In this document: positions 1-64,000 of the stretch, piece by piece
Numbering within the stretch: position 1 is the first letter of the stretch
Layout: each line of letters opens with the position of its first letter
NCBI GenBank assembly: GCA_000703065.1
Contig: JNLK01000001.1
Coordinates: 3,618,001 to 3,682,000 of the forward strand
Direction: 5' to 3'
Source of the DNA: Lachnospiraceae bacterium AC2029
Lineage (GTDB): Bacteria; Bacillota; Clostridia; Lachnospirales; Lachnospiraceae
Length of the DNA: 64,000 nucleotides
Notes under the pieces: generated by a model
What the model saw: only the letters and a program-made list of their open reading frames with translations
Database searches by the model: none
What the model was told of the DNA's origin: nothing
Program-made: the position numbers and the translations under genes

Positions 1-569
1 CCTTCATCCAGGATCCTGCGGAAAATAGCTTCAAACAGATCGAGATAATCATGGATGCGATAATTCTCCGCCTTCGTCGGACCATAACGGACGATATAGT
101 CCAGATGTCCGTAGACATTGTAGTCGGAAAAATGCTCCACGGTGTACAGGATCTCCTCGAAATACCTGCGATAGCCTCCGGCCTCGCCCCATTTTTCAAA
201 ATAAGCGGGGTAGTAGGGATCGAATCCGTCCACCACATGGGTGGAGCAGATGATAAAATCGAGGCAGGGATATTTGGAGGAAAAATCGGACAATGCCTCG
301 CAGGTGGATCGCATAAGCCCCTGCTCGATACCGATCTTCAGGTTGAAGTCAGGAGCCAGTTCCTCCTTCAGCGCCTGAAGTGCGGAAAAATATCGGTCAA
401 AGTCCAGATCAAAGCTGCACTCGGCGATGCCCGGCGGAAAATCATGATCGTAATGATCCGTTATACAGATTTCGTTCATTCCCTTTGCTTTCGCAGCTGC
501 GATCACATCCCGTAAGGGAGTTTTGCAGTCACCGGAAAAGCAGGTGTGCAGGTGATAATCCGGATACAT
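1..569 (-). CDS. PHP-family histidinol phosphatase, 3' part cut by window edge
   Basis: The minus-strand frame from the ATG at 567-569 stays open to base 1 (189 codons), so the C-terminus lies outside the window. It begins MYPDYHLHTCFSGDC and shows the metal ligands of the PHP phosphoesterase fold: HLH near residue 6, TDHYDHD near 40, IEQG near 82, CSTHVVDG near 105 and YGHLDY near 150. These match the HisJ/HisK branch, which removes phosphate from L-histidinol phosphate in histidine synthesis. No other his genes are visible, so the substrate is inferred from the family. The start has an AAAGGGGAC ribosome site 5-6 bases upstream. Divergent from gap. Confidence 0.85.
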   Translation of the reverse strand, partial: MYPDYHLHTCFSGDCKTPLRDVIAAAKAKGMNEICITDHYDHDFPPGIAECSFDLDFDRYFSALQALKEELAPDFNLKIGIEQGLMRSTCEALSDFSSKYPCLDFIICSTHVVDGFDPYYPAYFEKWGEAGGYRRYFEEILYTVEHFSDYNVYGHLDYIVRYGPTKAENYRIHDYLDLFEAIFRRILDE

Positions 570-653
570 GGCTGTCCCCTTTCGTATCTATGGTCTCATA
601 AATGACCTTCTGAGAATATCCTCCCGAAGGTTAATCACTTCGATACATTGTCG

Positions 654-682
654 ATTATATGGTCCGGGGGATGAAATGGCAA
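654..682 (-). promoter_or_regulatory. Promoter of the PHP phosphatase gene
   Basis: On the minus strand a -35 TTGCCA (677-682) and a perfect -10 TATAAT (654-659) are separated by 17 bases, leaving a leader of about 80 bases before the ATG at 569. Confidence 0.6.
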
Positions 683-816
683 GTATCATTACCTATATAA
701 TAGGGCACTTTTTTGAAAATGCGTGAAAATCAGCCGGAAACTGCGGACTGTGGCAGAGTTTTCCGTGAGGAGCCCCATTTGACCGCCTTTATTATGAAAA
801 AATTGTGAAAACTCAC

Positions 817-845
817 TTGAAATATACCCCTAAAAAAGGTATTAT
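817..845 (+). promoter_or_regulatory. Promoter of gap
   Basis: A -35 TTGAAA (817-822) and a -10 TATTAT (840-845) with 17-base spacing precede gap by about 50 bases. The rest of the 570-898 gap between the divergent genes holds only the opposing promoter and AT-rich DNA; I see no RNA gene or operator there. Confidence 0.65.
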
Positions 846-898
846 AGTTCTATGTGAGTGATACGTTCACAAAGTATATTTCTAGGAGGAAATGACAA

Positions 899-1951
899 AT
901 GGCAGTTAAGGTAGCAATTAATGGTTTCGGTCGTATCGGTCGTCTGGCTTTCAGACAGATGTTCGGCGCAGAGGGATATGAGGTAGTTGCAATCAACGAT
1001 CTGACAAAGCCTTCCATGCTGGCACACCTGCTGAAGTATGATACTGCTCAGGGCGGTTACGCAGGAGTGATCGGTCAGAATCTTCATACTGTTACAGCTG
1101 ATGATGAGGCAAATACGATCACAGTTGACGGAAAGACCCTTCAGATCTATGCAAAGGCTAATGCAGCTGAGCTTCCGTGGGGAGAGATCGGTGTAGACGT
1201 AGTACTTGAGTGTACAGGTTTCTACTGCTCCAAGGATAAGTCCCAGGCTCATATCGATGCCGGCGCTAAGAAGGTTGTTATTTCCGCACCTGCTGGCAAT
1301 GATCTGAAGACAATCGTATTCTCCGTAAACCAGGATACACTTACAGCTGATGACAAGATCATCTCCGCTGCATCCTGTACAACAAACTGCCTTGCACCGA
1401 TGGCTAAGGCTCTGAATGATTATGCACCGATCCAGTCCGGTATCATGAGCACAATCCATGCATACACAGGTGATCAGATGATCCTTGACGGACCGCACAG
1501 AAAGGGCGATCTCAGAAGAGCACGTGCCGGCGCTGCAAACATCGTTCCGAACTCCACAGGAGCTGCAAAGGCTATCGGCCTTGTTATTCCTGAGCTGAAC
1601 GGAAAGCTGATCGGCTCTGCACAGAGAGTTCCGGTTCCGACAGGTTCCACCACCATTCTTACAGCTGTTGTTAAGAAGGCAGGCGTTACCAAGGAAGACA
1701 TCAATGCAGCTATGAAGGCAGCAGCAAGCGAGTCCTTCGGCTACAATGAGGATCCGATCGTATCTTCCGACGTTATCGGTATGAGATATGGTTCTCTGTT
1801 CGATGCAACTCAGACAATGGTTGCTCAGATCGCAGATGATCTGTATGAGGTACAGGTAGTTTCCTGGTATGACAATGAGAATTCTTACACATCTCAGATG
1901 GTAAGAACCATCAAGTACTTCGCTGAGCTTGACAGCAGTCTCAATGACTAA
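899..1951 (+). CDS. gap: Type I glyceraldehyde-3-phosphate dehydrogenase
   Basis: This is the cytosolic NAD-dependent glycolytic enzyme that converts glyceraldehyde 3-phosphate to 1,3-bisphosphoglycerate. The 350-residue product has the Rossmann motif [10 protein letters not shown] at the N-terminus, the active-site signature [13 protein letters not shown] with nucleophile Cys160, and the C-terminal [12 protein letters not shown]. Length is normal for the family (about 335-350). The ATG follows AGGAGGAAATGACAA, a strong ribosome site. It opens the glycolytic cluster gap-pgk-tpiA, but a terminator-like hairpin separates it from pgk, which suggests high-level monocistronic expression with some read-through. 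Confidence 0.98.
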
Positions 1952-1988
1952 TCAGCCACGCGACCTCGAAACATATTAAAACCTATCT

Positions 1989-2026
1989 GGGGCTCGGTCT
2001 GTATGGGCCGGGCCCTTATCATTTTT
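1989..2026 (+). terminator. Terminator-like hairpin after gap
   Basis: GGGCTCGG (1990-1997) pairs with CCGGGCCC (2008-2015) with one G-U pair, followed by a T-rich stretch TTATCATTTTT. The tail is imperfect, so it may be an attenuating terminator within the gap-pgk cluster. Confidence 0.6.
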
Positions 2027-2064
2027 ATGACCGTTCTGCCATAGTATCATTCCCGGATACAGTG

Positions 2065-2081
2065 CAGGCATTTCATGCCTG
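2065..2081 (+). other. Small perfect hairpin in the pgk leader
   Basis: CAGGCAT-ttc-ATGCCTG is a 7-base perfect inverted repeat in the 190-base gap-pgk spacer, about 60 bases before pgk. A TATAAA follows at 2112-2117 but no matching -35 is seen. It could be an operator or an mRNA-processing structure; function unknown. Confidence 0.35.
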
Positions 2082-2141
2082 ATCTGCAACGGAAAGGATC
2101 TATTGCGTAAGTATAAAATATATTAAACAGGAGGATAAGAA

Positions 2142-3353
2142 ATGTCACTCAACAAGAAATCCGTAGATGATATCAATGTTAAGGGCCAGCGCGTACTGTG
2201 CCGCTGCGACTTCAACGTACCCTTAAAGGACGGCAAGATCACAGACGAGAACCGTCTGGTGGCTGCACTTCCCACCATCAAGAAACTGATCGCTGACGGC
2301 GGTAAGATCATCCTTTGCTCTCACCTGGGCAAGGTTAAGACCGATGAGGATAAGCTGACAAAGACTCTTGCTCCGGTAGCTGTTCGTCTTTCCGAACTGC
2401 TGGGTCAGGAGGTTAAGTTCGTTGCCAACGAGAACGTAGTAGGACCGAACGTAGTAGAAGCTGTTAACGCTATGCAGGACGGCGAGGTTATCCTTCTTGA
2501 GAACACACGTTTCCGCAAGGAAGAGACCAAGAACGGAGAGGAGTTCTCCAAGGATCTGGCAAGCATCGCAGATGTATTCGTAAACGACGCATTCGGTACT
2601 GCTCACCGTGCACACTGCTCGAACGTTGGTGTTACCCAGTTCGTTGATACAGCAGTTGTTGGTTACCTGATGCAGAAGGAGATCGATTTCCTCGGTAATG
2701 CCGTTGAGAATCCGGTTCGTCCCTTCGTAGCGATCCTCGGTGGTGCAAAGGTAGCAGATAAGCTGAACGTTATCTCCAACCTGCTTGAGAAGTGCGACAC
2801 TCTTATCATCGGCGGTGGTATGGCTTATACCTTCCTGAAGGCTCAGGGCAAGGAAGTTGGTCTGTCTCTGGTAGATGATTCCAAGATCGATTACTGTAAG
2901 GAAATGATCGAGAAGGCTGAGAAGCTTGGCAAGAAGCTCCTCCTTCCGGTTGATACCGTTGTTGCAGCAGGCTTCCCGGATCCGATCGACGGACCGATCG
3001 AGGTAAAGACCGTTGCATCCGATGCCATCCCGGCTGATATGGAAGGTCTTGATATCGGTGAGGAGACAAGAGCACTCTTCGCAGAGGCTGCAAAGACTGC
3101 AAAGACCGTTGTTTGGAACGGACCGATGGGCGTATTTGAGAATCCGACTCTGGCAGCAGGTACTATCGCAGTTGCTCAGGCACTGGCTGAGACAGACGCT
3201 ACAACCATCATCGGTGGTGGCGATTCCGCAGCAGCATGTAACCAGCTTGGATTCGGCGACAAGATGAGCCACATTTCCACAGGTGGCGGCGCTTCCCTTG
3301 AGTTCCTTGAGGGTAAGGAGCTTCCGGGCGTAGCAGCAGCTAATGACAAGTAG
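2142..3353 (+). CDS. pgk: Phosphoglycerate kinase
   Basis: It transfers the acyl phosphate of 1,3-bisphosphoglycerate to ADP in glycolysis. The 403-residue protein has the family signature [12 protein letters not shown] near residues 18-29, the substrate-binding [20 protein letters not shown], the hinge/ATP region GGAKVADKL, and the C-terminal nucleotide loop [11 protein letters not shown]. Length is typical of bacterial Pgk. The ATG has an ACAGGAGGATAAGA ribosome site. It sits between gap and tpiA, the usual clostridial order. Confidence 0.98.
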
Positions 3354-3385
3354 TCGCGAACATATATAAAAGATAGGAGAATAAC

Positions 3386-4186
3386 ATGGCAGGATTTTCA
3401 TTATGGCAGAAGATTGAAGAGGAACTTGAGAAATTACAGAATCCCAGAAAGAAGATCATCGCAGGTAACTGGAAGATGAACAAGACTCCCTCCGAGGCAG
3501 TTGCACTTGTTGAAGAGCTGAAGGATCTGGTAAAGAATGACAAGGTTGATGTAGTTTACTGTGTTCCCGCCATTGATATCGTTCCCGTAGTGGAAGCTGT
3601 TAAGGGAACAAATGTTAAGGTCGGAGCAGAGAACTTCTACATCGAGGACAGCGGAGCTTATACCGGTGAGATTTCTGCACCGATGCTGAAGGATGCCGGT
3701 GTTGAGTATGTTATCATCGGACACTCAGAGCGCCGCGAATACTTCAAGGAGGATGACGCCTTCCTGAACAAGAAGGTAAAGAAGGCCATCGAAGCCGGTC
3801 TTACACCGATCCTTTGCTGCGGTGAGTCCTTAGAGCAGAGAGAAATGGGTGTTACCATGGATTGGATCCGTTATCAGATCAAGTCCGATCTGTATGGAGT
3901 TTCCGCTGACGATGTAAAGAACATCGTTATCGCGTATGAGCCGATCTGGGCAATCGGAACCGGTAAGACTGCAACTACAGAGCAGGCTGAAGAGGTTTGC
4001 CGCAACATCCGTTACTGCATCGCCGAAATGTATGACATTGCAACAGCTGTTGCAGTCCGCATCCAGTACGGCGGATCCGTAAATGCAGGAAATGCCGCAG
4101 AGCTTTTTGCTCAGCCGAACATCGATGGTGGTCTGGTAGGCGGAGCTTCTCTGAAGGCAGACTTCGGAAAGATCGTAAACTATTAA
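3386..4186 (+). CDS. tpiA: Triosephosphate isomerase with N-terminal extension
   Basis: It interconverts dihydroxyacetone phosphate and glyceraldehyde 3-phosphate. Catalytic residues are visible: Lys30 in AGNWKMN, the histidine in IIGHSERRE and the glutamate in [11 protein letters not shown]; the phosphate loop is YGGSVN. The canonical start would lie just before [12 protein letters not shown], but here about 20 extra residues ([20 protein letters not shown]) precede it, predicted helical and charged. No internal start codon is available before the barrel, and TAGGAGAATAAC lies correctly before the upstream ATG, so the extension appears real. Total 266 residues against about 250 usual. Confidence 0.96.
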
Positions 4187-4188
4187 GA

Positions 4189-4224
4189 TTTTTCGAACTT
4201 TGTTATTACAATAACATCGAAAAA
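4189..4224 (+). other. Nested hairpin between tpiA and mscL
   Basis: TTTTTCGA (4189-4196) pairs with TCGAAAAA (4217-4224), and inside it TGTTATT (4201-4207) pairs with AATAACA (4210-4216). It stands directly before the mscL ribosome site AAGGGGGT. Role unknown; a translational control or processing element is possible. Confidence 0.35.
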
Positions 4225-4234
4225 GGGGGTTATC

Positions 4235-4642
4235 ATGAAGAAGTTTTTTGCTGAATTCAAAGAATTTGCAATGAAGGGCAATGTCATGGATATGGCAATC
4301 GGTGTTATCATCGGTGCTGCATTCAAGGCGATCATCGATGCTCTGGTTAACGACATCATCAGTCCCATCATCGGATGCTTTATCCAGGGTGGTATGGAAA
4401 ATTGGACGGTTACCATAGGAGAGGCTCAGCTTGGACTTGGTGCATTCCTCATGGCGATCATTAACTTCCTGATCATAGCATTTGTTCTGTTCTGTGTGAT
4501 CAAAACAATGAACAAACTGATCAATCTTCGGAAGAAACCCGAAGAAGAAGCAGCTCCTCTTACCAAGAAGTGCCCGCTTTGTCAGAGCGAGATCGATATC
4601 AAGGCCATCAAGTGCCCCTGTTGTACAGGAGATATCCAGTAA
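4235..4642 (+). CDS. mscL: Large-conductance mechanosensitive channel with C-terminal zinc ribbon
   Basis: The pore protein releases solutes under hypo-osmotic shock. The 135-residue sequence starts with the amphipathic helix MKKFFAEFKEFAMKGN, then the pore-lining TM1 MDMAIGVIIGAAFKAIIDAL, a short periplasmic loop and TM2 around residues 70-93. The tail after residue 110 carries CPLC and CPCC (Cys113, 116, 127, 130), a rubredoxin-like zinc-binding pattern seen in many Firmicute MscL proteins but absent in Escherichia coli. The start follows AAAGGGGGTTATC. It closes the glycolytic cluster before a strong terminator. Confidence 0.96.
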   Translation: MKKFFAEFKEFAMKGNVMDMAIGVIIGAAFKAIIDALVNDIISPIIGCFIQGGMENWTVTIGEAQLGLGAFLMAIINFLIIAFVLFCVIKTMNKLINLRKKPEEEAAPLTKKCPLCQSEIDIKAIKCPCCTGDIQ

Positions 4643-4653
4643 GCATACAATAA

Positions 4654-4686
4654 GAAAGACTGTCGGCGAAACCGGCAGTCTTTTTT
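4654..4686 (+). terminator. Rho-independent terminator after mscL
   Basis: GACTGTCGG (4658-4666) and CCGGCAGTC (4672-4680) form a 9-base stem with one G-U pair, followed by TTTTTT. It ends the gap-to-mscL unit. Confidence 0.9.
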
Positions 4687-4738
4687 ATTGTGCAAAATGA
4701 GTCATACAAAGCAGCACTTCATTTATGCGTAATCGTAT

Positions 4739-6157
4739 TTACATGCAAAACATTTCCTGTAGATGCTCCGGCGAAAGAAGAGCGTTGTCATCAAGATTTG
4801 TCAGGAAATCTTCAAAGCACTCGGCCAGCCAGCGTTCATGGATGAAGATGGCTCTGCTTCCCTGAAAGATCGGGACAAATGAGACCGTGCGTCCGGATAC
4901 AATATGAATGGCCCAGTTTTTCGATATGGGAAATACATCCGGCCTCACGATATCCAGTGTCTGTCCCAGGCGGCTCTGCAACATCTGCATGAGCATCGGA
5001 AGATCTTCCTTCCTGGCAGTAAGATCCATTTGAAGTTCCTGAAGTCTTTTACTTCCGAGAAATGCCTGAAAGCCTTCAGGTGTTACGTACTCATGATATT
5101 CCGTATGCTGGAAAGCATGAACGTGAGTCATGTATAGTTCCTGTAACTCCGCAGGCAGATAGGTCCGGATCAGCTCATCCGTTGCGATATATGAAATTCC
5201 GGGCTGCCAGGACAGGTACCAGGTTTTTGTTTCATCTGGGAGCCGAAGAAGGGTTGGTATATAATCCTCGATGGTATCCACATTTGTGATCAGCGGCTTC
5301 ATTCTTGTCAGCTGATGTTCAAAGCCCTGACGATACTCTGTCAGAAATGAGGCATCAGAAAGGAAGAGTCCTCCGTCACAACCGGTGTTAATAAGAAGCA
5401 CACCAAAAGGAAGGATCATATAGTAAGGATAGAGTGATCCGAGATGATCCTCCATGGTTGATGGATTATAATAGTAGTAGCTTCGGAAGTCTCCGGAATA
5501 TGAGATAAGAAACCGGATATATTCCTGATAATCATGGAACAGTTCCTCCGGATCAGAGGGAGTTCTCATGAAGAAGCTCAGGATGTGCCGGAACTGCGGC
5601 GCATTTGAATCCGAAGAAGAAGGGTCCTGTTCATTCCTGCTCCCGGCGGAAAGGGCGCGCTCCATGGAATAAAAATCCAGTGTATAGAGAGCCTTCAGGG
5701 AAAGGAAAAGATCGATCTGGTTCTCCTGATAATCCCTGGAATGGAGAAGCGCCGCATAAATAAAGCTTTTCAGCTCTGAAACGCTATGGAAAGCAATGGT
5801 TCCGGTGAAAGAATCTGCAGCAGCCGTCAGATTCACAGGATAGCCGGAATCATAAAACTGCTGATCGTCACTCTCGGACAGGAGTTTCAGAAGAGAAAGC
5901 ACGATCCTGCGACTTTTATAGCATTTGTCCCCAAGTCTGTCATACAGCCAGGCCTCCTTCAGAACTGCCGTATCCGTCTCCGGGAGCATCAGTGCATTTA
6001 ATATCAGACTGAACTGTTCCTCAGTGGGGATCCTTTTCCCCTTCAGGATCTGAAAGAAGCTGGAGCGATCGATGCCTGTTCTCTGTATTAATGAATTCTT
6101 TGATTCAGAATAATCCTCCATGATCCTCGAAAGAGAGTCTCCAAAGTGCTCGTACAT
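4739..6157 (-). CDS. HTH (XRE-like) regulatory protein of unknown role
   Basis: The 472-residue protein starts with a helix-turn-helix region (about residues 8-58: SLSRIMEDYSESKNSLIQ, IDRSSFFQILKGKRIPT), resembling Cro/C1-type DNA binding. The remaining roughly 400 residues are soluble, rich in aromatic residues and Leu, with YYYYNPS near residue 228; I recognise no family. It could be a regulator with a large sensor part. The ATG at 6155-6157 has AGAAAGGAACTGCACC upstream. It is transcribed alone, convergent with mscL, and divergent from the wall-binding-repeat protein at 6377, a possible target. Confidence 0.75.
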   Translation of the reverse strand: MYEHFGDSLSRIMEDYSESKNSLIQRTGIDRSSFFQILKGKRIPTEEQFSLILNALMLPETDTAVLKEAWLYDRLGDKCYKSRRIVLSLLKLLSESDDQQFYDSGYPVNLTAAADSFTGTIAFHSVSELKSFIYAALLHSRDYQENQIDLFLSLKALYTLDFYSMERALSAGSRNEQDPSSSDSNAPQFRHILSFFMRTPSDPEELFHDYQEYIRFLISYSGDFRSYYYYNPSTMEDHLGSLYPYYMILPFGVLLINTGCDGGLFLSDASFLTEYRQGFEHQLTRMKPLITNVDTIEDYIPTLLRLPDETKTWYLSWQPGISYIATDELIRTYLPAELQELYMTHVHAFQHTEYHEYVTPEGFQAFLGSKRLQELQMDLTARKEDLPMLMQMLQSRLGQTLDIVRPDVFPISKNWAIHIVSGRTVSFVPIFQGSRAIFIHERWLAECFEDFLTNLDDNALLSPEHLQEMFCM

Positions 6158-6376
6158 GGTGCAGTTCCTTTCTCTTATATATTGAACATCTGATTCATGT
6201 TTTCTCCGTGATCAACGGATGGTCCATGATTGCCCGGAAACCGGGGCAGTGGCATGCCTGATGATAAAAATGCGTCGACCCGCGCCACTATGCAGCCCCT
6301 ATACGGAATGATATACTAAAGCAGTGTACATAACAAGTGGTTTTCCTCGAAAATGAGGTACAAATGGAGGAGAGAG

Positions 6377-7864
6377 ATGAAGCATAAGGGAAAAATCAAA
6401 CTTATCATTCTGCTAGTAGCATTGAACACTTTGTTCTTATGTTCATTCGTTTCGGAAGCTGCGGGAGACAGCATCACAAATGCCATTCCCATCACAACAG
6501 GTACAACTTATACAGGGAGCATTACCAATGAACAGACTTCTACATGGTATTCATTTCATCTGAACACTTCCGGAAGAGTTGTGTTTACTGAAGCTTTTTT
6601 TGTCGATTTTATCAGATTCTACATTTACGATGGGAACGGACATCAGGTCCGATATTCATACGGTAATTGGGACTCAAATACCAAGATGGGATCTTATACA
6701 GAGGTGATCGATCTGACTTCCGGAGATTATTATCTGGCTGTTGTAAGAGGCAGTGATTGGGATAAGTCGCTCGGAGAATTCCGTTTTTTCATGAACTACT
6801 ATCCGGCAGATGAATCTTTCAATGAAACACTGGACGGATCCAATAACACATTTGAAACTGCAAGTCCGATCTCTCTCAACAAGAGCTACAAGGGGCAGAT
6901 TGCTGCAAATGATAACACTGATTATTATAAAGTAAATGTTCCTGCAGCCGGAACCATGAAGATTGAAGTAACTTCGAACATCCGGTGGGCATTTATGTAC
7001 GTCTATGACAAAAACAGAACTCAGCTGGTTCGCAGGTATATCACCTTTGATGATACTACCAAAACCTCCAAGGATGTATTTGTGGTGGACGTAACCGCCG
7101 GGATCAATTATTTCTGTATCGTTCAGACGAATGACAGTAAAAACTTATACACAAACGGTAATTACAATTTAAAGATCACAACGATCGTTCCCGGCTGGCA
7201 TAAAACATCATCAGGAAAGTTCTGGTATCAATATGCCGACGGAACAAAACCGAAGAGCACATTTGCCACCATCAATAACAAAAAATACTATTTTGATGCC
7301 AACGGATACCGGGTAAAGGGCTGGAAGCTGATCAAAAACGAATGGTATTATTTCAATTCCAACGGAGTTCTTGCTACCGGATGGACAAAGATCGGAAGCA
7401 AGTACTATTACCTGAGTTCTGAGGGCAAATGCTGTTACGGATGGCATTATGAAGGTAATAATGCATATTATCTGAAGAAGGACGGCTCCATGGCAGTGGG
7501 CTGGCTGAAGATCGACGGATATTATTACTACTTTAAGGCCTCCGGCGCCAGAGCTACAGGCTGGCTGTACTCCGGAAAGAAGTACTATTACCTCGATTCC
7601 TATGGACGGATGCAGACAGGCTGGCAGTATTACAGCGGTGATTACTACTATCTGAATTCCAGTGGTGCGATGGTGACCGGTTGGCAGAAGATCGACCGGA
7701 AATGGTATTACTTCAAGGCCAGCGGTGCAAGAGTAACCGGCTGGAAGAAGCTTTCCGGTAAATGGTACTACTTCAACTATAACGGACAGATGAGAACCGA
7801 TAAGCTGTACGAAAACGGAAAGTATTATTATTTCAATTCTGACGGAACCTGCAGAAATCCGTAG
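6377..7864 (+). CDS. Secreted protein with two PPC-like domains and glucan/cell-wall-binding-type repeats
   Basis: A signal peptide (MKHKGKIKLIILLVALNTL, cleavage after about VSEAAG) is followed by two beta-rich repeats (about residues 30-140 and 155-270) of pre-peptidase C-terminal type, each with an AxPIS/T-x-K/T-Y-x-G-x-I opening and an YYxxNV/YYLAVV strand. From residue 275 to the end run about ten 20-residue repeats of the form GWxKxxxKWYYFxSxGxxxTG, the aromatic-glycine pattern of choline- or glucan-binding modules. No catalytic domain is visible. ATG 6377 is chosen because GGAGGAGAG lies 5-6 bases before it; an in-frame ATG at 6353 has none. Likely surface-attached, role in adhesion or wall binding inferred. 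Confidence 0.8.
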   Translation: MKHKGKIKLIILLVALNTLFLCSFVSEAAGDSITNAIPITTGTTYTGSITNEQTSTWYSFHLNTSGRVVFTEAFFVDFIRFYIYDGNGHQVRYSYGNWDSNTKMGSYTEVIDLTSGDYYLAVVRGSDWDKSLGEFRFFMNYYPADESFNETLDGSNNTFETASPISLNKSYKGQIAANDNTDYYKVNVPAAGTMKIEVTSNIRWAFMYVYDKNRTQLVRRYITFDDTTKTSKDVFVVDVTAGINYFCIVQTNDSKNLYTNGNYNLKITTIVPGWHKTSSGKFWYQYADGTKPKSTFATINNKKYYFDANGYRVKGWKLIKNEWYYFNSNGVLATGWTKIGSKYYYLSSEGKCCYGWHYEGNNAYYLKKDGSMAVGWLKIDGYYYYFKASGARATGWLYSGKKYYYLDSYGRMQTGWQYYSGDYYYLNSSGAMVTGWQKIDRKWYYFKASGARVTGWKKLSGKWYYFNYNGQMRTDKLYENGKYYYFNSDGTCRNP

Positions 7865-7944
7865 TTCATTTTCGAACGATTGCTTAGGGCACCATCATGG
7901 TGAACTTGATGCCTGCCCGGCACCCTTATCGAGCAAATGAAAGG

Positions 7945-7970
7945 TCCGGGGAGCAATCCCCGGATTTTTT
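7945..7970 (+). terminator. Terminator after the secreted repeat protein
   Basis: TCCGGGG (7945-7951), a six-base loop, CCCCGGA (7958-7964) and TTTTTT. Confidence 0.9.
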
Positions 7971-7980
7971 CAGATTGTTC

Positions 7981-8009
7981 TTGCAAATCTTTGTCCGGAA
8001 ATGTAGAAT
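7981..8009 (+). promoter_or_regulatory. Promoter of the TEAP-repeat protein gene
   Basis: TTGCAA (7981-7986), 17 bases, TAGAAT (8004-8009). Transcription would start near 8016, which argues against translation starting at the ATG at 8023 and supports ATG 8059. Confidence 0.55.
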
Positions 8010-8058
8010 AGTATCTCAGTAAATGAAATCGATACAAAAAGGATGGCGGATTCAGAGT

Positions 8059-8661
8059 ATGAAAAACAAGAAGAAAGCGGATATCTTTTTGACTTTTGCG
8101 ATCATAGTTCTTGTGGTCCTGATCAGTTTCGGAACCTTTATCGCAGTACGCCCCATGTTCCGTGACAATCATTCCGGAGATTCAAATGAGTTGAATTCTT
8201 CCGAAGACAGTACGGATAATACGGAAGCGGACGTAACTACAGAGAAGAAAACAGAAGAGGTTACGACCGAGGCTGTGACTGAGCCGAAGACAACAGCAAA
8301 GACCGAGGCCACAACCACGGAAGCTGCTACACCGGCTACAACCGAGGCTACAACTGCTACAACCACAGCTGCAAGAACCACAGAGGCAACCGTGGCACCG
8401 ACTGAGGCTCCGACGGAAGCACCTACTCAGGCTCCGACAGAAGCACCGACCGAGGCTCCGACAGAAGCACCGACCGAGGCTCCGACGGAAGCGCCGACCG
8501 AGGCTCCAACAGAAAAGCCCACCGAGAAGCCGACGGAAAAGCCGACTGAGAAGCCGACTGAGGAACCCACCGAGGAACCGACTGAGGAACCCACCGAAGA
8601 GCCGACTGAGGAACCCACCGAGGAGAAAACCGAAGATCAGGGTCCGGTCAATCGGCCGTAA
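8059..8661 (+). CDS. Membrane-anchored Thr/Pro/Glu-repeat protein
   Basis: A short basic N-terminus (MKNKKKAD) and one membrane helix (IFLTFAIIVLVVLISFGTFI) lead to an exported tail of about 165 residues made almost only of Thr, Glu, Ala, Pro and Lys: first mixed TTEA segments, then APTE repeats (about 8395-8514), then EKPT and EEPT repeats to the end. No folded domain is visible; it may be a wall-spanning stalk or a glycosylated spacer. ATG 8059 is preferred to 8023 because the predicted transcript starts only a few bases before 8023. AAAGGATGG lies 12 bases before 8059, rather far. Not assigned to a family. Confidence 0.65.
   Translation: MKNKKKADIFLTFAIIVLVVLISFGTFIAVRPMFRDNHSGDSNELNSSEDSTDNTEADVTTEKKTEEVTTEAVTEPKTTAKTEATTTEAATPATTEATTATTTAARTTEATVAPTEAPTEAPTQAPTEAPTEAPTEAPTEAPTEAPTEAPTEKPTEKPTEKPTEKPTEEPTEEPTEEPTEEPTEEPTEEKTEDQGPVNRP
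8395..8632 (+). repeat. Tandem 12-base-type coding repeat (APTE/KPTE/EPTE)
   Basis: Direct imperfect repeats with period 12 (or 24) such as GCTCCGACGGAA, drifting to AAGCCGACTGAG and GAACCCACCGAG. They encode the tetrapeptide repeats of the protein at 8059-8661. Copy number in such arrays usually varies by slippage. Confidence 0.85.
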
Positions 8662-8671
8662 CAGATAGAAT

Positions 8672-8737
8672 GCATGACAGAGGGACAGGTTCAGTGTCAC
8701 GTGAAGATGTGACACTGAACCTGTCCCTCTGTCATGC
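8672..8737. repeat. Perfect 29-base inverted repeat (GGGACAG palindrome)
   Basis: The arm at 8672-8700 is exactly reverse-complementary to 8709-8737, with an 8-base loop (8701-8708). It lies between two convergent genes and could serve as a bidirectional terminator, although no long T tract follows. It contains GGGACAG/CTGTCCC, shared with the palindrome at 60474-60533. Resembles REP/RAYT-type or miniature mobile palindromes (inference). Confidence 0.9.
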
Positions 8738-8751
8738 TGTCATGTCCTTAT

Positions 8752-9447
8752 TTACTGCAGCCTTAGCTCCTTAAGGGTCGAAACGGCTGTTGTATATGCT
8801 GCATCCTCCAACTCCATATCCATTGGCTTCAACCGGAAGGAGGGATCCTTGCTGTGGATCAGCTCTTCCATATAGCTTTTCAGGAAGAAAGGATTTCTTA
8901 CCAGAAGGGGACCGATGGTATAGGTTCCCAGGAAATGAATCCTCCGTATGCCTTCCTGTCTTTCGTCATCGTGATAGAATGCTTCTTCCCTGGAATCCAC
9001 CGTAGCTCCGGAATGGTTCTCAAAGCCAACCAGAACATGCTCGCCATAGCGAAGCAACAGATCGTGAACCGTTCTTGTTTTATATTCTGTAGAGAAATCC
9101 AGAAGCCCAAGTGCCTTATAGCTCTTTGAGGGCATACGAATCTCCTTCCCGAAGAGTTCGAAGGAATTGCCGGTAGCCAGAATGTGGGTCCCGTGTTCTA
9201 TCGCATACGCAAGTTCATTTTTGTATTTCCGAATGTCGGTCAGCGCAAGGATCAGGCTTCGTTCAACGCCGCAGCCCATATAGATCCAGTCATAGGAAGC
9301 GATATCCTTCGGATCATCCAGCGAAAGATAATCTACCTCGACATCGATCCCCTGTTCACGTAAATGATACTCGAGAATCCTAACATTTCCGCTTTCCCCG
9401 TAGAGATTCAGAAGATCATGGTATAAAAATGCAAGTTTCATTTTCAT
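8752..9447 (-). CDS. gatD: GatD-like amidotransferase subunit lacking the catalytic cysteine
   Basis: With MurT, GatD normally amidates the D-glutamate of lipid II, GatD releasing ammonia from glutamine. The 231-residue product fits class I (CobB/CobQ-like) amidotransferases: LYHDLLNLYGESGNV start, MGCGVERS at the GGGQD position, and GFENHSG with the catalytic histidine. The nucleophile elbow, usually CGGYQLLG, reads GNSFELFG, so the cysteine is replaced; the only Cys in the protein is residue 59 in the unrelated MGCG loop. Glutaminase activity is therefore doubtful; it may act as a structural partner using free ammonia. Its ATG shares one base with the murT stop, showing coupling. Confidence 0.85.
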   Translation of the reverse strand: MKMKLAFLYHDLLNLYGESGNVRILEYHLREQGIDVEVDYLSLDDPKDIASYDWIYMGCGVERSLILALTDIRKYKNELAYAIEHGTHILATGNSFELFGKEIRMPSKSYKALGLLDFSTEYKTRTVHDLLLRYGEHVLVGFENHSGATVDSREEAFYHDDERQEGIRRIHFLGTYTIGPLLVRNPFFLKSYMEELIHSKDPSFRLKPMDMELEDAAYTTAVSTLKELRLQ

Positions 9448-10775
9448 CAGTACTTGTTCACCTCCTCCAGGAAGGGCGGGATATAGTCAAAGTTCAGGAT
9501 TCCGTAGACGTCTCCGGTGGTCTTTTTCAGCCTCTTGGCGAGTCCGTCCAGGGTATCCATCCGGATGACCTTTTCCTTCGGGAAGCCTGCCAGCTTGCAT
9601 CGAAGCGCAAAATCCGCCGCATAGGGACCGGCGCAGATCACTTCCTGAACATCAGGAACATTTAACGCTTCCAGATCCAGATCATAGACCCAGGAAAGAT
9701 CGAAATGACTGTACCTGCGGCTAATCTCACGAAGCCCCATGACCAGGACCTTCGGTCCGGGCTGTTTCAGAGTGTAATAATGAGCCAGGTTATAAGTGGC
9801 ATTGTTCTCGGCCTTGCAGTTGATCGCTATGAAACGTCGTCCCTTCTTCTCGGTCTCGGAGTAGATCTTTTCGGATATCTTTTCACGGTCAAGCGCTGCC
9901 TGTACCTCTTTCTTCGGAAGCTTCAGAAGATCTGCAACACCGTAGGCAGCCGCAAGATTATACATATGGAAGAGCAGAAGCGGATCTACGGAGAAGGAAA
10001 GATCCCTGTTGATGGTGATGGACTTCTTCACAGGATCCACGTCCGTAACTGCGTAATCCACTTTTCCACGGGAGAAACCACAGCCGGGGCAGGTGAAATC
10101 ACCCACGGTTCCATAATGATACCAGGCATAGTTCATTTTACGCCCGCATTTCGGACAGTACGCACAGTCCTTTACCGCAGTCGGAAGGTCTTCGAAATCA
10201 TTTGTCATACGGTTGATACCGAAGGAGTGGAATTTGTCCGGATGGGAGAGTGCCATCTGCTTCGTGATGGGGTCATCTCCGTTGCAGAGAAGCTCTGCGG
10301 AGTCCGTGACTCCCTTCTCGATCTCGCGATAGACCAGATCATAGTTTCCCTGTCTCGGAGGCTGGTCACGGGTCAGATTGTTCAGAACGATCAGGTTCGG
10401 ACGAATATGCTTTGTAACAACCTTCAGATAGCGTTCATCCACCTCAAGCACGATCGCATCCTCGGGAATCTTTCCTCCCCAGGTTACATGCTTCAGCATG
10501 GTGGAGGCGATACCGCGGATCATATTGGAACCTTCTATATTATGACAGACGGTCATTCCGCTGTTTCGGAGCAGATTAGCGATGATGGAGGTGGTGGAAC
10601 CCTTGCCGCTGCTTCCGGTCACCATGATCACCTTATCCGGATATTTCAGTTTGGACAGATAACTCGGAAAGAGCTTGATGACGAATTTTCCGGGAAATGT
10701 ACTTCCGTCTTTATGAAACAGTCTCTCGGCAAGAAGTATGGATTTGCCGATGGCCGTACCTAAAAATCGAATCAT
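9447..10775 (-). CDS. murT: MurT-like Mur ligase (lipid II isoglutaminyl synthase subunit)
   Basis: The 442-residue protein is a Mur ligase relative: ATP loop VTGSSGKGSTTS (about residues 52-63), central domain with LVLNNLTRDQPPR, and a C-terminal Mur ligase domain after about residue 320. A four-cysteine zinc ribbon (CPKCG and CPGCG, about residues 203-228) is inserted as in known MurT. In the family it activates the D-Glu carboxylate of lipid II and receives ammonia from GatD, encoded directly downstream. It is the first gene of a two-gene minus-strand operon. The start ATG at 10773-10775 follows GAAAGGACAATTCAT. Confidence 0.9.
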   Translation of the reverse strand: MIRFLGTAIGKSILLAERLFHKDGSTFPGKFVIKLFPSYLSKLKYPDKVIMVTGSSGKGSTTSIIANLLRNSGMTVCHNIEGSNMIRGIASTMLKHVTWGGKIPEDAIVLEVDERYLKVVTKHIRPNLIVLNNLTRDQPPRQGNYDLVYREIEKGVTDSAELLCNGDDPITKQMALSHPDKFHSFGINRMTNDFEDLPTAVKDCAYCPKCGRKMNYAWYHYGTVGDFTCPGCGFSRGKVDYAVTDVDPVKKSITINRDLSFSVDPLLLFHMYNLAAAYGVADLLKLPKKEVQAALDREKISEKIYSETEKKGRRFIAINCKAENNATYNLAHYYTLKQPGPKVLVMGLREISRRYSHFDLSWVYDLDLEALNVPDVQEVICAGPYAADFALRCKLAGFPKEKVIRMDTLDGLAKRLKKTTGDVYGILNFDYIPPFLEEVNKY

Positions 10776-10839
10776 ATGAATTGTCCTTTCTTTACAGTTT
10801 CCGGGAAAAATCCCAAGGCTTATTTTACCACAACATTCG

Positions 10840-10868
10840 TTGACTGTATAATACTAAAATGCTAAAAT
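10840..10868 (+). promoter_or_regulatory. Promoter of the GYGQQ-repeat protein gene
   Basis: TTGACT (10840-10845), 17 bases, TAAAAT (10863-10868), about 40 bases before the ATG at 10910. Confidence 0.55.
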
Positions 10869-10909
10869 CTTACTTAGGTTTTCTTCTATAGATCTTGAGA
10901 GGAGAAGGT

Positions 10910-12196
10910 ATGAGTAACGAACAGAATCCAATTGATTCCGGAGATCAGCAGTACGCACTGCAGGTCTATTCACCTCAGCTGGCACAGCAGCAGATTTATG
11001 ATCAGCAGCCACAGCAGGGCTATGGTCAGCAGGGCTATGGGCAACAGAGCTATGGACAGCAGGGCTACGGACAACAAAACTATGGCCAGCAGGGTTACGG
11101 ACAACAGGGCTATGGCCAGCAGAGTTATGGGCAGCAGGGCTACAGCCAGCAGCCACAGCAGAGCTACGGACAGCAGGGTTACAGCCAGCAGCCACAGCAG
11201 GGTTACGGACAGCAGAGCTATGGGCAGCAGAATTATGGCCAGCAGGGCTACAGCCAGCAGAACTATGGTCAGCAGGGCTATGGACAACAGCCACAGCAGA
11301 ACTACGGTCAGCAGGGCTACGTTCAGCAGTCCCAGCAGAACTATGGTCAGCAGGGCTACGGACAACAGCCACAGCAGAACTATGGCCAGCAGAGCTACGG
11401 ACAGCAGTCTCAGCATAATTATGGTCAGCAAGGTTACGGACAGCAGCCACTGCAGAATTACGGCCAACAGGGCTATGGCCAGCAGCCTCAGCAGAATTAC
11501 GACCAACAGGGCTATGGCCAACAGCCTCAGCAGAATTACGGCCAACAGGGCTATGGCCAACAGCCTCAGCAAGGCTATGGTCAGCAGGGCTATGGTCAGC
11601 AACCTGATTTTTTCACACCGACAGGTTATGGGACAAATCCCGTTCCCCCGAGGGCTCCCTCCGGAAAGGGGAAGAAGATTGCGATCATATGCTCGATCGC
11701 AGCAGTTGTTGTCGCAGTAGTGTTGGTACTTGTCCTTGTGGTATTCAGAAGCCCCGGCGGACAAGCCACCAAGGAAGCAGCCTGCCAGGCTTATATAGAA
11801 GCCATTAATGCCCATAATGCCGGAGATATGCTGAGCTTAATGCTTCCGCCCGAGGCACAGTCTGCTCTGGATGATTATTGTATGAATCGCTATAATATGT
11901 CTGCAAAACAATACATGGACGCTAATTTTGATAAGGAATTCGGCGCAAATACCGAATATCGTTATGTGCGATCGGAAGACCGCAGACAATACGATCTCGA
12001 TAGGATTGAAGAACTTGAAGATGATATACTGAATGAAATCGGTGTCAAGATTAAAATTGAGGAGGCATTCAGAGTTCGTATCTATTTTGAAACAAAGGAC
12101 TCTGGCAATTCCAGCTTCCGTGAAGACGAGTGGGACGAGGACCATGAAAATGTTGAAGTATATAAAGTCGACGGGAAATGGTATATATGGCCGTAA
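10910..12196 (+). CDS. Membrane protein with long Gly-Tyr-Gln (prion-like) cytoplasmic tail
   Basis: ATG 10910 is preferred because GAGAGGAGAAGGT directly precedes it; the longer frame starts at a TTG. The 428-residue product has a cytoplasmic region of about 200 residues (28-235) built of [15 protein letters not shown] and GYSQQPQQ units, almost free of charge. After a short Pro/Lys stretch comes one membrane helix ([23 protein letters not shown], about residues 256-278 overall) and an external domain of about 150 residues beginning [22 protein letters not shown], similar in style to small NTF2/DUF4878-like lipoprotein domains. Function unknown; the tail suggests self-association or condensate formation at the membrane. 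Confidence 0.75.
11000..11610 (+). repeat. Degenerate 15-base coding repeat (GYGQQ)
   Basis: About 610 bases of tandem units such as GGCTATGGTCAGCAG, with frequent CAGCCACAGCAG insertions. The open antisense and alternate frames over this stretch are by-products of the repeat. Not a CRISPR array, since there are no unique spacers. Confidence 0.85.
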
Positions 12197-12233
12197 GTTC
12201 TCAGTATCTCCTGATCATCTTTGAAAAAAGCTC

Positions 12234-12262
12234 TTGCAAATAACGAAATTCTGTGATATATT
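12234..12262 (+). promoter_or_regulatory. Promoter of the secG operon
   Basis: TTGCAA (12234-12239), 17 bases, TATATT (12257-12262) with an extended -10 (TGA before it). Confidence 0.65.
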
Positions 12263-12306
12263 CGTTTGGTATGATTTTTTAGATAGTTTTTCAGGAGGGT
12301 TTCATC

Positions 12307-12543
12307 GTGAGAACCGGACTTACTATTGCTTTTATTGTTGTATGTGTACTGCTCAGTATCGTAATTCTGATGCAGGAAGGTAAAGAAAACGGATTGACCG
12401 GCACACTGACCGGAAGCGCTGATACATATTGGGCCAAGAACAAAGGGCATTCCAAGGACGCTATGATCAAGAAGATCACGGTTGTTCTGGCAGTGCTGTT
12501 CTTCCTGTTGGCCGGTGCACTCAGTTCCAAATGGGTTGCGTAA
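12307..12543 (+). CDS. secG: Preprotein translocase subunit SecG
   Basis: SecG assists the SecYEG channel. The 78-residue protein has two membrane helices (residues about 3-20 and 56-75) joined by the conserved cytoplasmic loop LMQEGKENGLTGTLTG. It starts with GTG, placed 7 bases after AGGAGGG. It heads the secG-rnr-smpB-ssrA order common in Firmicutes; a terminator directly after it would make downstream expression partial. Confidence 0.93.
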   Translation: MRTGLTIAFIVVCVLLSIVILMQEGKENGLTGTLTGSADTYWAKNKGHSKDAMIKKITVVLAVLFFLLAGALSSKWVA

Positions 12544-12551
12544 GACTTTGT

Positions 12552-12589
12552 AAGGTGCTTTGAATCTGATTCGAAGCACCTTTTCTTTT
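12552..12589 (+). terminator. Terminator after secG
   Basis: AAGGTGCTTTGAA (12552-12564) pairs with TTCGAAGCACCTT (12570-12582), followed by TTCTTTT. Confidence 0.85.
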
Positions 12590-12596
12590 ACGCATT

Positions 12597-12618
12597 GAAG
12601 GAGGTCTTCCCCTCCTTC
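12597..12618 (+). other. GAAGGAGG/CCTCCTTC hairpin in the rnr leader
   Basis: Eight-base perfect inverted repeat with a six-base loop, 37 bases before the rnr ATG. The left arm contains a Shine-Dalgarno-like GGAGG sequestered in the stem. Possible post-transcriptional control or protection of the mRNA end; not proven. Confidence 0.35.
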
Positions 12619-12654
12619 CTGAGTTTGAAGTGAGCATGATCTGGGGGTGATCAT

Positions 12655-14787
12655 ATGGAGAATTGGGATGAATGGAAGGAAAGACTGCAGGTCTTTCTTC
12701 ATGCAAAAGATTATAAGCCTCTGAAACTGAAGGAACTCTGTTTTCTGATGGAGATCAAAGGAGATGACAGGGATGATTTCCTGGAGCTTCTGAATACCAT
12801 GGAACGGGAGGGTGCCATCGTCCGGACGAAGCAGAACCGGTATATGCCTCTTCCGAAGGGAATGCTGACAGGCGATTTTATGGGTAGCCGGAAGGGCTAC
12901 GGCTTCGTACGTGTGGAGGGCTATGATGAGGATTTCTTTATCCCCGAGCACGGCGTAAACGGCGCATTTCAGGGAGACCGTGTCATGATCCGGCTTTCCA
13001 CGACAAATCGCGGTCCCAGAACAGAGGCTGAAGTAACGAAGATCCTGTCCCGCGGCATCACAACCGTTACGGGAACCTTCCGTCTGCGTGACGGCATCGG
13101 CTTTATCACCACAGGAAACAAACGTCTGGGAACCGATGTCTATGTTCCCGCCGGAAAGTACGGAAAGGCTGTGGACGGAAATATCGTTGTGGCCGAAATA
13201 GAAAAATATGACACCGGCGGCGGTGCACCTGAAGGAAAGATTGTTGAGATTCTCGGGCATATTGATGATCCGAAGGATGATATTATCGCCGTGATCCGTG
13301 CATTTAACATCCCGGAGGAATTTCCGGAGGATGTATATCAGCAGCTGGCTGAGGTACCCGATACGGTCACGGAGCAGGACCTGGAGGGTCGAAGAGATTT
13401 TCGTACCTGGGAAACGGTTACCATTGACGGTGAAACCGCAAAGGATTTTGACGATGCCATCACTTTAACCGAGGAGAACGGCATCTATCACCTTGGAGTT
13501 CATATCGCCGATGTATCCCATTATGTCCGGGAAGGCAGCCCGCTGGACAAGGAAGCACTGCGTCGCGGTACAAGCGTATATCTGGCGGACACGGTGGTTC
13601 CCATGCTGCCGCATCAGCTGTCAAATGGGATCTGCTCCCTGAATCCGGATGTGGACCGGCTGGTACTCAGCTGTCTGATGGATATCGATCAGAAGGGACA
13701 GATCCTGTCTCATGAGATCTGTGAGGGCGTGATCCATTCGGATGCAAGAATGACCTATACCGATGTATATAAGCTGATCGAGGAAACTGAGGATGCTCCG
13801 GTGGAACGATATGAAAAGCTGATCCCCTTCTTCAAAAGAATGGCACGGCTTTCGGCTATCCTCAGAGAACGCCGTCATGAACGGGGTTCCATCGACTTTG
13901 ATCTTCAGGAAACGGAGATTGTGGTGGGTGAAGACGGAAAACCCACGGAGATCCGCGCCCATGACAGAAATGTGGCTACAAAGCTGATCGAAGATTTCAT
14001 GCTGGCCGCAAATGAGACCATAGCCGAGGATGTCTTCTGGCAGGAACTGCCATTTGAATACAGGGTACATGAAGCTCCGGATGACAAAAAGGTGGAAGCA
14101 CTGAAATATATGCTCCGCACCTTTAATCTGTATCTTCATGGCGGAAGAGAGGCGATCCATCCCAAGGAATTCCAGCGGATCCTGCGGGAAATCGAAGGAC
14201 AGCCCTATGAAGCCATGATCTCGAAGCTGACCCTCCGGACCATGCAGCAGGCCCGTTACGGGACCGTATGTGCCGGACATTTCGGACTGGCGACCAAGTA
14301 TTACTGCCATTTCACCTCACCGATCCGGCGGTATCCGGATCTACAGATCCATCGTATCCTGAAGGAGAATCTTCACGGAACGCTGGATGCAAAGAGAATC
14401 AAGCATTATGAGAAGCTGCTTCCCGGTGTGGCTGCAGACAATTCCGCCAAGGAACGAAGAGCGGATGACGCAGAGCGGGATGTGGACAAGCTGAAACAGA
14501 TCGAATATATGGAGGATCATCTGGGAGAGGAGTATGACGGAATCATTTCCGGCTTCAATTCTCAGGCCATTTATGTGGAGCTTCCGAGTACCATAGAAGG
14601 TATCGTCCCACTGGGAAGTCTTTCGGATGATTTCTATGAATATCACGAGGAATCCTTCCAGATGATAGGAAACCGGACAAAGAGGACCTATAACCTCGGG
14701 GATCCGGCCCATATTCAGGTGGTTCGGACCGACAAGGCAGAACGGAGGATCGAGTTCCGTTTCGTTGAAAAGGAGGAAACCACTTAG
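12655..14787 (+). CDS. rnr: Ribonuclease R
   Basis: This 3'-5' exoribonuclease degrades structured RNA and works with tmRNA-SmpB on stalled messages. The 710-residue protein has an N-terminal winged-helix region (about 1-65), cold-shock domains (about 66-225; GDFMGSRKGYGFVRVEG), the RNB catalytic domain (about 255-580) with RRDFRTWETVTIDGETAKDFDDAI-type acidic residues (the aspartates of DFDDA), LLAANETIAE, HFTSPIRRYPD, and a C-terminal S1 domain (about 622-705). The ATG follows GGGGGTGATC. Length is normal. It is followed directly by smpB. Confidence 0.96.
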   Translation: MENWDEWKERLQVFLHAKDYKPLKLKELCFLMEIKGDDRDDFLELLNTMEREGAIVRTKQNRYMPLPKGMLTGDFMGSRKGYGFVRVEGYDEDFFIPEHGVNGAFQGDRVMIRLSTTNRGPRTEAEVTKILSRGITTVTGTFRLRDGIGFITTGNKRLGTDVYVPAGKYGKAVDGNIVVAEIEKYDTGGGAPEGKIVEILGHIDDPKDDIIAVIRAFNIPEEFPEDVYQQLAEVPDTVTEQDLEGRRDFRTWETVTIDGETAKDFDDAITLTEENGIYHLGVHIADVSHYVREGSPLDKEALRRGTSVYLADTVVPMLPHQLSNGICSLNPDVDRLVLSCLMDIDQKGQILSHEICEGVIHSDARMTYTDVYKLIEETEDAPVERYEKLIPFFKRMARLSAILRERRHERGSIDFDLQETEIVVGEDGKPTEIRAHDRNVATKLIEDFMLAANETIAEDVFWQELPFEYRVHEAPDDKKVEALKYMLRTFNLYLHGGREAIHPKEFQRILREIEGQPYEAMISKLTLRTMQQARYGTVCAGHFGLATKYYCHFTSPIRRYPDLQIHRILKENLHGTLDAKRIKHYEKLLPGVAADNSAKERRADDAERDVDKLKQIEYMEDHLGEEYDGIISGFNSQAIYVELPSTIEGIVPLGSLSDDFYEYHEESFQMIGNRTKRTYNLGDPAHIQVVRTDKAERRIEFRFVEKEETT

Positions 14788-14839
14788 TTAAGAACCTCTA
14801 CGGACGAAGACAGAGCGTGGACAGAACGAGGATAAAAAA

Positions 14840-15307
14840 ATGAAACAGGAAGCTGAAAAGCTGATCGCAAATAATAAGAAAGCCTATCATGAGTACTTTA
14901 TCGAGGAAACCTATGAAGCAGGGATAGCCCTTGCAGGAACGGAGGTAAAGTCTCTTCGCATGGGTCAGTGCAGCATTAAGGAATCCTATGTGGGCGTAGA
15001 AGCCGGAGAGATGTTCATTTATCATATGCACATCAATCCCTATGAAAAAGGAAACATTTTCAACAAGGATCCGCTTCGCACAAGAAAGCTGTTACTTCAT
15101 AAATCGGAGATCCGAAAGCTGGCAGGTGCCTCTTCGGAAGCCGGTTATACGATCATGCCACTGAAGGTGTATTTCAAAAACGGCAGAGCCAAGGTCCTGA
15201 TCGGTCTTGCCAGGGGAAAGAAGCTGTTCGATAAGAGAGCGGATATCGCAAAGAAGGACCAAAGACGGGAAGCCGAAAGGGATTTCAAGGTAAGGAATCT
15301 GAAGTGA
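14840..15307 (+). CDS. smpB: SsrA-binding protein
   Basis: SmpB binds the tRNA-like part of tmRNA and brings it to stalled ribosomes. The 155-residue protein shows [39 protein letters not shown], and the basic C-terminal tail [19 protein letters not shown] that enters the empty mRNA channel. The start follows ACGAGGATAAAAAA. It is placed between rnr and ssrA, its functional partners. Confidence 0.97.
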
Positions 15308-15331
15308 CGTCTCCGAACACAGAATTTTTGC

Positions 15332-15360
15332 TTGATTTTGTCAGGTATAACGATTAAAAT
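15332..15360 (+). promoter_or_regulatory. Promoter between smpB and the STEAG-repeat gene
   Basis: TTGATT (15332-15337), 17 bases, TAAAAT (15355-15360), 36 bases before the ATG at 15397. Confidence 0.5.
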
Positions 15361-15396
15361 AGTTTCGTTATACAACATTAAAGGAAGTGCATTAAA

Positions 15397-15840
15397 ATGA
15401 GTCAGGAAAAAGTAGACCGTTATAAAGAGGAAAAGAAGAATCGCGCCAAAACAATGAAAAGAGCAAAGATCAAGAAGGTGATCATCATCTTCCTTGTTGC
15501 TCTGGTTGTCGGCGCAGCCATCGGTATTCCGCTTGGGCGCTGGATCTATAACTACCAGCAGGAGCATAAATCCAAGGAAGATACCTTTATCGACTCCCAT
15601 AATTATGAAGAATGGTTCAATAATTACTGGGTTGAGAATTACGCGAACCTTTATACAGGCGCTGAACTGACATCCGAGGAAAAAACAGCTTCGGATACAA
15701 CTGATACCACAGAGGCAGCAACAGAAGCAGGATCCACGGAAGCAGGATCCACGGAAGCAGGATCCACTGAAGCCGCATCCACCGAGACAGCATCAACAGA
15801 AGCGGGTTCCACAGAAGCTGAAACACCGGATGCACAGTAA
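15397..15840 (+). CDS. Small membrane protein with STEAG-repeat tail
   Basis: The 147-residue protein has a strongly basic N-terminus (residues 1-27), one membrane helix (VIIIFLVALVVGAAIGIPLG, about 28-47), a short tyrosine/asparagine-rich exported segment (NYEEWFNNYWVENYANLY) and a Ser/Thr/Glu/Ala/Gly tail with AGSTE repeats. It resembles the membrane-anchored TEAP protein at 8059 in design though not in sequence. Ribosome site AAAGGAAGTGC. Wedged between smpB and ssrA. No known family recognised. Confidence 0.7.
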   Translation: MSQEKVDRYKEEKKNRAKTMKRAKIKKVIIIFLVALVVGAAIGIPLGRWIYNYQQEHKSKEDTFIDSHNYEEWFNNYWVENYANLYTGAELTSEEKTASDTTDTTEAATEAGSTEAGSTEAGSTEAASTETASTEAGSTEAETPDAQ

Positions 15841-15861
15841 TATCGTTCCACAAAGGAACAG

Positions 15862-15886
15862 AAGCCGGATTCCGGCTTTTATATAA
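15862..15886 (+). terminator. Short hairpin before ssrA
   Basis: AAGCCGG-att-CCGGCTT followed by TTATAT. Probably ends the STEAG gene transcript just before tmRNA; the T run is short. Confidence 0.5.
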
Positions 15887-15891
15887 AACCA

Positions 15892-16238
15892 GGGGTTGTA
15901 CTGGTTTCGACAGGGATTTAGAAATCCCGGCAGCCATCCGTGGTCCGGATCCACGTTAAAAGTCGGACAAAAAATAAACGCTGAAGATAATCATTTAGCA
16001 GTAGCTGCCTAAGGGCGGCTTGTCGGCCGGAGGGTCATCCGCTGCTCACCGTGTCCGGCATCGAACAGGCGGAGAACGTTCTTCCCAAAGCTTTGAGGGT
16101 TGAAACGAATGATGAAGCTACTGATCCTATGAGCCTGTCTTTGGGCGCTTAGGTGAGGGAATCTTAAAACAGAGACTGTGATGGGAGACACCGGTATGGA
16201 AGGGTCTTTGGACGCGGGTTCGATTCCCGCCAGCTCCA
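15892..16238 (+). ncRNA. ssrA: Transfer-messenger RNA
   Basis: tmRNA frees stalled ribosomes and tags the nascent chain. The 5' end GGGGTTGTACTGGTTTCGAC pairs (GGGGTTG with CAGCTCC) with the 3' acceptor strand at 16231-16237, and GCGGGTTCGATTCCCGC (16214-16230) is the T arm. The 3' CCA is not encoded; ATG follows the discriminator A. The mRNA part is read from resume codon GCT at 15980 to the TAA at 16010-16012, giving the tag AEDNHLAVAA, preceded by the usual A-rich stretch. One-piece form. It follows smpB, and its 3' tail is repeated downstream. Confidence 0.95.
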
Positions 16239-16328
16239 TGAAAAAAGCAGCCGTCATCGACGGTTGCTTTTTTCTGTGCGGGAATCGAACGGCAAGGCCG
16301 AGATGCAACGCATCGAGAGAAGGGCCCG
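16222..16328 (+). repeat. Direct repeat copy 1: ssrA 3' tail plus terminator
   Basis: 107 bases starting in the tmRNA T arm and running through the acceptor strand, terminator and a trailer that includes GGGAATCGAAC, an inverted copy of the T-arm core. It recurs at 16381-16487 with one difference (16276 G, 16435 A). Confidence 0.95.
16241..16273 (+). terminator. tmRNA terminator (copy 1)
   Basis: AAAAAAGCAGCCGTC-atc-GACGGTTGCTTTTTT, a 15-base stem with one G-U pair ending in T6. Confidence 0.92.
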
Positions 16329-16380
16329 GTGGGCCCTTCGAGCCGAAGCCCGGCCTGAAAGGCGGCTATGCCGCCGGTGG

Positions 16381-16487
16381 GATTCCCGCCAGCTCCATGA
16401 AAAAAGCAGCCGTCATCGACGGTTGCTTTTTTCTATGCGGGAATCGAACGGCAAGGCCGAGATGCAACGCATCGAGAGAAGGGCCCG
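16381..16487 (+). repeat. Direct repeat copy 2: ssrA 3' tail plus terminator
   Basis: 106 of 107 bases equal to 16222-16328, offset 159. It includes a second CCAGCTCCATG acceptor end without the rest of tmRNA. The 52-base spacer holds GGGCCC-rich DNA and a GGCGGC-tat-GCCGCC hairpin. The arrangement could be the footprint of an integration/excision at ssrA, or a local tandem duplication. Confidence 0.95.
16400..16432 (+). terminator. Duplicate terminator (copy 2)
   Basis: Same 15-base stem and T6 as at 16241-16273, carried in the second repeat. On the opposite strand the symmetric A/T flanks may also end the convergent gene's transcript. Confidence 0.85.
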
Positions 16488-16499
16488 AAATGCTTTTTT

Positions 16500-17516
16500 C
16501 TATTTGGTACGGGGCCGCCGGGTCATAAGGTTCTGAATGCAGCAGGCGGCATAGGCCCGGAGATGTTCGGGATTTCCAAGCAGATTGTCATCTGCTGCAA
16601 TGTAGGTATCCTTCTTTTGGACAGGATCCTCGTAGACGGTGGCTCCTGTGTAACCGGCGCAGGGAAGGTAGAAGCCGGATTGAAGCTCGCGGGTGATCTG
16701 ACAACGGCAGGGTTCCTGACGGATCCGTATCTCCAGTGAGACTTTATTTCCTTCACCTCTCAGCATCATACCGCCTCCGGTGGTCACCAGCGGACAGGGC
16801 AGGGATTCTTCACAGGTCATGGGGAGGTTCAGACAGAGTACATTTCCTTTCTGCTCCATGGACAGATCTGCGATGCGGAAGGTTCCGGCGCAGAGCCCGG
16901 TGAGCGCGTTCATTCGTGCCAGATGGAACATGCCTTCCAAATCGTCCCGGTTATGAAGGAGTACCAGATCCCTGTTCCTTCTGCTTCCGGATGAGAGATA
17001 GGACAGATATACCCCGATCAGCTGTCCTCCGTCATACTTGTCATCACGATGGATCCCCAGATACTGTTCCACGGTTTTCTGTCTCACATTCGGGAGGCCG
17101 AGAGCATATTTGAACGGACGGATCTCCTTCAGGAAATCCACGGAGCGAAGTGCCGACATCCGGTCCGGGATGTCGATCCCGAGGCTTTGGCGGACCTTCT
17201 CCATACGCGCCCTTACGAAGGGGATATCGAAGGTATCTCCGTTAAAATGATACAGAACGCGCTTTCCCTCCAGCAGCTCCATGAAGCGGGAAAGCATGGC
17301 AGGTTCACTCCGGCCGTCATCGTTAAAGAGCTGGAGGATCTCCCAGTGATCATCCTGCCAGAGGTTGATCCCGATGATATAGATAAAGGAATTTTTCGGA
17401 GAAAGACCCGTGGTCTCCAAGTCAAACATCAGGACATTTTCACGACCGTGGACAGCTGCCAGTTTATCCCATTCCGGCACCATATTCAGAGGGATTTTTT
17501 CGTCAAAAGTGATCAT
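16500..17516 (-). CDS. YprB-type RNase H-like exonuclease domain protein
   Basis: The 338-residue protein has a DnaQ/RNase H-like fold: VLMFDLETTGLSPKNSFIY (DxE motif near residue 30), LYHFNGDTFDIPFVRAR (Exo II-like, near 90), and LLHNRDDLEGMFHLARM (near 200) containing the third acidic cluster. It matches the YprB ribonuclease H-like family, whose substrate is not established. The ATG at 17514-17516 is chosen for its AAAGGATACCAA site; the longer frame starts at TTG. It is divergent from a DivIVA-like gene with which it shares a palindromic promoter region. Confidence 0.85.
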   Translation of the reverse strand: MITFDEKIPLNMVPEWDKLAAVHGRENVLMFDLETTGLSPKNSFIYIIGINLWQDDHWEILQLFNDDGRSEPAMLSRFMELLEGKRVLYHFNGDTFDIPFVRARMEKVRQSLGIDIPDRMSALRSVDFLKEIRPFKYALGLPNVRQKTVEQYLGIHRDDKYDGGQLIGVYLSYLSSGSRRNRDLVLLHNRDDLEGMFHLARMNALTGLCAGTFRIADLSMEQKGNVLCLNLPMTCEESLPCPLVTTGGGMMLRGEGNKVSLEIRIRQEPCRCQITRELQSGFYLPCAGYTGATVYEDPVQKKDTYIAADDNLLGNPEHLRAYAACCIQNLMTRRPRTK

Positions 17517-17550
17517 TTGGTATCCTTTTTTAGTCAAATGTGATAGAATG

Positions 17551-17600
17551 ATTATAACATATTTTTTTTGTGTTGAAACTATTTCAAAATATGTTATAAT
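17551..17600. promoter_or_regulatory. Palindromic divergent promoter region
   Basis: A perfect 15-base inverted repeat (17551-17565 and 17586-17600) carries TATAAT at its outer end on each strand. Plus strand: TTGAAA (17573-17578), 16 bases, TATAAT (17595-17600), with extended TG. Minus strand: TTTCAA (same bases), 16 bases, TATAAT (17551-17556). Both genes thus read from overlapping -35 boxes. Confidence 0.75.
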
Positions 17601-17637
17601 CTTTTAGAGAATATTTTGTTTAATGGAGGAAGGCAGA

Positions 17638-18156
17638 ATGATTCAACCGCTTGACATCAAAACACAGAATTTCAAGAAAGGTCTGTTCGGCTATAAACCC
17701 GGGGAAGTAGATGAGTTTAAGAACTCGGTTGCCCGTGCCTATGAAGAGGCATTCAACGAGAACGCAAAGCTCAAGGAAGAGAACGAAAGACTGAACAAGG
17801 TTATTGAAGAAAACCGCGTGAAGATTTTTGAGCTTGAGAAGCAGGTGAATGAAGCCGGATCAGCTAAGAAGGATGACAAGAAGAAGGAAGATCCCAAGAA
17901 GGCTGCACCGAAGAAGGACGACAAGAAGGGCTCCAAGTTTGAAGATGTTCCTTTAAAGGATTCCGGAGTAAAGGACGGAAAGAAGAAGGACGACTCTGCT
18001 GCATCTAAGTTCATTAAGCAGGCAGAGGAGACCACAGTCATCGGCGGTGACGACGATGAAGTATTTGTAGGTGAGATTGAGGAAGCTCGCAAGCCCGGAA
18101 AGGCAATGATCGGGGATGGCGAGGAAGAAGGCGGAGACGACTTCGAGTTCCTGTAA
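17638..18156 (+). CDS. DivIVA-domain protein with acidic/lysine-rich tail
   Basis: The 172-residue protein opens MIQPLDIKTQNFKKGLFGY, a DivIVA-type membrane-curvature-binding N-terminus (about 1-35), followed by a coiled coil (about 36-80), then a low-complexity Lys/Asp/Pro stretch and an acidic C-terminus ending EEGGDDFEFL. DivIVA proteins recruit partners to the poles and septum. ATG 17638 has GGAGGAAGGCAG before it; the longer frame begins 15 bases upstream inside that site. A second DivIVA homologue is at 59760. Confidence 0.85.
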   Translation: MIQPLDIKTQNFKKGLFGYKPGEVDEFKNSVARAYEEAFNENAKLKEENERLNKVIEENRVKIFELEKQVNEAGSAKKDDKKKEDPKKAAPKKDDKKGSKFEDVPLKDSGVKDGKKKDDSAASKFIKQAEETTVIGGDDDEVFVGEIEEARKPGKAMIGDGEEEGGDDFEFL

Positions 18157-18177
18157 AAGCCGAATTTGCAACGAATC

Positions 18178-18208
18178 AGAGTGCTGCAGAAGTGTGGCAC
18201 TCTTTTTT
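18178..18208 (+). terminator. Terminator between divIVA-like gene and ruvA
   Basis: AGAGTGC (18178-18184) and GCACTCT (18197-18203) form a stem followed by TTTTTT. It lies just before the ruvA start and rules out the longer frame that would cross it. Confidence 0.75.
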
Positions 18209-18223
18209 CGAGATTGGGGATAT

Positions 18224-18817
18224 ATGCTTTATTATATTAAGGGTACGATCGTGGAAGTCGGGACAGACAGTGTCATTCTGGATAACCATGGTATCGGCTT
18301 TGAAATCCATACAACCGGCCGGGTCCTGCAGGATCTGGTACGTCAGGGAACGGATGAGGTCCTCCTTTATACCCATCTGCAGATCCTGGAGAACGAACGT
18401 GTTCTCTACGGTTTTCCCGACAAGTCCGACATCCGTGTCTTCCGGCAGCTGATCTCTGTCAGCGGCGTCGGTCCGAAGGCCGCTCTGGCGATCCTGAATA
18501 TACTGACCGTCGAAGAACTGTATTATGCCGTTCAGTCCGGAGATTCCAAGGCGATTTCCAAGGCGCAGGGCGTCGGAGCCAAGATCGCACAGCGTGTGAT
18601 CGTCGATCTGAAGGGAGTTCTTCAGCCCGGCAGTGCTGATCCTGACATGGACGGCTTCTCCGGAAATATGGAGGAAAATGTGATCAGTGAAACGGCAGAA
18701 GCACTGACATCACTGGGATATTCCAATATGGATGCACTCCGTGCCATCCGTAAGGTTGAGGGTGCCGAATCAATGACCGTGGAGCAGCTCCTGTCGGCAG
18801 CGCTTCGTAAACTGTAG
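18224..18817 (+). CDS. ruvA: Holliday junction DNA helicase subunit RuvA
   Basis: RuvA binds four-way junctions and loads RuvB for branch migration. The 197-residue product starts [20 protein letters not shown] (OB domain, 1-62), has two helix-hairpin-helix motifs ([16 protein letters not shown] and [21 protein letters not shown], about 70-130) and the RuvB-binding domain III (about 148-197, [17 protein letters not shown]). ATG 18224 follows TTGGGGATAT; an upstream in-frame start would add 36 residues crossing a terminator and is rejected. Eight bases separate it from ruvB. Confidence 0.95.
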
Positions 18818-18825
18818 GTACAACT

Positions 18826-19830
18826 ATGGAACGACGAATCATTACAACAGATGTAACGCCGGAGGAGGCTAAGACCGAAGCGGGTCTTCGTCCCTCCAGC
18901 TTTACGGAATACATCGGACAGGATAAGGTGAAGAAGAATCTGAGCGTCTTTATCCAGGCCGCAAAGAAGAGGAAGGAATCCCTGGACCATGTCCTTCTGT
19001 ACGGACCTCCGGGACTTGGAAAGACGACTCTCGCAGGTATCATAGCCGAGGAAATGGGTGTTCAGATGAAGGTGACAAGCGGTCCGGCCATCGAAAAACC
19101 GGGTGAGATCGCCGCCATACTGAATAACCTTTCGGAGGGGGATGTGCTTTTCATCGACGAGATCCACCGCCTAAACAAGCAGGTGGAGGAGGTTCTCTAT
19201 CCGGCTATGGAGGATTTTGCCATTGATATCGTGATCGGGAAAGGTGAAAGCGCCCGATCCATACGACTGTCGCTGCCTCATTTTACTCTGGTAGGAGCAA
19301 CAACCCGTGCCGGCATGCTTTCGGCACCGCTGAGAGACCGGTTTGGCGTTGTGGACCGGCTGGAGTTCTACAGCATCCCGGATCTGATGCGGATCATTAT
19401 CCGTTCCGCAAATGTTCTCGGGATCGATATCGATGAGGAGGGCGCTCTGGAGATCGCCAAACGATCCCGGGGAACGCCGCGCCTCGCGAACCGTCTTCTG
19501 AAAAGGGTCCGGGATTTCGCAGAGGTTGAACATTGCGGTAAAATAGATTATACTATTGCTAAGCGTGCGCTGGATCAGCTTGATGTGGACAGCGCCGGGC
19601 TGGATCAGACGGATCGTAATATCCTGGAAACGATCATCAGACAATTTCATGGCGGACCTGTCGGTCTGGAGGTTCTTGCCGCTGCCATAGGCGAGGATTC
19701 CGGCACGATAGAGGATGTGTATGAACCCTATCTGATAAAGAACGGCTTTATCAACCGGACACCGAGAGGACGTGTCGCTTCCGAGCAGGCGTACCGTCAG
19801 CTGGGACTGGAAGGCCTCCTTACGGAATAG
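18826..19830 (+). CDS. ruvB: Holliday junction DNA helicase motor RuvB
   Basis: This AAA+ ATPase drives branch migration with RuvA. The 334-residue protein has [18 protein letters not shown], Walker [13 protein letters not shown], Walker [17 protein letters not shown], sensor 1 [21 protein letters not shown], and the C-terminal winged helix ([20 protein letters not shown]). Length normal. Downstream of ruvA; ruvC is not in the window, and RecU (34394) is the likely resolvase. Confidence 0.98.
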
Positions 19831-19848
19831 GGGGAGAAGGAGAGAGAC

Positions 19849-20259
19849 ATGGCACAGAAGATCGATATACCTGTAGTGATCGGCGGAAAGGTTTATACCC
19901 TCAGCGGCTACGAGGGCGAGGATTATCTTCAGAATGTAGCAACCTATATCAACGGCAAGATAGCCGAGTGCAAGACCTCCGAGCAGTATCGCCGGATGAA
20001 TACTGAATATCAGGGTGTTCTTCTCGCACTGAATATCGCGGATGATTATTTTAAGGCCAAGGACAAGGCGGAAGAGATCGCCCGTGATGATACGGAGAAG
20101 GAACAGCAGCTGTACGATCTCCGTCACGAGGTGATCGAAGCCCAGATCAAGCACGAGGCTGCTCTGAAGCTGGTGGAAGAGTATAAGGAACAGATCAACG
20201 CACTCCAGAGGAAGATCGTTCAGCTGGAGGCGGAAAAGGATAGAAATAATGATAAATAA
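19849..20259 (+). CDS. zapA: Cell division protein ZapA
   Basis: ZapA bundles FtsZ at the division ring. The 136-residue protein has the N-terminal globular part (IPVVIGGKVYTLSGYEGEDYLQNVA, ending about 50), with ALNIADDYFKAKDKAE, then a long coiled coil to the C-terminus (about 70-135). Start follows GGGGGAGAAGGAGAGAGAC. It overlaps the next gene by 11 bases, so the two are co-translated. Confidence 0.9.
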   Translation: MAQKIDIPVVIGGKVYTLSGYEGEDYLQNVATYINGKIAECKTSEQYRRMNTEYQGVLLALNIADDYFKAKDKAEEIARDDTEKEQQLYDLRHEVIEAQIKHEAALKLVEEYKEQINALQRKIVQLEAEKDRNNDK

Positions 20260-22720
20260 GCGACCGGAAATCTTAGCACCCTGCGGAAATCCCGCTGCCT
20301 TTCGCGCAGCGCTTTCAGCGGGCGCAGATGCTGTCTATCTGGCAGCTGACCGGTTCGGTGCCCGTGCGTATGCGGGGAATTTTACGCGTGATGAGCTTCT
20401 TCAGACTATTGAAGAGGCTCATTTGCATGATGTAAAGGTTTATCTTACGCTGAATACGCTCCTGAAGGACGAAGAGCTACGAGAACTGCCGGAACTGCTG
20501 GATCCGCTCTACAAAGAGGGACTGGACGCCTGTCTGGTGCAGGATCTCGGTGTGTACAGGGTGCTTCGGGAACGGTATCCGGAGCTGGAGCTTCACGCCA
20601 GTACACAGATGAACCTCTGCTCATTGGAGGGAGCTGCCTACGCGAAGTCTCTTGGTTTTTCCAGAGTGGTTCCTGCAAGAGAACTGACTCTGGCGGAGCT
20701 TCGTCAGATCAGGGAGAAAGTCGGCATTGAGGTGGAAGCCTTTGTCCACGGTGCCATGTGCTTCTGCTACAGCGGTCGCTGTTATCTGTCCTCCTTTGCA
20801 GGAGGAAGGAGCGGAAACCGCGGTAGATGTGCCCAGCCGTGCCGTGAACTCTATAATAACAAATACCTGTTCTCCATGAAGGATCTCTGTACGCTGGAGT
20901 CCGTACCCGATCTGGTGGAGGCCGGGATCGATTCCCTGAAGATCGAAGGGCGGATGAAGAATGAGTACTATGTGGCGGCCTGCGTGGATGCATACAGGGA
21001 AATGGTAGATGACTGTATGGCCGGTGATTTCCGTCCGGAGAAGGCCGCCCGCTACAGAGAACGTCTGACAGAGGTGTTCCACAGAGGAGGGTTCACCGGA
21101 GGATACCTTTTCAACACCGGCAGTCCGGATATGCTGGACGAAGTACAGTCAGGTCATGCAGGAGTTTCGGTCGGGACCCTGACCGGGATCGGAAAGGGCG
21201 AGGTAAATGTTTCACTGGAAAAGGATCTACATGCAGGAGATTCCCTGGAGATCCTGCTTCCCAAAGGAAAGAAGAAGGAACCGGTCCGACTGACAGCACC
21301 GAAGGATGTGCCGGCAGGAAAAACGGCTGTTCTTCGTGCGCCCAGGACAGGAGAACTCTGCAGGGGGCTCTCTTTGATCCGTACAAGAAATGCCGCGTTG
21401 ACGCGGGAGCTGGAGGAACGTTTCCTGAAGGAAGAAAGAAAGCTGCCCATTCGTATGTGGGTTAAACTGAAGGAGGGAGAGCCCTTCTCGATCGGCGCCG
21501 CGGTTGACATAACTCTTTGCGACAATAAAAACGGTGAACAGATTCCACTTTCGGCCGGCAACGATATCCGTAGGGAAGCGGACGCTGACTACGGTGATGC
21601 TTCAAGCGTGGAGACAACCGCCTTCGGGGACATTCCTGATATTGCCTCAGGCCGTCCCGTAACAGATGATATGATCCGTCAGAAGATCGGAACCCTTTCG
21701 GATACAGAGTATCGTCTGACTTCACTGACCATAGAAAATGACGGGAACCTTTTCCTTTCCGCCTCGCAGATCAAGCAGAAACGACGGGAGGTCCTGGAAC
21801 AGCTGCGTGAGCTGATCCTTTCAAAGAAAAAGCGGGATCTGCCTGCAGAATCCGGTCATGAGAGTTCAGACAAACCATACATCATGTCAGAAACACATCC
21901 TGATCATGAGTTGATACATGATCAGTGTACAGAAAGGCAGGATAATAAGCATGGAAGCTTCGACATCGCTTTCATCTCCACCGTAGAAGATTTCCGCAAA
22001 CTCCCTACGGACAGGATCGATGCCTGTGTCTTTGATCTCGGACTGTCCTGGATGGATCCGGAAGATATCCTGAAGCTCCGGCGGACCACAGATCCGAAGG
22101 TAAAATTTCTGATCGGTTTTCCCTATATCTACCGGACTCTGATCCCGGATGACAGAATGGAAGAGCTGCTGACTCTGGCCGAAGCTTTGGACGGTGCATA
22201 CATTTCCGGGATCGACAGCTTTGCGTGGCTCCTGAAGAAGATGGAACAGAAGGGCCATGCAGAAGGACTGAGAACCGTCTTCCTGGGTGCTGCGCTGTAC
22301 GCATATAACGGAATGGCTGCAATCCATTTTTCCGAAGCTGTACGCGGGTTCGCAAAGGAAATCTGGATGGAAGCGCCGTATGAGCTTTCCGCGGCCGAGA
22401 TCGACCGGATCCCGCTGCCGGAAAATGTCCAAAGGATCACTTCGGTTTACGGACGTCTGCCCATGATGATCACCATGCAGAGAAGCAACGGAACCGGACA
22501 GAAGGAATTTCTGCACAGTGCCAGGGGAAGGGACGTAATACTTTATCGGAACCCGGAAATGTGTTATAATGTCATTTTAAGCGGTCTTCCGGTACTCCAG
22601 GACGCAGCATCCGGCGGAAGGGCTTATCATTTCACGAATGAAACGAAGGAGACAGTGGAGGGGATCCTGTCGGAAGGTGCTTCCGGCCTGAAGGGGATCC
22701 GACATCAGGGATTATTATGA
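20249..22720 (+). CDS. U32 family peptidase / RlhA-like RNA hydroxylation protein
   Basis: The 823-residue protein begins with a U32 TIM barrel (RPEILAPCGNPAAFRAAL, GADAVYLAADRFGARAYAGN) and carries the signature EAFVHGAMCFCYSGRCYLSS followed by GNRGRCAQPCRELY, whose cysteines bind an iron-sulfur cluster in characterised relatives. A DUF3656-type middle region and a C-terminal U32-like half follow. The domain order resembles RlhA, which hydroxylates 23S rRNA C2501 using prephenate; some relatives act on tRNA (TrhP). Longer than Escherichia coli RlhA (about 650). It overlaps zapA and, by ATGA, the SEDS gene. Confidence 0.85.
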   Translation: MINKRPEILAPCGNPAAFRAALSAGADAVYLAADRFGARAYAGNFTRDELLQTIEEAHLHDVKVYLTLNTLLKDEELRELPELLDPLYKEGLDACLVQDLGVYRVLRERYPELELHASTQMNLCSLEGAAYAKSLGFSRVVPARELTLAELRQIREKVGIEVEAFVHGAMCFCYSGRCYLSSFAGGRSGNRGRCAQPCRELYNNKYLFSMKDLCTLESVPDLVEAGIDSLKIEGRMKNEYYVAACVDAYREMVDDCMAGDFRPEKAARYRERLTEVFHRGGFTGGYLFNTGSPDMLDEVQSGHAGVSVGTLTGIGKGEVNVSLEKDLHAGDSLEILLPKGKKKEPVRLTAPKDVPAGKTAVLRAPRTGELCRGLSLIRTRNAALTRELEERFLKEERKLPIRMWVKLKEGEPFSIGAAVDITLCDNKNGEQIPLSAGNDIRREADADYGDASSVETTAFGDIPDIASGRPVTDDMIRQKIGTLSDTEYRLTSLTIENDGNLFLSASQIKQKRREVLEQLRELILSKKKRDLPAESGHESSDKPYIMSETHPDHELIHDQCTERQDNKHGSFDIAFISTVEDFRKLPTDRIDACVFDLGLSWMDPEDILKLRRTTDPKVKFLIGFPYIYRTLIPDDRMEELLTLAEALDGAYISGIDSFAWLLKKMEQKGHAEGLRTVFLGAALYAYNGMAAIHFSEAVRGFAKEIWMEAPYELSAAEIDRIPLPENVQRITSVYGRLPMMITMQRSNGTGQKEFLHSARGRDVILYRNPEMCYNVILSGLPVLQDAASGGRAYHFTNETKETVEGILSEGASGLKGIRHQGLL

Positions 22721-24159
22721 TCAATATCATCTGCCTGACATCCAAATATCTGGTACTGGTTTTTATGGCACTGTACACCATCAAGTGCTTTTCTTACTTT
22801 ACCGCAAAGAATCAGAAACGGCGGAAGAGAAACCTGAATCTTCAGGTATTCTACATCTTCGCAATTCATTTTCTGTGCCATGTCATGCTGTTTTTCAACA
22901 CCGATGACAAAACGGTACTGATATATTATCCGATTCAGATACTGATCGCGATCCTGTATATTGTGATCTTCCATGCGGTATACCCAAAGGCCTCCAGGCT
23001 TTTGATCAACAATATCACCTTCCTGACGCTGCTGGGTTACACCATGCTTACCCGTCTTGATCAGGGTCTTGCTGTCCGTCAGTTTATCCTGGCGACCGTC
23101 TGCCTCTTTCTGGCAAGCTTTCTTCCCTTCATCATGGGGAAGCTGCAGAAGAAAATGCGGAACTGGACGGTGCTGTACGGCGTCGGAGGAATCCTGTTCC
23201 TGCTCACGGTATTTATTCCCCATGTGGGACAGAATATCAACGGATCCAGAAACTGGATCAGCATTGCGGGGATCTCCCTGCAGCCCATGGAATTCGTTAA
23301 GGTCGTCTTCGTCCTCTTTGTGGCCAGCGCTTTGGTTAAGGCCGCGACTCTGAAGGATGTGGTGATCAACGGTATCATTTCCGCCGCATTCATGGCGGTT
23401 CTGGCAGTTGAGAAGGACTTCGGTGCCATTGCCATTTTCTACATTGCATACATTTCCATGGTTTACCTGGCCACCTCCCGTCCGATCTTCCTGATCGGAG
23501 GTATCCTGCTGGTGGTGGGAGTCGTGGTTCTTGGTTACATCCTGTTCAAGGATACCCTGTTCTACCACATTTCCGTCCGGGTGGAGGCCTGGAAGGATCC
23601 CTGGGCCAACCGGGAGACCGGAGGGTACCAGCTGAGTGAATCTTTGTTTGCCATAGGCACCGGAGGCTTCACCGGAATGGGACTCGGAAAGGGCATGCCC
23701 TATTATATCCCGGTCAGCGAGAGTGACTTTATCTTCTCGGCCATCTGCGAGGAGCTGGGCGTGATCTTCGGACTCTGTCTGATCCTGGTCTATGTCAGCG
23801 GTTTTATGGCCATGGCGAATATCGCCATGAAATGCAAGCAGCCATTCTACAAATATATGACCTTCGGCTTTGCGATCAGTTATATCGTTCAGGTATTCCT
23901 GAATATCGGCGGAGTCACGAAGTTTATACCATCCACCGGCGTTACACTGCCGCTGGTAAGCTATGGTATCAGCAGTGTGTTCGGTACACTCATCATGTTC
24001 TCCATGGTGCAGTTTGTATATATCTTAGTCGGTAAAGAAGGTGACGCGCTTGAAGAAGAGGAACGAGAACTCCGAGCCGCAGCAGCAGAATATACCGCCG
24101 CAGTTTCCGCAGCAGCCGGAGACGCCGGTGACGCAGCTGGAGGATTTCCTGCTCCGTAA
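22717..24159 (+). CDS. SEDS-family peptidoglycan glycosyltransferase (FtsW/RodA/SpoVE type)
   Basis: This polytopic protein of 480 residues polymerises lipid II together with a class B PBP, here encoded next. It has about ten to twelve membrane helices; diagnostic stretches are GSRNWISIAGISLQPMEFVK, VEKDFGAIAIFYIAY (catalytic Asp region), GGYQLSESLFAIGTGGF and the C-terminal FIPSTGVTLPLVSYGISS. The N-terminus has an extra helical region before the SEDS core. The last roughly 40 residues are Ala/Glu-rich and overlap the PBP gene by 119 bases in another frame. ATGA overlap with the U32 gene upstream. Could serve division or sporulation; not decidable here. Confidence 0.92.
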   Translation: MINIICLTSKYLVLVFMALYTIKCFSYFTAKNQKRRKRNLNLQVFYIFAIHFLCHVMLFFNTDDKTVLIYYPIQILIAILYIVIFHAVYPKASRLLINNITFLTLLGYTMLTRLDQGLAVRQFILATVCLFLASFLPFIMGKLQKKMRNWTVLYGVGGILFLLTVFIPHVGQNINGSRNWISIAGISLQPMEFVKVVFVLFVASALVKAATLKDVVINGIISAAFMAVLAVEKDFGAIAIFYIAYISMVYLATSRPIFLIGGILLVVGVVVLGYILFKDTLFYHISVRVEAWKDPWANRETGGYQLSESLFAIGTGGFTGMGLGKGMPYYIPVSESDFIFSAICEELGVIFGLCLILVYVSGFMAMANIAMKCKQPFYKYMTFGFAISYIVQVFLNIGGVTKFIPSTGVTLPLVSYGISSVFGTLIMFSMVQFVYILVGKEGDALEEEERELRAAAAEYTAAVSAAAGDAGDAAGGFPAP

Positions 24160-25588
24160 GGAGAGAAGAGAAGAAAAGAATAAAAGGAAGAACAGGCCGA
24201 TCGTCATTCTGACATACATTTTCGTTCTGCTTTTTATCGGTATGTTCGGATATATCATCTATTTCCAGGTGGCCGAAGCGGACCAGGTGGTGGCTGATAC
24301 CAGCAACCGCAGGCAGGATGTGATGGCCGAGCTGGTGACCCGCGGGGAGATCGTGTCCTCTGACGGGGAGACTCTGGCCAGGACCACGGTGAAGGATAAT
24401 GAGGAAGTCCGGGAATATCCCTATGGTGAGGTATTTGCCCAGGTGGTCGGATATAATGATTACGGTCGTTCCGGGATCGAGCTTTCCATGAATTTCCAGC
24501 TTCTGACCTCTCACGAAAATATCGTGACACAGGTAAAGGATGATCTGGCAGGCCGTAAGAAGGCCGGTGATACGGTGGTGACGACACTGGATACCAGGCT
24601 CCAGTCCGCCGCATATAAGGCCATGAAGAATCATAACGGGGCCGTAGTGGTCATGGAACCGGATACAGGCAAGATCCTTGCCATGGTATCAAAGCCCGGG
24701 TTTGATCCGAATAAGATCGATGAGGTATGGGACGAGATCCATACGGAGGAGGGCGAGAAGAGTACTGTGCTCCTGAATCGCGCCACAAACGGTCTCTATG
24801 CCCCGGGATCCACCTTTAAGGTGGTTACGGCTCTTCAGTATCTCCGTGAACACGGAACCGCCGACGGCTACAGCTATGACTGTACCGGCGAGGATTCCTT
24901 CTCGGGTGTGAAGATCATCTGCTATAAACACAGACAGCACGGAACCGTGGATCTGGAGCATTCCATTGGTTATTCCTGCAATACCAGCTTTGCAAATATC
25001 GGTATGAACGAGATCAGCATGAGCGGTCTTCGGACCACCTGCGAGGAGCTTCTCTATAATCAGGATATCCCCTATGACGGAGGCTGTAAGAAATCCAGCT
25101 TCGTTATGGACGGATCCACCAGCAGGGAAGCCATCCCTCAGACCGTGATCGGTCAGGGCGATACCCAGATCACCCCGCTGCATAACGCCATGATCATGTC
25201 GGCCATTGCCAACGGTGGCGTTCTGATGAAGCCGTATCTGGTGGATTCCATCAGGAATACCGCCGGAGACGAGGTGAAGAAATATAAGAGTTCCACGGTA
25301 TCCTCCATTATTACCTCGAATGAAGCAAAGCAGCTGGCAGAGCTTCTTGCAGCACCTGCCGAATATGGTACCGCTTCATGGAAATTCTCCAATTATCGTC
25401 ATAAGATCATCGGTAAGACCGGTACCGCCGAGTATGACTCCGCAGGGCATTGCAACTCCTGGTTTGTTGGCTATTCCAATCCTGAGGATCCGGACATCGT
25501 GGTCAGCGTCGTGATCGAGGATTCCGACTCCGACGGACTCACCGGAGTAGATGTTGCCGGGGCCGTATTTGAAGCCTATTATCCGTAA
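24041..25588 (+). CDS. Class B penicillin-binding protein (PbpA/FtsI-like transpeptidase)
   Basis: The 515-residue protein cross-links peptidoglycan. A charged, Pro/Gln-rich cytoplasmic start (about 1-52) and one membrane helix (PIVILTYIFVLLFIGMFGYIIYF) precede a short dimerisation region and the transpeptidase domain with APGSTFKVV (SxxK, catalytic Ser), YSCNTSF (SxN) and GKTGTAEYD (KTG). It lacks PASTA domains and is compact, like PbpA partners of RodA-type SEDS proteins. Start is a GTG inside the upstream SEDS gene after GGTAAAGAAG; a TTG three codons later is possible. Confidence 0.92.
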   Translation: MTRLKKRNENSEPQQQNIPPQFPQQPETPVTQLEDFLLRKERREEKNKRKNRPIVILTYIFVLLFIGMFGYIIYFQVAEADQVVADTSNRRQDVMAELVTRGEIVSSDGETLARTTVKDNEEVREYPYGEVFAQVVGYNDYGRSGIELSMNFQLLTSHENIVTQVKDDLAGRKKAGDTVVTTLDTRLQSAAYKAMKNHNGAVVVMEPDTGKILAMVSKPGFDPNKIDEVWDEIHTEEGEKSTVLLNRATNGLYAPGSTFKVVTALQYLREHGTADGYSYDCTGEDSFSGVKIICYKHRQHGTVDLEHSIGYSCNTSFANIGMNEISMSGLRTTCEELLYNQDIPYDGGCKKSSFVMDGSTSREAIPQTVIGQGDTQITPLHNAMIMSAIANGGVLMKPYLVDSIRNTAGDEVKKYKSSTVSSIITSNEAKQLAELLAAPAEYGTASWKFSNYRHKIIGKTGTAEYDSAGHCNSWFVGYSNPEDPDIVVSVVIEDSDSDGLTGVDVAGAVFEAYYP

Positions 25589-25595
25589 ATAATCC

Positions 25596-25624
25596 TTGAT
25601 AATAAGCCCTGTTATTGCTATAAT
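25596..25624 (+). promoter_or_regulatory. Promoter of the Nudix gene
   Basis: TTGATA (25596-25601), 17 bases, TATAAT (25619-25624), with extended -10 TGC. Close to consensus. Confidence 0.75.
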
Positions 25625-25667
25625 TTACTAAGTTTATTCACACCATACGAACAGGGAGGACACGGCC

Positions 25668-26120
25668 GTGACAAAAGCAACGAGCTGTGGTGGTGTGGTC
25701 ATCTTCCGTGGGAAGATTCTGTTACTGTACAAGAATTACAGAAACAAGTACGAGGGCTGGGTTTTACCGAAAGGCACCGTAGAACAGGGCGAGGATTTCA
25801 ATCAGACGGCACTCCGGGAAGTTAAGGAAGAGTCCGGAGTATCCGCGCAGATCATGAAGTATGTAGGACGGACAAGCTATTCCTTCAGCGCATCCAATGA
25901 TCTGATCAACAAAGAGGTCCACTGGTACCTGATGATGGCGGACAGCTATTACAGCAAACCACAGCGGGAGGAATACTTCTGTGATTCCGGTTATTACAAG
26001 TATCATGAAGCATACCACCTATTAAAGTTCCCGAATGAGAAGCAGATCCTGGAGCAGGCATATAGTGAGTACCTTACACTGAGAAATGCAAATCTCTGGG
26101 GAAGCAAAAAGTATTTTTAG
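25668..26120 (+). CDS. Nudix hydrolase
   Basis: Nudix enzymes cleave nucleoside diphosphates linked to another moiety. The 150-residue protein has the Nudix box from GTVEQGED to REVKEESGV (about residues 37-59), matching G-x5-E-x7-RE-x2-EE-x-G. N-terminal TSCGGVVIFRGKILLLY is the usual beta sheet. Its substrate cannot be told. It starts with GTG, 7 bases after GGGAGGA. Single-gene unit with its own promoter and terminator. Confidence 0.88.
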   Translation: MTKATSCGGVVIFRGKILLLYKNYRNKYEGWVLPKGTVEQGEDFNQTALREVKEESGVSAQIMKYVGRTSYSFSASNDLINKEVHWYLMMADSYYSKPQREEYFCDSGYYKYHEAYHLLKFPNEKQILEQAYSEYLTLRNANLWGSKKYF

Positions 26121-26122
26121 GC

Positions 26123-26146
26123 AGAGCCCGGGACACCGGGCTCTTT
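26123..26146 (+). terminator. Terminator after the Nudix gene
   Basis: AGAGCCCGG-gaca-CCGGGCTCT then TT; strong stem, short T run. Confidence 0.75.
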
Positions 26147-26174
26147 CCATGAAAAAAAGCGCCGACAGGCAAAG

Positions 26175-27170
26175 ATGATACAGAGAAGGGATACGCCTTA
26201 CATGCTGAGCGATGAAGAATTAGATAAGATTCTTTCGGATATCAAGGAACAGAAAGAGAACCCCGCACCGGAGAAGCCCAAGACGGACCGTGCGGCTTAT
26301 TTTCGTTCTCAGATGGAAACTGCACGGAAGAGAAGGAAGAGGAATTTGGTCCTGAACATTCTTCTGGTGGTATTTGCCGTGATCTTCCTGGCCTCCGGGA
26401 TCTACCTGCTGAAGTACTACATGGACTCCCGGCAGAACAAAAAGCTGGTCAACAGTCTTAAGGAAATGATCGATGACAGCGGAAGCTTGGATCCGGGCGA
26501 GGATCCCGGATATACCACCTCGGACGCAAAGGTACCGGAATATGTTACGGTCGGTGACAAGAAGATCCAGCGGAAGTTCCGCAATCTGTATGAGAAGAAC
26601 AATGACTTTGTAGGCTGGCTCACCATCGAAGGAACCAGCGTGGATCTTCCGGTCATGTACACTCCGGACCAGGAACAGAAATATCTTCGTAAGAATTTCG
26701 AAGGAGATTATGCACTCGCAGGAACTCCCTTCATCGCCTCCGAATCCGATCCGGAGAAACCTACGACAAATGTGATCATTTACGGACATAACATGAAGGA
26801 CGGAAGCATGTTCTCCGACCTTCTGAAGTATAAGGACGAGGAGTTCTATCAGGAGCATAAGACCATCGAGTTCGATACCATCTATGACAACGGAACATAT
26901 GAGGTCATCGCCGCATTTCCGGGACAGGTCCTGAATGTGGGTGAGGAGGGCTTCCGCTACTACGCCTTCTACGAAGCGCATTCTGCAGAAGAGATGGACA
27001 CCTACGTCTCGGAGATAAAGAGCCGTTGCAGCTACACGATCCCTGCCACCGCATCCTACGGTGACCGACTGATCACCCTGTCCACCTGTGAAGACAGCGG
27101 AGCCAGTGAAGGCAAGCGTTACGTGGTGGTGGCAAGACGTATTCCGGACGATCAGGAAGAAGAGAAGTAG
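26175..27170 (+). CDS. srtB: Class B sortase
   Basis: Sortases attach proteins to the wall at a sorting motif. The 331-residue protein has a cytoplasmic basic region, one membrane helix (LVLNILLVVFAVIFLASGIYLL, about 55-77) and the sortase fold: FVGWLTIEGTSVDLPVMY, VIIYGHNMKDGSMF with catalytic His, LITLSTCEDSG with catalytic Cys, and RYVVVARR with catalytic Arg. The long region between strands beta6 and beta7 and WL(T/K)I opening point to class B. Start could be ATG 26175 or ATG 26202 (GAAGGGAT 9 bases upstream). No substrate gene is adjacent. Confidence 0.92.
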   Translation: MIQRRDTPYMLSDEELDKILSDIKEQKENPAPEKPKTDRAAYFRSQMETARKRRKRNLVLNILLVVFAVIFLASGIYLLKYYMDSRQNKKLVNSLKEMIDDSGSLDPGEDPGYTTSDAKVPEYVTVGDKKIQRKFRNLYEKNNDFVGWLTIEGTSVDLPVMYTPDQEQKYLRKNFEGDYALAGTPFIASESDPEKPTTNVIIYGHNMKDGSMFSDLLKYKDEEFYQEHKTIEFDTIYDNGTYEVIAAFPGQVLNVGEEGFRYYAFYEAHSAEEMDTYVSEIKSRCSYTIPATASYGDRLITLSTCEDSGASEGKRYVVVARRIPDDQEEEK

Positions 27171-27210
27171 GATTACGGCGGCATGTCCGCCCGGGACATT
27201 GAAACGGCAA

Positions 27211-27241
27211 TAAAAAAGGAACACCCTTGAAGATGTTCCTT
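27211..27241 (-). terminator. Terminator of tRNA-Leu (minus strand)
   Basis: Read on the minus strand, AAGGAACA (27234-27241) pairs with TGTTCCTT (27216-27223), then TTTTTT. It may also help stop the convergent sortase transcript. Confidence 0.75.
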
Positions 27242-27247
27242 ACAGTG

Positions 27248-27331
27248 TGCCGGCAGTGGGAATCGAACCCACACACGGTTACCCGTAACAGATTTTGAGT
27301 CTGTCTCGTCTGCCAGTTCCGACATGCCGGC
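27248..27331 (-). tRNA. tRNA-Leu(CAA)
   Basis: An 84-base class II tRNA on the minus strand. Acceptor GCCGGCA pairs with TGCCGGC, discriminator A as for leucine. The anticodon loop CTCAAAA gives CAA. A long variable arm (TACGGGTAACCGT) and T arm GTGGGTTCGATTCCCAC are present. CCA is not encoded. Confidence 0.95.
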
Positions 27332-27343
27332 TGACACTCCGTG

Positions 27344-27373
27344 ATTTTATCACAGAAGCCAATTGATTGTCAA
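27344..27373 (-). promoter_or_regulatory. Promoter of tRNA-Leu
   Basis: Consensus TTGACA on the minus strand (27368-27373), 18 bases, TAAAAT (27344-27349), 13 bases before the tRNA. It lies just upstream of the divergent small ORF at 27390. Confidence 0.6.
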
Positions 27374-27389
27374 CCGAGAGGAGATGTAT

Positions 27390-27617
27390 ATGTTTCAGAG
27401 TAAGAAAAGAAAGGAACTGGAGGGCGTGATCCGTCAGATCCGTGTGGACCTGGCGAACAATTACAAGGACAATGCCTTGGAGAATCTGAACACCCTGAAG
27501 CAGGAAACAGAAGCTGCCAATGCTTCCGGTGCTCTGAAGCCGAAAGAGGTGGATGAGCTGAAGAAGCTGATCGAGGAGTTCGATCATGATATTAAGAATT
27601 TCAAGCGAACCTACTAG
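27390..27617 (+). CDS. Small helical protein, unknown function
   Basis: The 75-residue product (MFQSKKRKELEGVIRQIRVD...) is highly charged and predicted fully helical, without membrane segments. ATG 27390 is preferred because GAGAGGAG lies 6 bases upstream; earlier in-frame TTG and ATG codons overlap that site. It stands 48 bases before galT and may be co-transcribed with it. I recognise no family; similar small charged proteins are often hypothetical in Lachnospiraceae. Confidence 0.7.
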   Translation: MFQSKKRKELEGVIRQIRVDLANNYKDNALENLNTLKQETEAANASGALKPKEVDELKKLIEEFDHDIKNFKRTY

Positions 27618-27665
27618 AAACGCTCCACTCTCTGTCAGGAATAAAATCTACGAGGAGGAAACTGT

Positions 27666-29207
27666 ATGGAAAACCTCAGCAAATACATAGATCAACTGAT
27701 CCGTTACGGCCTCACCCATGAACTGCTGGAGAAAGAGGATGTGATCTACACCAGAAACCGTCTGCTCCATCTGTTCCGGGAGGATGAGTACATTCCGTCG
27801 GACATTTCATCAGATACTGTCGAAGAGCCGTCGGTGGAGGCAGATCCATCCGAAAAGTCGGAGGATCTGGAGACGATTCTTTCGAAGCTGCTGGATATCG
27901 CCGTGGAACGTGGACTCTGCGAAGATTCCGTGACCTACCGGGATCTCTTTGACACAGAGATCATGAATATCCTTCTTCCGAGGCCCTCCGAGGTTTCGAA
28001 GACCTTCTGGGAGAAGTATAAGGAATCACCGGAAACGGCGACACAGTACTACTATGACCTCAGCAGGGCGTCCGATTATATCCGTACCTACCGGGTGAAG
28101 AAGGATCTTCGCTGGAAGGTGGACAGCGAATTCGGAAAGATCGACATTTCCATCAACCTTTCCAAGCCGGAGAAGGATCCGAAGGCAATCGCCGCTGCCG
28201 GAAAGGCCAAAGCCTCCGGCTATCCGAAATGTCTGTTATGTATGGAAAATGAAGGGTATGCCGGCAGGGTAAACCATCCGGGCAGGGCAAATCACAGGAT
28301 CATTCCGCTGACGGTCAACGGAACGGAATGGGGACTTCAGTACTCACCGTATGTTTATTACAATGAACACTGCATCCTGCTGAACCAGCAGCATGTACCC
28401 ATGAAGATCGAGAAGGACACCTTCCGGAAGCTTCTGGATTTTGTAAGACAGTTTCCGCATTACATCATAGGCAGCAATGCAGACCTTCCCATCGTGGGCG
28501 GTTCCATTCTGTCACATGATCATTATCAGGGCGGACACTACACCTTCCCCATGGCGGAGGCACCCATGGAGACGGAGCTTGTGATCCCGGGCTATGAGGA
28601 CGTGGAAGCAGGGATCGTCCGCTGGCCCCTGTCGGTGATCCGCATCTGTTCGAAGGACATTGCCAGACTGATCGATCTGGCGGATCACATTCTGGGCTGC
28701 TGGAGATCCTACAGCGATCCCTCGGTGGAAATCCTTTCCGAAACAGCAGGCGTACCGCATAATACCATCACGCCCATCGCCCGCTGCAGAAACGGAGTCT
28801 ACGAACTGGATCTGACGCTGCGTAACAACCGCACCACAGAGGACAGACCTTTGGGGCTGTTCCATCCCGGCCCGGTCTATCATCATATCAAGAAGGAAAA
28901 TATCGGCCTTATCGAGGTCATGGGCCTTGCGATCCTGCCTGCTCGCCTGAAGCAGGAGATCTTTGTGGAGCTCCGTGAGGCATTGCTTACGGACAAAGAT
29001 CTGATGGCAACGGATACACTGAAGAGTCATGCTGCCTGGGCAGAACAGCTCAGGGTGAAATACAGTCCCTTTGACGAGAAGACCATCGACCGGATCCTGA
29101 TGCAGGAGGTGGGAAATGTATTCGTGGGCGTTCTTTTGGACGCCGGAGTCTTCAAACGTGATCCAAAGGGGAAGGAAGCATTCCTTCGCTTTACGGAAAA
29201 GCTTTGA
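27666..29207 (+). CDS. galT: UDP-glucose-hexose-1-phosphate uridylyltransferase (Firmicute GalT2 type)
   Basis: GalT exchanges UMP between UDP-glucose and galactose 1-phosphate in the Leloir pathway. The 513-residue size and the spaced sequence GYPKCLLCMENEGYAGR, NHRIIPL and GGSILSHDHYQGG (HxH nucleotidylation site; active histidine) fit the long GalT family 2 of Firmicutes, unlike the 350-residue proteobacterial type. An acidic low-complexity insertion (about residues 45-68) is unusual. Ribosome site GAGGAGGAAACTGT. Directly followed by galE. Confidence 0.93.
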   Translation: MENLSKYIDQLIRYGLTHELLEKEDVIYTRNRLLHLFREDEYIPSDISSDTVEEPSVEADPSEKSEDLETILSKLLDIAVERGLCEDSVTYRDLFDTEIMNILLPRPSEVSKTFWEKYKESPETATQYYYDLSRASDYIRTYRVKKDLRWKVDSEFGKIDISINLSKPEKDPKAIAAAGKAKASGYPKCLLCMENEGYAGRVNHPGRANHRIIPLTVNGTEWGLQYSPYVYYNEHCILLNQQHVPMKIEKDTFRKLLDFVRQFPHYIIGSNADLPIVGGSILSHDHYQGGHYTFPMAEAPMETELVIPGYEDVEAGIVRWPLSVIRICSKDIARLIDLADHILGCWRSYSDPSVEILSETAGVPHNTITPIARCRNGVYELDLTLRNNRTTEDRPLGLFHPGPVYHHIKKENIGLIEVMGLAILPARLKQEIFVELREALLTDKDLMATDTLKSHAAWAEQLRVKYSPFDEKTIDRILMQEVGNVFVGVLLDAGVFKRDPKGKEAFLRFTEKL

Positions 29208-29255
29208 TACCATACTGAAAACAATATGAATTTATGATAAGAGAGGAGATTCCCT

Positions 29256-30269
29256 ATGAAAATCTTAGTCAGCGGCGGAACCGGTTACATCGGTTCTCAT
29301 ACCTGCGTTGAACTGCTTCAAAGCGGCCACGAGGTAGTGGTCTTTGATAACCTGTACAACTCCAGAGAAGAGGTTGTGGACAGGATCAAAAAGATCACAG
29401 GCAAGGACCTGACCTTTTATAAGGCTGATATGCTGGACCCCGATTCCATGCGTCCCATCTTTGAAGAGCACACATTTGACTGTGTGATCCATTTTGCAGG
29501 TCTGAAGGCAGTGGGAGAGTCCGTAGCCAAGCCGCTCATGTACTATGAGAACAATATCGCAGGCACTCTGAACCTGTGCAAGCTGATGAATGAGTTTGGC
29601 TGCAAGCGGATCATTTTCTCCTCCTCGGCAACCGTATACGGCAATCCCAAAACCGTTCCCATCACGGAGGATTTTCCGCTTTCCACAACGAATCCCTACG
29701 GTTCCACGAAGCTGATGCTGGAGCAGATCCTGACGGATTTCACCGTTGCGGATCCGGAGTGGTCCGTGGTACTGCTTCGTTACTTCAATCCCATCGGTGC
29801 CCATGAGAGCGGAATGCTGGGTGAGGTTCCCAACGGGATCCCCAACAATCTGATGCCCTACATCATGCAGGTAGCAGTCGGTAAGCTTCCGGAGCTGGGC
29901 GTCTTCGGAAATGACTATGATACTCATGACGGAACCGGCGTACGCGACTACATTCATGTGGTTGACCTGGCAAAGGGCCATGTCTGCGCCGTGGATAAGG
30001 TCATGAGTACGGAAGGAACCAACATTTATAACCTGGGAACCGGAACCGGTTACAGCGTTCTTGATATCGTTCATGCCTTTGAGGCCGCAAACGACCTTAA
30101 GATCCCGTATCAGATCAAGCCCCGCCGTCCCGGCGATGTGCCTGTCTGTTATGCAAATCCGAAGAAGGCCAAGGATGAGCTGGGCTGGGAAGCCAAGTTC
30201 GATCTGGAACGGATGTGCAAGGATTCCTGGCGCTTTGCCCAGGCTTATGAGAAAGAGAACCGCAATTAA
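29256..30269 (+). CDS. galE: UDP-glucose 4-epimerase
   Basis: It interconverts UDP-galactose and UDP-glucose, partnering galT. The 337-residue SDR protein has the NAD motif [17 protein letters not shown], the substrate serines in [10 protein letters not shown], the catalytic NPYGSTK (YxxxK) and RYFNPIGAH. Length and order are standard. Start follows AGAGAGGAGATTCCCT. galK is not in the window. Confidence 0.97.
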
Positions 30270-30279
30270 GGAATAAGTT

Positions 30280-31323
30280 ATGACCGACAGAAACAGAGAA
30301 CGATATAAAAAAAGGATGAGGCAGCTGATCCTTGTTTACACAGTGATCACCATCATCGTAGGATCCTTTCTGACCCTGCTTTTGATGAACGCATTCTCGG
30401 ACAAGAAGAAATTCCGGGACGAGGGGATCACCGCATTCGGACAGGGCAACTATACCGAGGCCGAGGCATCCTTCCAAAAGAGTCTGAACGAATCGCAGTG
30501 GTTCACAGGCTCCATGGATCTGGATACCAGGATGTATCTGGGTGCCTGCTATCTTCGTGAAGGAAAATATGATGATGCGGCGAAATGCTACAAAACCGTT
30601 GAAGATGACAACAACGGAGCCGTAGATGAGGATCTGCTTCATTCCATGATAGACACGGCCGACGCCATGAGTGATATCTCCGCGATCCGTACAGGTCAGG
30701 TTCCCGTGGATGACACCTGGATCGAGCAGCTCTTACAGAAGGCAGAGAATCAGCCCTATGTATATCTTTGTATCGCATCCGTCTACAACGAACGGGGTGA
30801 TACCGAGTCGGCAGGAAAGCTGCTGGAGAAATATCTGGCCGTCCGTCCCGTGAACACCTATGTGGCATATGAGCTCTCGGCGGCATATATCAATCAGGGT
30901 AAGACCGCAGAGGCCACCGACATGATCAACAAGGGACTGTCCTCCGTCGACGGAACCTTTGCGGATCTTCTGAAATACAATCAGGCGATCCTGAAGGAAA
31001 TGGAAGGTGATTTCCAAACTGCATTCAGCATGCTGGAGGAGCTGTGCAAACAGTATCCGGACAATGCCGATATGAAGAGGGAGTATGATTTCCTCTACAC
31101 AAGGCTGAATATCAATGAAACACCTGTCAATCCCTACACGGATGCAATGTCCGAGGAAGAGATCGCCCGTGCGAAGGCTCAGGCCGAGGCGGAGGCCGCA
31201 ACCGAAGGGGAAACAACCGAGGCAGGTGATACCGACGGTTCCCAGGATGGAGAGACCGGTGATCCCTCTGACGGCGAAAACGGTGATTCCTCTAACGGAG
31301 AGACCGGTGATTCAGGAAACTAA
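30280..31323 (+). CDS. Membrane-anchored tetratricopeptide-repeat protein
   Basis: The 347-residue protein has a basic cytoplasmic start, one membrane helix (LILVYTVITIIVGSFLTLLLM, about 13-33), then TPR units in an exported domain (for example FRDEGITAFGQGNYTEAEAS, AKCYKT, YNERGDTESAGKLLEKYL, AYINQGKTAEATDMINKG), and an acidic Glu/Gly/Asp/Ser tail with NGETGDS repeats from about residue 300. Probably a scaffold at the cell surface. Ten bases after galE. No specific function recognised. Confidence 0.78.
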   Translation: MTDRNRERYKKRMRQLILVYTVITIIVGSFLTLLLMNAFSDKKKFRDEGITAFGQGNYTEAEASFQKSLNESQWFTGSMDLDTRMYLGACYLREGKYDDAAKCYKTVEDDNNGAVDEDLLHSMIDTADAMSDISAIRTGQVPVDDTWIEQLLQKAENQPYVYLCIASVYNERGDTESAGKLLEKYLAVRPVNTYVAYELSAAYINQGKTAEATDMINKGLSSVDGTFADLLKYNQAILKEMEGDFQTAFSMLEELCKQYPDNADMKREYDFLYTRLNINETPVNPYTDAMSEEEIARAKAQAEAEAATEGETTEAGDTDGSQDGETGDPSDGENGDSSNGETGDSGN

Positions 31324-31358
31324 GATTACAGTCACATCTCAGACGGAGAAGATCAGCA

Positions 31359-32771
31359 ATGGCAGGGAAAGCACTTCCGGAACAATTTAAGAACAGGCTT
31401 CTGACCATGCTCGGTGAGGACGATCTTTCCGCATATGAGACCTGTCTTCAACAGCCTATGGAGCATGGCCTTCGTGTGAATACGGGACGGATGTCCATAG
31501 ATGAATTCCGTAAACTGTCCCCCTGGAAGCTGGAACTGATCCCTTGGTGTTCCTCAGGCTTTTACCTTGGAGAGGACGCCATAAAGGATCCACCCTCCAG
31601 GCATCCGCTGTATTATGCCGGCGCCTACTATCTGCAGGAGCCCAGCGCCATGCTTCCGGCAGCGGCACTGCCCGTGGAACCGGGAGACCGGGTCCTGGAT
31701 CTCTGCGCTGCGCCGGGTGGTAAATCCACGGCATTGGCGGAGAAGCTACAGGGTCGCGGAGTCCTTGTATGTAATGACATTTCAGCGACCCGGGCAAAAG
31801 CTCTAATCAAGAATCTGGAACTTTTCGGAGTGACAAATGCCATCGTGACAGCGGAAATGCCGGAACGTCTGGCGGGTGTATTTCGGGGCTATTTCGATAA
31901 GATCCTGATCGACGCTCCCTGCTCGGGAGAAGGCATGTTCCGTAAGTCCTCCGCCATGGTGAATGACTGGACGCCGGAAAAGCCGGCGGAATATGCAGCG
32001 CTTCAAAGAGAGATCCTGTCCCATGCGATCCGCATGCTGAGACCCGGGGGTATGCTGCTGTATTCCACCTGTACCTATGCTCCCGAAGAGGACGAAGGCT
32101 CCGTACAGTATCTTCTGGAACTTCCGGAGGCTGTGGAGCTTGGGCTGGAGCTTTGTGATATCCCTTTCTGTGAAGGCTTTCTTCCGGGAAATCCGGACTG
32201 GATCTCCGACGGGTCGCCGGAGCTTTCCAAAGCGGTTCATATGTTCCCTCACCGGCTTCGGGGAGAGGGGCATTTTGCGGCCCTGTTCCGCAGCACAGCA
32301 TCGGCAGCGACGGAAAGAAGAACAAGAGAACCGATATCCCTGAATCCTTCAAAATACCCGGAATTCCTCGAATTCACAAAGGAACTGCACATGACATTGG
32401 ACCCCGGCCGTCTGACCGGACAGCAAGGATACCTTTCATACCTGCCTGAGATTCCGGATCTTCCGAGACTTGCGGGTCTCCGGGTCCTCCGGAGCGGACT
32501 GTTCCTCGGAGAATGTAAGAAGAACCGGTTTGAACCTTCGCAGGCCCTGGCCATGACCCTGGGCAGGGACACCTATGACAACTGCCTGGAGCTTGAAGAG
32601 GGAGATGCCAGGATCATTAAATACCTGCGGGGTGAAACCCTGGAATATGAGGACGGGGAGGCCCGGAACGGACGCCTTCTGGTAACCTATGCAGGGCTTC
32701 CGTTGGGATTCGGAAAAGCAAATGCCGGCAGGATCAAGAACAACTATCTGCCCGGCTGGAGGATGAATTAA
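31359..32771 (+). CDS. RsmF-like rRNA cytosine C5-methyltransferase (RsmB/NOP family)
   Basis: It is a SAM-dependent methyltransferase, by family making m5C in 16S rRNA. In 470 residues it shows the NOP2/Sun core: YLQEPSAMLPAAAL, SAM motif VLDLCAAPGGKSTALAEKL, DAPCSGEGMFRK with the first catalytic Cys, and LLYSTCTYAPEEDE with the nucleophilic Cys. A C-terminal RsmF/PUA-like region follows (from about 340). Position modified (for example C1407) is not decidable. Shares one base with the next gene. Confidence 0.88.
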   Translation: MAGKALPEQFKNRLLTMLGEDDLSAYETCLQQPMEHGLRVNTGRMSIDEFRKLSPWKLELIPWCSSGFYLGEDAIKDPPSRHPLYYAGAYYLQEPSAMLPAAALPVEPGDRVLDLCAAPGGKSTALAEKLQGRGVLVCNDISATRAKALIKNLELFGVTNAIVTAEMPERLAGVFRGYFDKILIDAPCSGEGMFRKSSAMVNDWTPEKPAEYAALQREILSHAIRMLRPGGMLLYSTCTYAPEEDEGSVQYLLELPEAVELGLELCDIPFCEGFLPGNPDWISDGSPELSKAVHMFPHRLRGEGHFAALFRSTASAATERRTREPISLNPSKYPEFLEFTKELHMTLDPGRLTGQQGYLSYLPEIPDLPRLAGLRVLRSGLFLGECKKNRFEPSQALAMTLGRDTYDNCLELEEGDARIIKYLRGETLEYEDGEARNGRLLVTYAGLPLGFGKANAGRIKNNYLPGWRMN

Positions 32772-33337
32772 TGACAGCTAAAGGAAACTACGGATATGCA
32801 AAAAGCCTGAAGAGAAAACGGATGCTTCTCATGCTGGCATGCTTTGTATTTATTATGGCGGACGTTCTGGTCAGTCTGATCTTCTTCCAGACAAAGAAGA
32901 CTCTTTTTGTGGTACTGGCCTGCGTCATGGCCATTCCCTTTGCCAAGAATCTGATCGGTTACCTGATGGTGATCAAATGTGAGCCCCTGTCCAACGAGGA
33001 CTATGAGAAGGCCGAGGAGATCGCAAAGGAACGGGATACCATTTTCGCATATGATATTTCCGTTACGGCATCCGAGGGAGTTCTGTTCTATCCCTGTGTG
33101 GCTGTCTATAACAATAACGTGATCGGACTGCTTCAGCCCGGTCAGAATCAGAAAAAGAAGGATGCCGTGAATTATCTGAAAATGGTTCAGCAGGGAACGC
33201 CCACAAAACCCAGAGTGGTGGTTGTGGATTCCCTTAAGGAAATGAAGAGGGAACTGGATCGCCTGAATCCTCCGAAGGAGGATCAGATCCAGGCGGATAT
33301 CAGGATAGCAGAACGTTTGCTGGAATTGGGGTTCTGA
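32771..33337 (+). CDS. Two-helix membrane protein, unknown function
   Basis: The 188-residue protein has a basic N-terminus, a hairpin of two membrane helices (about 19-38 and 44-66) and a soluble domain of about 120 residues (CEPLSNEDYEKAEEIAKERD ... AERLLELGF) with alternating strands and helices, presumably cytoplasmic. It is translationally coupled to the RsmF-like gene (TAATG) and one base from the pseudouridine synthase gene, so its role may be tied to RNA processing, but I do not recognise a family. Confidence 0.7.
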   Translation: MTAKGNYGYAKSLKRKRMLLMLACFVFIMADVLVSLIFFQTKKTLFVVLACVMAIPFAKNLIGYLMVIKCEPLSNEDYEKAEEIAKERDTIFAYDISVTASEGVLFYPCVAVYNNNVIGLLQPGQNQKKKDAVNYLKMVQQGTPTKPRVVVVDSLKEMKRELDRLNPPKEDQIQADIRIAERLLELGF

Positions 33338-33338
33338 T

Positions 33339-34376
33339 ATGAGAGAGATTACGATAGGCAAAAATGAAGCAGGACAGAAGCTGAAGAAATTCTGTTTCTA
33401 TTACTTTAAGGGAGTTCCCCAAAGCTTTACCTTTAAGATGCTCAGAAAGAAGAACATCCTTCTGAACGATAAGAAGGCCAACGGAGACGAGATGCTGATC
33501 GAGGGAGACCGGGTGCAGCTTTATTTTTCGGAAGAGACTCTGGATTCTCTCCGGAAGGAAGCAACTGCAAAGCAGCTCCCGAAGCTTTCGGACTATCCCT
33601 GGTTTACAAAGGACCGGGTGCTTTATGAGGATGATGATATGCTCATCCTGGACAAGCCCTTCGGCGTTCTGACCCAGAAGGCCACGGCGAAGGACAGTTC
33701 CGTCAATGACGGCGTTCTTGCGTACCTTCTGGATGAGGGTTCCGTCACACCCGAGAGTCTCGATACCTTCCGTCCTTCGGTATGTAACCGTCTGGACCGG
33801 AATACCAGCGGGATCATTGCCGCCTCCAAATCCAAGCAGGGCGCCAGGGAGCTTACGAAGCTCTTCCGTGAGACCGACGGACGTACCACACAGAAGATTT
33901 ATCTGACGGTGGTACATGGCGACTGCAATCTGAAGGGCCATTTTGACCGGCTGAACTATGTGAAGTCCAGAAACGGAAATCAGGCCTTTGTATGGATGCG
34001 GGGAGCCCGTCGTCCGAAGGATACACTGAGGTACGGCGAACCGGAACAGATCTGGACGGAAATGTATCCGCTGGCTTATCAGAAGGAGAAGGACATCACC
34101 CTGATGCTGTGCCGTCTGCATACCGGAAAGTCCCATCAGATCCGTGTTACCATGCAGCATTACGGTTTCCCGGTGGCAGGAGATCCAAAGTACGGAGATC
34201 CGGTGCGGAATGCCAGACTGGATCCCGGGCTCAGCGGACAGATCCTGCACGCCTACCAGCTTCGTCTGCCAAACGGCGAGGTGGTCCGTTCCCGGATACC
34301 GGAACGGATCCTGAAATATTTTCCCGATGCGGAGAAGAAGGCACTGGAGCGGATCAAAAAGATCACACAGGGTTAG
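33339..34376 (+). CDS. RluA-family pseudouridine synthase
   Basis: The 345-residue protein isomerises uridines in rRNA (or tRNA). An N-terminal S4-like domain (about 1-65) precedes the catalytic domain: LILDKPFGVLTQK, the signature NRLDRNTSGIIAASK with catalytic Asp, GKSHQIRVTMQHYGFPVAGD, and HAYQLRLP. The S4-first order and divergence from RluD suggest RluC-like. It starts 2 bases after the preceding stop. Confidence 0.9.
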   Translation: MREITIGKNEAGQKLKKFCFYYFKGVPQSFTFKMLRKKNILLNDKKANGDEMLIEGDRVQLYFSEETLDSLRKEATAKQLPKLSDYPWFTKDRVLYEDDDMLILDKPFGVLTQKATAKDSSVNDGVLAYLLDEGSVTPESLDTFRPSVCNRLDRNTSGIIAASKSKQGARELTKLFRETDGRTTQKIYLTVVHGDCNLKGHFDRLNYVKSRNGNQAFVWMRGARRPKDTLRYGEPEQIWTEMYPLAYQKEKDITLMLCRLHTGKSHQIRVTMQHYGFPVAGDPKYGDPVRNARLDPGLSGQILHAYQLRLPNGEVVRSRIPERILKYFPDAEKKALERIKKITQG

Positions 34377-34393
34377 GATAGAAGGAGTATAAG

Positions 34394-34951
34394 GTGGCAA
34401 CATGGAATTCCAGAGGTCTCAGAGGCAGCGGCCTGGAGGACCTGATCAACGCCACAAATGAATATTACCGGATGCACGGACTGGCGCTGGTACAGAAGAT
34501 CCCAACGCCCATTACTCCCGTGAAGTTCGACAAGGAACAGCGAAGGATCACCGATGCCTATTTCGAGAAGGATTCCACCGTGGATTACATCGGCGTGGTA
34601 CAGGGGATCCCCGTTTGCTTTGATGCCAAGGAGAGCAAGACGGACACCTTCTCTCTCAGGAACATCCATGAGCACCAGTACCGGTTTATGAAGGATTTTG
34701 AGGCCCAGGGAGGGATTTCCTTCCTGATGCTGCATTTTACCATGAGAAATGACCTCTACTACATGACGTTTGAAGAACTGACCAAACTCCTGAAACGGGT
34801 GGAAGAGGGACATCCCAACAATGTGAAATACATGGAACTGCAGGATGAATTCTTCCTGAAGCCACAGGGAGGAGCACTGGTTCCGTATCTAAAGGGATTG
34901 GAGAAGGATCTTGCCATACGCGACGAAAGAGAAGCCGAGGCAGAAGAATAA
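34394..34951 (+). CDS. recU: Holliday junction resolvase RecU
   Basis: RecU cuts four-way junctions in Firmicutes and cooperates with RuvAB (18.2-19.8 kb). The 185-residue protein shows NSRGLRGSGLEDLINATNEYY, the endonuclease core TVDYIGVVQGIPVCFDAKE (acidic metal ligands and Lys) and HEHQYRFMKDFEAQGGISF. Start is GTG after GAAGGAGTATAA. In Bacillus recU pairs with ponA; here it precedes nadE. Confidence 0.93.
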   Translation: MATWNSRGLRGSGLEDLINATNEYYRMHGLALVQKIPTPITPVKFDKEQRRITDAYFEKDSTVDYIGVVQGIPVCFDAKESKTDTFSLRNIHEHQYRFMKDFEAQGGISFLMLHFTMRNDLYYMTFEELTKLLKRVEEGHPNNVKYMELQDEFFLKPQGGALVPYLKGLEKDLAIRDEREAEAEE

Positions 34952-34966
34952 GAACGGAGGTTATGC

Positions 34967-36940
34967 ATGTTTGATTTTTATCGTATCGCAGCCGCAGTAC
35001 CCAGCGTAAAGGTGGCGGATGCAGCCTACAATACCGACCAGATCCTGGATCAGATGAAGGACGCCTGGGAATACGGGCCGGCCGTGGTCGCATTTCCCGA
35101 GCTTGCCGTATCCGGCTACACCTGTCAGGATCTGTTCTTCCAGCAGCCCCTGATCCGTGAAGTGGGGCAGGGCCTGTCCCGGATCCTTGCAGCCACCTCG
35201 GGGCATGAATCTGCCGTGGTCGTGGGCGCACCGGTGATGCTGTCCGGACAGCTTTATAACGGAGCCTTTGTTATGATGGACGGAAAGCTTCTGGGTGTCA
35301 CCATAAAGACCTTCCTTCCAAATTACAGTGAATTTTACGAGAAACGCTGGTTCAACAGTGCGGATGACCTTCCCTGCCGGGATGCATATCTGAGCGATCT
35401 GGGGATCAGCTTTGACCCGGAGGATGTGGATGATTACGCGGTTCCTGTCGGAAGTCATCTCATTTATAACCTGGACGGAAAGCTCCGATTCGGCGTGGAG
35501 ATCTGCGAAGACCTCTGGTCACCCATCGCACCCTCGGCAGTCATGGCGCTGGCCGGCGCCGAGCTGATCGTAAATATCTCCGCATCCAATGAACTGATCG
35601 CAAAACGTGAATACCGGAAGAATCTGGTGAAGCAGTGCTCCGCATCACACGTATGTGAGTATCTCTACGTGTCCGCAGGATCGGATGAATCCACTCAGGA
35701 TGTGATCTTCTCAGGTCACAGCCTGCTGGCGGAGAACGGAACTGTACTGAACGAGAACCGGGATTATATCGCAAATGATTATCTGCTTGTGGCTGATATG
35801 GATCTTGGGAAGATCCGCAGTGAACGTGCGAAAATGAAGTCCTTCGGGGATGCAGCGGCACATTACCGCGGTCTGGTGGCGCGCTGTCAGACGATCACCG
35901 AGGCCGCACCGGAGCTTCCGGAAAGTGACGGTTCCTATTATATCCTCCAGAAGCATCCCTTCGTTCCTACATCGAAATCAAAGCTGGCCAAGCGATGCTC
36001 CGACATTTTCGACATGCAGGTGGGCGGTCTGGCAAAACGCCTTTCCGTAACCGGATCCAAGCCTGTGATAGGCGTTTCCGGCGGAATGGATTCCACGCTT
36101 GCCCTGCTGGTTGCGGCCAAGGCACTCCGCAAGCTGGGACGGCCCGCAAGCGATCTGATCGCAATTACCATGCCGGCCTTCGGTACCTCCGGTCGGACCT
36201 ACAACAATTCCCTGCTGCTGATCAAAAGCCTCGGAACCGAGCCTGTGGTCATTGATATCAAGAAAGCCTGTGTCCAGCATCTGGAGGACCTGGGGCATGA
36301 CGGCGAAACCAAGGATATCACCTATGAAAATACCCAGGCCAGGGAACGGACCCAGATCCTTATGGATTATGCGAATATGCACGGAGGACTTGTGGTCGGT
36401 ACGGGAGACCTGTCCGAGCTGGCTCTCGGATGGTGCACCTACAACGGCGACCAGATGTGTATGTACGGCGTAAACGGCAGTATCCCGAAGACCCTGGTCC
36501 GCTGGATGATCGATGCGGTCGCGGAGACCGGTATCTTCCCGGACAGCACCGTAGTCCTGAGGGATATCCTGGATACACCCATCAGTCCGGAGCTTCTGCC
36601 GCCGGATGAAAACGGACAGATCACGCAGAAGACCGAGGACAGTGTCGGCCCCTACGAGCTGCATGATTTCTTCCTGTACTACACCCTGCGTTACGGCTAT
36701 TCTCCGTCGAAGATCAATCACCTGGCCAACCGCGCATTTAAAGAGGATTATGATCCGGAGACCATTCTGAAATGGCAGAAGATGTTTACCCGCCGTTTCT
36801 TCTCGCAGCAGTTCAAGCGGAGCTGTATGCCGGACGGCGTAAAGGTCGGTTCGGTGGCAATGTCGCCCCGGGGTGACTGGAGAATGCCCAGCGACGCATC
36901 GGTAACTGAATGGATGACAGAACTGGAGAAGCTGTCATAA
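34967..36940 (+). CDS. nadE: Glutamine-dependent NAD(+) synthetase
   Basis: It amidates nicotinate adenine dinucleotide to NAD. The 657-residue protein has an N-terminal nitrilase-type glutaminase (about 1-300) with Glu in VAFPELAVSGYTCQD, Lys in TIKTFLPNYSEFYEKRWF and Cys in GVEICEDLWSP, and a C-terminal synthetase with the PP-loop GVSGGMDSTLALLVAAKAL and GDLSELALGWCTYNGD. Full two-domain length is typical. Ribosome site CGGAGG before ATG 34967. Confidence 0.96.
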   Translation: MFDFYRIAAAVPSVKVADAAYNTDQILDQMKDAWEYGPAVVAFPELAVSGYTCQDLFFQQPLIREVGQGLSRILAATSGHESAVVVGAPVMLSGQLYNGAFVMMDGKLLGVTIKTFLPNYSEFYEKRWFNSADDLPCRDAYLSDLGISFDPEDVDDYAVPVGSHLIYNLDGKLRFGVEICEDLWSPIAPSAVMALAGAELIVNISASNELIAKREYRKNLVKQCSASHVCEYLYVSAGSDESTQDVIFSGHSLLAENGTVLNENRDYIANDYLLVADMDLGKIRSERAKMKSFGDAAAHYRGLVARCQTITEAAPELPESDGSYYILQKHPFVPTSKSKLAKRCSDIFDMQVGGLAKRLSVTGSKPVIGVSGGMDSTLALLVAAKALRKLGRPASDLIAITMPAFGTSGRTYNNSLLLIKSLGTEPVVIDIKKACVQHLEDLGHDGETKDITYENTQARERTQILMDYANMHGGLVVGTGDLSELALGWCTYNGDQMCMYGVNGSIPKTLVRWMIDAVAETGIFPDSTVVLRDILDTPISPELLPPDENGQITQKTEDSVGPYELHDFFLYYTLRYGYSPSKINHLANRAFKEDYDPETILKWQKMFTRRFFSQQFKRSCMPDGVKVGSVAMSPRGDWRMPSDASVTEWMTELEKLS

Positions 36941-36979
36941 CGAATCTGAAATGAGAAACCAGTCAGGGGGATTTCAAGT

Positions 36980-38371
36980 ATGAAAAATGTGATAGGTGTT
37001 CATTTCTGGGAGAAGAGCGCACGTATCTGTATCTGCGATGATTACAATATCTATACGGACACTATGGAGCTTCCCATGTCCATCCGGAATGCGGATGTGC
37101 TTCGGGATGAGAAGGCCTTTCGCCTTTCCTTCGAGAAGATCCATGCACATATGCAGGAGAATATGGGGATCTCCGACTTCGATCTGGTGCTTACGGTGCC
37201 GGATGATTACGGCCTCAGGGAATCCATGGAGCTGAGGGAGCTGGCAAAGTCCTGTGATATGGATCTGCTCCGTACCTATTCGGAGAGCATGTGCCTGGCT
37301 GCCTATGTAAATCAAGAATTCCGCGTGGAGAACGGCGTGACGATCCTGTCCGCATTTGTGACCGAGGACAGAGTTGGAATCGCCGGTTATGAAATGGGAG
37401 ACATCGTCCGCTGTCTGGAATCCGTGCTGGTAACGGAACAGACGGGAACCCGGGGAGTGCTTCCCCATATCCAGAAGGCCGGCCCTGAGCTTCTGTACCG
37501 ACATATGCCGGACGCCCTTTTCTTCACCGGCACCTTCAACGCGGGCATGACCTTCGAACAGGCCGCAACCGCAGGATTGGGACGAAGCGGTATAGATGTG
37601 AAGATGCTGGATGCCAAATGCGTGATCGAGGGTCTGGGATTCCTGTGCGGAAGTCTGGAGCAGCGTCCCGTGGCCGGGATCACCGACTTCAGGAGCATCG
37701 CCACACCGTATCCGCTGGCAGTCTCTGTAAACGGAGAGATCCGGATTTATCCGAAGGACCAGGAGTGTCCGGGAGAATTTTTCGGCGAACCGGATGTATT
37801 TCCTGAACCGGCAGACCAGAAGCCTCAGATCGCCCTGTTCGAGGAACGTCGCGGAAAGCTGATGAAGATTGCCGGAAATGCGCCCTCCCCGGATGATATG
37901 GATACCTTCCGGAAGAAGGAGATCCGTACCGGCATCCATGTGGACAGGGACGGTACCTGTTCCGTGATCCTTGAGGCGACGGAAAGCAGCAGAAAGAAAT
38001 ACTTTATCCTTGGACGGGAGGAAGAAGGCGCTGCGTCTGCCGCAAAGGAAGACAGCGTTGCCACATTTGCCGAAAATATCCTTCCCATCATAGACAATCT
38101 GGAATATGCCGCCAGATATGCGGAGGATGAAACAAATCCTTACGCACAGGGGATCAGGCAATCCTATCAGAAAGCGGTTCAGATCCTTGAGGAAAACGGC
38201 GTGACCCGGATCACAGGAGAGGGAGAACCCTTCGATTTCAACCTGCAGAACGCGGTGGCTCATGTGGTGGACGGAGATCTGCCGGAGAATACCGTGAAAC
38301 AGGTAATGCAGGCTGGTTATATGTATCAGGGCAAGGTTCTGCGCCCCGCACAGGTCATCGTGGCAAACTAA
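36980..38371 (+). CDS. Degenerate Hsp70 (NBD plus SBD-beta) fused to a GrpE domain
   Basis: The 463-residue protein ends in a clear GrpE head: ENILPIIDNLEYAARYA, GEPFDFNLQNAVAHV, ENTVKQVMQAGYMYQGKVLRPAQV (about 358-463), the domain that opens the Hsp70 nucleotide site. Before it lies an Hsp70-like part: VIGVHFWEKSARICICDD at the place of the phosphate-1 loop, DLVLTVPDDYGLRESMELRE resembling the ITVPAYFND segment, LFFTGTFNAGM at the adenosine motif, and a stretch like the substrate-binding beta domain (about 235-340, IHVDRDGTCSVILEA). Phosphate-1 and phosphate-2 glycines are lost and lobe II is short, so ATP hydrolysis is unlikely. The long GrpE coiled coil is missing. Start follows CAGGGGGATTTCAAGT. 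Function unknown. Confidence 0.8.
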   Translation: MKNVIGVHFWEKSARICICDDYNIYTDTMELPMSIRNADVLRDEKAFRLSFEKIHAHMQENMGISDFDLVLTVPDDYGLRESMELRELAKSCDMDLLRTYSESMCLAAYVNQEFRVENGVTILSAFVTEDRVGIAGYEMGDIVRCLESVLVTEQTGTRGVLPHIQKAGPELLYRHMPDALFFTGTFNAGMTFEQAATAGLGRSGIDVKMLDAKCVIEGLGFLCGSLEQRPVAGITDFRSIATPYPLAVSVNGEIRIYPKDQECPGEFFGEPDVFPEPADQKPQIALFEERRGKLMKIAGNAPSPDDMDTFRKKEIRTGIHVDRDGTCSVILEATESSRKKYFILGREEEGAASAAKEDSVATFAENILPIIDNLEYAARYAEDETNPYAQGIRQSYQKAVQILEENGVTRITGEGEPFDFNLQNAVAHVVDGDLPENTVKQVMQAGYMYQGKVLRPAQVIVAN

Positions 38372-38386
38372 AGACAGAAAGGCCAG

Positions 38387-38428
38387 TCGAACATTGTTCG
38401 GAAATTTTTCGAACAATGTTCGATTTTT
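38387..38428 (+). terminator. Terminator of the Hsp70-GrpE gene, built from LexA-like palindromes
   Basis: TCGAACATTGTTCG (38387-38400) pairs with CGAACAATGTTCGA (38410-38423), followed by TTTTT. Each arm is itself a palindrome of CGAAC-N3-GTTCG form, one base shorter in the spacer than a LexA box. Confidence 0.8.
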
Positions 38429-38431
38429 CAC

Positions 38432-38460
38432 TTGACATTCGAACAATTGTTTGTTATATT
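38432..38460 (+). promoter_or_regulatory. SOS promoter of the YneA-like gene
   Basis: Perfect -35 TTGACA (38432-38437), 17 bases, TATATT (38455-38460). A LexA box fills the spacer, so repressor binding would block RNA polymerase. Confidence 0.85.
38440..38453 (+). promoter_or_regulatory. LexA box 1
   Basis: CGAACAATTGTTTG matches the Gram-positive LexA (DinR) consensus CGAAC-N4-GTTYG exactly, between the -35 and -10. Confidence 0.88.
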
Positions 38461-38475
38461 TATATCACATCGAAT

Positions 38476-38489
38476 CGAACATACGTTTA
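38476..38489 (+). promoter_or_regulatory. LexA box 2
   Basis: CGAACATACGTTTA fits CGAAC-N4-GTTY with only the last base off; it lies just after the expected transcription start and 36 bases from box 1. Confidence 0.7.
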
Positions 38490-38502
38490 AAGAGGTGATA
38501 TA

Positions 38503-38538
38503 ATGTACGACAGAGCAGAATATTCCAATCATTCCTAA
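38503..38538 (+). pseudogene. yneA: 5' fragment of the YneA-like SOS division inhibitor
   Basis: ATG 38503 has a good site (AGAGGTGAT) and encodes MYDRAEYSNHS before a TAA created at the IS junction. Joining the codons before the insertion to the sequence after the second target copy (40238 onward) restores a continuous 118-residue reading frame with a membrane helix and LysM domain. The promoter and both LexA boxes remain intact, so SOS induction would now make only an 11-residue peptide and read into the IS. Confidence 0.85.
38524..38537 (+). repeat. Target-site duplication, left copy
   Basis: TCCAATCATTCCTA, identical to 40226-40239, flanks the IS element. Confidence 0.9.
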
Positions 38539-38539
38539 G

Positions 38540-38564
38540 TTGAGTGCTAATTTAAATTCCGCAT
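38540..38564 (+). repeat. IS left inverted repeat
   Basis: TTGAGTGCTAATTT... to TTCCGCAT; 20 of 25 bases match the reverse complement of 40200-40224. Confidence 0.8.
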
Positions 38565-38666
38565 TGCAATAGTAAATTCAGGTTGAACTGACTTTACCTT
38601 TGCACATCTTTTCGAGTATACTAATCAGGCTGCTGATTACCTGGCCTGTGCAGAAAGAGAGGAAAG

Positions 38667-39986
38667 ATGAATACGCCTAAAGGTAATCAGAAACACCTGA
38701 CATTGTCTGACCGGATCAACATTGAAAAGGGATTAAATAATGGAGACTCCTTTGCAACTATAGCAAGAGTGGTGAATAAGGATGCTACTACTATTTCAAA
38801 AGAAGTGAGAAAGCATTCTAAAGTCAAGGAGTATAAAGGCTTTGCCAATACGCCATGTGAAGCCAACAAAGATATACACTCGCCCTGTGGTATAAAACAT
38901 GTATGTGGAGATATAGAATGTAACCGCACTTGTCGACTGTGTAAGAAATACAGATGTAGTGATGTATGTAAGGCCTATCAGCCACAGCAATGCCCGAAGC
39001 TAAAGAAAGCCCCTTATGTATGTAATGGATGCGGCAAACGTGTGAATTGTATGATGGAAAAGAAGATTTATTCTTCGAAGTATGCAGAGGACTGTTATCG
39101 CGAAACATTAAGTTCAAGTCGCGAGGGCATCAATCAGACACCTGAAAGCATACAGAAGATGAATGATATTCTTACTCCACTTATTAAAAAAGGGCAATCA
39201 ATATCACATATATACGCAACGCATGCAGAGGAACTTGGATGCTCTAAAAGAACAACCTATACGTATATTGATTCCGGTGTGTTTGATGTCAGGAACATTG
39301 ATCTAAGGCGAAAAGTAAAATATAAGAAACGCAAGAAATCAACGAGTACAAGCGCTAAAAGCCGTGCATACCGTATCAACCATAACTATGAAGATTTTCA
39401 AAAATATATTGAAAAGAAAACCGATGTAAGCATCGTAGAAATGGATTGCGTTGAAGGAAATAAAGACGGCCATAAAGTTCTGCTGACTCTGACATTTCGC
39501 AAGACTAACCTGATGCTGATATTTCTTTTGGAGAATCAAACGCAGGAAGAGGTACTGAAAGTATTTAGCTGGCTTGAAGAAAAGCTTGGTACAGATCGGT
39601 TTAAAAGTCTTTTTGAAGTTATCCTTACTGATGGAGGCAGTGAATTCTCTGACCGTGAAGGAATGGAAACTTCACAAGATGGAAAAAAACAGAGGACAAT
39701 AGTATTTTACTGTGATCCGTATTCCTTTTGGCAGAAAGGATGCTGCGAAAAGAACCATGAGTATATCAGATATGTTCGTAAAAAGGGATCAACGTTTGAT
39801 GACCTGGATCAGAAGAAAATGACTATTCTGGCCAATCATATTAATAGCACAAAAAGAGACAGCCTGAACGGTCATAGCCCATTCGAACTGTCTCAGTTGC
39901 TTCTGGATAATAAGCTGTTATCGGTCATGAGATATAAGCTCATTGCTCCGGATGACGTTATACTTACTCCAGAATTATTAAAATAA
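38667..39986 (+). CDS. IS30-family transposase
   Basis: The 439-residue DDE transposase begins with an IS30 helix-turn-helix (HLTLSDRINIEKGLNNGDSF ... ATTISKEVRKH, about 10-52). A cysteine-rich insert follows (about 65-130: CGIKHVCGD, CRLCKKYRC, CNGCGKRVNC), likely zinc-binding. The integrase core shows VEMDCVEG (first Asp), ILTDGGSEFS (second Asp) and CCEKNHEYIRYVRKKGS (Glu), the usual IS30 catalytic triad and ending with INSTKRDSLNGHSPFEL. It is full length and looks active. AGAGAGGAAAG precedes the ATG. Confidence 0.95.
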   Translation: MNTPKGNQKHLTLSDRINIEKGLNNGDSFATIARVVNKDATTISKEVRKHSKVKEYKGFANTPCEANKDIHSPCGIKHVCGDIECNRTCRLCKKYRCSDVCKAYQPQQCPKLKKAPYVCNGCGKRVNCMMEKKIYSSKYAEDCYRETLSSSREGINQTPESIQKMNDILTPLIKKGQSISHIYATHAEELGCSKRTTYTYIDSGVFDVRNIDLRRKVKYKKRKKSTSTSAKSRAYRINHNYEDFQKYIEKKTDVSIVEMDCVEGNKDGHKVLLTLTFRKTNLMLIFLLENQTQEEVLKVFSWLEEKLGTDRFKSLFEVILTDGGSEFSDREGMETSQDGKKQRTIVFYCDPYSFWQKGCCEKNHEYIRYVRKKGSTFDDLDQKKMTILANHINSTKRDSLNGHSPFELSQLLLDNKLLSVMRYKLIAPDDVILTPELLK

Positions 39987-40044
39987 AAAAGTTAGTGCAC
40001 AGGCAGGTATTACGCATTTTGAATTGCAGAAGTAAATTCAGATA

Positions 40045-40071
40045 TGCGGAACTTAGTCTCGCACTCTAAGC
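40045..40071 (-). repeat. Internal copy of the IS right-end sequence
   Basis: Read on the minus strand it resembles both IS ends (TTAGAGTGC ... GTTCCGCAT). It may be an alternative end or the remnant of an earlier boundary; the 130 bases between it and 40200 contain no gene of their own. Confidence 0.5.
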
Positions 40072-40199
40072 CCGGATATCCTTTTAGCATACTCAAAATC
40101 CGGAAAAAACCGTTCTGTAGGAACAATTATAACAGAAAAATCAAGAAAAACAAATGCGAAAGCAGACGTTAGTATCACACATTTATTGGATCCGCACGT

Positions 40200-40224
40200 A
40201 TGCGGAAGTTAATTCCGCATTCAA
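40200..40224 (-). repeat. IS right inverted repeat
   Basis: Reverse complement starts TTGAATGCGGAATTAAC and ends TTCCGCAT. Confidence 0.8.
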
Positions 40225-40225
40225 G

Positions 40226-40239
40226 TCCAATCATTCCTA
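40226..40239 (+). repeat. Target-site duplication, right copy
   Basis: TCCAATCATTCCTA, identical to 38524-38537. Confidence 0.9.
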
Positions 40240-40561
40240 TCATAGAGAACTCCTGTTCCGGGTATTACGGAGCAGAACAGCACTTACGATCGTGGGGCTT
40301 ACACTGATCATCATCGGCATTGCGGTCATTCTGTTCGGTCAGAATTCCGATACCCCTTCGGTAGAAGCGTCCACCGTCAAGCAGAAGTATTACACCAGCA
40401 TTGAGGTTGAGAACGGCGACACTCTCTGGTCCCTGGCGGAAGAGTACGGAGAGCGTTACCATGACCATGATGTTTTCATCAAGGAGGTTCGTTCCATCAA
40501 CAAGCTGGAGGGGGATCATATCACTGCGGGTGCAAGTCTGCTGATCCCTGTTTATCGTTAG
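40226..40561 (+). pseudogene. yneA: 3' part of the YneA-like LysM division inhibitor
   Basis: The sequence encodes SNHSYHRELLFRVL, a membrane helix (ALTIVGLTLIIIGIAVILFG) and a C-terminal LysM domain (YTSIEVENGDTLWSLAEEYG ... GASLLIPVYR). This layout, its size and the LexA boxes at the original promoter fit YneA, the SOS-induced suppressor of division in Firmicutes. The frame is open back into the IS to an ATG at 40154, which would give a 135-residue fusion (MRKQTLVSHIYWI...), but no good ribosome site or clear promoter is seen before it. Function probably lost. Confidence 0.85.
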
Positions 40562-40594
40562 GATTTTGCTTTTTCTTTTTCTCACTTATAGAGG

Positions 40595-40630
40595 TCCTAA
40601 GAGCTTTCCCGGGCTCTTAGGATTTTCTTT
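40595..40630 (+). terminator. Terminator after the LysM gene
   Basis: TCCTAAGAGC (40595-40604) pairs with GCTCTTAGGA (40613-40622), then TTTTCTTT. Confidence 0.88.
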
Positions 40631-40656
40631 GTATTATAGACACTTTGTGCTATAAT
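40629..40656 (+). promoter_or_regulatory. Promoter of the miaB-mutSL operon
   Basis: TTGTAT (40629-40634), 16 bases, TATAAT (40651-40656), with extended -10 TGC; directly after a terminator. Confidence 0.65.
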
Positions 40657-40724
40657 GGCCAGGGGATTGACCGAACGAAGATTTGTTATGCAATCCAATC
40701 AGAATGAGATGGGATGAATCAGTT

Positions 40725-42215
40725 ATGAACGAGAAGATCATCAGTAATATTCCGGAGGACTATCAGATCGATGAGCCCATACCGGAGAAGGAACCGGACA
40801 GACAGGAGTTCTTTATCTCCCTATGCCGGAATTATATCAAAACCTATCAGGAAGAGGGTCAGCAACTGACCTATGCCATAGTTACCTTCGGGTGCCAGAT
40901 GAACACCTATGATTCCGAACGTCTGAAGGGACTTCTCGAACGGATCGGATATAGGGAAGCTCCTGAGAAGGAAGCGGATCTGGTCATTTTCAACACCTGT
41001 ACGGTACGTGAAAATGCGAACCAGCGTCTGTACGGACATCTGGGACAGCTGAAGCCCCGGAAGAAGGAGAACCCCAATTTCCTGATCGGCCTCTGCGGCT
41101 GCATGATGCAGGAGCCCGACGTGGTCGAAAAGATCAGGAAGTCCTATACTTTTGTGGATTTCGTGTTCGGTACCTATAATCTGCATCGTCTGCCGGAGCT
41201 GCTCTTTGCCAGGCTGCATGAAAACCGGAGGATTATCGAAGTACTTCCGGAGCCGAAGGAGCATGTGGAGATCAAGGGAGCCAAACGGAAATATCCCTTT
41301 AAGTCCGGGGTCAATATCATGTACGGCTGTAACAACTTCTGTACCTACTGTATCGTTCCATACGTACGGGGACGGGAAAGAAGCCGCACACCGGAGGATA
41401 TCTTACAGGATGTAAAGGAACTGGTGACCGAAGGTGTCCGGGAGATCATGCTCCTGGGGCAGAATGTCAATTCCTACGGAACGAACTTCATGGAGGAAAG
41501 CGCCATAATATCCGAAAAACCGGATTACGGTTTCCCGGAGCTCCTGGAGGATGTGTGCAAAGTACCGGGTCTGGACCGGATCCGCTTTATGACCTCTCAC
41601 CCGAAGGATCTGTCGGATCGTCTGATCGATGTGATCGCGCGGAATCCGAAGATCTGCCGTCACATCCATCTGCCGGTACAGTCCGGTTCCACAGCTTTAC
41701 TGGAGAAAATGAACCGTCACTATACCAAAGAACAGTATCTGGCACTGGTAGACCGGATCCGGGAAAAGCTTCCCGACTGTTCCCTGACCACGGATATCAT
41801 GGTTGGCTTTCCGGGGGAAACCGAGGAGGATTTCCTTGACACCCTGGATGTGGTCAGGAAGGCACGGTATGACCAGGCATTTACCTTCATCTACAGCCGC
41901 CGGACGGGAACGCCTGCGGCCGGCTGGGAACAGGTGCCGGAGGACGTGGTCAAGGACCGTTTCGACCGCCTGCTGGAGGTGGTGAATTCCATCGCCCATG
42001 AACGCTGCGGTCGTTTCGAAGGACAGACCGCAGAGGTGATGGTAGAGGAGATCAACGCACAGGATGCAAGCCTTCTCACCGGAAGAATGGAGAATAACAT
42101 CCTGGTACATTTCCCGGGAACTGCCGACCTGATCGGTCATCTGGTACCGGTCCGGCTGACGAAGGCACACGGATTCTACTACACCGGTGAATTACTGAAG
42201 GAAGAAAGAGAGTAA
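40725..42215 (+). CDS. miaB: tRNA-2-methylthio-N6-dimethylallyladenosine synthase MiaB
   Basis: This radical-SAM enzyme thiomethylates i6A37 made by MiaA (47132). It has the N-terminal methylthiotransferase domain with cysteines in VTFGCQMNTYDSE, NTCTVREN and GLCGCM, the radical-SAM motif GCNNFCTYCIVPYVRGRE (CxxxCxxC) and a C-terminal TRAM domain (about 430-496). From ATG 40725 it has 496 residues; a longer frame opens at 40683 but adds an unconserved arginine-rich start. GATGGGATG is upstream, moderately placed. First gene of miaB-mutS-mutL-miaA. Confidence 0.95.
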   Translation: MNEKIISNIPEDYQIDEPIPEKEPDRQEFFISLCRNYIKTYQEEGQQLTYAIVTFGCQMNTYDSERLKGLLERIGYREAPEKEADLVIFNTCTVRENANQRLYGHLGQLKPRKKENPNFLIGLCGCMMQEPDVVEKIRKSYTFVDFVFGTYNLHRLPELLFARLHENRRIIEVLPEPKEHVEIKGAKRKYPFKSGVNIMYGCNNFCTYCIVPYVRGRERSRTPEDILQDVKELVTEGVREIMLLGQNVNSYGTNFMEESAIISEKPDYGFPELLEDVCKVPGLDRIRFMTSHPKDLSDRLIDVIARNPKICRHIHLPVQSGSTALLEKMNRHYTKEQYLALVDRIREKLPDCSLTTDIMVGFPGETEEDFLDTLDVVRKARYDQAFTFIYSRRTGTPAAGWEQVPEDVVKDRFDRLLEVVNSIAHERCGRFEGQTAEVMVEEINAQDASLLTGRMENNILVHFPGTADLIGHLVPVRLTKAHGFYYTGELLKEERE

Positions 42216-42221
42216 CGGAAG

Positions 42222-44960
42222 TTGGAAATCGACAGAGAGAAATTATCCCCCATGATGAAGCATTATCTGACCACCAAGGAAGAGGTTGGAGAAGCGATCC
42301 TGTTCTATCGGCTCGGGGATTTCTATGAAATGTTCTTTGATGACGCGAATCTGGTGGCAAGAGAGCTGGAGCTCACCCTGACAGGGAAGGACTGCGGACT
42401 TTCGGAACGGGCCCCCATGTGCGGCGTACCGTTCCATGCGGCAGACACCTACATCACGCGTCTGATCGAAAAGGGATATAAGGTTGCCATCTGTGAGCAG
42501 GTGGAGGATCCGAAACAGGCAAAGGGGCTTGTGGAACGAAAGGTGATCCGGATCGTAACGCCGGGTACCAATATCGCGGAGCAGTCCCTGGAGGAGGGAC
42601 GGAATCATTATATGATGTGTCTTTCCGAAAGCCGCGGATCCTATGGGGTCGCAGTGACCGACATTTCCACGGGTGCATTTCTCTGTACCCGGGTAAAGCG
42701 CTGGAATCAGGTATGCGATGAGATCATCAAGTATGAGCCCACCGAGCTGATCCTTCCGGAGAGCCTGTATCCGCCGAAGGAAGCGGATGAAACTGTACTT
42801 CATCCCGACAGCGTGCCCGTAGAAGGGCTCCGCGCCATGGATGAGATCGCACTGAGACTGCACATTTCCGAGACAAAGGCACCGAAGCATTATTTCGAAC
42901 AGGATACGGCAAGGGAAATGCTGCTTCGGCAGTTTGCTGTCAGCTCCGTGGAGGGGCTTGGACTCCATGACTATCCGGAGATCGTGACTGCAGCCGGAGC
43001 ACTTCTGCAGTATATCGCCGATACTCAGATGACGAAGACCGAGCAGATCAATCATCTGAGTCTCTACTTTACCGACCATTATATGGTTCTGGATTCCTCC
43101 ACAAGGCGGAATCTGGAGCTCTGTGAGACCATGCGTGAGAAGCAGAAGAGAGGCTCGCTCCTCTGGGTCCTGGATCATACCAAGACCGCAATGGGCGCCC
43201 GGAAGCTCCGCACATGGGTGGAGCAGCCCCTGCTGCAGAAGGAGGCCATCGAGGCCCGTCTGGACGCGGTGGAAGCCCTTTCCTCCCAGATGATCGTACG
43301 GGATGAAATGAGAGAATACCTGAACGCCATCTACGATCTGGAGCGTCTGATGACCAGGATCTCTCTTCGAACTGCCAATCCCCGGGATCTTCTGGCATTT
43401 AAACAGTCCATTCAATACCTTCCCTATCTGCAGAGCCTTCTGAAGGAGCTGCCGGACCGGGAACTGTTCCGCGGCATGCTGGAGCGGTTTGATGATCTGT
43501 CGGACCTTCATCAGCTTCTGGAGGAGTCCATCGACGAGGAAGCGCCTCTGACCATCAAGGAGGGCGGGATCTTCCGTCCGGGTTACAGCGCGGAGATTGA
43601 TGACTTTAAGGACAAAAAGGCCAATTCCAAGCAGCTTCTGGCGGAGCTGGAGGAGAAGGAGAGAAATGCCACAGGCATCCGGAATCTCCGGATCAAATAC
43701 AACAAAGTGTTCGGCTATTATCTGGAGGTTACGAATTCCTTCAAATCCCAGGTGCCGGACTATTTCATCCGAAAGCAGACACTGACCAATGCGGAACGGT
43801 ATACCACAGAGGAACTGAACAGCCTTTCCGATATGATCCTGAACGCAGAGGACCGTCTCTATGCACTGGAATATGAGCTTTATGTACAGCTGAGAGACCG
43901 GCTGGCAGAGAGCGTTAAAAGGGTGCAGCACATGGCGGATGTTGTGGCGGAGCTGGATTCGCTGGCTTCCATGTCCGTGGCTGCCGTACGATATCATTAT
44001 GTACGTCCCTCCATCAACGAGTCGGATACCATTTTCATCTCCGGCGGCCGTCACCCTGTTGTGGAACGTGTTCTGGGAGATGATTCCTTTGTTCCGAACG
44101 ATACCCGTCTGGACAGAGGGGACAACCGGATCGCCATTATCACCGGACCGAACATGGCCGGTAAATCCACCTACATGCGTCAGGTGGCGCTGATCGCGCT
44201 GATGGCCCAGATCGGAAGCTTTGTACCGGCGGACCGTGCGGATATCTGCATCAGCGACCGGATCTTCACCCGCGTGGGTGCCAGTGACGACCTGGCACAG
44301 GGCCAGTCCACCTTCATGGTGGAAATGAGCGAGGTGGCGTCCATTCTCCGGAATGCAACGGACCGTTCCCTGATCATCCTGGACGAGATCGGTCGCGGAA
44401 CCTCCACATTTGACGGCCTTTCCATCGCATGGGCAGTGGTGGAGTATATCGCAGACCCGAAGATCCTGGGTGCAAAGACACTTTTTGCCACCCACTATCA
44501 TGAATTATCCGAGCTGGAGGGCAAGCTGTCCGGCGTACAGAATTTCTGTATTGCCATCCGGCAGACCTCGGACGGCATCGCATTTCTCCGGAAGATCATA
44601 CCGGGAGGTGCAGACCGCTCCTACGGTATCGAGGTGGCCCAGCTGGCGGGTGTTCCCGCACCGGTCATCAACCGGGCAAGGACCATTGCCGAGCTCCTGG
44701 CGGAGGAAGACCTGACCGGAAATATCCGGTATCTCCATGTAAAGGGATCTACAGCTGATACTGCCGGAGCTGAGGCGCAGAACGGATCCGCGAATACGGC
44801 TGCCGGGGAAAGCCCCGCAATACAGATCAAGGAGAAGAACAACTGCTCGAAGCGGGAGCGGGAAGTGCTGACCGAGCTCCGTGATATGGATCCGAATGCC
44901 ATGACACCTATTGCCGCATTACTGACATTGCTTCAATTAAAGGAGAAGCTTTCGAAATGA
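42222..44960 (+). CDS. mutS: DNA mismatch repair protein MutS
   Basis: MutS recognises mismatches. The 912-residue protein starts LSPMMKHYLTTKEEVGEAIL, with the mismatch-binding GDFYEMFFDDA (Phe-x-Glu), connector, lever and clamp domains, and the ATPase GPNMAGKSTYMRQ (Walker A), LIILDEIGRGTSTFDG (Walker B) and FATHYHEL. Start is TTG 42222, 6 bases after the miaB stop; no ATG lies nearby until 42252. A Ser/Ala-rich stretch near residue 850 precedes the C-terminal dimerisation helices. ATGA overlap with mutL. Confidence 0.97.
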   Translation: MEIDREKLSPMMKHYLTTKEEVGEAILFYRLGDFYEMFFDDANLVARELELTLTGKDCGLSERAPMCGVPFHAADTYITRLIEKGYKVAICEQVEDPKQAKGLVERKVIRIVTPGTNIAEQSLEEGRNHYMMCLSESRGSYGVAVTDISTGAFLCTRVKRWNQVCDEIIKYEPTELILPESLYPPKEADETVLHPDSVPVEGLRAMDEIALRLHISETKAPKHYFEQDTAREMLLRQFAVSSVEGLGLHDYPEIVTAAGALLQYIADTQMTKTEQINHLSLYFTDHYMVLDSSTRRNLELCETMREKQKRGSLLWVLDHTKTAMGARKLRTWVEQPLLQKEAIEARLDAVEALSSQMIVRDEMREYLNAIYDLERLMTRISLRTANPRDLLAFKQSIQYLPYLQSLLKELPDRELFRGMLERFDDLSDLHQLLEESIDEEAPLTIKEGGIFRPGYSAEIDDFKDKKANSKQLLAELEEKERNATGIRNLRIKYNKVFGYYLEVTNSFKSQVPDYFIRKQTLTNAERYTTEELNSLSDMILNAEDRLYALEYELYVQLRDRLAESVKRVQHMADVVAELDSLASMSVAAVRYHYVRPSINESDTIFISGGRHPVVERVLGDDSFVPNDTRLDRGDNRIAIITGPNMAGKSTYMRQVALIALMAQIGSFVPADRADICISDRIFTRVGASDDLAQGQSTFMVEMSEVASILRNATDRSLIILDEIGRGTSTFDGLSIAWAVVEYIADPKILGAKTLFATHYHELSELEGKLSGVQNFCIAIRQTSDGIAFLRKIIPGGADRSYGIEVAQLAGVPAPVINRARTIAELLAEEDLTGNIRYLHVKGSTADTAGAEAQNGSANTAAGESPAIQIKEKNNCSKREREVLTELRDMDPNAMTPIAALLTLLQLKEKLSK

Positions 44961-47068
44961 TACATGTACTGGATCAGACAACCATAGATAAGATCGCCGC
45001 AGGCGAGGTGATCGAGCGTCCCGCATCCGTGGTAAAGGAGCTGGTGGAGAATTCCATTGACGCGGGCGCCGGACGTGTGACCGTGGAGATCCGTGACGGA
45101 GGAACAACTCTGATCCGTGTAACGGACAACGGAGAAGGGATCCCCGCCGAGGAGGTACGGACCGCATTTCTGCGCCACGCCACCTCCAAGCTGGAAACCG
45201 CCGAGGATCTGGTAGGGGTTGGAACCCTTGGTTTCCGGGGGGAGGCTCTGTCCACCATTTCCGCCGTCACACAGACGGAAATGATCACCAAGACTCCCAC
45301 TGCACTGACGGGGATCAAGTATGTCATCCACGGCGGTGCGGAACAGGAGTGTACGGAGATCGGCGCACCGGACGGAACCACCATCCTATGCAGGAACATT
45401 TTCTATAATACTCCTGCACGGCTGAAGTTTCTGAAAACAAATATGACCGAGGGTTCCTACATCAACGATCTGATGTCCCATATCGCCCTTTCCCATCCGG
45501 AGGTTTCCGTGACTTTGATCAGCAACGGCAAGACCATCGTGGATACCAGCGGAAACGGAAATCTGAAGGACACCATTTACACCCTGTACGGAAGAGATAT
45601 CACGGGAGCACTGCTTCCCGTGGACTACACTGAGGGCGGTCTTACCGTCACCGGCTTTGTGGGAAAGCCCTTCCTGGCACGGGGTAACCGAAGCTTCGAG
45701 AATTACTTCGTAAACGGAAGATATATCAAATCTCCCGTGATCAACCGCGCCATCGAGGAGGCCTACAAGACCTATATCATGCAGCACCGGTTCCCCTTCA
45801 CGGTTCTTTTTCTGGAGCTTCCGAAGGAGGAGTGCGACGTAAATGTGCATCCCACCAAACGGGAATTCAAATACCAGAATGAAAAGGCTCTGTTCTCCGT
45901 TGTATTCCATGCGGTAGAGCAGGCGTTAAAGGAGAAAACCCTGATCCCGGATGTGACCGCGGAATACGGCACACGGGAGAAGAGCTATACGGCACCGAAG
46001 ATGAATACGGGAAGCATACATGCGGAGAAGGGCACAGGCGCAAATGCTCCATGGGAGAAAACCGGCAGCATATCCGCCGTAAAAAGTACAGGCACGAATG
46101 CGCCTGGGGAAAATACGGAAAACTTACCGCCTGCAAGGAGGGATACTGACGCGATCCCTACGAAAGGAAATTCAGTAGCTTCAGGGACTCCATATCCTTC
46201 GAATGCAACCATGTTTCGTGAAGAATCCCGATATGGTAAGGAGCCGGCAGCCCCATTTCCTGCAGCGCGTCCGCAGAAAACCACTCCCGGGACCTCCGGG
46301 GGATCCTACAGCATCCTGGAGGCGCTGATGCCGAAATCCTTCCGCGACCAGCTGAAGGAACAGCAGGAACAGGAGCGGATCGATCAGGACACTGCCCGCC
46401 AGGAGGCAGAAGCACTGGAAGAGAAGGTTCAGGAGAAGTATGAACAGGCGGCACTGACCGACGATTCCTATCTTTCCGAGGACGCGGCACCGGATGTCCG
46501 TATCATCGGCCAGGTGTTCAATACCTACTGGATCACCCAGTACGGCGATAACCTGTACTATATGGACCAGCATGCGGCCCATGAGAAGGTAAACTACGAA
46601 CGTTTCCTGAAGGAATTCAAGAACCGGACCATCCACAGCCAGCAGATCTACCCTCCGAAGATCATCACTCTGTCCGGAGCAGACAAGACTGCGGTTCTGG
46701 AGGCCATGGAACTTTTTGAGGAATCGGGCTTTGAGCTGTCGGATTTCGGCGGCAATGAGGTGAAGCTGTCCGCACTCCCGGCAAATCTGCTGGGACTGTC
46801 AGGGGAAGAGGTGTTCCTGGAATTTGCTTCCTATCTGTCCTCGGGTGTGACCGGAGTGACGGAGGACCTCTTCGTGCATAAGCTCGCAACCATGGGCTGC
46901 AAGAGTGCGATCAAAGGAAATCAGCGGATCTCGGCACAGGAAGCGGAGCAGCTTCTCAGGGAACTGATGACACTGGAAAATCCATATACCTGTCCCCACG
47001 GCAGACCCACCATTATCCGGCTGACCAAAGAGGAACTGGACAAGCGGTTCAAGAGGATCGTGGAGTAG
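44957..47068 (+). CDS. mutL: DNA mismatch repair protein MutL
   Basis: MutL couples MutS to strand incision. The 703-residue protein has a GHKL ATPase (IAAGEVIERPASVVKELVEN, DNGEGIP, GFRGEALSTISAV; about 1-335), a variable linker with EKTGS/KSTGTNAP-like low complexity (about 345-450), and a C-terminal endonuclease domain with DQHAAHEKVNYERF, the metal motif DQHA-x2-E-x4-E, plus CKSAIKGNQ and CPHGRP. It is thus the nicking type, expected where MutH is absent. Overlaps mutS by four bases. Confidence 0.97.
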   Translation: MIHVLDQTTIDKIAAGEVIERPASVVKELVENSIDAGAGRVTVEIRDGGTTLIRVTDNGEGIPAEEVRTAFLRHATSKLETAEDLVGVGTLGFRGEALSTISAVTQTEMITKTPTALTGIKYVIHGGAEQECTEIGAPDGTTILCRNIFYNTPARLKFLKTNMTEGSYINDLMSHIALSHPEVSVTLISNGKTIVDTSGNGNLKDTIYTLYGRDITGALLPVDYTEGGLTVTGFVGKPFLARGNRSFENYFVNGRYIKSPVINRAIEEAYKTYIMQHRFPFTVLFLELPKEECDVNVHPTKREFKYQNEKALFSVVFHAVEQALKEKTLIPDVTAEYGTREKSYTAPKMNTGSIHAEKGTGANAPWEKTGSISAVKSTGTNAPGENTENLPPARRDTDAIPTKGNSVASGTPYPSNATMFREESRYGKEPAAPFPAARPQKTTPGTSGGSYSILEALMPKSFRDQLKEQQEQERIDQDTARQEAEALEEKVQEKYEQAALTDDSYLSEDAAPDVRIIGQVFNTYWITQYGDNLYYMDQHAAHEKVNYERFLKEFKNRTIHSQQIYPPKIITLSGADKTAVLEAMELFEESGFELSDFGGNEVKLSALPANLLGLSGEEVFLEFASYLSSGVTGVTEDLFVHKLATMGCKSAIKGNQRISAQEAEQLLRELMTLENPYTCPHGRPTIIRLTKEELDKRFKRIVE

Positions 47069-47131
47069 GCACGAGCATAGAAACATAGGAACGCAGGAGA
47101 CAGGAACTGCACATCATCGGAGCAGATCATC

Positions 47132-48151
47132 ATGGAGCAGATCAATGAAGCTTTACAACCGAATACAGACAGAACAAAGCTCCCGCTGATCATACTCACC
47201 GGTCCGACTGCCGTAGGAAAGACGGATCTTTCCATTGCACTGGTGAAGGCTCTGGAAGGGGAAGTGATCTCCGCGGATTCCATGCAGGTCTATCGACGGA
47301 TGGATATCGGGACTGCAAAGATCCGCAGAGAGGAGATGCAGGGAGTCCCCCATCATCTGATCGATATCCTGGAGCCGCAGGAGCCCTTCGATGTGGTACA
47401 GTTCCAGCAGCTGGCCCGTGATGCGATCAGAGATATCACGGCCCGGGGCCGTATCCCCATAGTCGTCGGCGGAACCGGATTTTACATCCAGGCGCTTCTC
47501 TATGATATCGACTTTACGGAAGAGGAGGACACCTCTCTCCGGACGGAACTGGAGCAGCAGGCAGAAACCGAAGAGGGAAGAGAAGCTCTGGTGGAAGAGC
47601 TTCGCCGGGTGGATCCGGATGCCCTTCTCACCATCCATCCCAACAATCTGAAGCGTGTGATCCGGGCAGTGGAATTCTACCGGCTGCACGGCACACAGAT
47701 ATCGAAACACAATGAAACAGAACGAAAGAAGGAATCCGCTTATAACAGTCTTTACTTTGTCCTGACAGATAACCGGGCAAGACTCTACGAAAGGATCAAT
47801 CTCCGTGTAGATAAGATGCTGGACGCCGGGCTTTTGGATGAGGTACGGAGGCTGAAGGAGGAAGGACTGGGAAGAGAACACATTTCCATGCAGGGGATCG
47901 GCTATAAGGAGATCCTGGAATACCTGGAGGGAATGGCGGAGCTTTCTCAGGCGGTAGAAAACCTGAAGCAGAATACAAGACATTTTGCCAAGCGGCAGCT
48001 CACCTGGTTCCGGAGAGAGAAGGATGTGATCTGGCTGGACCGGACCGAACATCCCACGGACGCGGAACTGCTGCAGATCATTATGAAATATACGAAAGAA
48101 AGAGGCATAGGAACAACCTACCATGGATCAGTTGAAACAGTATTATCTTGA
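47132..48151 (+). CDS. miaA: tRNA dimethylallyltransferase MiaA
   Basis: It adds the isopentenyl group to A37 of tRNAs, the substrate for MiaB. The 339-residue protein has the P-loop LTGPTAVGKTDLSIAL, the DSMQVYRRMDIGTAK segment, PHHLIDI, VVGGTGFYIQALLYD and the C-terminal FAKRQLTWFRRE. Length slightly above 310 typical. It overlaps the next gene by 29 bases. Confidence 0.97.
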   Translation: MEQINEALQPNTDRTKLPLIILTGPTAVGKTDLSIALVKALEGEVISADSMQVYRRMDIGTAKIRREEMQGVPHHLIDILEPQEPFDVVQFQQLARDAIRDITARGRIPIVVGGTGFYIQALLYDIDFTEEEDTSLRTELEQQAETEEGREALVEELRRVDPDALLTIHPNNLKRVIRAVEFYRLHGTQISKHNETERKKESAYNSLYFVLTDNRARLYERINLRVDKMLDAGLLDEVRRLKEEGLGREHISMQGIGYKEILEYLEGMAELSQAVENLKQNTRHFAKRQLTWFRREKDVIWLDRTEHPTDAELLQIIMKYTKERGIGTTYHGSVETVLS

Positions 48152-49406
48152 ACTCGGAATTGACGAAAAAGTATATGACTATGTTGAGGAGATCGAGCAG
48201 GGACTCCGGGAACGGTTCCTGGGGATCGACCGGATTGCGGAACAGAATCAGGTAAAGGTGCTTCGGGCCATGCAGCAGGCGCGACTGGAAGAGGCACATT
48301 TGTACGGCACCACGGGATACGGCTATAATGACAGCGGACGTACGGCTCTGGAAGAGATCTATGCAGGGATCTTTCATACAGAGGATGCTCTGGTACGTCA
48401 GCAGATCACCTGCGGGACCCATGCACTGGCCATCGCACTGGCCGGAAATCTGCGTCCCGGGGATGAGATCCTGTCCGTGGCCGGAAAGGTATACGATACT
48501 CTCCAGGGAGTGATCGGCATCCGTCCGGAACCGGGAGCCCTTTCGGAATACGGCATCACCTATGACCAGGTGGAGCTTACACCTGAGGGTGGCTGGGACT
48601 TCGAAGGGATCCGTTCAAAACTTCGTCCGGCTACGAAGATCGTTCATATCCAGCGCTCCAAGGGCTACGATACACGTCCGTCTCTTTCGGTGGAACAGAT
48701 CGGTGAGGTGATCACCTTCGTGAAGGGACTCCGTCCTGACGTCATCTGTATGGTTGACAACTGCTACGGAGAATTTGTGGAGACCATCGAACCTTCGGAC
48801 GTTGGTGCCGATATGGTGGTAGGATCTCTGATCAAGAACCCTGGCGGCGGACTTGCTCCCATCGGCGGTTATATCTGCGGTACAAAGGAATGTGTACGCC
48901 AGGCCGCGGCCCGGCTTACCACACCCGGTCTGGAGAAGGAAGTAGGTGCATCTCTCGGCGTGACACGTCAGTTTGCACAGGGAATATTCCTGGCACCGAC
49001 CGTAACGGCAGCGGCTCTGAAGGGAGCGATCCTTGCCGCAAATCTTTATGAGCGTCTGGGCTTCCGTGCGATCCCGGACGGCACTGAGGAACGATACGAT
49101 ATCATTGAGGCTGTGGAGTTCGGCTCTCCGGAGCTGATCCAGGCCTTCTGCGAGGGCATACAGTCCGCTGCACCGGTAGACAGCTTTGTGAAGCCGATCC
49201 CCTGGGCCATGCCGGGGTATGACAGCGAGGTAATCATGGCGGCCGGAGCCTTTGTATCAGGGGCTTCCATCGAGCTTTCCGCCGATGCACCCATGAAGGA
49301 ACCCTATGCGGTTTATTTCCAGGGAGGGCTCACCTATCCCCATGCAAAATTCGGCATTCTGTCCTCTCTTCAGAAAATAGTAGAAAAAGGCCTGATAAAA
49401 TGGTAA
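48123..49406 (+). CDS. PLP-dependent methionine gamma-lyase-like protein (aluminium-resistance family, YnbB)
   Basis: The 427-residue protein is a fold-type I PLP enzyme: GTTGYGYNDSGRTALEEIYA, ITCGTHALAIAL, VDNCYGEFVE (PLP-ring aspartate) and SLIKNPGGGLAPIGGYI with the PLP-binding lysine. It belongs to the family annotated as aluminium resistance / methionine gamma-lyase family; in Bacillus ynbB is close to genes of glutamine metabolism, and the true reaction is unknown. It overlaps miaA, as in several clostridia. Confidence 0.88.
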   Translation: MDQLKQYYLELGIDEKVYDYVEEIEQGLRERFLGIDRIAEQNQVKVLRAMQQARLEEAHLYGTTGYGYNDSGRTALEEIYAGIFHTEDALVRQQITCGTHALAIALAGNLRPGDEILSVAGKVYDTLQGVIGIRPEPGALSEYGITYDQVELTPEGGWDFEGIRSKLRPATKIVHIQRSKGYDTRPSLSVEQIGEVITFVKGLRPDVICMVDNCYGEFVETIEPSDVGADMVVGSLIKNPGGGLAPIGGYICGTKECVRQAAARLTTPGLEKEVGASLGVTRQFAQGIFLAPTVTAAALKGAILAANLYERLGFRAIPDGTEERYDIIEAVEFGSPELIQAFCEGIQSAAPVDSFVKPIPWAMPGYDSEVIMAAGAFVSGASIELSADAPMKEPYAVYFQGGLTYPHAKFGILSSLQKIVEKGLIKW

Positions 49407-49459
49407 TATAGTTAGATGGCGTCATGAGGCTCCCGAAGAGGCAGAAAGGAACCGGATTG

Positions 49460-50167
49460 ATGTCACATTTACGGATCTCTGACATGGCAGAGCAAAACAA
49501 ACCATGTGAAAAAGCATTGCAGTTCGGGATCACATCCCTGTCGGACGCGGAGCTTCTTGCCGTGATCCTCAGGAGCGGAAGCAAGGATGCAAATGCGATC
49601 CATCTGTCGGAACGTATCCTGACCCTGCATCCCGTTCATAAGGGACTTACGGGACTTAACTATCTGTCCGCGGACGACCTGATACGGCTTCCGGGAGTAG
49701 GGCAGGTCAAGGCAGTCCAGATCCTGGCCGTTTCCGAACTGTCACGGAGGATCGCAAGAGAAAGGACCCGCGTGGATGTCCGGCTGAACGACGCATCCTC
49801 CATAGCGGATTATTTCTGTGAGGAGGTACGATACCTGCAGCGGGAACGTGTCTATGCACTTTTTTTCAATACTGCGGGAAACCTTCTTCGGGAACGGATG
49901 ATCTCGGAGGGGACCATAGACCGTGCGCTGATCTCCGCAAGAGAGATCTTCCGGGAAGCGCTTCGCTGTGATTCTACGGGAGTCGTGCTCCTGCATAATC
50001 ATCCCTCCGGAGACTGTGAGCCGAGCAGAGCGGATATTACCATGACACAACAGCTTTACAGTGCGGGACAACTGATCGGAGTCCCGCTGTTAGACCATAT
50101 CATCATCGGCGGAAGCTCCTATGTGAGTTTTGCCGAGAGAGGATCATTACATGAAATTCAATCCTAA
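49460..50167 (+). CDS. radC: JAMM/MPN-domain protein RadC
   Basis: The 235-residue protein has an N-terminal helix-hairpin-helix region (LSDAELLAVILRSGSKD, LIRLPGVGQVKAVQIL) and a JAMM metalloprotease-like domain with LLHNHPSGDCEPSRADI. RadC's role is uncertain; early repair claims were not upheld. ATG 49460 is chosen for GAAAGGAACCGG upstream; the in-frame ATG at 49424 lacks a site. It precedes mreC, overlapping it by 17 bases. Confidence 0.93.
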   Translation: MSHLRISDMAEQNKPCEKALQFGITSLSDAELLAVILRSGSKDANAIHLSERILTLHPVHKGLTGLNYLSADDLIRLPGVGQVKAVQILAVSELSRRIARERTRVDVRLNDASSIADYFCEEVRYLQRERVYALFFNTAGNLLRERMISEGTIDRALISAREIFREALRCDSTGVVLLHNHPSGDCEPSRADITMTQQLYSAGQLIGVPLLDHIIIGGSSYVSFAERGSLHEIQS

Positions 50168-51002
50168 AAAAGATATATCACCGAAGTACCTTTTTCTGGC
50201 ACTTTCCATCATCTGCATTGCCCTGCTGACACTGTCGCTTTTCTCCGACGGCTTCATGACAATGCTTCGCGGTTTGTTCGGAAAAGTGATCACTCCCATG
50301 CAGGAAGGCGTCAGCAATGTGGGCGAATGGGTAGAGGACCGGTTCCTGGTATTCGGCGATGTTAAGGAACTGAGACAGGAAAATGAGACGCTGAAGAAGC
50401 GGAACGAGGAGCTGGAGGATCAGATCGCCCGCAATCAGGCGGAGCTGACCGAGCTGGCTGAGCTGCGTCAGCTGTATTCTCTGGATCAGATGTATCCGGA
50501 TTACAATAAAACCGCTGCCCGGATCTTCTCCGTGGAGGATTCCGGCTGGTTTAACGAATTCTACATTAACAAAGGACTGAACGACGGAATCTACGAGGAC
50601 TGCAACGTATTATATGACGGCGGTCTTCTGGGGATCGTTGTTGAGTCCTATGACGATTATGCCCGTGTACGCGCCATCATCGATGACCGGTCCAAGGTGA
50701 CCGCGTCCATCGGACAGAACGGTGCGCTCTGCACGGTGGAGGGAAGTCTTTCCACCTATCAGGACGGTTATCTGACTGCCGTTGACATCGCAAAGGATGC
50801 CAAGGTCAGTGTCGGAGACCGCGTGATCACGTCCAATGTATCCGACCGTTTCCTTTACGGACTGACCATAGGATATGTGACGGAGATCCTTCCCGATCCG
50901 AATAACCTTACGGTAACCGCACGGATCAAGCCGGCGGTGGATTTCAGTTCCGTACGGGATGTTCTTGTAATTACCGACAGAAAACAGGAAGTGTCCTACT
51001 GA
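50151..51002 (+). CDS. mreC: Rod shape-determining protein MreC
   Basis: MreC activates PBP2/RodA in the elongation machinery. The 283-residue product has a membrane helix (YLFLALSIICIALLTLSLF, about 13-31), a coiled coil (ELRQENETLKKRNEELEDQIARNQAE, about 70-105) and the beta-barrel domain (about 115-280; NEFYINKGLNDGI, GDRVITSNVSDRFLYGLTIG). ATG 50151 follows GAGAGGATCATTAC. mreB, normally just upstream, is absent from this locus. Confidence 0.95.
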   Translation: MKFNPKKDISPKYLFLALSIICIALLTLSLFSDGFMTMLRGLFGKVITPMQEGVSNVGEWVEDRFLVFGDVKELRQENETLKKRNEELEDQIARNQAELTELAELRQLYSLDQMYPDYNKTAARIFSVEDSGWFNEFYINKGLNDGIYEDCNVLYDGGLLGIVVESYDDYARVRAIIDDRSKVTASIGQNGALCTVEGSLSTYQDGYLTAVDIAKDAKVSVGDRVITSNVSDRFLYGLTIGYVTEILPDPNNLTVTARIKPAVDFSSVRDVLVITDRKQEVSY

Positions 51003-51003
51003 T

Positions 51004-51507
51004 ATGCGTAGAATCATCACTATTTCAGTTTTATTGATCCTGTCCTTTCTGCTGCAGACGACAGTCTTTTCCCTGCATGACCTGACGGGAAATGCTCCGA
51101 ATCTGACACTGATCCTGACCATGTCCTTCGGAATCATGCGGGGCAGAAGAGAGGGTATGCTGACCGGCTTTTTCTCCGGTCTTCTTTACGACCTCTTCTT
51201 TGGCTCATATCTGGGCATTTACGCCTTTATCTATATGACCATCGGTTATCTCAACGGGCGATTCCATCAGAAGTATCTGATGGAGGATATCAGTCTTCCC
51301 GTATTTATCATCATTGTGGACCAGCTGGTCCTGGATCTGATCATCTATATCGGCAATTTCCTGCTCAGAAACCGCGTGAATCTGGGTTACTTCTTTGTTC
51401 ACAGAATGATGCCCCAGCTTCTCTATGATGTGCTGATCACCGTGATCGTATACCGGATCTATCTTCGGATCAACCGGCATCTCCGGAGAAAGGCGGCGCA
51501 GTCATGA
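51004..51507 (+). CDS. mreD: Rod shape-determining protein MreD
   Basis: The 167-residue integral membrane protein has five to six helices, starting IITISVLLILSFLLQTTVF, with the family segment GFFSGLLYDLFFGSYLGIYAFIY near residue 56 onward. It supports MreC and the PBP2/RodA complex. Located one base after mreC and overlapping the PBP gene by ATGA. Confidence 0.92.
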   Translation: MRRIITISVLLILSFLLQTTVFSLHDLTGNAPNLTLILTMSFGIMRGRREGMLTGFFSGLLYDLFFGSYLGIYAFIYMTIGYLNGRFHQKYLMEDISLPVFIIIVDQLVLDLIIYIGNFLLRNRVNLGYFFVHRMMPQLLYDVLITVIVYRIYLRINRHLRRKAAQS

Positions 51508-54353
51508 AGCTTTTCAAGGAATTCCTCATTTATCTGAAAGAACGATTCGTGGAATACATCCGGAGCCGGATCTTCCCTGTCACGATCCTTTTCTTTGTGC
51601 TGACCTTTATTCTGGTGAACAGACTGTTCTACCTGCAGATCCGTCAGGGAGAAACCTATACGGATGATCTGGTGGTACGTACGGAGAAGACCCTTACGAT
51701 TCCATCCATCCGCGGAAATATCTATGACAAGAACGGAAAGCTTCTGGCCGGAAGCAAGCTGACCTATAACCTGACCTTCGGGAACAGTACGCAGCTGCCT
51801 GTCCGGGCGGAGGAAATGGGCGTGTCCGAAAACACCCTGAAGAACCAGGTGATCTCGGATACCATTGATATCCTTGAGACGCAGGGGGATTCCCTGCAGC
51901 TGGATTTCCCCATTTCCCTTCATAACAATGCCTTCAGTTTCACCGCCAGCGGAACCACAAAGAACAATTTCCTCAGGGATGTCTTCGGTGCCAGCTCCTA
52001 TGACGAACTTACCGTCGAGCAGAAGAGCAGCTCCGCAACTACGATCATTGAAGAACTGAAGGAACGCTTCGAGCTTTCAGACAGTTATAAGGGGCAGCGG
52101 GAGCTTCAGATCCTGGGATGCAGATATCTGCTGTGGCTGAACCGTTTCAAGCAATATGTGCCTGTTGAGATCGCAAGGGACATTTCCGAGAAAAGCCGTT
52201 CAACGATCCTGGAGAATCAGGACAGGCTATTCGGAATGGATATCACGGTTGATTCCGAACGGATCTACTATGATGCAAAATACTTTGCACACATCATCGG
52301 CTATGTGGGCAAGGCATCCGTGGATGATCTGGAACGTCTGAACAAGGAAGGCAGTACGGTGACCTACACGGATAAGGACGTGGTCGGAAAGACCGGTGTG
52401 GAAGCGATCTACGAGTCGGAGCTTCACGGCAGGGACGGAAGCGAGACCATGGTGGTGGATAATCTGGGAAAGGTAATGGAGATCACCGATACCCGCCCCG
52501 CCGAGGCCGGGCAGGATGTCTATCTGACCATCGATGCGGATCTGACCAAGTACTGCTATGATATGCTGGAGAAGGAGATCGCATCCATTCTTCTGGCCCA
52601 TATCAACGACTACTCCGAAGCTCCGGAGTTTAATGAGGATAATATCATTCCGATCACGGACGTATATGCCGCGCTTTTCGGAAATAACCAGATCAAACTG
52701 GATCTGATGAAGGAACCCACGGCCACCTCCCATGAAAAGCAGGTTTACAGATCCTATGAAAGCTATAAAACCTCCGTGTTGAAGCAGATCCGCGGCGAGC
52801 TTGAGGACAGTCCCTCCATCGTATCCAGCCTTTCAAGAGAATATCAGGATTACATGGAATACATCTGTGAGATGCTGGCCTCCGAAGGACTGTACAAAAG
52901 AGACATGGTTGATGATACGGACGCCACCTTCGTCAGTTATGTCAGCGGAAGGCTCAGTCTCCAGAACTATCTGCGATATCTGATCAGTATCGAGGCCATC
53001 GATGTGTCCTCAATTGAGAATGTAGACACCTATTACGATTCCGAGGAGATCTATCAGCTGCTGCGGGCACATATCCTCGAAACCCTGAACGAGGACAGTT
53101 CATTTGATAAAATGATGATCCGCGTCATGATCCAGAACGATATCATTTCCGGAAAGGACGTGATCGATCTGATCTACGAACAGGGGATCCTGGACCCTGA
53201 GACCGATCAGGAATACAAGGATTATTGTGCCGGAGCCTACAGCTCCTATACATTCATGCGGATGAAGATCCAAAAGCTGGACATCACACCCGCCATGCTG
53301 GCACTGAAGCCCTGTTCAGGATCCGTCATCGTTTCGGATGTCCGTACCGGAGAGATCCGGGCCATGGTCAGCTATCCCAGCTATGACAATAACAAGCTGA
53401 CGAATTATATTGACAATGATTATTATACCCAGCTGCTGGAGGACCGTACCACGCCTCTGAACAACCGTGCACTTACCACACGTACGGCTCCGGGTTCCAC
53501 CTTTAAGATGGTATCCTCCATAGCCGGTGTGGAAGAGGGCGTTCTCGGACTTGACGAAGAAATCGTAGACAAGGGCGAGTTTGAAGAGGTATATACGAAG
53601 CCTGCATGCTGGCTCTACAACCTGAAGGGAAGCACTCATGGCAGCGTGGATATCGAGCGTGCCCTGGATGTATCCTGTAATTATTTCTACTATGTGGTAG
53701 GTTATCGACTTTCCACAAAAAGCGGAAAATATGTGGATGAGGAAGGTGTCAAGTCACTGGCAAAATATGCATCCATGTTCGGACTGGATTCCAAGACCGG
53801 TATCGAGCTGGATGAGATCACTCCTCATGTATCCGATAACGACGCGGTCACCTCGGCCATCGGACAGGGTAAGAACTCCTATGCACCGATCCAGCTGTCA
53901 CGATATGTTTCGACCATCGCAAATAACGGAACCTGTTATGACTATACGCTGCTGGATCATATCACGGATAATTCCGGAAAGATCGTCCGCAGCGGAGAGC
54001 ATAAGGTCCATTCCCGGGTGGAGATCTCCTCCGAGCTATGGGAACGCGTACATGGCGGAATGCGGCTGGTTGTTACCGATGACCTGGAATATGATAAGAT
54101 GCTGAACGGCATCAAGGTTGCCGTAGCCGGAAAGACCGGAACCGCACAGGAGAACAAGAACGATCCTTCTCACGGACTGTTCGTATCCTATGCCCCCTAT
54201 GACTCTCCGGAGACCTCGGTCACCACGGTAATTCAAAACGGATATGCATCCTCCAATGCTGCGGAGCTGTCCGGCTTCATCTATGCTTATCTTTACGATA
54301 AGGAAGCTCTTACGGATTCACAGCTGACAGGAGCCGGATCCCTTTCCGACTAA
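51504..54353 (+). CDS. mrdA: Class B PBP2 (MrdA) with about 250-residue insertion
   Basis: This elongation transpeptidase has 949 residues against 600-750 usual. After a membrane helix (about 25-45, FPVTILFFVLTFILVNRLFY) come the pedestal/dimerisation part (RGNIYDKNGKLLAGSKLTYN), TIDADLTKYCYDMLEKEIAS, then an inserted helical stretch (about residues 370-600: YAALFGNNQIKLDLMKEPTA, CEMLASEGLYKRDMVDD) before the catalytic domain with APGSTFKMVSS (SxxK), VSCNYFYYVV (SxN) and AGKTGTAQE (KTG). Insertion placement is between the first transpeptidase strand and the active serine. It is followed by rodA, its polymerase partner. Confidence 0.93.
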   Translation: MKLFKEFLIYLKERFVEYIRSRIFPVTILFFVLTFILVNRLFYLQIRQGETYTDDLVVRTEKTLTIPSIRGNIYDKNGKLLAGSKLTYNLTFGNSTQLPVRAEEMGVSENTLKNQVISDTIDILETQGDSLQLDFPISLHNNAFSFTASGTTKNNFLRDVFGASSYDELTVEQKSSSATTIIEELKERFELSDSYKGQRELQILGCRYLLWLNRFKQYVPVEIARDISEKSRSTILENQDRLFGMDITVDSERIYYDAKYFAHIIGYVGKASVDDLERLNKEGSTVTYTDKDVVGKTGVEAIYESELHGRDGSETMVVDNLGKVMEITDTRPAEAGQDVYLTIDADLTKYCYDMLEKEIASILLAHINDYSEAPEFNEDNIIPITDVYAALFGNNQIKLDLMKEPTATSHEKQVYRSYESYKTSVLKQIRGELEDSPSIVSSLSREYQDYMEYICEMLASEGLYKRDMVDDTDATFVSYVSGRLSLQNYLRYLISIEAIDVSSIENVDTYYDSEEIYQLLRAHILETLNEDSSFDKMMIRVMIQNDIISGKDVIDLIYEQGILDPETDQEYKDYCAGAYSSYTFMRMKIQKLDITPAMLALKPCSGSVIVSDVRTGEIRAMVSYPSYDNNKLTNYIDNDYYTQLLEDRTTPLNNRALTTRTAPGSTFKMVSSIAGVEEGVLGLDEEIVDKGEFEEVYTKPACWLYNLKGSTHGSVDIERALDVSCNYFYYVVGYRLSTKSGKYVDEEGVKSLAKYASMFGLDSKTGIELDEITPHVSDNDAVTSAIGQGKNSYAPIQLSRYVSTIANNGTCYDYTLLDHITDNSGKIVRSGEHKVHSRVEISSELWERVHGGMRLVVTDDLEYDKMLNGIKVAVAGKTGTAQENKNDPSHGLFVSYAPYDSPETSVTTVIQNGYASSNAAELSGFIYAYLYDKEALTDSQLTGAGSLSD

Positions 54354-54381
54354 GGAAAGAGGACCTTGAAAGGAACCTGAA

Positions 54382-55488
54382 ATGTTTAAGCGCTATAAGC
54401 TGAGAGATTACAATTTCATACTGCTGTTATCCGTGATCGCGCTTATGGTGCTTGGTGTTTTTGTGATCAACAGTGCGGATTCTTCCTTTACCGTAAAGCA
54501 GGCGATCGGTGTGGCAGGCGCGATAGTCATCATGATCGTGGTGTCCCTTGTGGATTATCACCTCTGGCTTAAGCTGTATCTGCTGATCTACGGAACCGGG
54601 CTCCTGTTTCTTGTGGCGGTCCTTCTGTTCGGAAATACCGTAAACAATGCAAAGCGCTGGTTCACCTTCGGTGGTATCACCTTCCAGCCTTCGGAGCTGA
54701 TGAAGACACTGATGATCCTCTTCATGGCTGCTTTTCTGGAGAAAATGATAGAAGAGGAGAAGGTCTCGCGTCCGAAGGGGCTTCTGCTTTTCGCCGGAAG
54801 TGTTGCGATCCCCATGTTCCTGATCTTCCGTCAGCCGGATCTTTCCACGACACTGTGTCTGGCCTTTATCATGATCCTTATGCTGTATCTCGCAGGACTC
54901 AGTTATAAGATCATTTTCATCTTCCTTCTGATTACGATCCCGATCGTGGGAACCTTTATGTGGTACATCCAGAAGCCGGATCAGAAGCTGCTGAACCAGT
55001 ATCAGGTCGACCGTATCATGGCATTTGTCTATCCTGCGGATCACCTTGATGACCAGCAGGCAAATTCCGTTATGGCCATCGGCTCAGGACAGCTTTGGGG
55101 CAAGGGACTGGAACCTGAACAGGATGTGGTGACCGTAAGCAATTCCAAGCTGATCTCCGAGCAGCAGACGGACTTTATCTTCTCCGTTATCGGAGAGTCC
55201 TTCGGCTTCGTGGGCAGCATAATTGTTATTGCAATCATTCTCCTCATAGTGTTACAATGTATAAGGGCGTCAAGGAGAGCGAGGGACCCCGGTGGTATGC
55301 TGCTGGCAGGAGGTGCTGCATGCCTTTTTGCAATTCAGTCGTTTATCAATATCGGCGTTGCAACCGCAGTCCTTCCGAACACGGGAATACCGCTTCCCTT
55401 TATCAGTTACGGCCTGACGTCACTGCTTAGTTCCGCGATCATGATCGGGGTGGTCCTGAACGTGGGAATGCAGCCGGAGAGGTATTAA
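54382..55488 (+). CDS. rodA: SEDS peptidoglycan polymerase RodA
   Basis: It polymerises lipid II with PBP2 during elongation. The 368-residue protein has about ten membrane helices, KRWFTFGGITFQPSELMKTL, FLIFRQPDLSTTLCLAFI (catalytic Asp), QANSVMAIGSGQLWGKGL and NTGIPLPFISYGLTSLL. It is shorter than the SEDS protein at 22717 and matches RodA. MinCDE genes, often found between mrdA and rodA in clostridia, are missing. Confidence 0.95.
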   Translation: MFKRYKLRDYNFILLLSVIALMVLGVFVINSADSSFTVKQAIGVAGAIVIMIVVSLVDYHLWLKLYLLIYGTGLLFLVAVLLFGNTVNNAKRWFTFGGITFQPSELMKTLMILFMAAFLEKMIEEEKVSRPKGLLLFAGSVAIPMFLIFRQPDLSTTLCLAFIMILMLYLAGLSYKIIFIFLLITIPIVGTFMWYIQKPDQKLLNQYQVDRIMAFVYPADHLDDQQANSVMAIGSGQLWGKGLEPEQDVVTVSNSKLISEQQTDFIFSVIGESFGFVGSIIVIAIILLIVLQCIRASRRARDPGGMLLAGGAACLFAIQSFINIGVATAVLPNTGIPLPFISYGLTSLLSSAIMIGVVLNVGMQPERY

Positions 55489-55521
55489 AGGGTATTGTTA
55501 CTAATGATGGGGGTTTAACTT

Positions 55522-55920
55522 ATGAATGTAGTTCTTATCGCTCATGATCCCAAAAAGAAGCTGATGCAGAACCTCTGTATCGCTTACCGGGGGATCCTGA
55601 GCCATCACACGTTGTATGCAACGGAGACCACCGGACGGCTCGTGGAAGAGGCTTCCGGACTGACCGTACATAAGTTTCTGGCAGGACATCTGGGCGGTGT
55701 CCAGCAGATCGGAACTCAGATCGAAAGCAACCAGATGGATCTGGTGATCTTCATGCGGGATCCGATGATGCATATGACGGCAACCAATGACTTTGTGAAC
55801 ATCTGCACACTCTGCGATGTTCATAATATTCCGATCGCCACAAATCTTGCCTCCGCAGAGCTTCTGATCAAGTCTCTGGAACGGGGTGATCTTGACTGGC
55901 GTGACCTGTACAAGCACTGA
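55522..55920 (+). CDS. mgsA: Methylglyoxal synthase
   Basis: It converts dihydroxyacetone phosphate to methylglyoxal, relieving phosphate limitation in the glycolytic bypass. The 132-residue protein has IAHDPKKKLMQNLCIAY, TETTGRLVEEASGLTVHKFLAGHLGGVQQIG in the fold (phosphate-binding TGxL and GGxQQIG), and FMRDPMMHMTATNDF with the catalytic Asp. The rodA-mgsA order is common in clostridia. GGGGGTTTAACTT precedes ATG 55522. Confidence 0.95.
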   Translation: MNVVLIAHDPKKKLMQNLCIAYRGILSHHTLYATETTGRLVEEASGLTVHKFLAGHLGGVQQIGTQIESNQMDLVIFMRDPMMHMTATNDFVNICTLCDVHNIPIATNLASAELLIKSLERGDLDWRDLYKH

Positions 55921-55922
55921 TT

Positions 55923-56912
55923 ATGAAAAAGGGTATCTTTTATTGCATATTTCTTGTAGTTCTTTCCGTAGGACTGTTTATCTGGGTCTTCACCAAGAAC
56001 CGCTCCTTCGACCATGAATATGGTCAGGATGTGGATATCGCCGGTGACCTGACAGGCCTTTCCACATCACCGCTTCCGGGATATTCCTCCCGATACGCCG
56101 TGATCCCGGAGGGAGAGGAGATCAATGCGGAAGAGTTCGTCAATTCCACCTACGCCGTCATCATGGTAAACAATGAGACGAAGGAATGTCTTGCCGCGCA
56201 TAATGTACACAGACGTATCTACCCGGCCAGCATGACCAAGCTGATGACCGGTCTTGTGGTGTGCGATGCCATCGAACAAGGAAAGCTGAGTCTTGACGAG
56301 GTGATCGAGCTGGAGCACGACATTTCCTTTGATTCCAGTCTTTCGGTCGTTCAGAGTAATCTGTACAAGGGCTGCAGGATCTCCGTCAGGAATCTTCTGA
56401 CCGCCCTGATGCTTTCCTCCTATAACGACTATGCCATCATTCTCGCCGAGAGGGTCGGCGGAAGCGTGGAAGGCTTTGCTGAGCTGATGAATCAGAAGGC
56501 CAGGGAGATCGGTGCAACGAACAGTCATTTTACGAACCCCCACGGACTGGATGATCTGGATCATTACACCACCGCCTATGATCTTTATCTGATCGTAAAT
56601 GCGGCCGCAGACTGCGAGATCCTGGAAGAGATCGACCAGTACAGCTCCTATACCTATTCCTGGACCGATGCAAACGGAGAGTCCTGGGACGATACTGCTA
56701 CGGCAACCAACTATTATCTGAATGACGGGGCATCTCTGCCCTCAAATATATCCATCCTTGCATGGAAGACCGGAACCACGACCGGTGCGGGAAACTGTCT
56801 CGCAATGAAAGTAAAGATCAATGATGCCACCTATACCATGATGGTGGCAGACGGCGAGTCCAAAACGGATCTGTATGCCAAGTACAGCATCCTGTTCAAT
56901 CTCGCAGATTAG
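55923..56912 (+). CDS. dacA: D-alanyl-D-alanine carboxypeptidase (DacA type)
   Basis: This penicillin-sensitive enzyme trims stem pentapeptides. The 329-residue protein has an N-terminal signal/anchor (GIFYCIFLVVLSVGLFIWVF), SxxK in YPASMTKLMTGL, SxN in MLSSYNDYAII and KTG in LAWKTGTTTGAGN. It lacks the C-terminal amphipathic anchor of classical PBP5, so the N-terminal helix is likely retained as an anchor. Two bases after mgsA. Confidence 0.93.
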   Translation: MKKGIFYCIFLVVLSVGLFIWVFTKNRSFDHEYGQDVDIAGDLTGLSTSPLPGYSSRYAVIPEGEEINAEEFVNSTYAVIMVNNETKECLAAHNVHRRIYPASMTKLMTGLVVCDAIEQGKLSLDEVIELEHDISFDSSLSVVQSNLYKGCRISVRNLLTALMLSSYNDYAIILAERVGGSVEGFAELMNQKAREIGATNSHFTNPHGLDDLDHYTTAYDLYLIVNAAADCEILEEIDQYSSYTYSWTDANGESWDDTATATNYYLNDGASLPSNISILAWKTGTTTGAGNCLAMKVKINDATYTMMVADGESKTDLYAKYSILFNLAD

Positions 56913-56921
56913 AGGCATAAG

Positions 56922-58313
56922 ATGGCAAATCGAGGAAACAGAAAAGTTGTTCGTATGAACAAGACATTTCAGATCAACTCAGCACTGATCATATTTGGGA
57001 TCATTCTCATCTATGTAGTGGTGAGTGCTTTTCTTGCGCTCAGAAAGCAGCCGATCACAACCTACAAGGTAAATGCCAGCAACATCAACAACAATATCGT
57101 CTGCGACGGGATCGCCCTCAGACAGGAAAGGGAGATCACTTCCGACAAGTCCGGATATGTGTGCTACTTTGTCCGTGACGGAGAAAAAGTTGCCAAGAAC
57201 GTTTCCGTCTGTACCGTTGATGAAACGGGAAATCTGATCCAGACCGTAGAGAGGAAGGATACCACGGACGCAAAGTTCAGCAGCTCCGATTATCTGGAGA
57301 TCCGAAGTGCCATTGACACTTACAAGACCAATTATTCCGATACGAATTTCTTCGAGGTGTATACCTTCCGGGATACCATCGAGAGCAAGGTAATGGAGAT
57401 GGCAAATCAGCTCATCATGAAGGAATACACAGCTCAGGGTTCCATTGCAAAGACCACCGTCCGCAATCTGGTAGCCCCGGAAAGCGGGATCGTTACCTAC
57501 TACACGGACGGTTACGAAGCCCTGACACCGGAGACTCTTCAGGAATCTGATTTCGACAAGTCCAAGTATACCCGTACCGCCTTAAAGAGCGGAGAGATCG
57601 TGGAATCCGGCAAGACCCTGTTCAAGCTGACCGCCAGTGAATCCTGGAGCATCTGCTGCTTCATCAGCTATGACCAGGCCAACCGGATCCTGGATGAGAA
57701 CCGCCTTTACTTTACTCTGAACAATTCCGATACGGAAATGGCGGCAAACTATGATATGGTCCGGACAAACAACGGTTGTATCCTGGTTCTTCCCATGGAG
57801 AAGTACATGATCGATTATGTGAATGACCGATTCCTCTCCGTAGAGATCATTCTGGACCGTTATGAAGGCCTGAAGGTTCCGAATTCCGCCATCATCGACA
57901 AGCAGATCTATAAGGTTCCCAAGGAATACTTTGCTGCCGGCGGAAATGAAACCGGAGAGACAAAGCTCTACGTTCAGCGCACGGATGAGGAAGGCAACCC
58001 CACCGTAGAACAGCTGGATCCCGAGATCTATGAAACGGATGATAATTTCCTCTATGTGGATCCGAATCTTTTCTCCGATTCGGACGTTCTGGTCAAGCCG
58101 GACTCCCAGGACACCCTGGCCGTATCCACTCTGGAGCATACCACCCTGAAGGGTGTATATATCGCAAATAAGGGAGTGGCTGATTTTTCGCAGATCTCAA
58201 TCGTCCGGGCAGGAGATGAGTTCACCATCGTCGGTACCAAGGACCGCCTGCGGGAATTTGACAATATTGTAATGGATGCAGCAACCGTGCTGGAAAACCA
58301 GGTGCTATACTAA
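56922..58313 (+). CDS. HlyD-like membrane protein of the sepF cluster
   Basis: The 463-residue protein has a cytoplasmic basic start, a membrane helix (INSALIIFGIILIYVVVSAFLAL, about 18-40), then beta-rich lipoyl/HlyD-like segments: VCDGIALRQEREITSDKSGY, LVAPESGIVTYYTDGYE, GEIVESGKTLFKLTA, with a helical hairpin between (about 115-165), and a beta-barrel end (TLKGVYIANKGVADFSQISI). It resembles periplasmic adaptor proteins, but no ABC transporter is near. Position just before yggS-sepF suggests a division or envelope role. Confidence 0.72.
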   Translation: MANRGNRKVVRMNKTFQINSALIIFGIILIYVVVSAFLALRKQPITTYKVNASNINNNIVCDGIALRQEREITSDKSGYVCYFVRDGEKVAKNVSVCTVDETGNLIQTVERKDTTDAKFSSSDYLEIRSAIDTYKTNYSDTNFFEVYTFRDTIESKVMEMANQLIMKEYTAQGSIAKTTVRNLVAPESGIVTYYTDGYEALTPETLQESDFDKSKYTRTALKSGEIVESGKTLFKLTASESWSICCFISYDQANRILDENRLYFTLNNSDTEMAANYDMVRTNNGCILVLPMEKYMIDYVNDRFLSVEIILDRYEGLKVPNSAIIDKQIYKVPKEYFAAGGNETGETKLYVQRTDEEGNPTVEQLDPEIYETDDNFLYVDPNLFSDSDVLVKPDSQDTLAVSTLEHTTLKGVYIANKGVADFSQISIVRAGDEFTIVGTKDRLREFDNIVMDAATVLENQVLY

Positions 58314-58332
58314 GATAAAGAAGGAACAAAAG

Positions 58333-59028
58333 ATGATCGAAGAGAATTACAGAGCAGTGGAAGAAAGAGTCAGGGCAGCGGCTGTCCGCGCCGGAAGAGA
58401 TCCGGAGGAGGTGACCCTGATCGCAGTTTCCAAAACCAAACCGCTTTCGGACATAGAAGCACTGATCCGGATCGGAGTCAGAGAATTCGGAGAGAATAAA
58501 CCTCAGGAGCTCCGGGATAAATATGAAAACGTTTCACAGCCGGTACATTTTCATCAGATCGGGCACCTGCAGACCAACAAGGTAAAATACATCATAGACA
58601 AAGCCGTACTGATCCATTCTGTGGACTCCATGCATCTGGCTGAACAGATCCAGAAGGAAGCAGAGAAGCGCGGGATCACCGCCGAGGTTCTGATCGAAGT
58701 GAACGCAGCCGAGGAGGAGACCAAATTCGGAGTTACGGTGGAAGAAACCGCCAACCTGGTACGTGAGATCAGTACACTTCCCAATATCCGGATCCGCGGA
58801 CTGATGACGATTGCTCCCTTTGTGGATGACCCTGAGGAGAATCGTCCGGTTTTCCGTCAGATGAAGCAATTATTACTTGACATAAAATCGCAAAAAATAG
58901 ATAATGTAGATATGAATGTGCTCTCGATGGGGATGACAAATGACTTTGAGGTCGCAATTGAAGAAGGCGCCACTATGGTCCGTGTCGGAACCGCGATATT
59001 CGGAGAGCGAGATTATAGCATAGTCTGA
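58333..59028 (+). CDS. YggS/YlmE family PLP homeostasis protein
   Basis: The 231-residue TIM-barrel protein binds PLP and maintains vitamin B6 and amino-acid balance; no catalysis is firmly known. It has LIAVSKTKP with the PLP lysine, REFGENKPQEL, HFHQIGHLQTNKVKYI, and MGMTNDFEVAIEEGATMVRVG. ATG 58333 follows AAGAAGGAACAAAAG; the longer frame overlaps the preceding gene and is unlikely. Its placement before sepF is conserved in Firmicutes (ylmE-ylmF). Confidence 0.93.
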   Translation: MIEENYRAVEERVRAAAVRAGRDPEEVTLIAVSKTKPLSDIEALIRIGVREFGENKPQELRDKYENVSQPVHFHQIGHLQTNKVKYIIDKAVLIHSVDSMHLAEQIQKEAEKRGITAEVLIEVNAAEEETKFGVTVEETANLVREISTLPNIRIRGLMTIAPFVDDPEENRPVFRQMKQLLLDIKSQKIDNVDMNVLSMGMTNDFEVAIEEGATMVRVGTAIFGERDYSIV

Positions 59029-59042
59029 AAGAGGAGAAGAAC

Positions 59043-59723
59043 ATGGCAAAGGGAAGAAAGAGCTTTCTGGATTACTTCCGTGTAAATGATGCGGAGGATG
59101 AGGATTACGACGAAGATACCGATGATCTCTTCGACGAAGAGGATGAGGATGAAGAAGGATTCTCATTTGGCAGAAAGAGAAAGGAAAAGCGTGCTGCTGC
59201 AGCTGCTGCACAGGCACAGGCTCCGGCTCCCCAGCCGGCACCGCGTCCGCAGTATACACAGCCTGCCCCGGCTTCGCGTCCGACAGCTTCTTATCAGCCG
59301 TCTGCCGCGTCCTATCAGCCGTCTGCCGCATCCTATAAACCTGCACCTGCGTCTACTACAAACCGCAGAAAGACAAGGGAGGAGAGTAAGCTCGTGTCCT
59401 TCGATAATCAGAGAAAACAGAATTATAAGCCTTCAAGCGAGGTATATGTGATCAAGCCGCAGGAGTTTGATGATGCTCAGACCGTTTCCGATTTCCTGAA
59501 GTCGGGAAAGACCATCGTGATCAACATGGAGGGAGTTCAGTTGGATCCCGCTCAGCGTATCATCGACTTTATCGGCGGTGCATGCTATGGTCTTGGAGGA
59601 GACCTGCGTGCGATCTCTTCCAACATTTTCATCGCTGCACCTCATAATATCGAGGTGTCCGGTGATCTTCGGGATGAGATCCTGAACGATTCCACACTTT
59701 CGCCGCAGCTCGGTTCGTTTTAG
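59043..59723 (+). CDS. sepF: Cell division protein SepF with long disordered linker
   Basis: SepF bundles FtsZ and anchors the ring. The 226-residue protein starts with an amphipathic membrane-binding helix (GRKSFLDYFRV), then a very acidic stretch (DEDYDEDTDDLFDEEDEDEE), an Ala/Pro/Gln-rich linker (about 50-125) with YQPSAAS repeats, and the SepF core (about 135-226: VYVIKPQEFDDAQTVSDFL, KTIVINMEGVQLDPAQRIIDF, FIAAPHNIEVSGD). The linker makes it longer than Bacillus SepF (about 150). Confidence 0.95.
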   Translation: MAKGRKSFLDYFRVNDAEDEDYDEDTDDLFDEEDEDEEGFSFGRKRKEKRAAAAAAQAQAPAPQPAPRPQYTQPAPASRPTASYQPSAASYQPSAASYKPAPASTTNRRKTREESKLVSFDNQRKQNYKPSSEVYVIKPQEFDDAQTVSDFLKSGKTIVINMEGVQLDPAQRIIDFIGGACYGLGGDLRAISSNIFIAAPHNIEVSGDLRDEILNDSTLSPQLGSF

Positions 59724-59759
59724 GTTATAGATAACAGTCGTTTGGAGGGGTAGGTACAC

Positions 59760-60452
59760 ATGCTGACACCGGTTGATATTCAACAGAAAAAATTCAAAAC
59801 GGGAATTGGATTTAATAAAGATGACGTGAATCAGTTTTTTCATGAGGTCTCGGTCAGCTACGAGGAGCTCTATCGTTCCAATGCCGATCTGAAGGAGAAG
59901 GTCATTACCATGACAGATACTCTGCAGCATTATAAGGCTACGGAGGATAATCTTCAGAAGTCCCTTCTGATCGCTGAGAAGAATACGGAAGAGCAGAAGA
60001 CGAATGCTCAGCGCGAAGCCCGTAACATTGAGGCGGAGGCAAGAAGCCGTGCAAATGAGATCGTCAAGGATGCTCAGGCGCAGTTGGAATACATGGAAAA
60101 ACGCATGGAAGAGCTGCGTGACCAGTATGCAGAATACAAACAGCAGTTTGCCGATCTGATGCGGGCAAATCTCCGCTCCATCGGTGAATGGGACTTTGAT
60201 GCAGAAGCACAGGTTCGTGAGAAGGAGCCTCCGAAGCAGGAAGACAACTTCGGATTTGGCGGACTCGGAGGAATGGACGGAGACTTCGGTTTCCAGTTCA
60301 GCGACAGTCCGGCCAGAGATACCGGTTCAGGTTCCGGTCTGGGTGGAGCAGGCTCTGTTGGCTCATCGAGAGAAGAGCGCAGGAGCAGTGCGACCAATGT
60401 ATATGGCTCTGTACTCGGAGGAGAGGGTATCGATCCTTTCTCCGGGATGTAA
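59760..60452 (+). CDS. divIVA: DivIVA-family cell division/polarity protein
   Basis: The 230-residue protein begins MLTPVDIQQKKFKTGIGFNK, the membrane-binding DivIVA domain, followed by coiled coils (about 30-150) with NIEAEARSRANEIVKDAQAQ, and a Gly/Ser/Phe-rich flexible end (GFGGLGGMDGDFGFQF). Location after sepF is the canonical ylmF-divIVA order. GGAGGGGTAGGTACAC precedes the ATG. A second DivIVA-like gene is at 17638. Confidence 0.93.
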   Translation: MLTPVDIQQKKFKTGIGFNKDDVNQFFHEVSVSYEELYRSNADLKEKVITMTDTLQHYKATEDNLQKSLLIAEKNTEEQKTNAQREARNIEAEARSRANEIVKDAQAQLEYMEKRMEELRDQYAEYKQQFADLMRANLRSIGEWDFDAEAQVREKEPPKQEDNFGFGGLGGMDGDFGFQFSDSPARDTGSGSGLGGAGSVGSSREERRSSATNVYGSVLGGEGIDPFSGM

Positions 60453-60473
60453 ATCGAACACTATGAACCTCTG

Positions 60474-60533
60474 CCACGGGGACAGTTACAACAATTCAGG
60501 ACGAAACGTGAATTGTTGTAACTGTCCCCGTGG
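60474..60533. repeat. Perfect 25-base inverted repeat (GGGACAG palindrome)
   Basis: The arm at 60474-60498 is exactly reverse-complementary to 60509-60533, with a 10-base loop. It lies between divIVA and lspA within a co-directional operon. It shares GGGACAG at the outer part with the 8672-8737 palindrome while the inner arm differs. Confidence 0.9.
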
Positions 60534-60610
60534 TGTGGTAATACGAACCGCACCTGAACCACATGGGCAGCGTGGTATCTGAAAATCTGAAACAACGAGG
60601 AATATGGATC

Positions 60611-61264
60611 ATGAAACGGAAAAACTATCTGATAGCACTGGGGCTCTTTATCCTGATCATCATTTTTGATCAGCTGACAAAGCTACTGGTGGTTCATAAT
60701 ATGGAGCTGGGAGAAAGCATTCCCGTGATCAGGGATGTATTTGAGATCCATTACATTCAGAACACGGGAATGGCCTGGGGTCTCTTCTCCGGAAAGACCT
60801 GGCTGCTGGCTCTCTTCAGCGTGGTCATGCTGGCAGCTCTGCTGTACGTGTATCATAATATTGCAGAAGGCCGGTATTACCGGATGATCCGGATCCTGCT
60901 GATCTGCATCGTAGGCGGTGCCTACGGAAACCTGCTGGACCGGATCCGCCTGGGATATGTGATCGATTTCCTGTATTTCAAGCTGATCAATTTTCCCGTC
61001 TTCAATGTAGCGGATATCTTTGTGACCATCAGCGTGATCCTGCTTATCCTCCTGATGATATTCAAGTATAAGGGAAATGACCTGGACGTCATGCTGGGTG
61101 AGAAGATCCGGCTGGAGGACGGTACCTATATCGAAAAAAAAAGGCGTAGATCCGATAAAAAAGAAGATTCTGTCTCTGACGGGGATGCAGATAAAGCAGA
61201 CGATGATACTGAGAAGGATACTGAGAAGAGCGCCGAAACTGCGGAAAAGTCCACGGAGGAATAA
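60611..61264 (+). CDS. lspA: Lipoprotein signal peptidase (signal peptidase II)
   Basis: LspA removes lipoprotein signal peptides after lipidation. The 217-residue protein has four membrane helices and the catalytic aspartates in GGAYGNLLDRIRLGYVIDFL and FNVADIFVTI. An acidic/lysine-rich C-terminal tail (about 165-217) is extra compared with the usual 160 residues. ATG 60611 follows ACGAGGAATATG; the longer frame begins in palindrome-flanking DNA. Next to rluD as in many bacteria. Confidence 0.95.
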   Translation: MKRKNYLIALGLFILIIIFDQLTKLLVVHNMELGESIPVIRDVFEIHYIQNTGMAWGLFSGKTWLLALFSVVMLAALLYVYHNIAEGRYYRMIRILLICIVGGAYGNLLDRIRLGYVIDFLYFKLINFPVFNVADIFVTISVILLILLMIFKYKGNDLDVMLGEKIRLEDGTYIEKKRRRSDKKEDSVSDGDADKADDDTEKDTEKSAETAEKSTEE

Positions 61265-61269
61265 GCAGT

Positions 61270-62205
61270 ATGGAACAGACAGCGTCCCACAACTACATAG
61301 AGCTGACTCCGGAAACGGAACAGGAGGGAATGCGTCTTGACAAATACCTGGCAGAAAGTCTTCCGGACTATTCCAGAAGCTTCCTGCAGCAGTTGATCCA
61401 AAGCGGTTCCGTATCCGTGAACCAAAAGACGATCAAAACATCCTATAAGGTAAAATGCGGGGATTTTATCCATGTGTCCGTTCCGGAGCCCGAAACGGCA
61501 GATATCGAGCCGGAGAATATCCCTCTCGAGATCCTATTCGAGGATGAGGATCTGATCGTGGTGAACAAACCCCAGGGAATGGTGGTCCATCCTGCTGCCG
61601 GTCATACCACCGGGACACTGGTCAATGCACTGATGTACCATTGCGGGGACTCTCTTTCCTCCATCAACGGTGTAGAACGTCCCGGGATCGTGCATCGGAT
61701 CGACAAGGACACCAGCGGACTGCTGGTGGTATGTAAGTCCGACAGGGCTCACAGAGGGCTTGCTCTTCAGTTTGCGGACCATTCCATTCACAGGATCTAT
61801 ACTGCCATCTGCCACGGGACCATCAAAGAGCCCGGAGTCGTGGATGCCCCCCTTGCCAGGGATCCGAAGGACCGAAAGAGGATCGCCATCCGGCCGGAGG
61901 GCAGAAGAGCGGTAACACATTTTGAACCCATACAGGCATTAAAACAGGATTTCACGTTGGTACAGTGCCGTCTGGAGACAGGCCGTACCCATCAGATCCG
62001 TGTCCATATGGCATCGCTCCGTCATCCGATCCTGGGGGATCCGGTTTACGGACCGAAGAAATGTCCCTTCAACCTTCCGGGGCAGATGCTGCATGCGGGA
62101 GAGTTGGGATTTATCCATCCAGTCACAGGCGAAATGATGAGCTTCCGGAAGGGACTTCCGGAGGAGTTTGAACGAATACTGAAGCACTTATCAGCGGAGA
62201 CCTGA
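61270..62205 (+). CDS. rluD: RluD-like 23S rRNA pseudouridine synthase
   Basis: The 311-residue protein has an N-terminal S4 domain (MRLDKYLAESLPDYSRSFLQ, about 18-80), and the catalytic domain with VVNKPQGMVVHPAAGH, HRIDKDTSGLLVVCK (catalytic Asp) and GRTHQIRVHMASLRHPILGD. The lspA-rluD pairing supports RluD, which in Escherichia coli modifies helix 69 of 23S rRNA; exact sites are not known here. Confidence 0.92.
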   Translation: MEQTASHNYIELTPETEQEGMRLDKYLAESLPDYSRSFLQQLIQSGSVSVNQKTIKTSYKVKCGDFIHVSVPEPETADIEPENIPLEILFEDEDLIVVNKPQGMVVHPAAGHTTGTLVNALMYHCGDSLSSINGVERPGIVHRIDKDTSGLLVVCKSDRAHRGLALQFADHSIHRIYTAICHGTIKEPGVVDAPLARDPKDRKRIAIRPEGRRAVTHFEPIQALKQDFTLVQCRLETGRTHQIRVHMASLRHPILGDPVYGPKKCPFNLPGQMLHAGELGFIHPVTGEMMSFRKGLPEEFERILKHLSAET

Positions 62206-62224
62206 ACAGAACAGAGGAAAAGGC

Positions 62225-63145
62225 ATGAATACGATCAATACATCAGAACTGAATAAGGACGGATCTGATCAGATCACTACGGAGTTCCGCAGGGTTGCGA
62301 CCCGGGTCTCCGTGGTCAGCATCATCGGGAATCTAGCACTTACCCTGTTCAAATTTCTGGCGGGTATCCTTGCACATTCCGGAGCCATGATCAGCGACGC
62401 CGTGCATTCCGCTTCGGATGTGATCAGCAGTTTTATCGTGATCATCGGTGTCCGGATCTCCGGACATTCCGCAGATAAGGATCATCCCTACGGACATGAG
62501 CGTTTTGAATGCGTAGCAGCCTTGCTGCTTGCCATGATCCTGGCCATCGTAGGGGCGGAGATCGGGCTTTCCGCCATTCATACCATCCAGGCGGGTACCG
62601 AGACCATTACGATCCCGGGAACCCTTGCACTGATTGCGGCCATCGTATCCATTGTCAGCAAGGAAGCCATGTTCTGGTATACACACGCTGCAGCAAAGAG
62701 GATCCGTTCCACCGCATTAAAGGCAGAAGCATGGCATCATAGAAGCGACGCGCTTTCCTCCGTGGGGGCGCTGATCGGAATCGCCGGGGCACGTCTTGGT
62801 GCGCCGATCCTTGAGCCTGTTGCAAGTATCGTGATCTGTCTCTTTATTTTCAAGGTGGCGATCGATGTATTCCGTAATGCTATCGACCAGATGGTGGACC
62901 ATAGCTGTGATGAGGCCACAGAGACAGACCTTAGGAACTGTGTGATGAAGCAGCCGGGAGTTATTGGGATAGATATGCTTCAGACCCGAATGTTCGGTTC
63001 TCGGATCTATGTGGATCTGGAGATCTGTGTAAACGGAAATCTCAGACTGACAGAGGCACATGCCATCGCGGAATCGGTGCATGATGCCCTGGAACAGACA
63101 TTTCCGCAGGTGAAGCACGTAATGGTGCATGTCAACCCTGCGTAG
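62225..63145 (+). CDS. Cation diffusion facilitator family transporter
   Basis: This proton-coupled divalent metal exporter has six membrane helices and the metal site motifs SDAVHSASDVISS (helix 2; D-x3-D type) and EAWHHRSDALSSVGAL (helix 5; H-x3-D). A GHERFE segment is in the first cytoplasmic loop. The 306-residue length and a C-terminal ferredoxin-like domain (about 215-306) are standard. HxxxD and DxxxD ligand types often signal Zn, Fe or Mn; not resolved. Confidence 0.93.
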   Translation: MNTINTSELNKDGSDQITTEFRRVATRVSVVSIIGNLALTLFKFLAGILAHSGAMISDAVHSASDVISSFIVIIGVRISGHSADKDHPYGHERFECVAALLLAMILAIVGAEIGLSAIHTIQAGTETITIPGTLALIAAIVSIVSKEAMFWYTHAAAKRIRSTALKAEAWHHRSDALSSVGALIGIAGARLGAPILEPVASIVICLFIFKVAIDVFRNAIDQMVDHSCDEATETDLRNCVMKQPGVIGIDMLQTRMFGSRIYVDLEICVNGNLRLTEAHAIAESVHDALEQTFPQVKHVMVHVNPA

Positions 63146-63165
63146 ACTAAATATAGGAGTAATAT

Positions 63166-63222
63166 ATGAACAATGAAAGCGTTAACAAAAAGCCGTTATA
63201 TCGGCAACAGACAATTCTATAA
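63166..63222 (+). CDS. Short leader ORF overlapping the MATE gene start
   Basis: ATG 63166 lies 6 bases after AGGAG and opens an 18-codon frame (MNNESVNKKPLYRQQTIL) ending with TAA at 63220-63222. It overlaps the start of the MATE frame. It could be a leader peptide that couples translation, a chance ORF, or a sign that the MATE gene is frameshifted at its start. Confidence 0.35.
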   Translation: MNNESVNKKPLYRQQTIL

Positions 63223-64000
63223 AACCGTCTTCGGAATTGCGATCCCCATCATGATCCAAAACGGGATCACCAATTTCGTAAGCTTACTTGATAATATCAT
63301 GGTAGGACAGATCGGTACGGAACAGATGTCAGGCGTGGCAATCGTGAACCAGCTGATCTTTATTTTCTTTTTATGCATGTTCGGAGGACTGTCCGGAGCC
63401 GGGATCTTCACCGCACAGTACTTCGGCTACAAGGATGACGAAGGAATTCGGCACACCTTCCGTTACAAGCTCTGGCTGGGACTGATCATCGTACTGATCA
63501 CCACCGCGATCCTTCTCATTTTCGGAACACCGCTGATACAGAGCTACCTGTCAGGAACACAGGATGGGGGAGATCCGGTGGCAGCCCTCCATTACGGAGA
63601 GGATTACCTGAAGGTGATCCTGATCTCGCTTCCTGCGATCTATATCGGAATGGTGTACTCCAGTACCCTCAGGGAATGCGGACAGACAAAGGTTCCGATG
63701 TTTGCCAGCGTCATCGCGGTGCTGGTCAACCTGCTGTTCAATTATCTGCTGATCTTCGGAAAAATGGGCTTCCCGAAGCTGGGGGTTGTGGGTGCCGCCA
63801 TTGCCACCGTGATCTCACGTTATGTGGAAATGACCATCGTTGTCACCTGGTGCGTGAAACACCGTCACAGCCATAAATTCTTCAGCGGCATCTACAGGAC
63901 ACTGCGTGTACCGAAGGTTCTGGTGGGCAAGTTCTTCAGAACCGGTATGCCCATTCTGGTAAATGAAGGACTGTGGTCCATAGGCGTTGCGCTGCTTGCT
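63173..64000 (+). CDS. MATE family efflux transporter, 3' part cut by window edge
   Basis: From ATG 63173 (MKALTKSRYIGNRQFYKTV) the frame is open to the window end (276 codons). Several membrane helices follow, with FGIAIPIMIQNGITNFVSLLDNIMVG, the typical MATE first helix, QMSGVAIVNQLIFIFFLCMFG, and YSSTLRECGQTKVPMFASV. MATE proteins export drugs or metabolites using ion gradients. GGAG is 13 bases upstream of ATG 63173, rather far; a better-placed ATG (63166) is out of frame. Confidence 0.9.
   Translation, partial: MKALTKSRYIGNRQFYKTVFGIAIPIMIQNGITNFVSLLDNIMVGQIGTEQMSGVAIVNQLIFIFFLCMFGGLSGAGIFTAQYFGYKDDEGIRHTFRYKLWLGLIIVLITTAILLIFGTPLIQSYLSGTQDGGDPVAALHYGEDYLKVILISLPAIYIGMVYSSTLRECGQTKVPMFASVIAVLVNLLFNYLLIFGKMGFPKLGVVGAAIATVISRYVEMTIVVTWCVKHRHSHKFFSGIYRTLRVPKVLVGKFFRTGMPILVNEGLWSIGVALLA

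Follow-up and report, generated by a model that had tools for sequence, protein, structure and literature searches.

A pseudo-Hsp70 joined to a GrpE head is conserved in a group of gut bacteria and may be an unusual helper of Hsp70

Locus and gene neighborhood

The window (the whole stretch of 64,000 nucleotides analyzed here, bases 3618001-3682000) belongs to the genome of Lachnospiraceae bacterium AC2029, which is 3.86 Mb long, assembled as a single contig, and 100% complete. One of its genes encodes a protein in which a degenerate Hsp70, or pseudo-Hsp70, precedes the head of the exchange factor GrpE (Table 1). The nucleotide-binding domain (NBD) retains the IA and IIA core, with a shortened IB, apparently no IIB, and no ATP motifs, and it is followed by the beta part of the substrate-binding domain (SBD-beta). 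The linker after SBD-beta occupies the place of the long N-terminal helix of GrpE and lacks the N-x-R-x-R motif of that helix.

Table 1. Features of the fusion locus and of related genes; positions are those of the window unless another contig or locus is named.
Feature	Location	Strand	Basis
NAD+ synthetase-type gene (nadE)	34967..36940	+	PF02540 and PF00795
Shine-Dalgarno-like AGGGGG, 9 nt 5' of ATG	36965..36970	+	Read by eye
Gene for the pseudo-Hsp70::GrpE fusion, 463 aa	36980..38371	+	ORF
Degenerate Hsp70 NBD, residues 1-235	36980..37684	+	AlphaFold2 models, structural alignment, motif counts, spacing
Hsp70 SBD-beta, residues 236-345	37685..38014	+	ATP-like Hsp70 chains remain aligned up to and including residue 345
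Linker, residues 346-358, low confidence	38015..38053	+	AlphaFold2 pLDDT <50 at 348-358
GrpE head (two bundle helices and beta-wing), residues 359-463	38054..38368	+	PF01025
LysM ORF	40154-40561		
Fusion paralogue (L003), window's genome	C1:771692-773158	-	PF00012 and PF01025 matches
Mini pseudo-Hsp70 without GrpE (L160), 350 aa, window's genome	C1:1079989-1081038	-	PF00012, 29.6 bits
Acid-linker variants	L064 711-2771; L065 4937-6961	+	686 and 674 aa

The fusion gene begins 39 bp after nadE, with which it is possibly cotranscribed; an upstream nadE was seen in no subclade but the window's own. Neighbors differ between subclades and no chaperone neighbor is shared across them, which speaks against an operon partner that would reveal the function. 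No CIRCE element was found within 400 bp upstream of the fusion in any of 36 regions, with up to 5 mismatches allowed; the control was the exact CIRCE of the grpE-dnaK locus, and 2 of the 38 members were excluded for having too little upstream sequence. Judged by its surroundings, the fusion gene appears to stand alone, and nothing points to control by HrcA. Downstream, between 38380 and 40561, an HTH_38 ORF (38667-39986), which we take to be an IS30-type transposase, lies between four LexA-box-like sites (38388, 38410, 38440, and 38476), presumably an SOS promoter, and the LysM ORF, presumably YneA-like, as if the insertion had separated the promoter from its gene.

The Hsp70 part and the GrpE head

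GrpE is the sole Pfam domain of the window protein, which has no Hsp70 match, and the Hsp70 model was detected in 1 of the 38 fusion members, under the cut-off. The match of the fusion profile to Hsp70 in hhalign was weak (probability, 32% and 41%; E values, 5e-4 and 3e-4). The sequence of the window protein alone is insufficient to settle its Hsp70 identity, and it is the predicted fold, together with a paralogue described below, that settles it. Given 38 homologues, mostly close, AlphaFold2 modeled the entire protein with a pLDDT of 86.4 and a pTM of 0.70, and residues 1-345 alone with values of 91.5 and 0.90. When the whole model was searched with Foldseek, 48 of the 50 matches listed were titled Hsp70, Hsp110, or their complexes (E values, 2e-17 to 3e-11); the remaining two, ciliary central-pair chains, we take to be Hsp70 as well. 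VIA-align placed residues 1-345 on 17 rows of Hsp70s in an ATP-like state, among them 7krt, 6asy, 5e84, and 4b9q (Z, 21.6-25.0; 322-329 residues; rmsd, 3.9-4.2), and on the Hsp110 protein Sse1 (2qxl; Z, 23.5; 315 residues across both domains; rmsd, 4.6). A sequence-only reading of this DNA had recognized an Hsp70 NBD and SBD-beta, in order, over residues ~1-340, and these alignments, along with the PF00012 match of the paralogue, bear it out, the predicted fold being that of an Hsp70 even where profile comparison stays weak.

Matches to the NBD by itself are less telling. Alignments to 2v7y, 7o6r, and 4ani_C were confined to residues ~1-234 or less (Z, 15.8-17.0), isolated Hsp70 and Hsp110 NBDs matched the fusion NBD at Z 15.6-17.6, and ParM, a plain actin-like protein, reached Z 16.0 on the NBD alone, so that it is SBD-beta and its placing that mark the protein as an Hsp70 and not another protein of the actin fold. 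The two domains are modeled in an ATP-like docked arrangement, as in ATP-bound Hsp70 or Hsp110; which of the aligned PDB chains are docked is in part our assumption. This docking belongs to the model and does not prove a nucleotide-like state, since the model was built from mostly close homologues and 5obu (DnaK with AMPPNP) aligned over residues 1-233 only, that is, over the NBD. The residues of the peptide-binding pocket of SBD-beta have diverged past the point where an alignment can judge them.

The fusion shares with DnaK and other Hsp70s the NBD core, the SBD-beta fold, and the order of these domains but differs from them in its ATP motifs, in sub-domains IB and IIB, in its interdomain linker, and in the lid. 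The phosphate-1, phosphate-2, and adenosine motifs occur in 0 of 38 fusion members, against 16/16, 16/16, and 15/16 control Hsp70s, and the position that by eye corresponds to D8 of DnaK is an invariant histidine (H8, 38/38). Measured against the DnaK of the same genome, the spacing of landmarks is ~45 residues shorter in the IB region and ~85 residues shorter in lobe II, the latter about the length of IIB; these losses presumably correspond to IB and IIB themselves. The loss of the phosphate loop and of much of lobe II, both suspected from the sequence, is thus upheld. A loose pattern for the hydrophobic interdomain linker was found in 4 of 38 members compared with 15 of 16 control Hsp70s, and inspection found no such linker in the corresponding region of the window protein. 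In the models the SBD-alpha lid is missing, with SBD-beta leading directly into the linker and the GrpE head, and by eye there is no clear retention of the residues that dock J-domains.

The GrpE head, by comparison, is readily recognized. It passes the Pfam cut-off of 25.8 with 107.3 bits (PF01025; E, 8.5e-31; residues 351-462) and aligns with E. coli GrpE (1dkg_A) at Z 15.5 over 104 residues with an rmsd of 1.9, confirming the head domain that had been proposed at ~358-463. PF01025 matches all 38 members (E up to 1). Mean pairwise identity among 35 sequences is 0.69 in the head, 0.42 in the NBD, and 0.29 in SBD-beta, making the head the most conserved part of these sequences, as if its partner were conserved too. 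Bundle helices are conserved in the fusion alignment, and the beta-wing is likewise rich in invariant columns.

The head departs from canonical GrpE in that it has neither the motif of the long N-terminal helix nor a free N-terminal tail, the pseudo-Hsp70 being there instead. The N-x-R-x-R motif is present in 46/46 canonical GrpEs and in 0/40 fusions (last 125 residues), as counted with a wider pattern, a narrower one having caught 30 of the 46 canonical GrpEs. Four near-invariant positions of canonical heads are also altered: R376 is mostly Y in the fusions, H423 mostly Q, K445 mostly T, and M458 mostly S (column counts cover 36 of the 40 fusions, L003, L064, L065, and L103 being excluded). 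These group-wide shifts suggest that the head is under constraints of its own.

Published mutants of the Mycobacterium tuberculosis proteins (PMC10803776) offer a weak check of the residues on the IIB side. There, a DnaK IIB patch opposite the GrpE head (Mut-2) was required for GrpE binding in vitro, and GrpE Mut-2 (D110 and P115) lowered exchange; P115 corresponds to P387 of the fusion, where P occurs in 97% of 36 fusions, and D110 corresponds to a position that varies in the fusions and in canonical GrpEs too. R169 corresponds to Q444, a position occupied by Q in 100% of fusions and in 98% of canonical GrpEs. In the same study, GrpE Mut-3, in the beta-sheet, had little effect, and the alanine substitutions of Mut-1, in the long-helix region, left almost no exchange, strongly reduced DnaK binding, and did not support viability (PMC10803776). 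The missing helix motif is the strongest result against a plain exchange-factor role for the fusion.

Distribution, selection, and related pseudo-Hsp70s

A full-length, stop-free fusion is encoded in 37 of the 61 genomes of the genus (36 besides the window's), so that the domain order first seen here recurs widely within it. Among the 33 genomes of at least 90% completeness, 21 carry the full-length fusion and 12 do not, and canonical GrpE was full length in 19 of those 21; of the other two, one has a fragment, and in one none was found. The window's genome also has a normal, separate locus, with canonical grpE at C1:3169812 beside dnaK at C1:3170375 and an exact CIRCE upstream. This matters for one objection raised along with the sequence-only reading, that the fused GrpE might be the sole grpE, joined by assembly error. 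The objection fails, given a separate grpE and the recurrence of the fusion in 36 further genomes of this genus; we regard an assembly or annotation artifact joining two genes as refuted: the genome is a single contig, the same architecture recurs across the genus and in a paralogue, and all three domains are under purifying selection, as judged from their sequences. For 13 of the 14 close pairs listed (of 29), dN/dS lies between 0 and 0.26 in each of the NBD, SBD-beta, and GrpE parts, with a range of 0.26-0.58 for the remaining listed pair; the set excludes L083, L100, L103, and the linker.

Beyond the genus the fusion fades quickly. A scan of 397 genomes (334 genera) of the family, in which at most four candidates were scored in most genomes, placed the window genome best (E, 3e-183) and all others at 5.5e-33 or weaker, which is the strength of the GrpE domain alone. 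Among 24 genomes belonging to the order's other families we found the GrpE part at most and no fusion. A PF01025 search of 398 genomes of the phylum considered the best matches listed, a scope that leaves room for diverged fusions elsewhere. A scan of 84,980 species genomes with two GrpE-head peptide patterns, which reach close relatives only, returned 37 full-length relatives and one GrpE-only locus. These relatives are titled Lachnospiraceae, Eubacterium sp., Clostridiales, or Clostridia, and 7 of the 38 titles mention the rumen, omasum, or abomasum; the fusion is a conserved protein in a group of gut bacteria. One of the relatives (L103) is only 26% identical and may lie outside the genus, so the restriction to one genus is not strict. 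In a tree of GrpE heads, built from few columns and with tool warnings of long branches and unsettled bootstrap, 37 fusions, including L103 and the paralogue, fall on one side of a branch with support of 99/95.

The paralogue, in the window's own genome, passes the Pfam cut-offs for both parts, with 25.0 bits against 20.6 for HSP70 (residues 214-340, the SBD-beta region) and 77.8 bits for GrpE, and its phosphate-1, phosphate-2, and adenosine motifs are absent. Its sequence provides independent support for the Hsp70-GrpE architecture. It lies (also as L012, 6690-8261) between a Fic-like ORF and a short RtcB-start-like ORF, both labels being assigned by eye, and near AAA and helicase-like ORFs, with no chaperone neighbor seen.

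Related genes extend this group. A mini pseudo-Hsp70 without GrpE occurs in 13 of the 61 genomes, the window's included, with a weaker second locus in one; it matches the fusion profile with a probability of 96% over 294 columns, and the ATP motifs are absent from 13/13. Two genomes of the genus encode acid-linker variants, in which a diverged and possibly Hsp70-like N terminus (12%, a weak match to Hsp70) is followed by a long glutamate-rich linker and a GrpE head; these heads fall outside the fusion clade, and the AU test does not reject a single origin (p, 0.327).

Setting actin-like proteins aside, we count six genes of Hsp70 origin in the window's genome, and three of them are without ATP motifs. 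Two loci in it deserve separate mention. At C1:1745.0-1748.9 kb (L014 5009-8916) an 825-residue Hsp70-NBD protein is immediately followed by an AAA ATPase and then by two ORFs, and at C1:2503.9-2508.7 kb (L013 3947-8699) a 1023-residue TPR protein, with an N-terminal DnaJ match slightly under cut-off, precedes a 565-residue Hsp70 that is HscC-like by eye.

Possible roles of the fusion

The sequence-only reading had presented the protein as an Hsp70 fused to its own exchange factor. An Hsp70 served in cis in this way is suggested by the domain content only; the ATP motifs are missing from every member and, by spacing, there is no IIB to grip, and we reject this arrangement as very unlikely and close to refuted. 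In a comparison of four NEF types, GrpE included, all touch sub-domain IIB of Hsp70 (PMC2940730). Because the Hsp70 part has no nucleotide motifs and seemingly no IIB, it leaves the GrpE head nothing to exchange in cis, and we infer that the head most likely acts in trans on DnaK, encoded elsewhere by dnaK. E. coli HscC is described as without the GrpE signature (PMC8215388), which makes DnaK the likeliest partner.

We tentatively favor, with somewhat less than even confidence, the reading that the fusion is an ATP-independent, Hsp110-like co-chaperone that serves the ordinary DnaK of the cell. The protein would pair with a second copy of itself through the bundle helices of their GrpE heads, the beta-wing would contact lobe IB/IIB of DnaK and loosen ADP, and the pseudo-Hsp70 would be placed where the long helices and tails of GrpE normally reach the substrate domain of DnaK; so placed, it might hold, receive, or pull on the client. 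The overall action would be like that of eukaryotic Hsp110, an Hsp70-shaped exchange factor, carried out with other parts and not by a member of that family. PMC12915176 reports that GrpE N-terminal tails bind the DnaK substrate site, and a review holds that structural evidence is lacking for the tails contacting the substrate domain (PMC12987570). For this co-chaperone reading we count the docked fold, the loss of ATP motifs, the conserved GrpE head, and the coexisting canonical grpE; against it stand the loss of the helix motif, the shifted head positions, the lack of both a CIRCE and a shared chaperone neighbor, and the 12 of 33 genomes of at least 90% completeness without the full-length fusion. 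The earlier suggestion that the protein captures DnaK fits within these considerations as a possibility, weakened by the absence of the long-helix motif of GrpE.

Two other roles have to be weighed against that of a co-chaperone. The GrpE head could be merely a dimerizing handle for a two-armed, ATP-independent holdase or scaffold that does no work on DnaK and whose clients are set by the fast-changing substrate domain. Such a handle would agree with the loss of the long-helix motif and the conservation of the bundle helices, with SBD-beta being the most variable of the three domains, and with the existence of the related mini form that has no GrpE, but the beta-wing, presumably dispensable for dimerizing, also has many invariant columns, and we consider this role unlikely. 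The fusion might instead brake or tune the DnaK system, competing with GrpE or joining canonical GrpE in mixed dimers with one long helix, and so slowing or redirecting exchange. Canonical GrpE does coexist with the fusion in 19 of 21 near-complete fusion genomes, and the head retains the GrpE fold but not the helix on which full activity depends; Sse1 in excess is inhibitory, and mild inhibition is reported for GrpE in excess (PMC12305717). A brake, however, leaves an Hsp70 body with a substrate domain under purifying selection unexplained, and the shifted head positions may prevent mixed dimers, so that we judge this role rather improbable.

Among known systems, Hsp110/Sse1 resembles the fusion in having an Hsp70-shaped body, and the two align across both domains. 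Hsp110 binds ATP, and it is through its own NBD and helical bundle that it takes hold of Hsp70. The fusion, unlike Hsp110, has neither ATP motifs nor a lid, and its grip would come from the GrpE head. Ssz1 of the yeast ribosome-associated complex is an atypical Hsp70 that serves as a co-chaperone, and its NBD matches that of the fusion at Z ~16 (6sr6 and 4gni), but its partner is a J-protein and not a GrpE head. Hsp110 is proposed to act as an exchange factor and entropic puller, and its origin from an Hsp70 is placed in the first eukaryotes (PMC12305717). A bolder version of our favored reading, which we consider doubtful, would have bacteria independently building an Hsp110, in which a dead Hsp70, always in the docked state, holds or pulls clients and is tethered to working DnaK by a GrpE head in the place of the lid, as part of a broader local expansion of Hsp70s without ATP in the genus. 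Under that same doubtful proposal the expansion would take in the fusion and its paralogue along with the acid-linker variant and the mini form that has no GrpE.

If the co-chaperone reading is true, the fusion represents a second route to an Hsp70-shaped co-chaperone, through an ATP-less Hsp70 body joined to a GrpE head, and it is also a natural test of the role of the GrpE helix and tail, both of which are replaced in it by another possible substrate-binding body. The component families are known and their combination seems new. A literature search, with most subscription papers and all bioRxiv preprints outside its scope, found no Hsp70-GrpE fusion described, and the terms "fusion" and "fused" are absent from two reviews, of bacterial Hsp70 (PMC8215388) and of GrpE-like factors (PMC12987570).

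One further gene, in another genome (G816, contig 1, ~1292 kb; locus L193, 1387-3483), is like the fusion in having GrpE and Hsp70 share an open frame but unlike it in the order of the parts, in the presence of ATP motifs by eye, and in having turned up in a single genome. In this frame GrpE comes first and is joined through a junction of about seven residues to an apparently intact DnaK. The joined frame represents a natural GrpE-DnaK fusion or else results from a sequencing slip; the genome is a single contig, and the GrpE frames listed for four other genomes of its family are 206-213 residues long.
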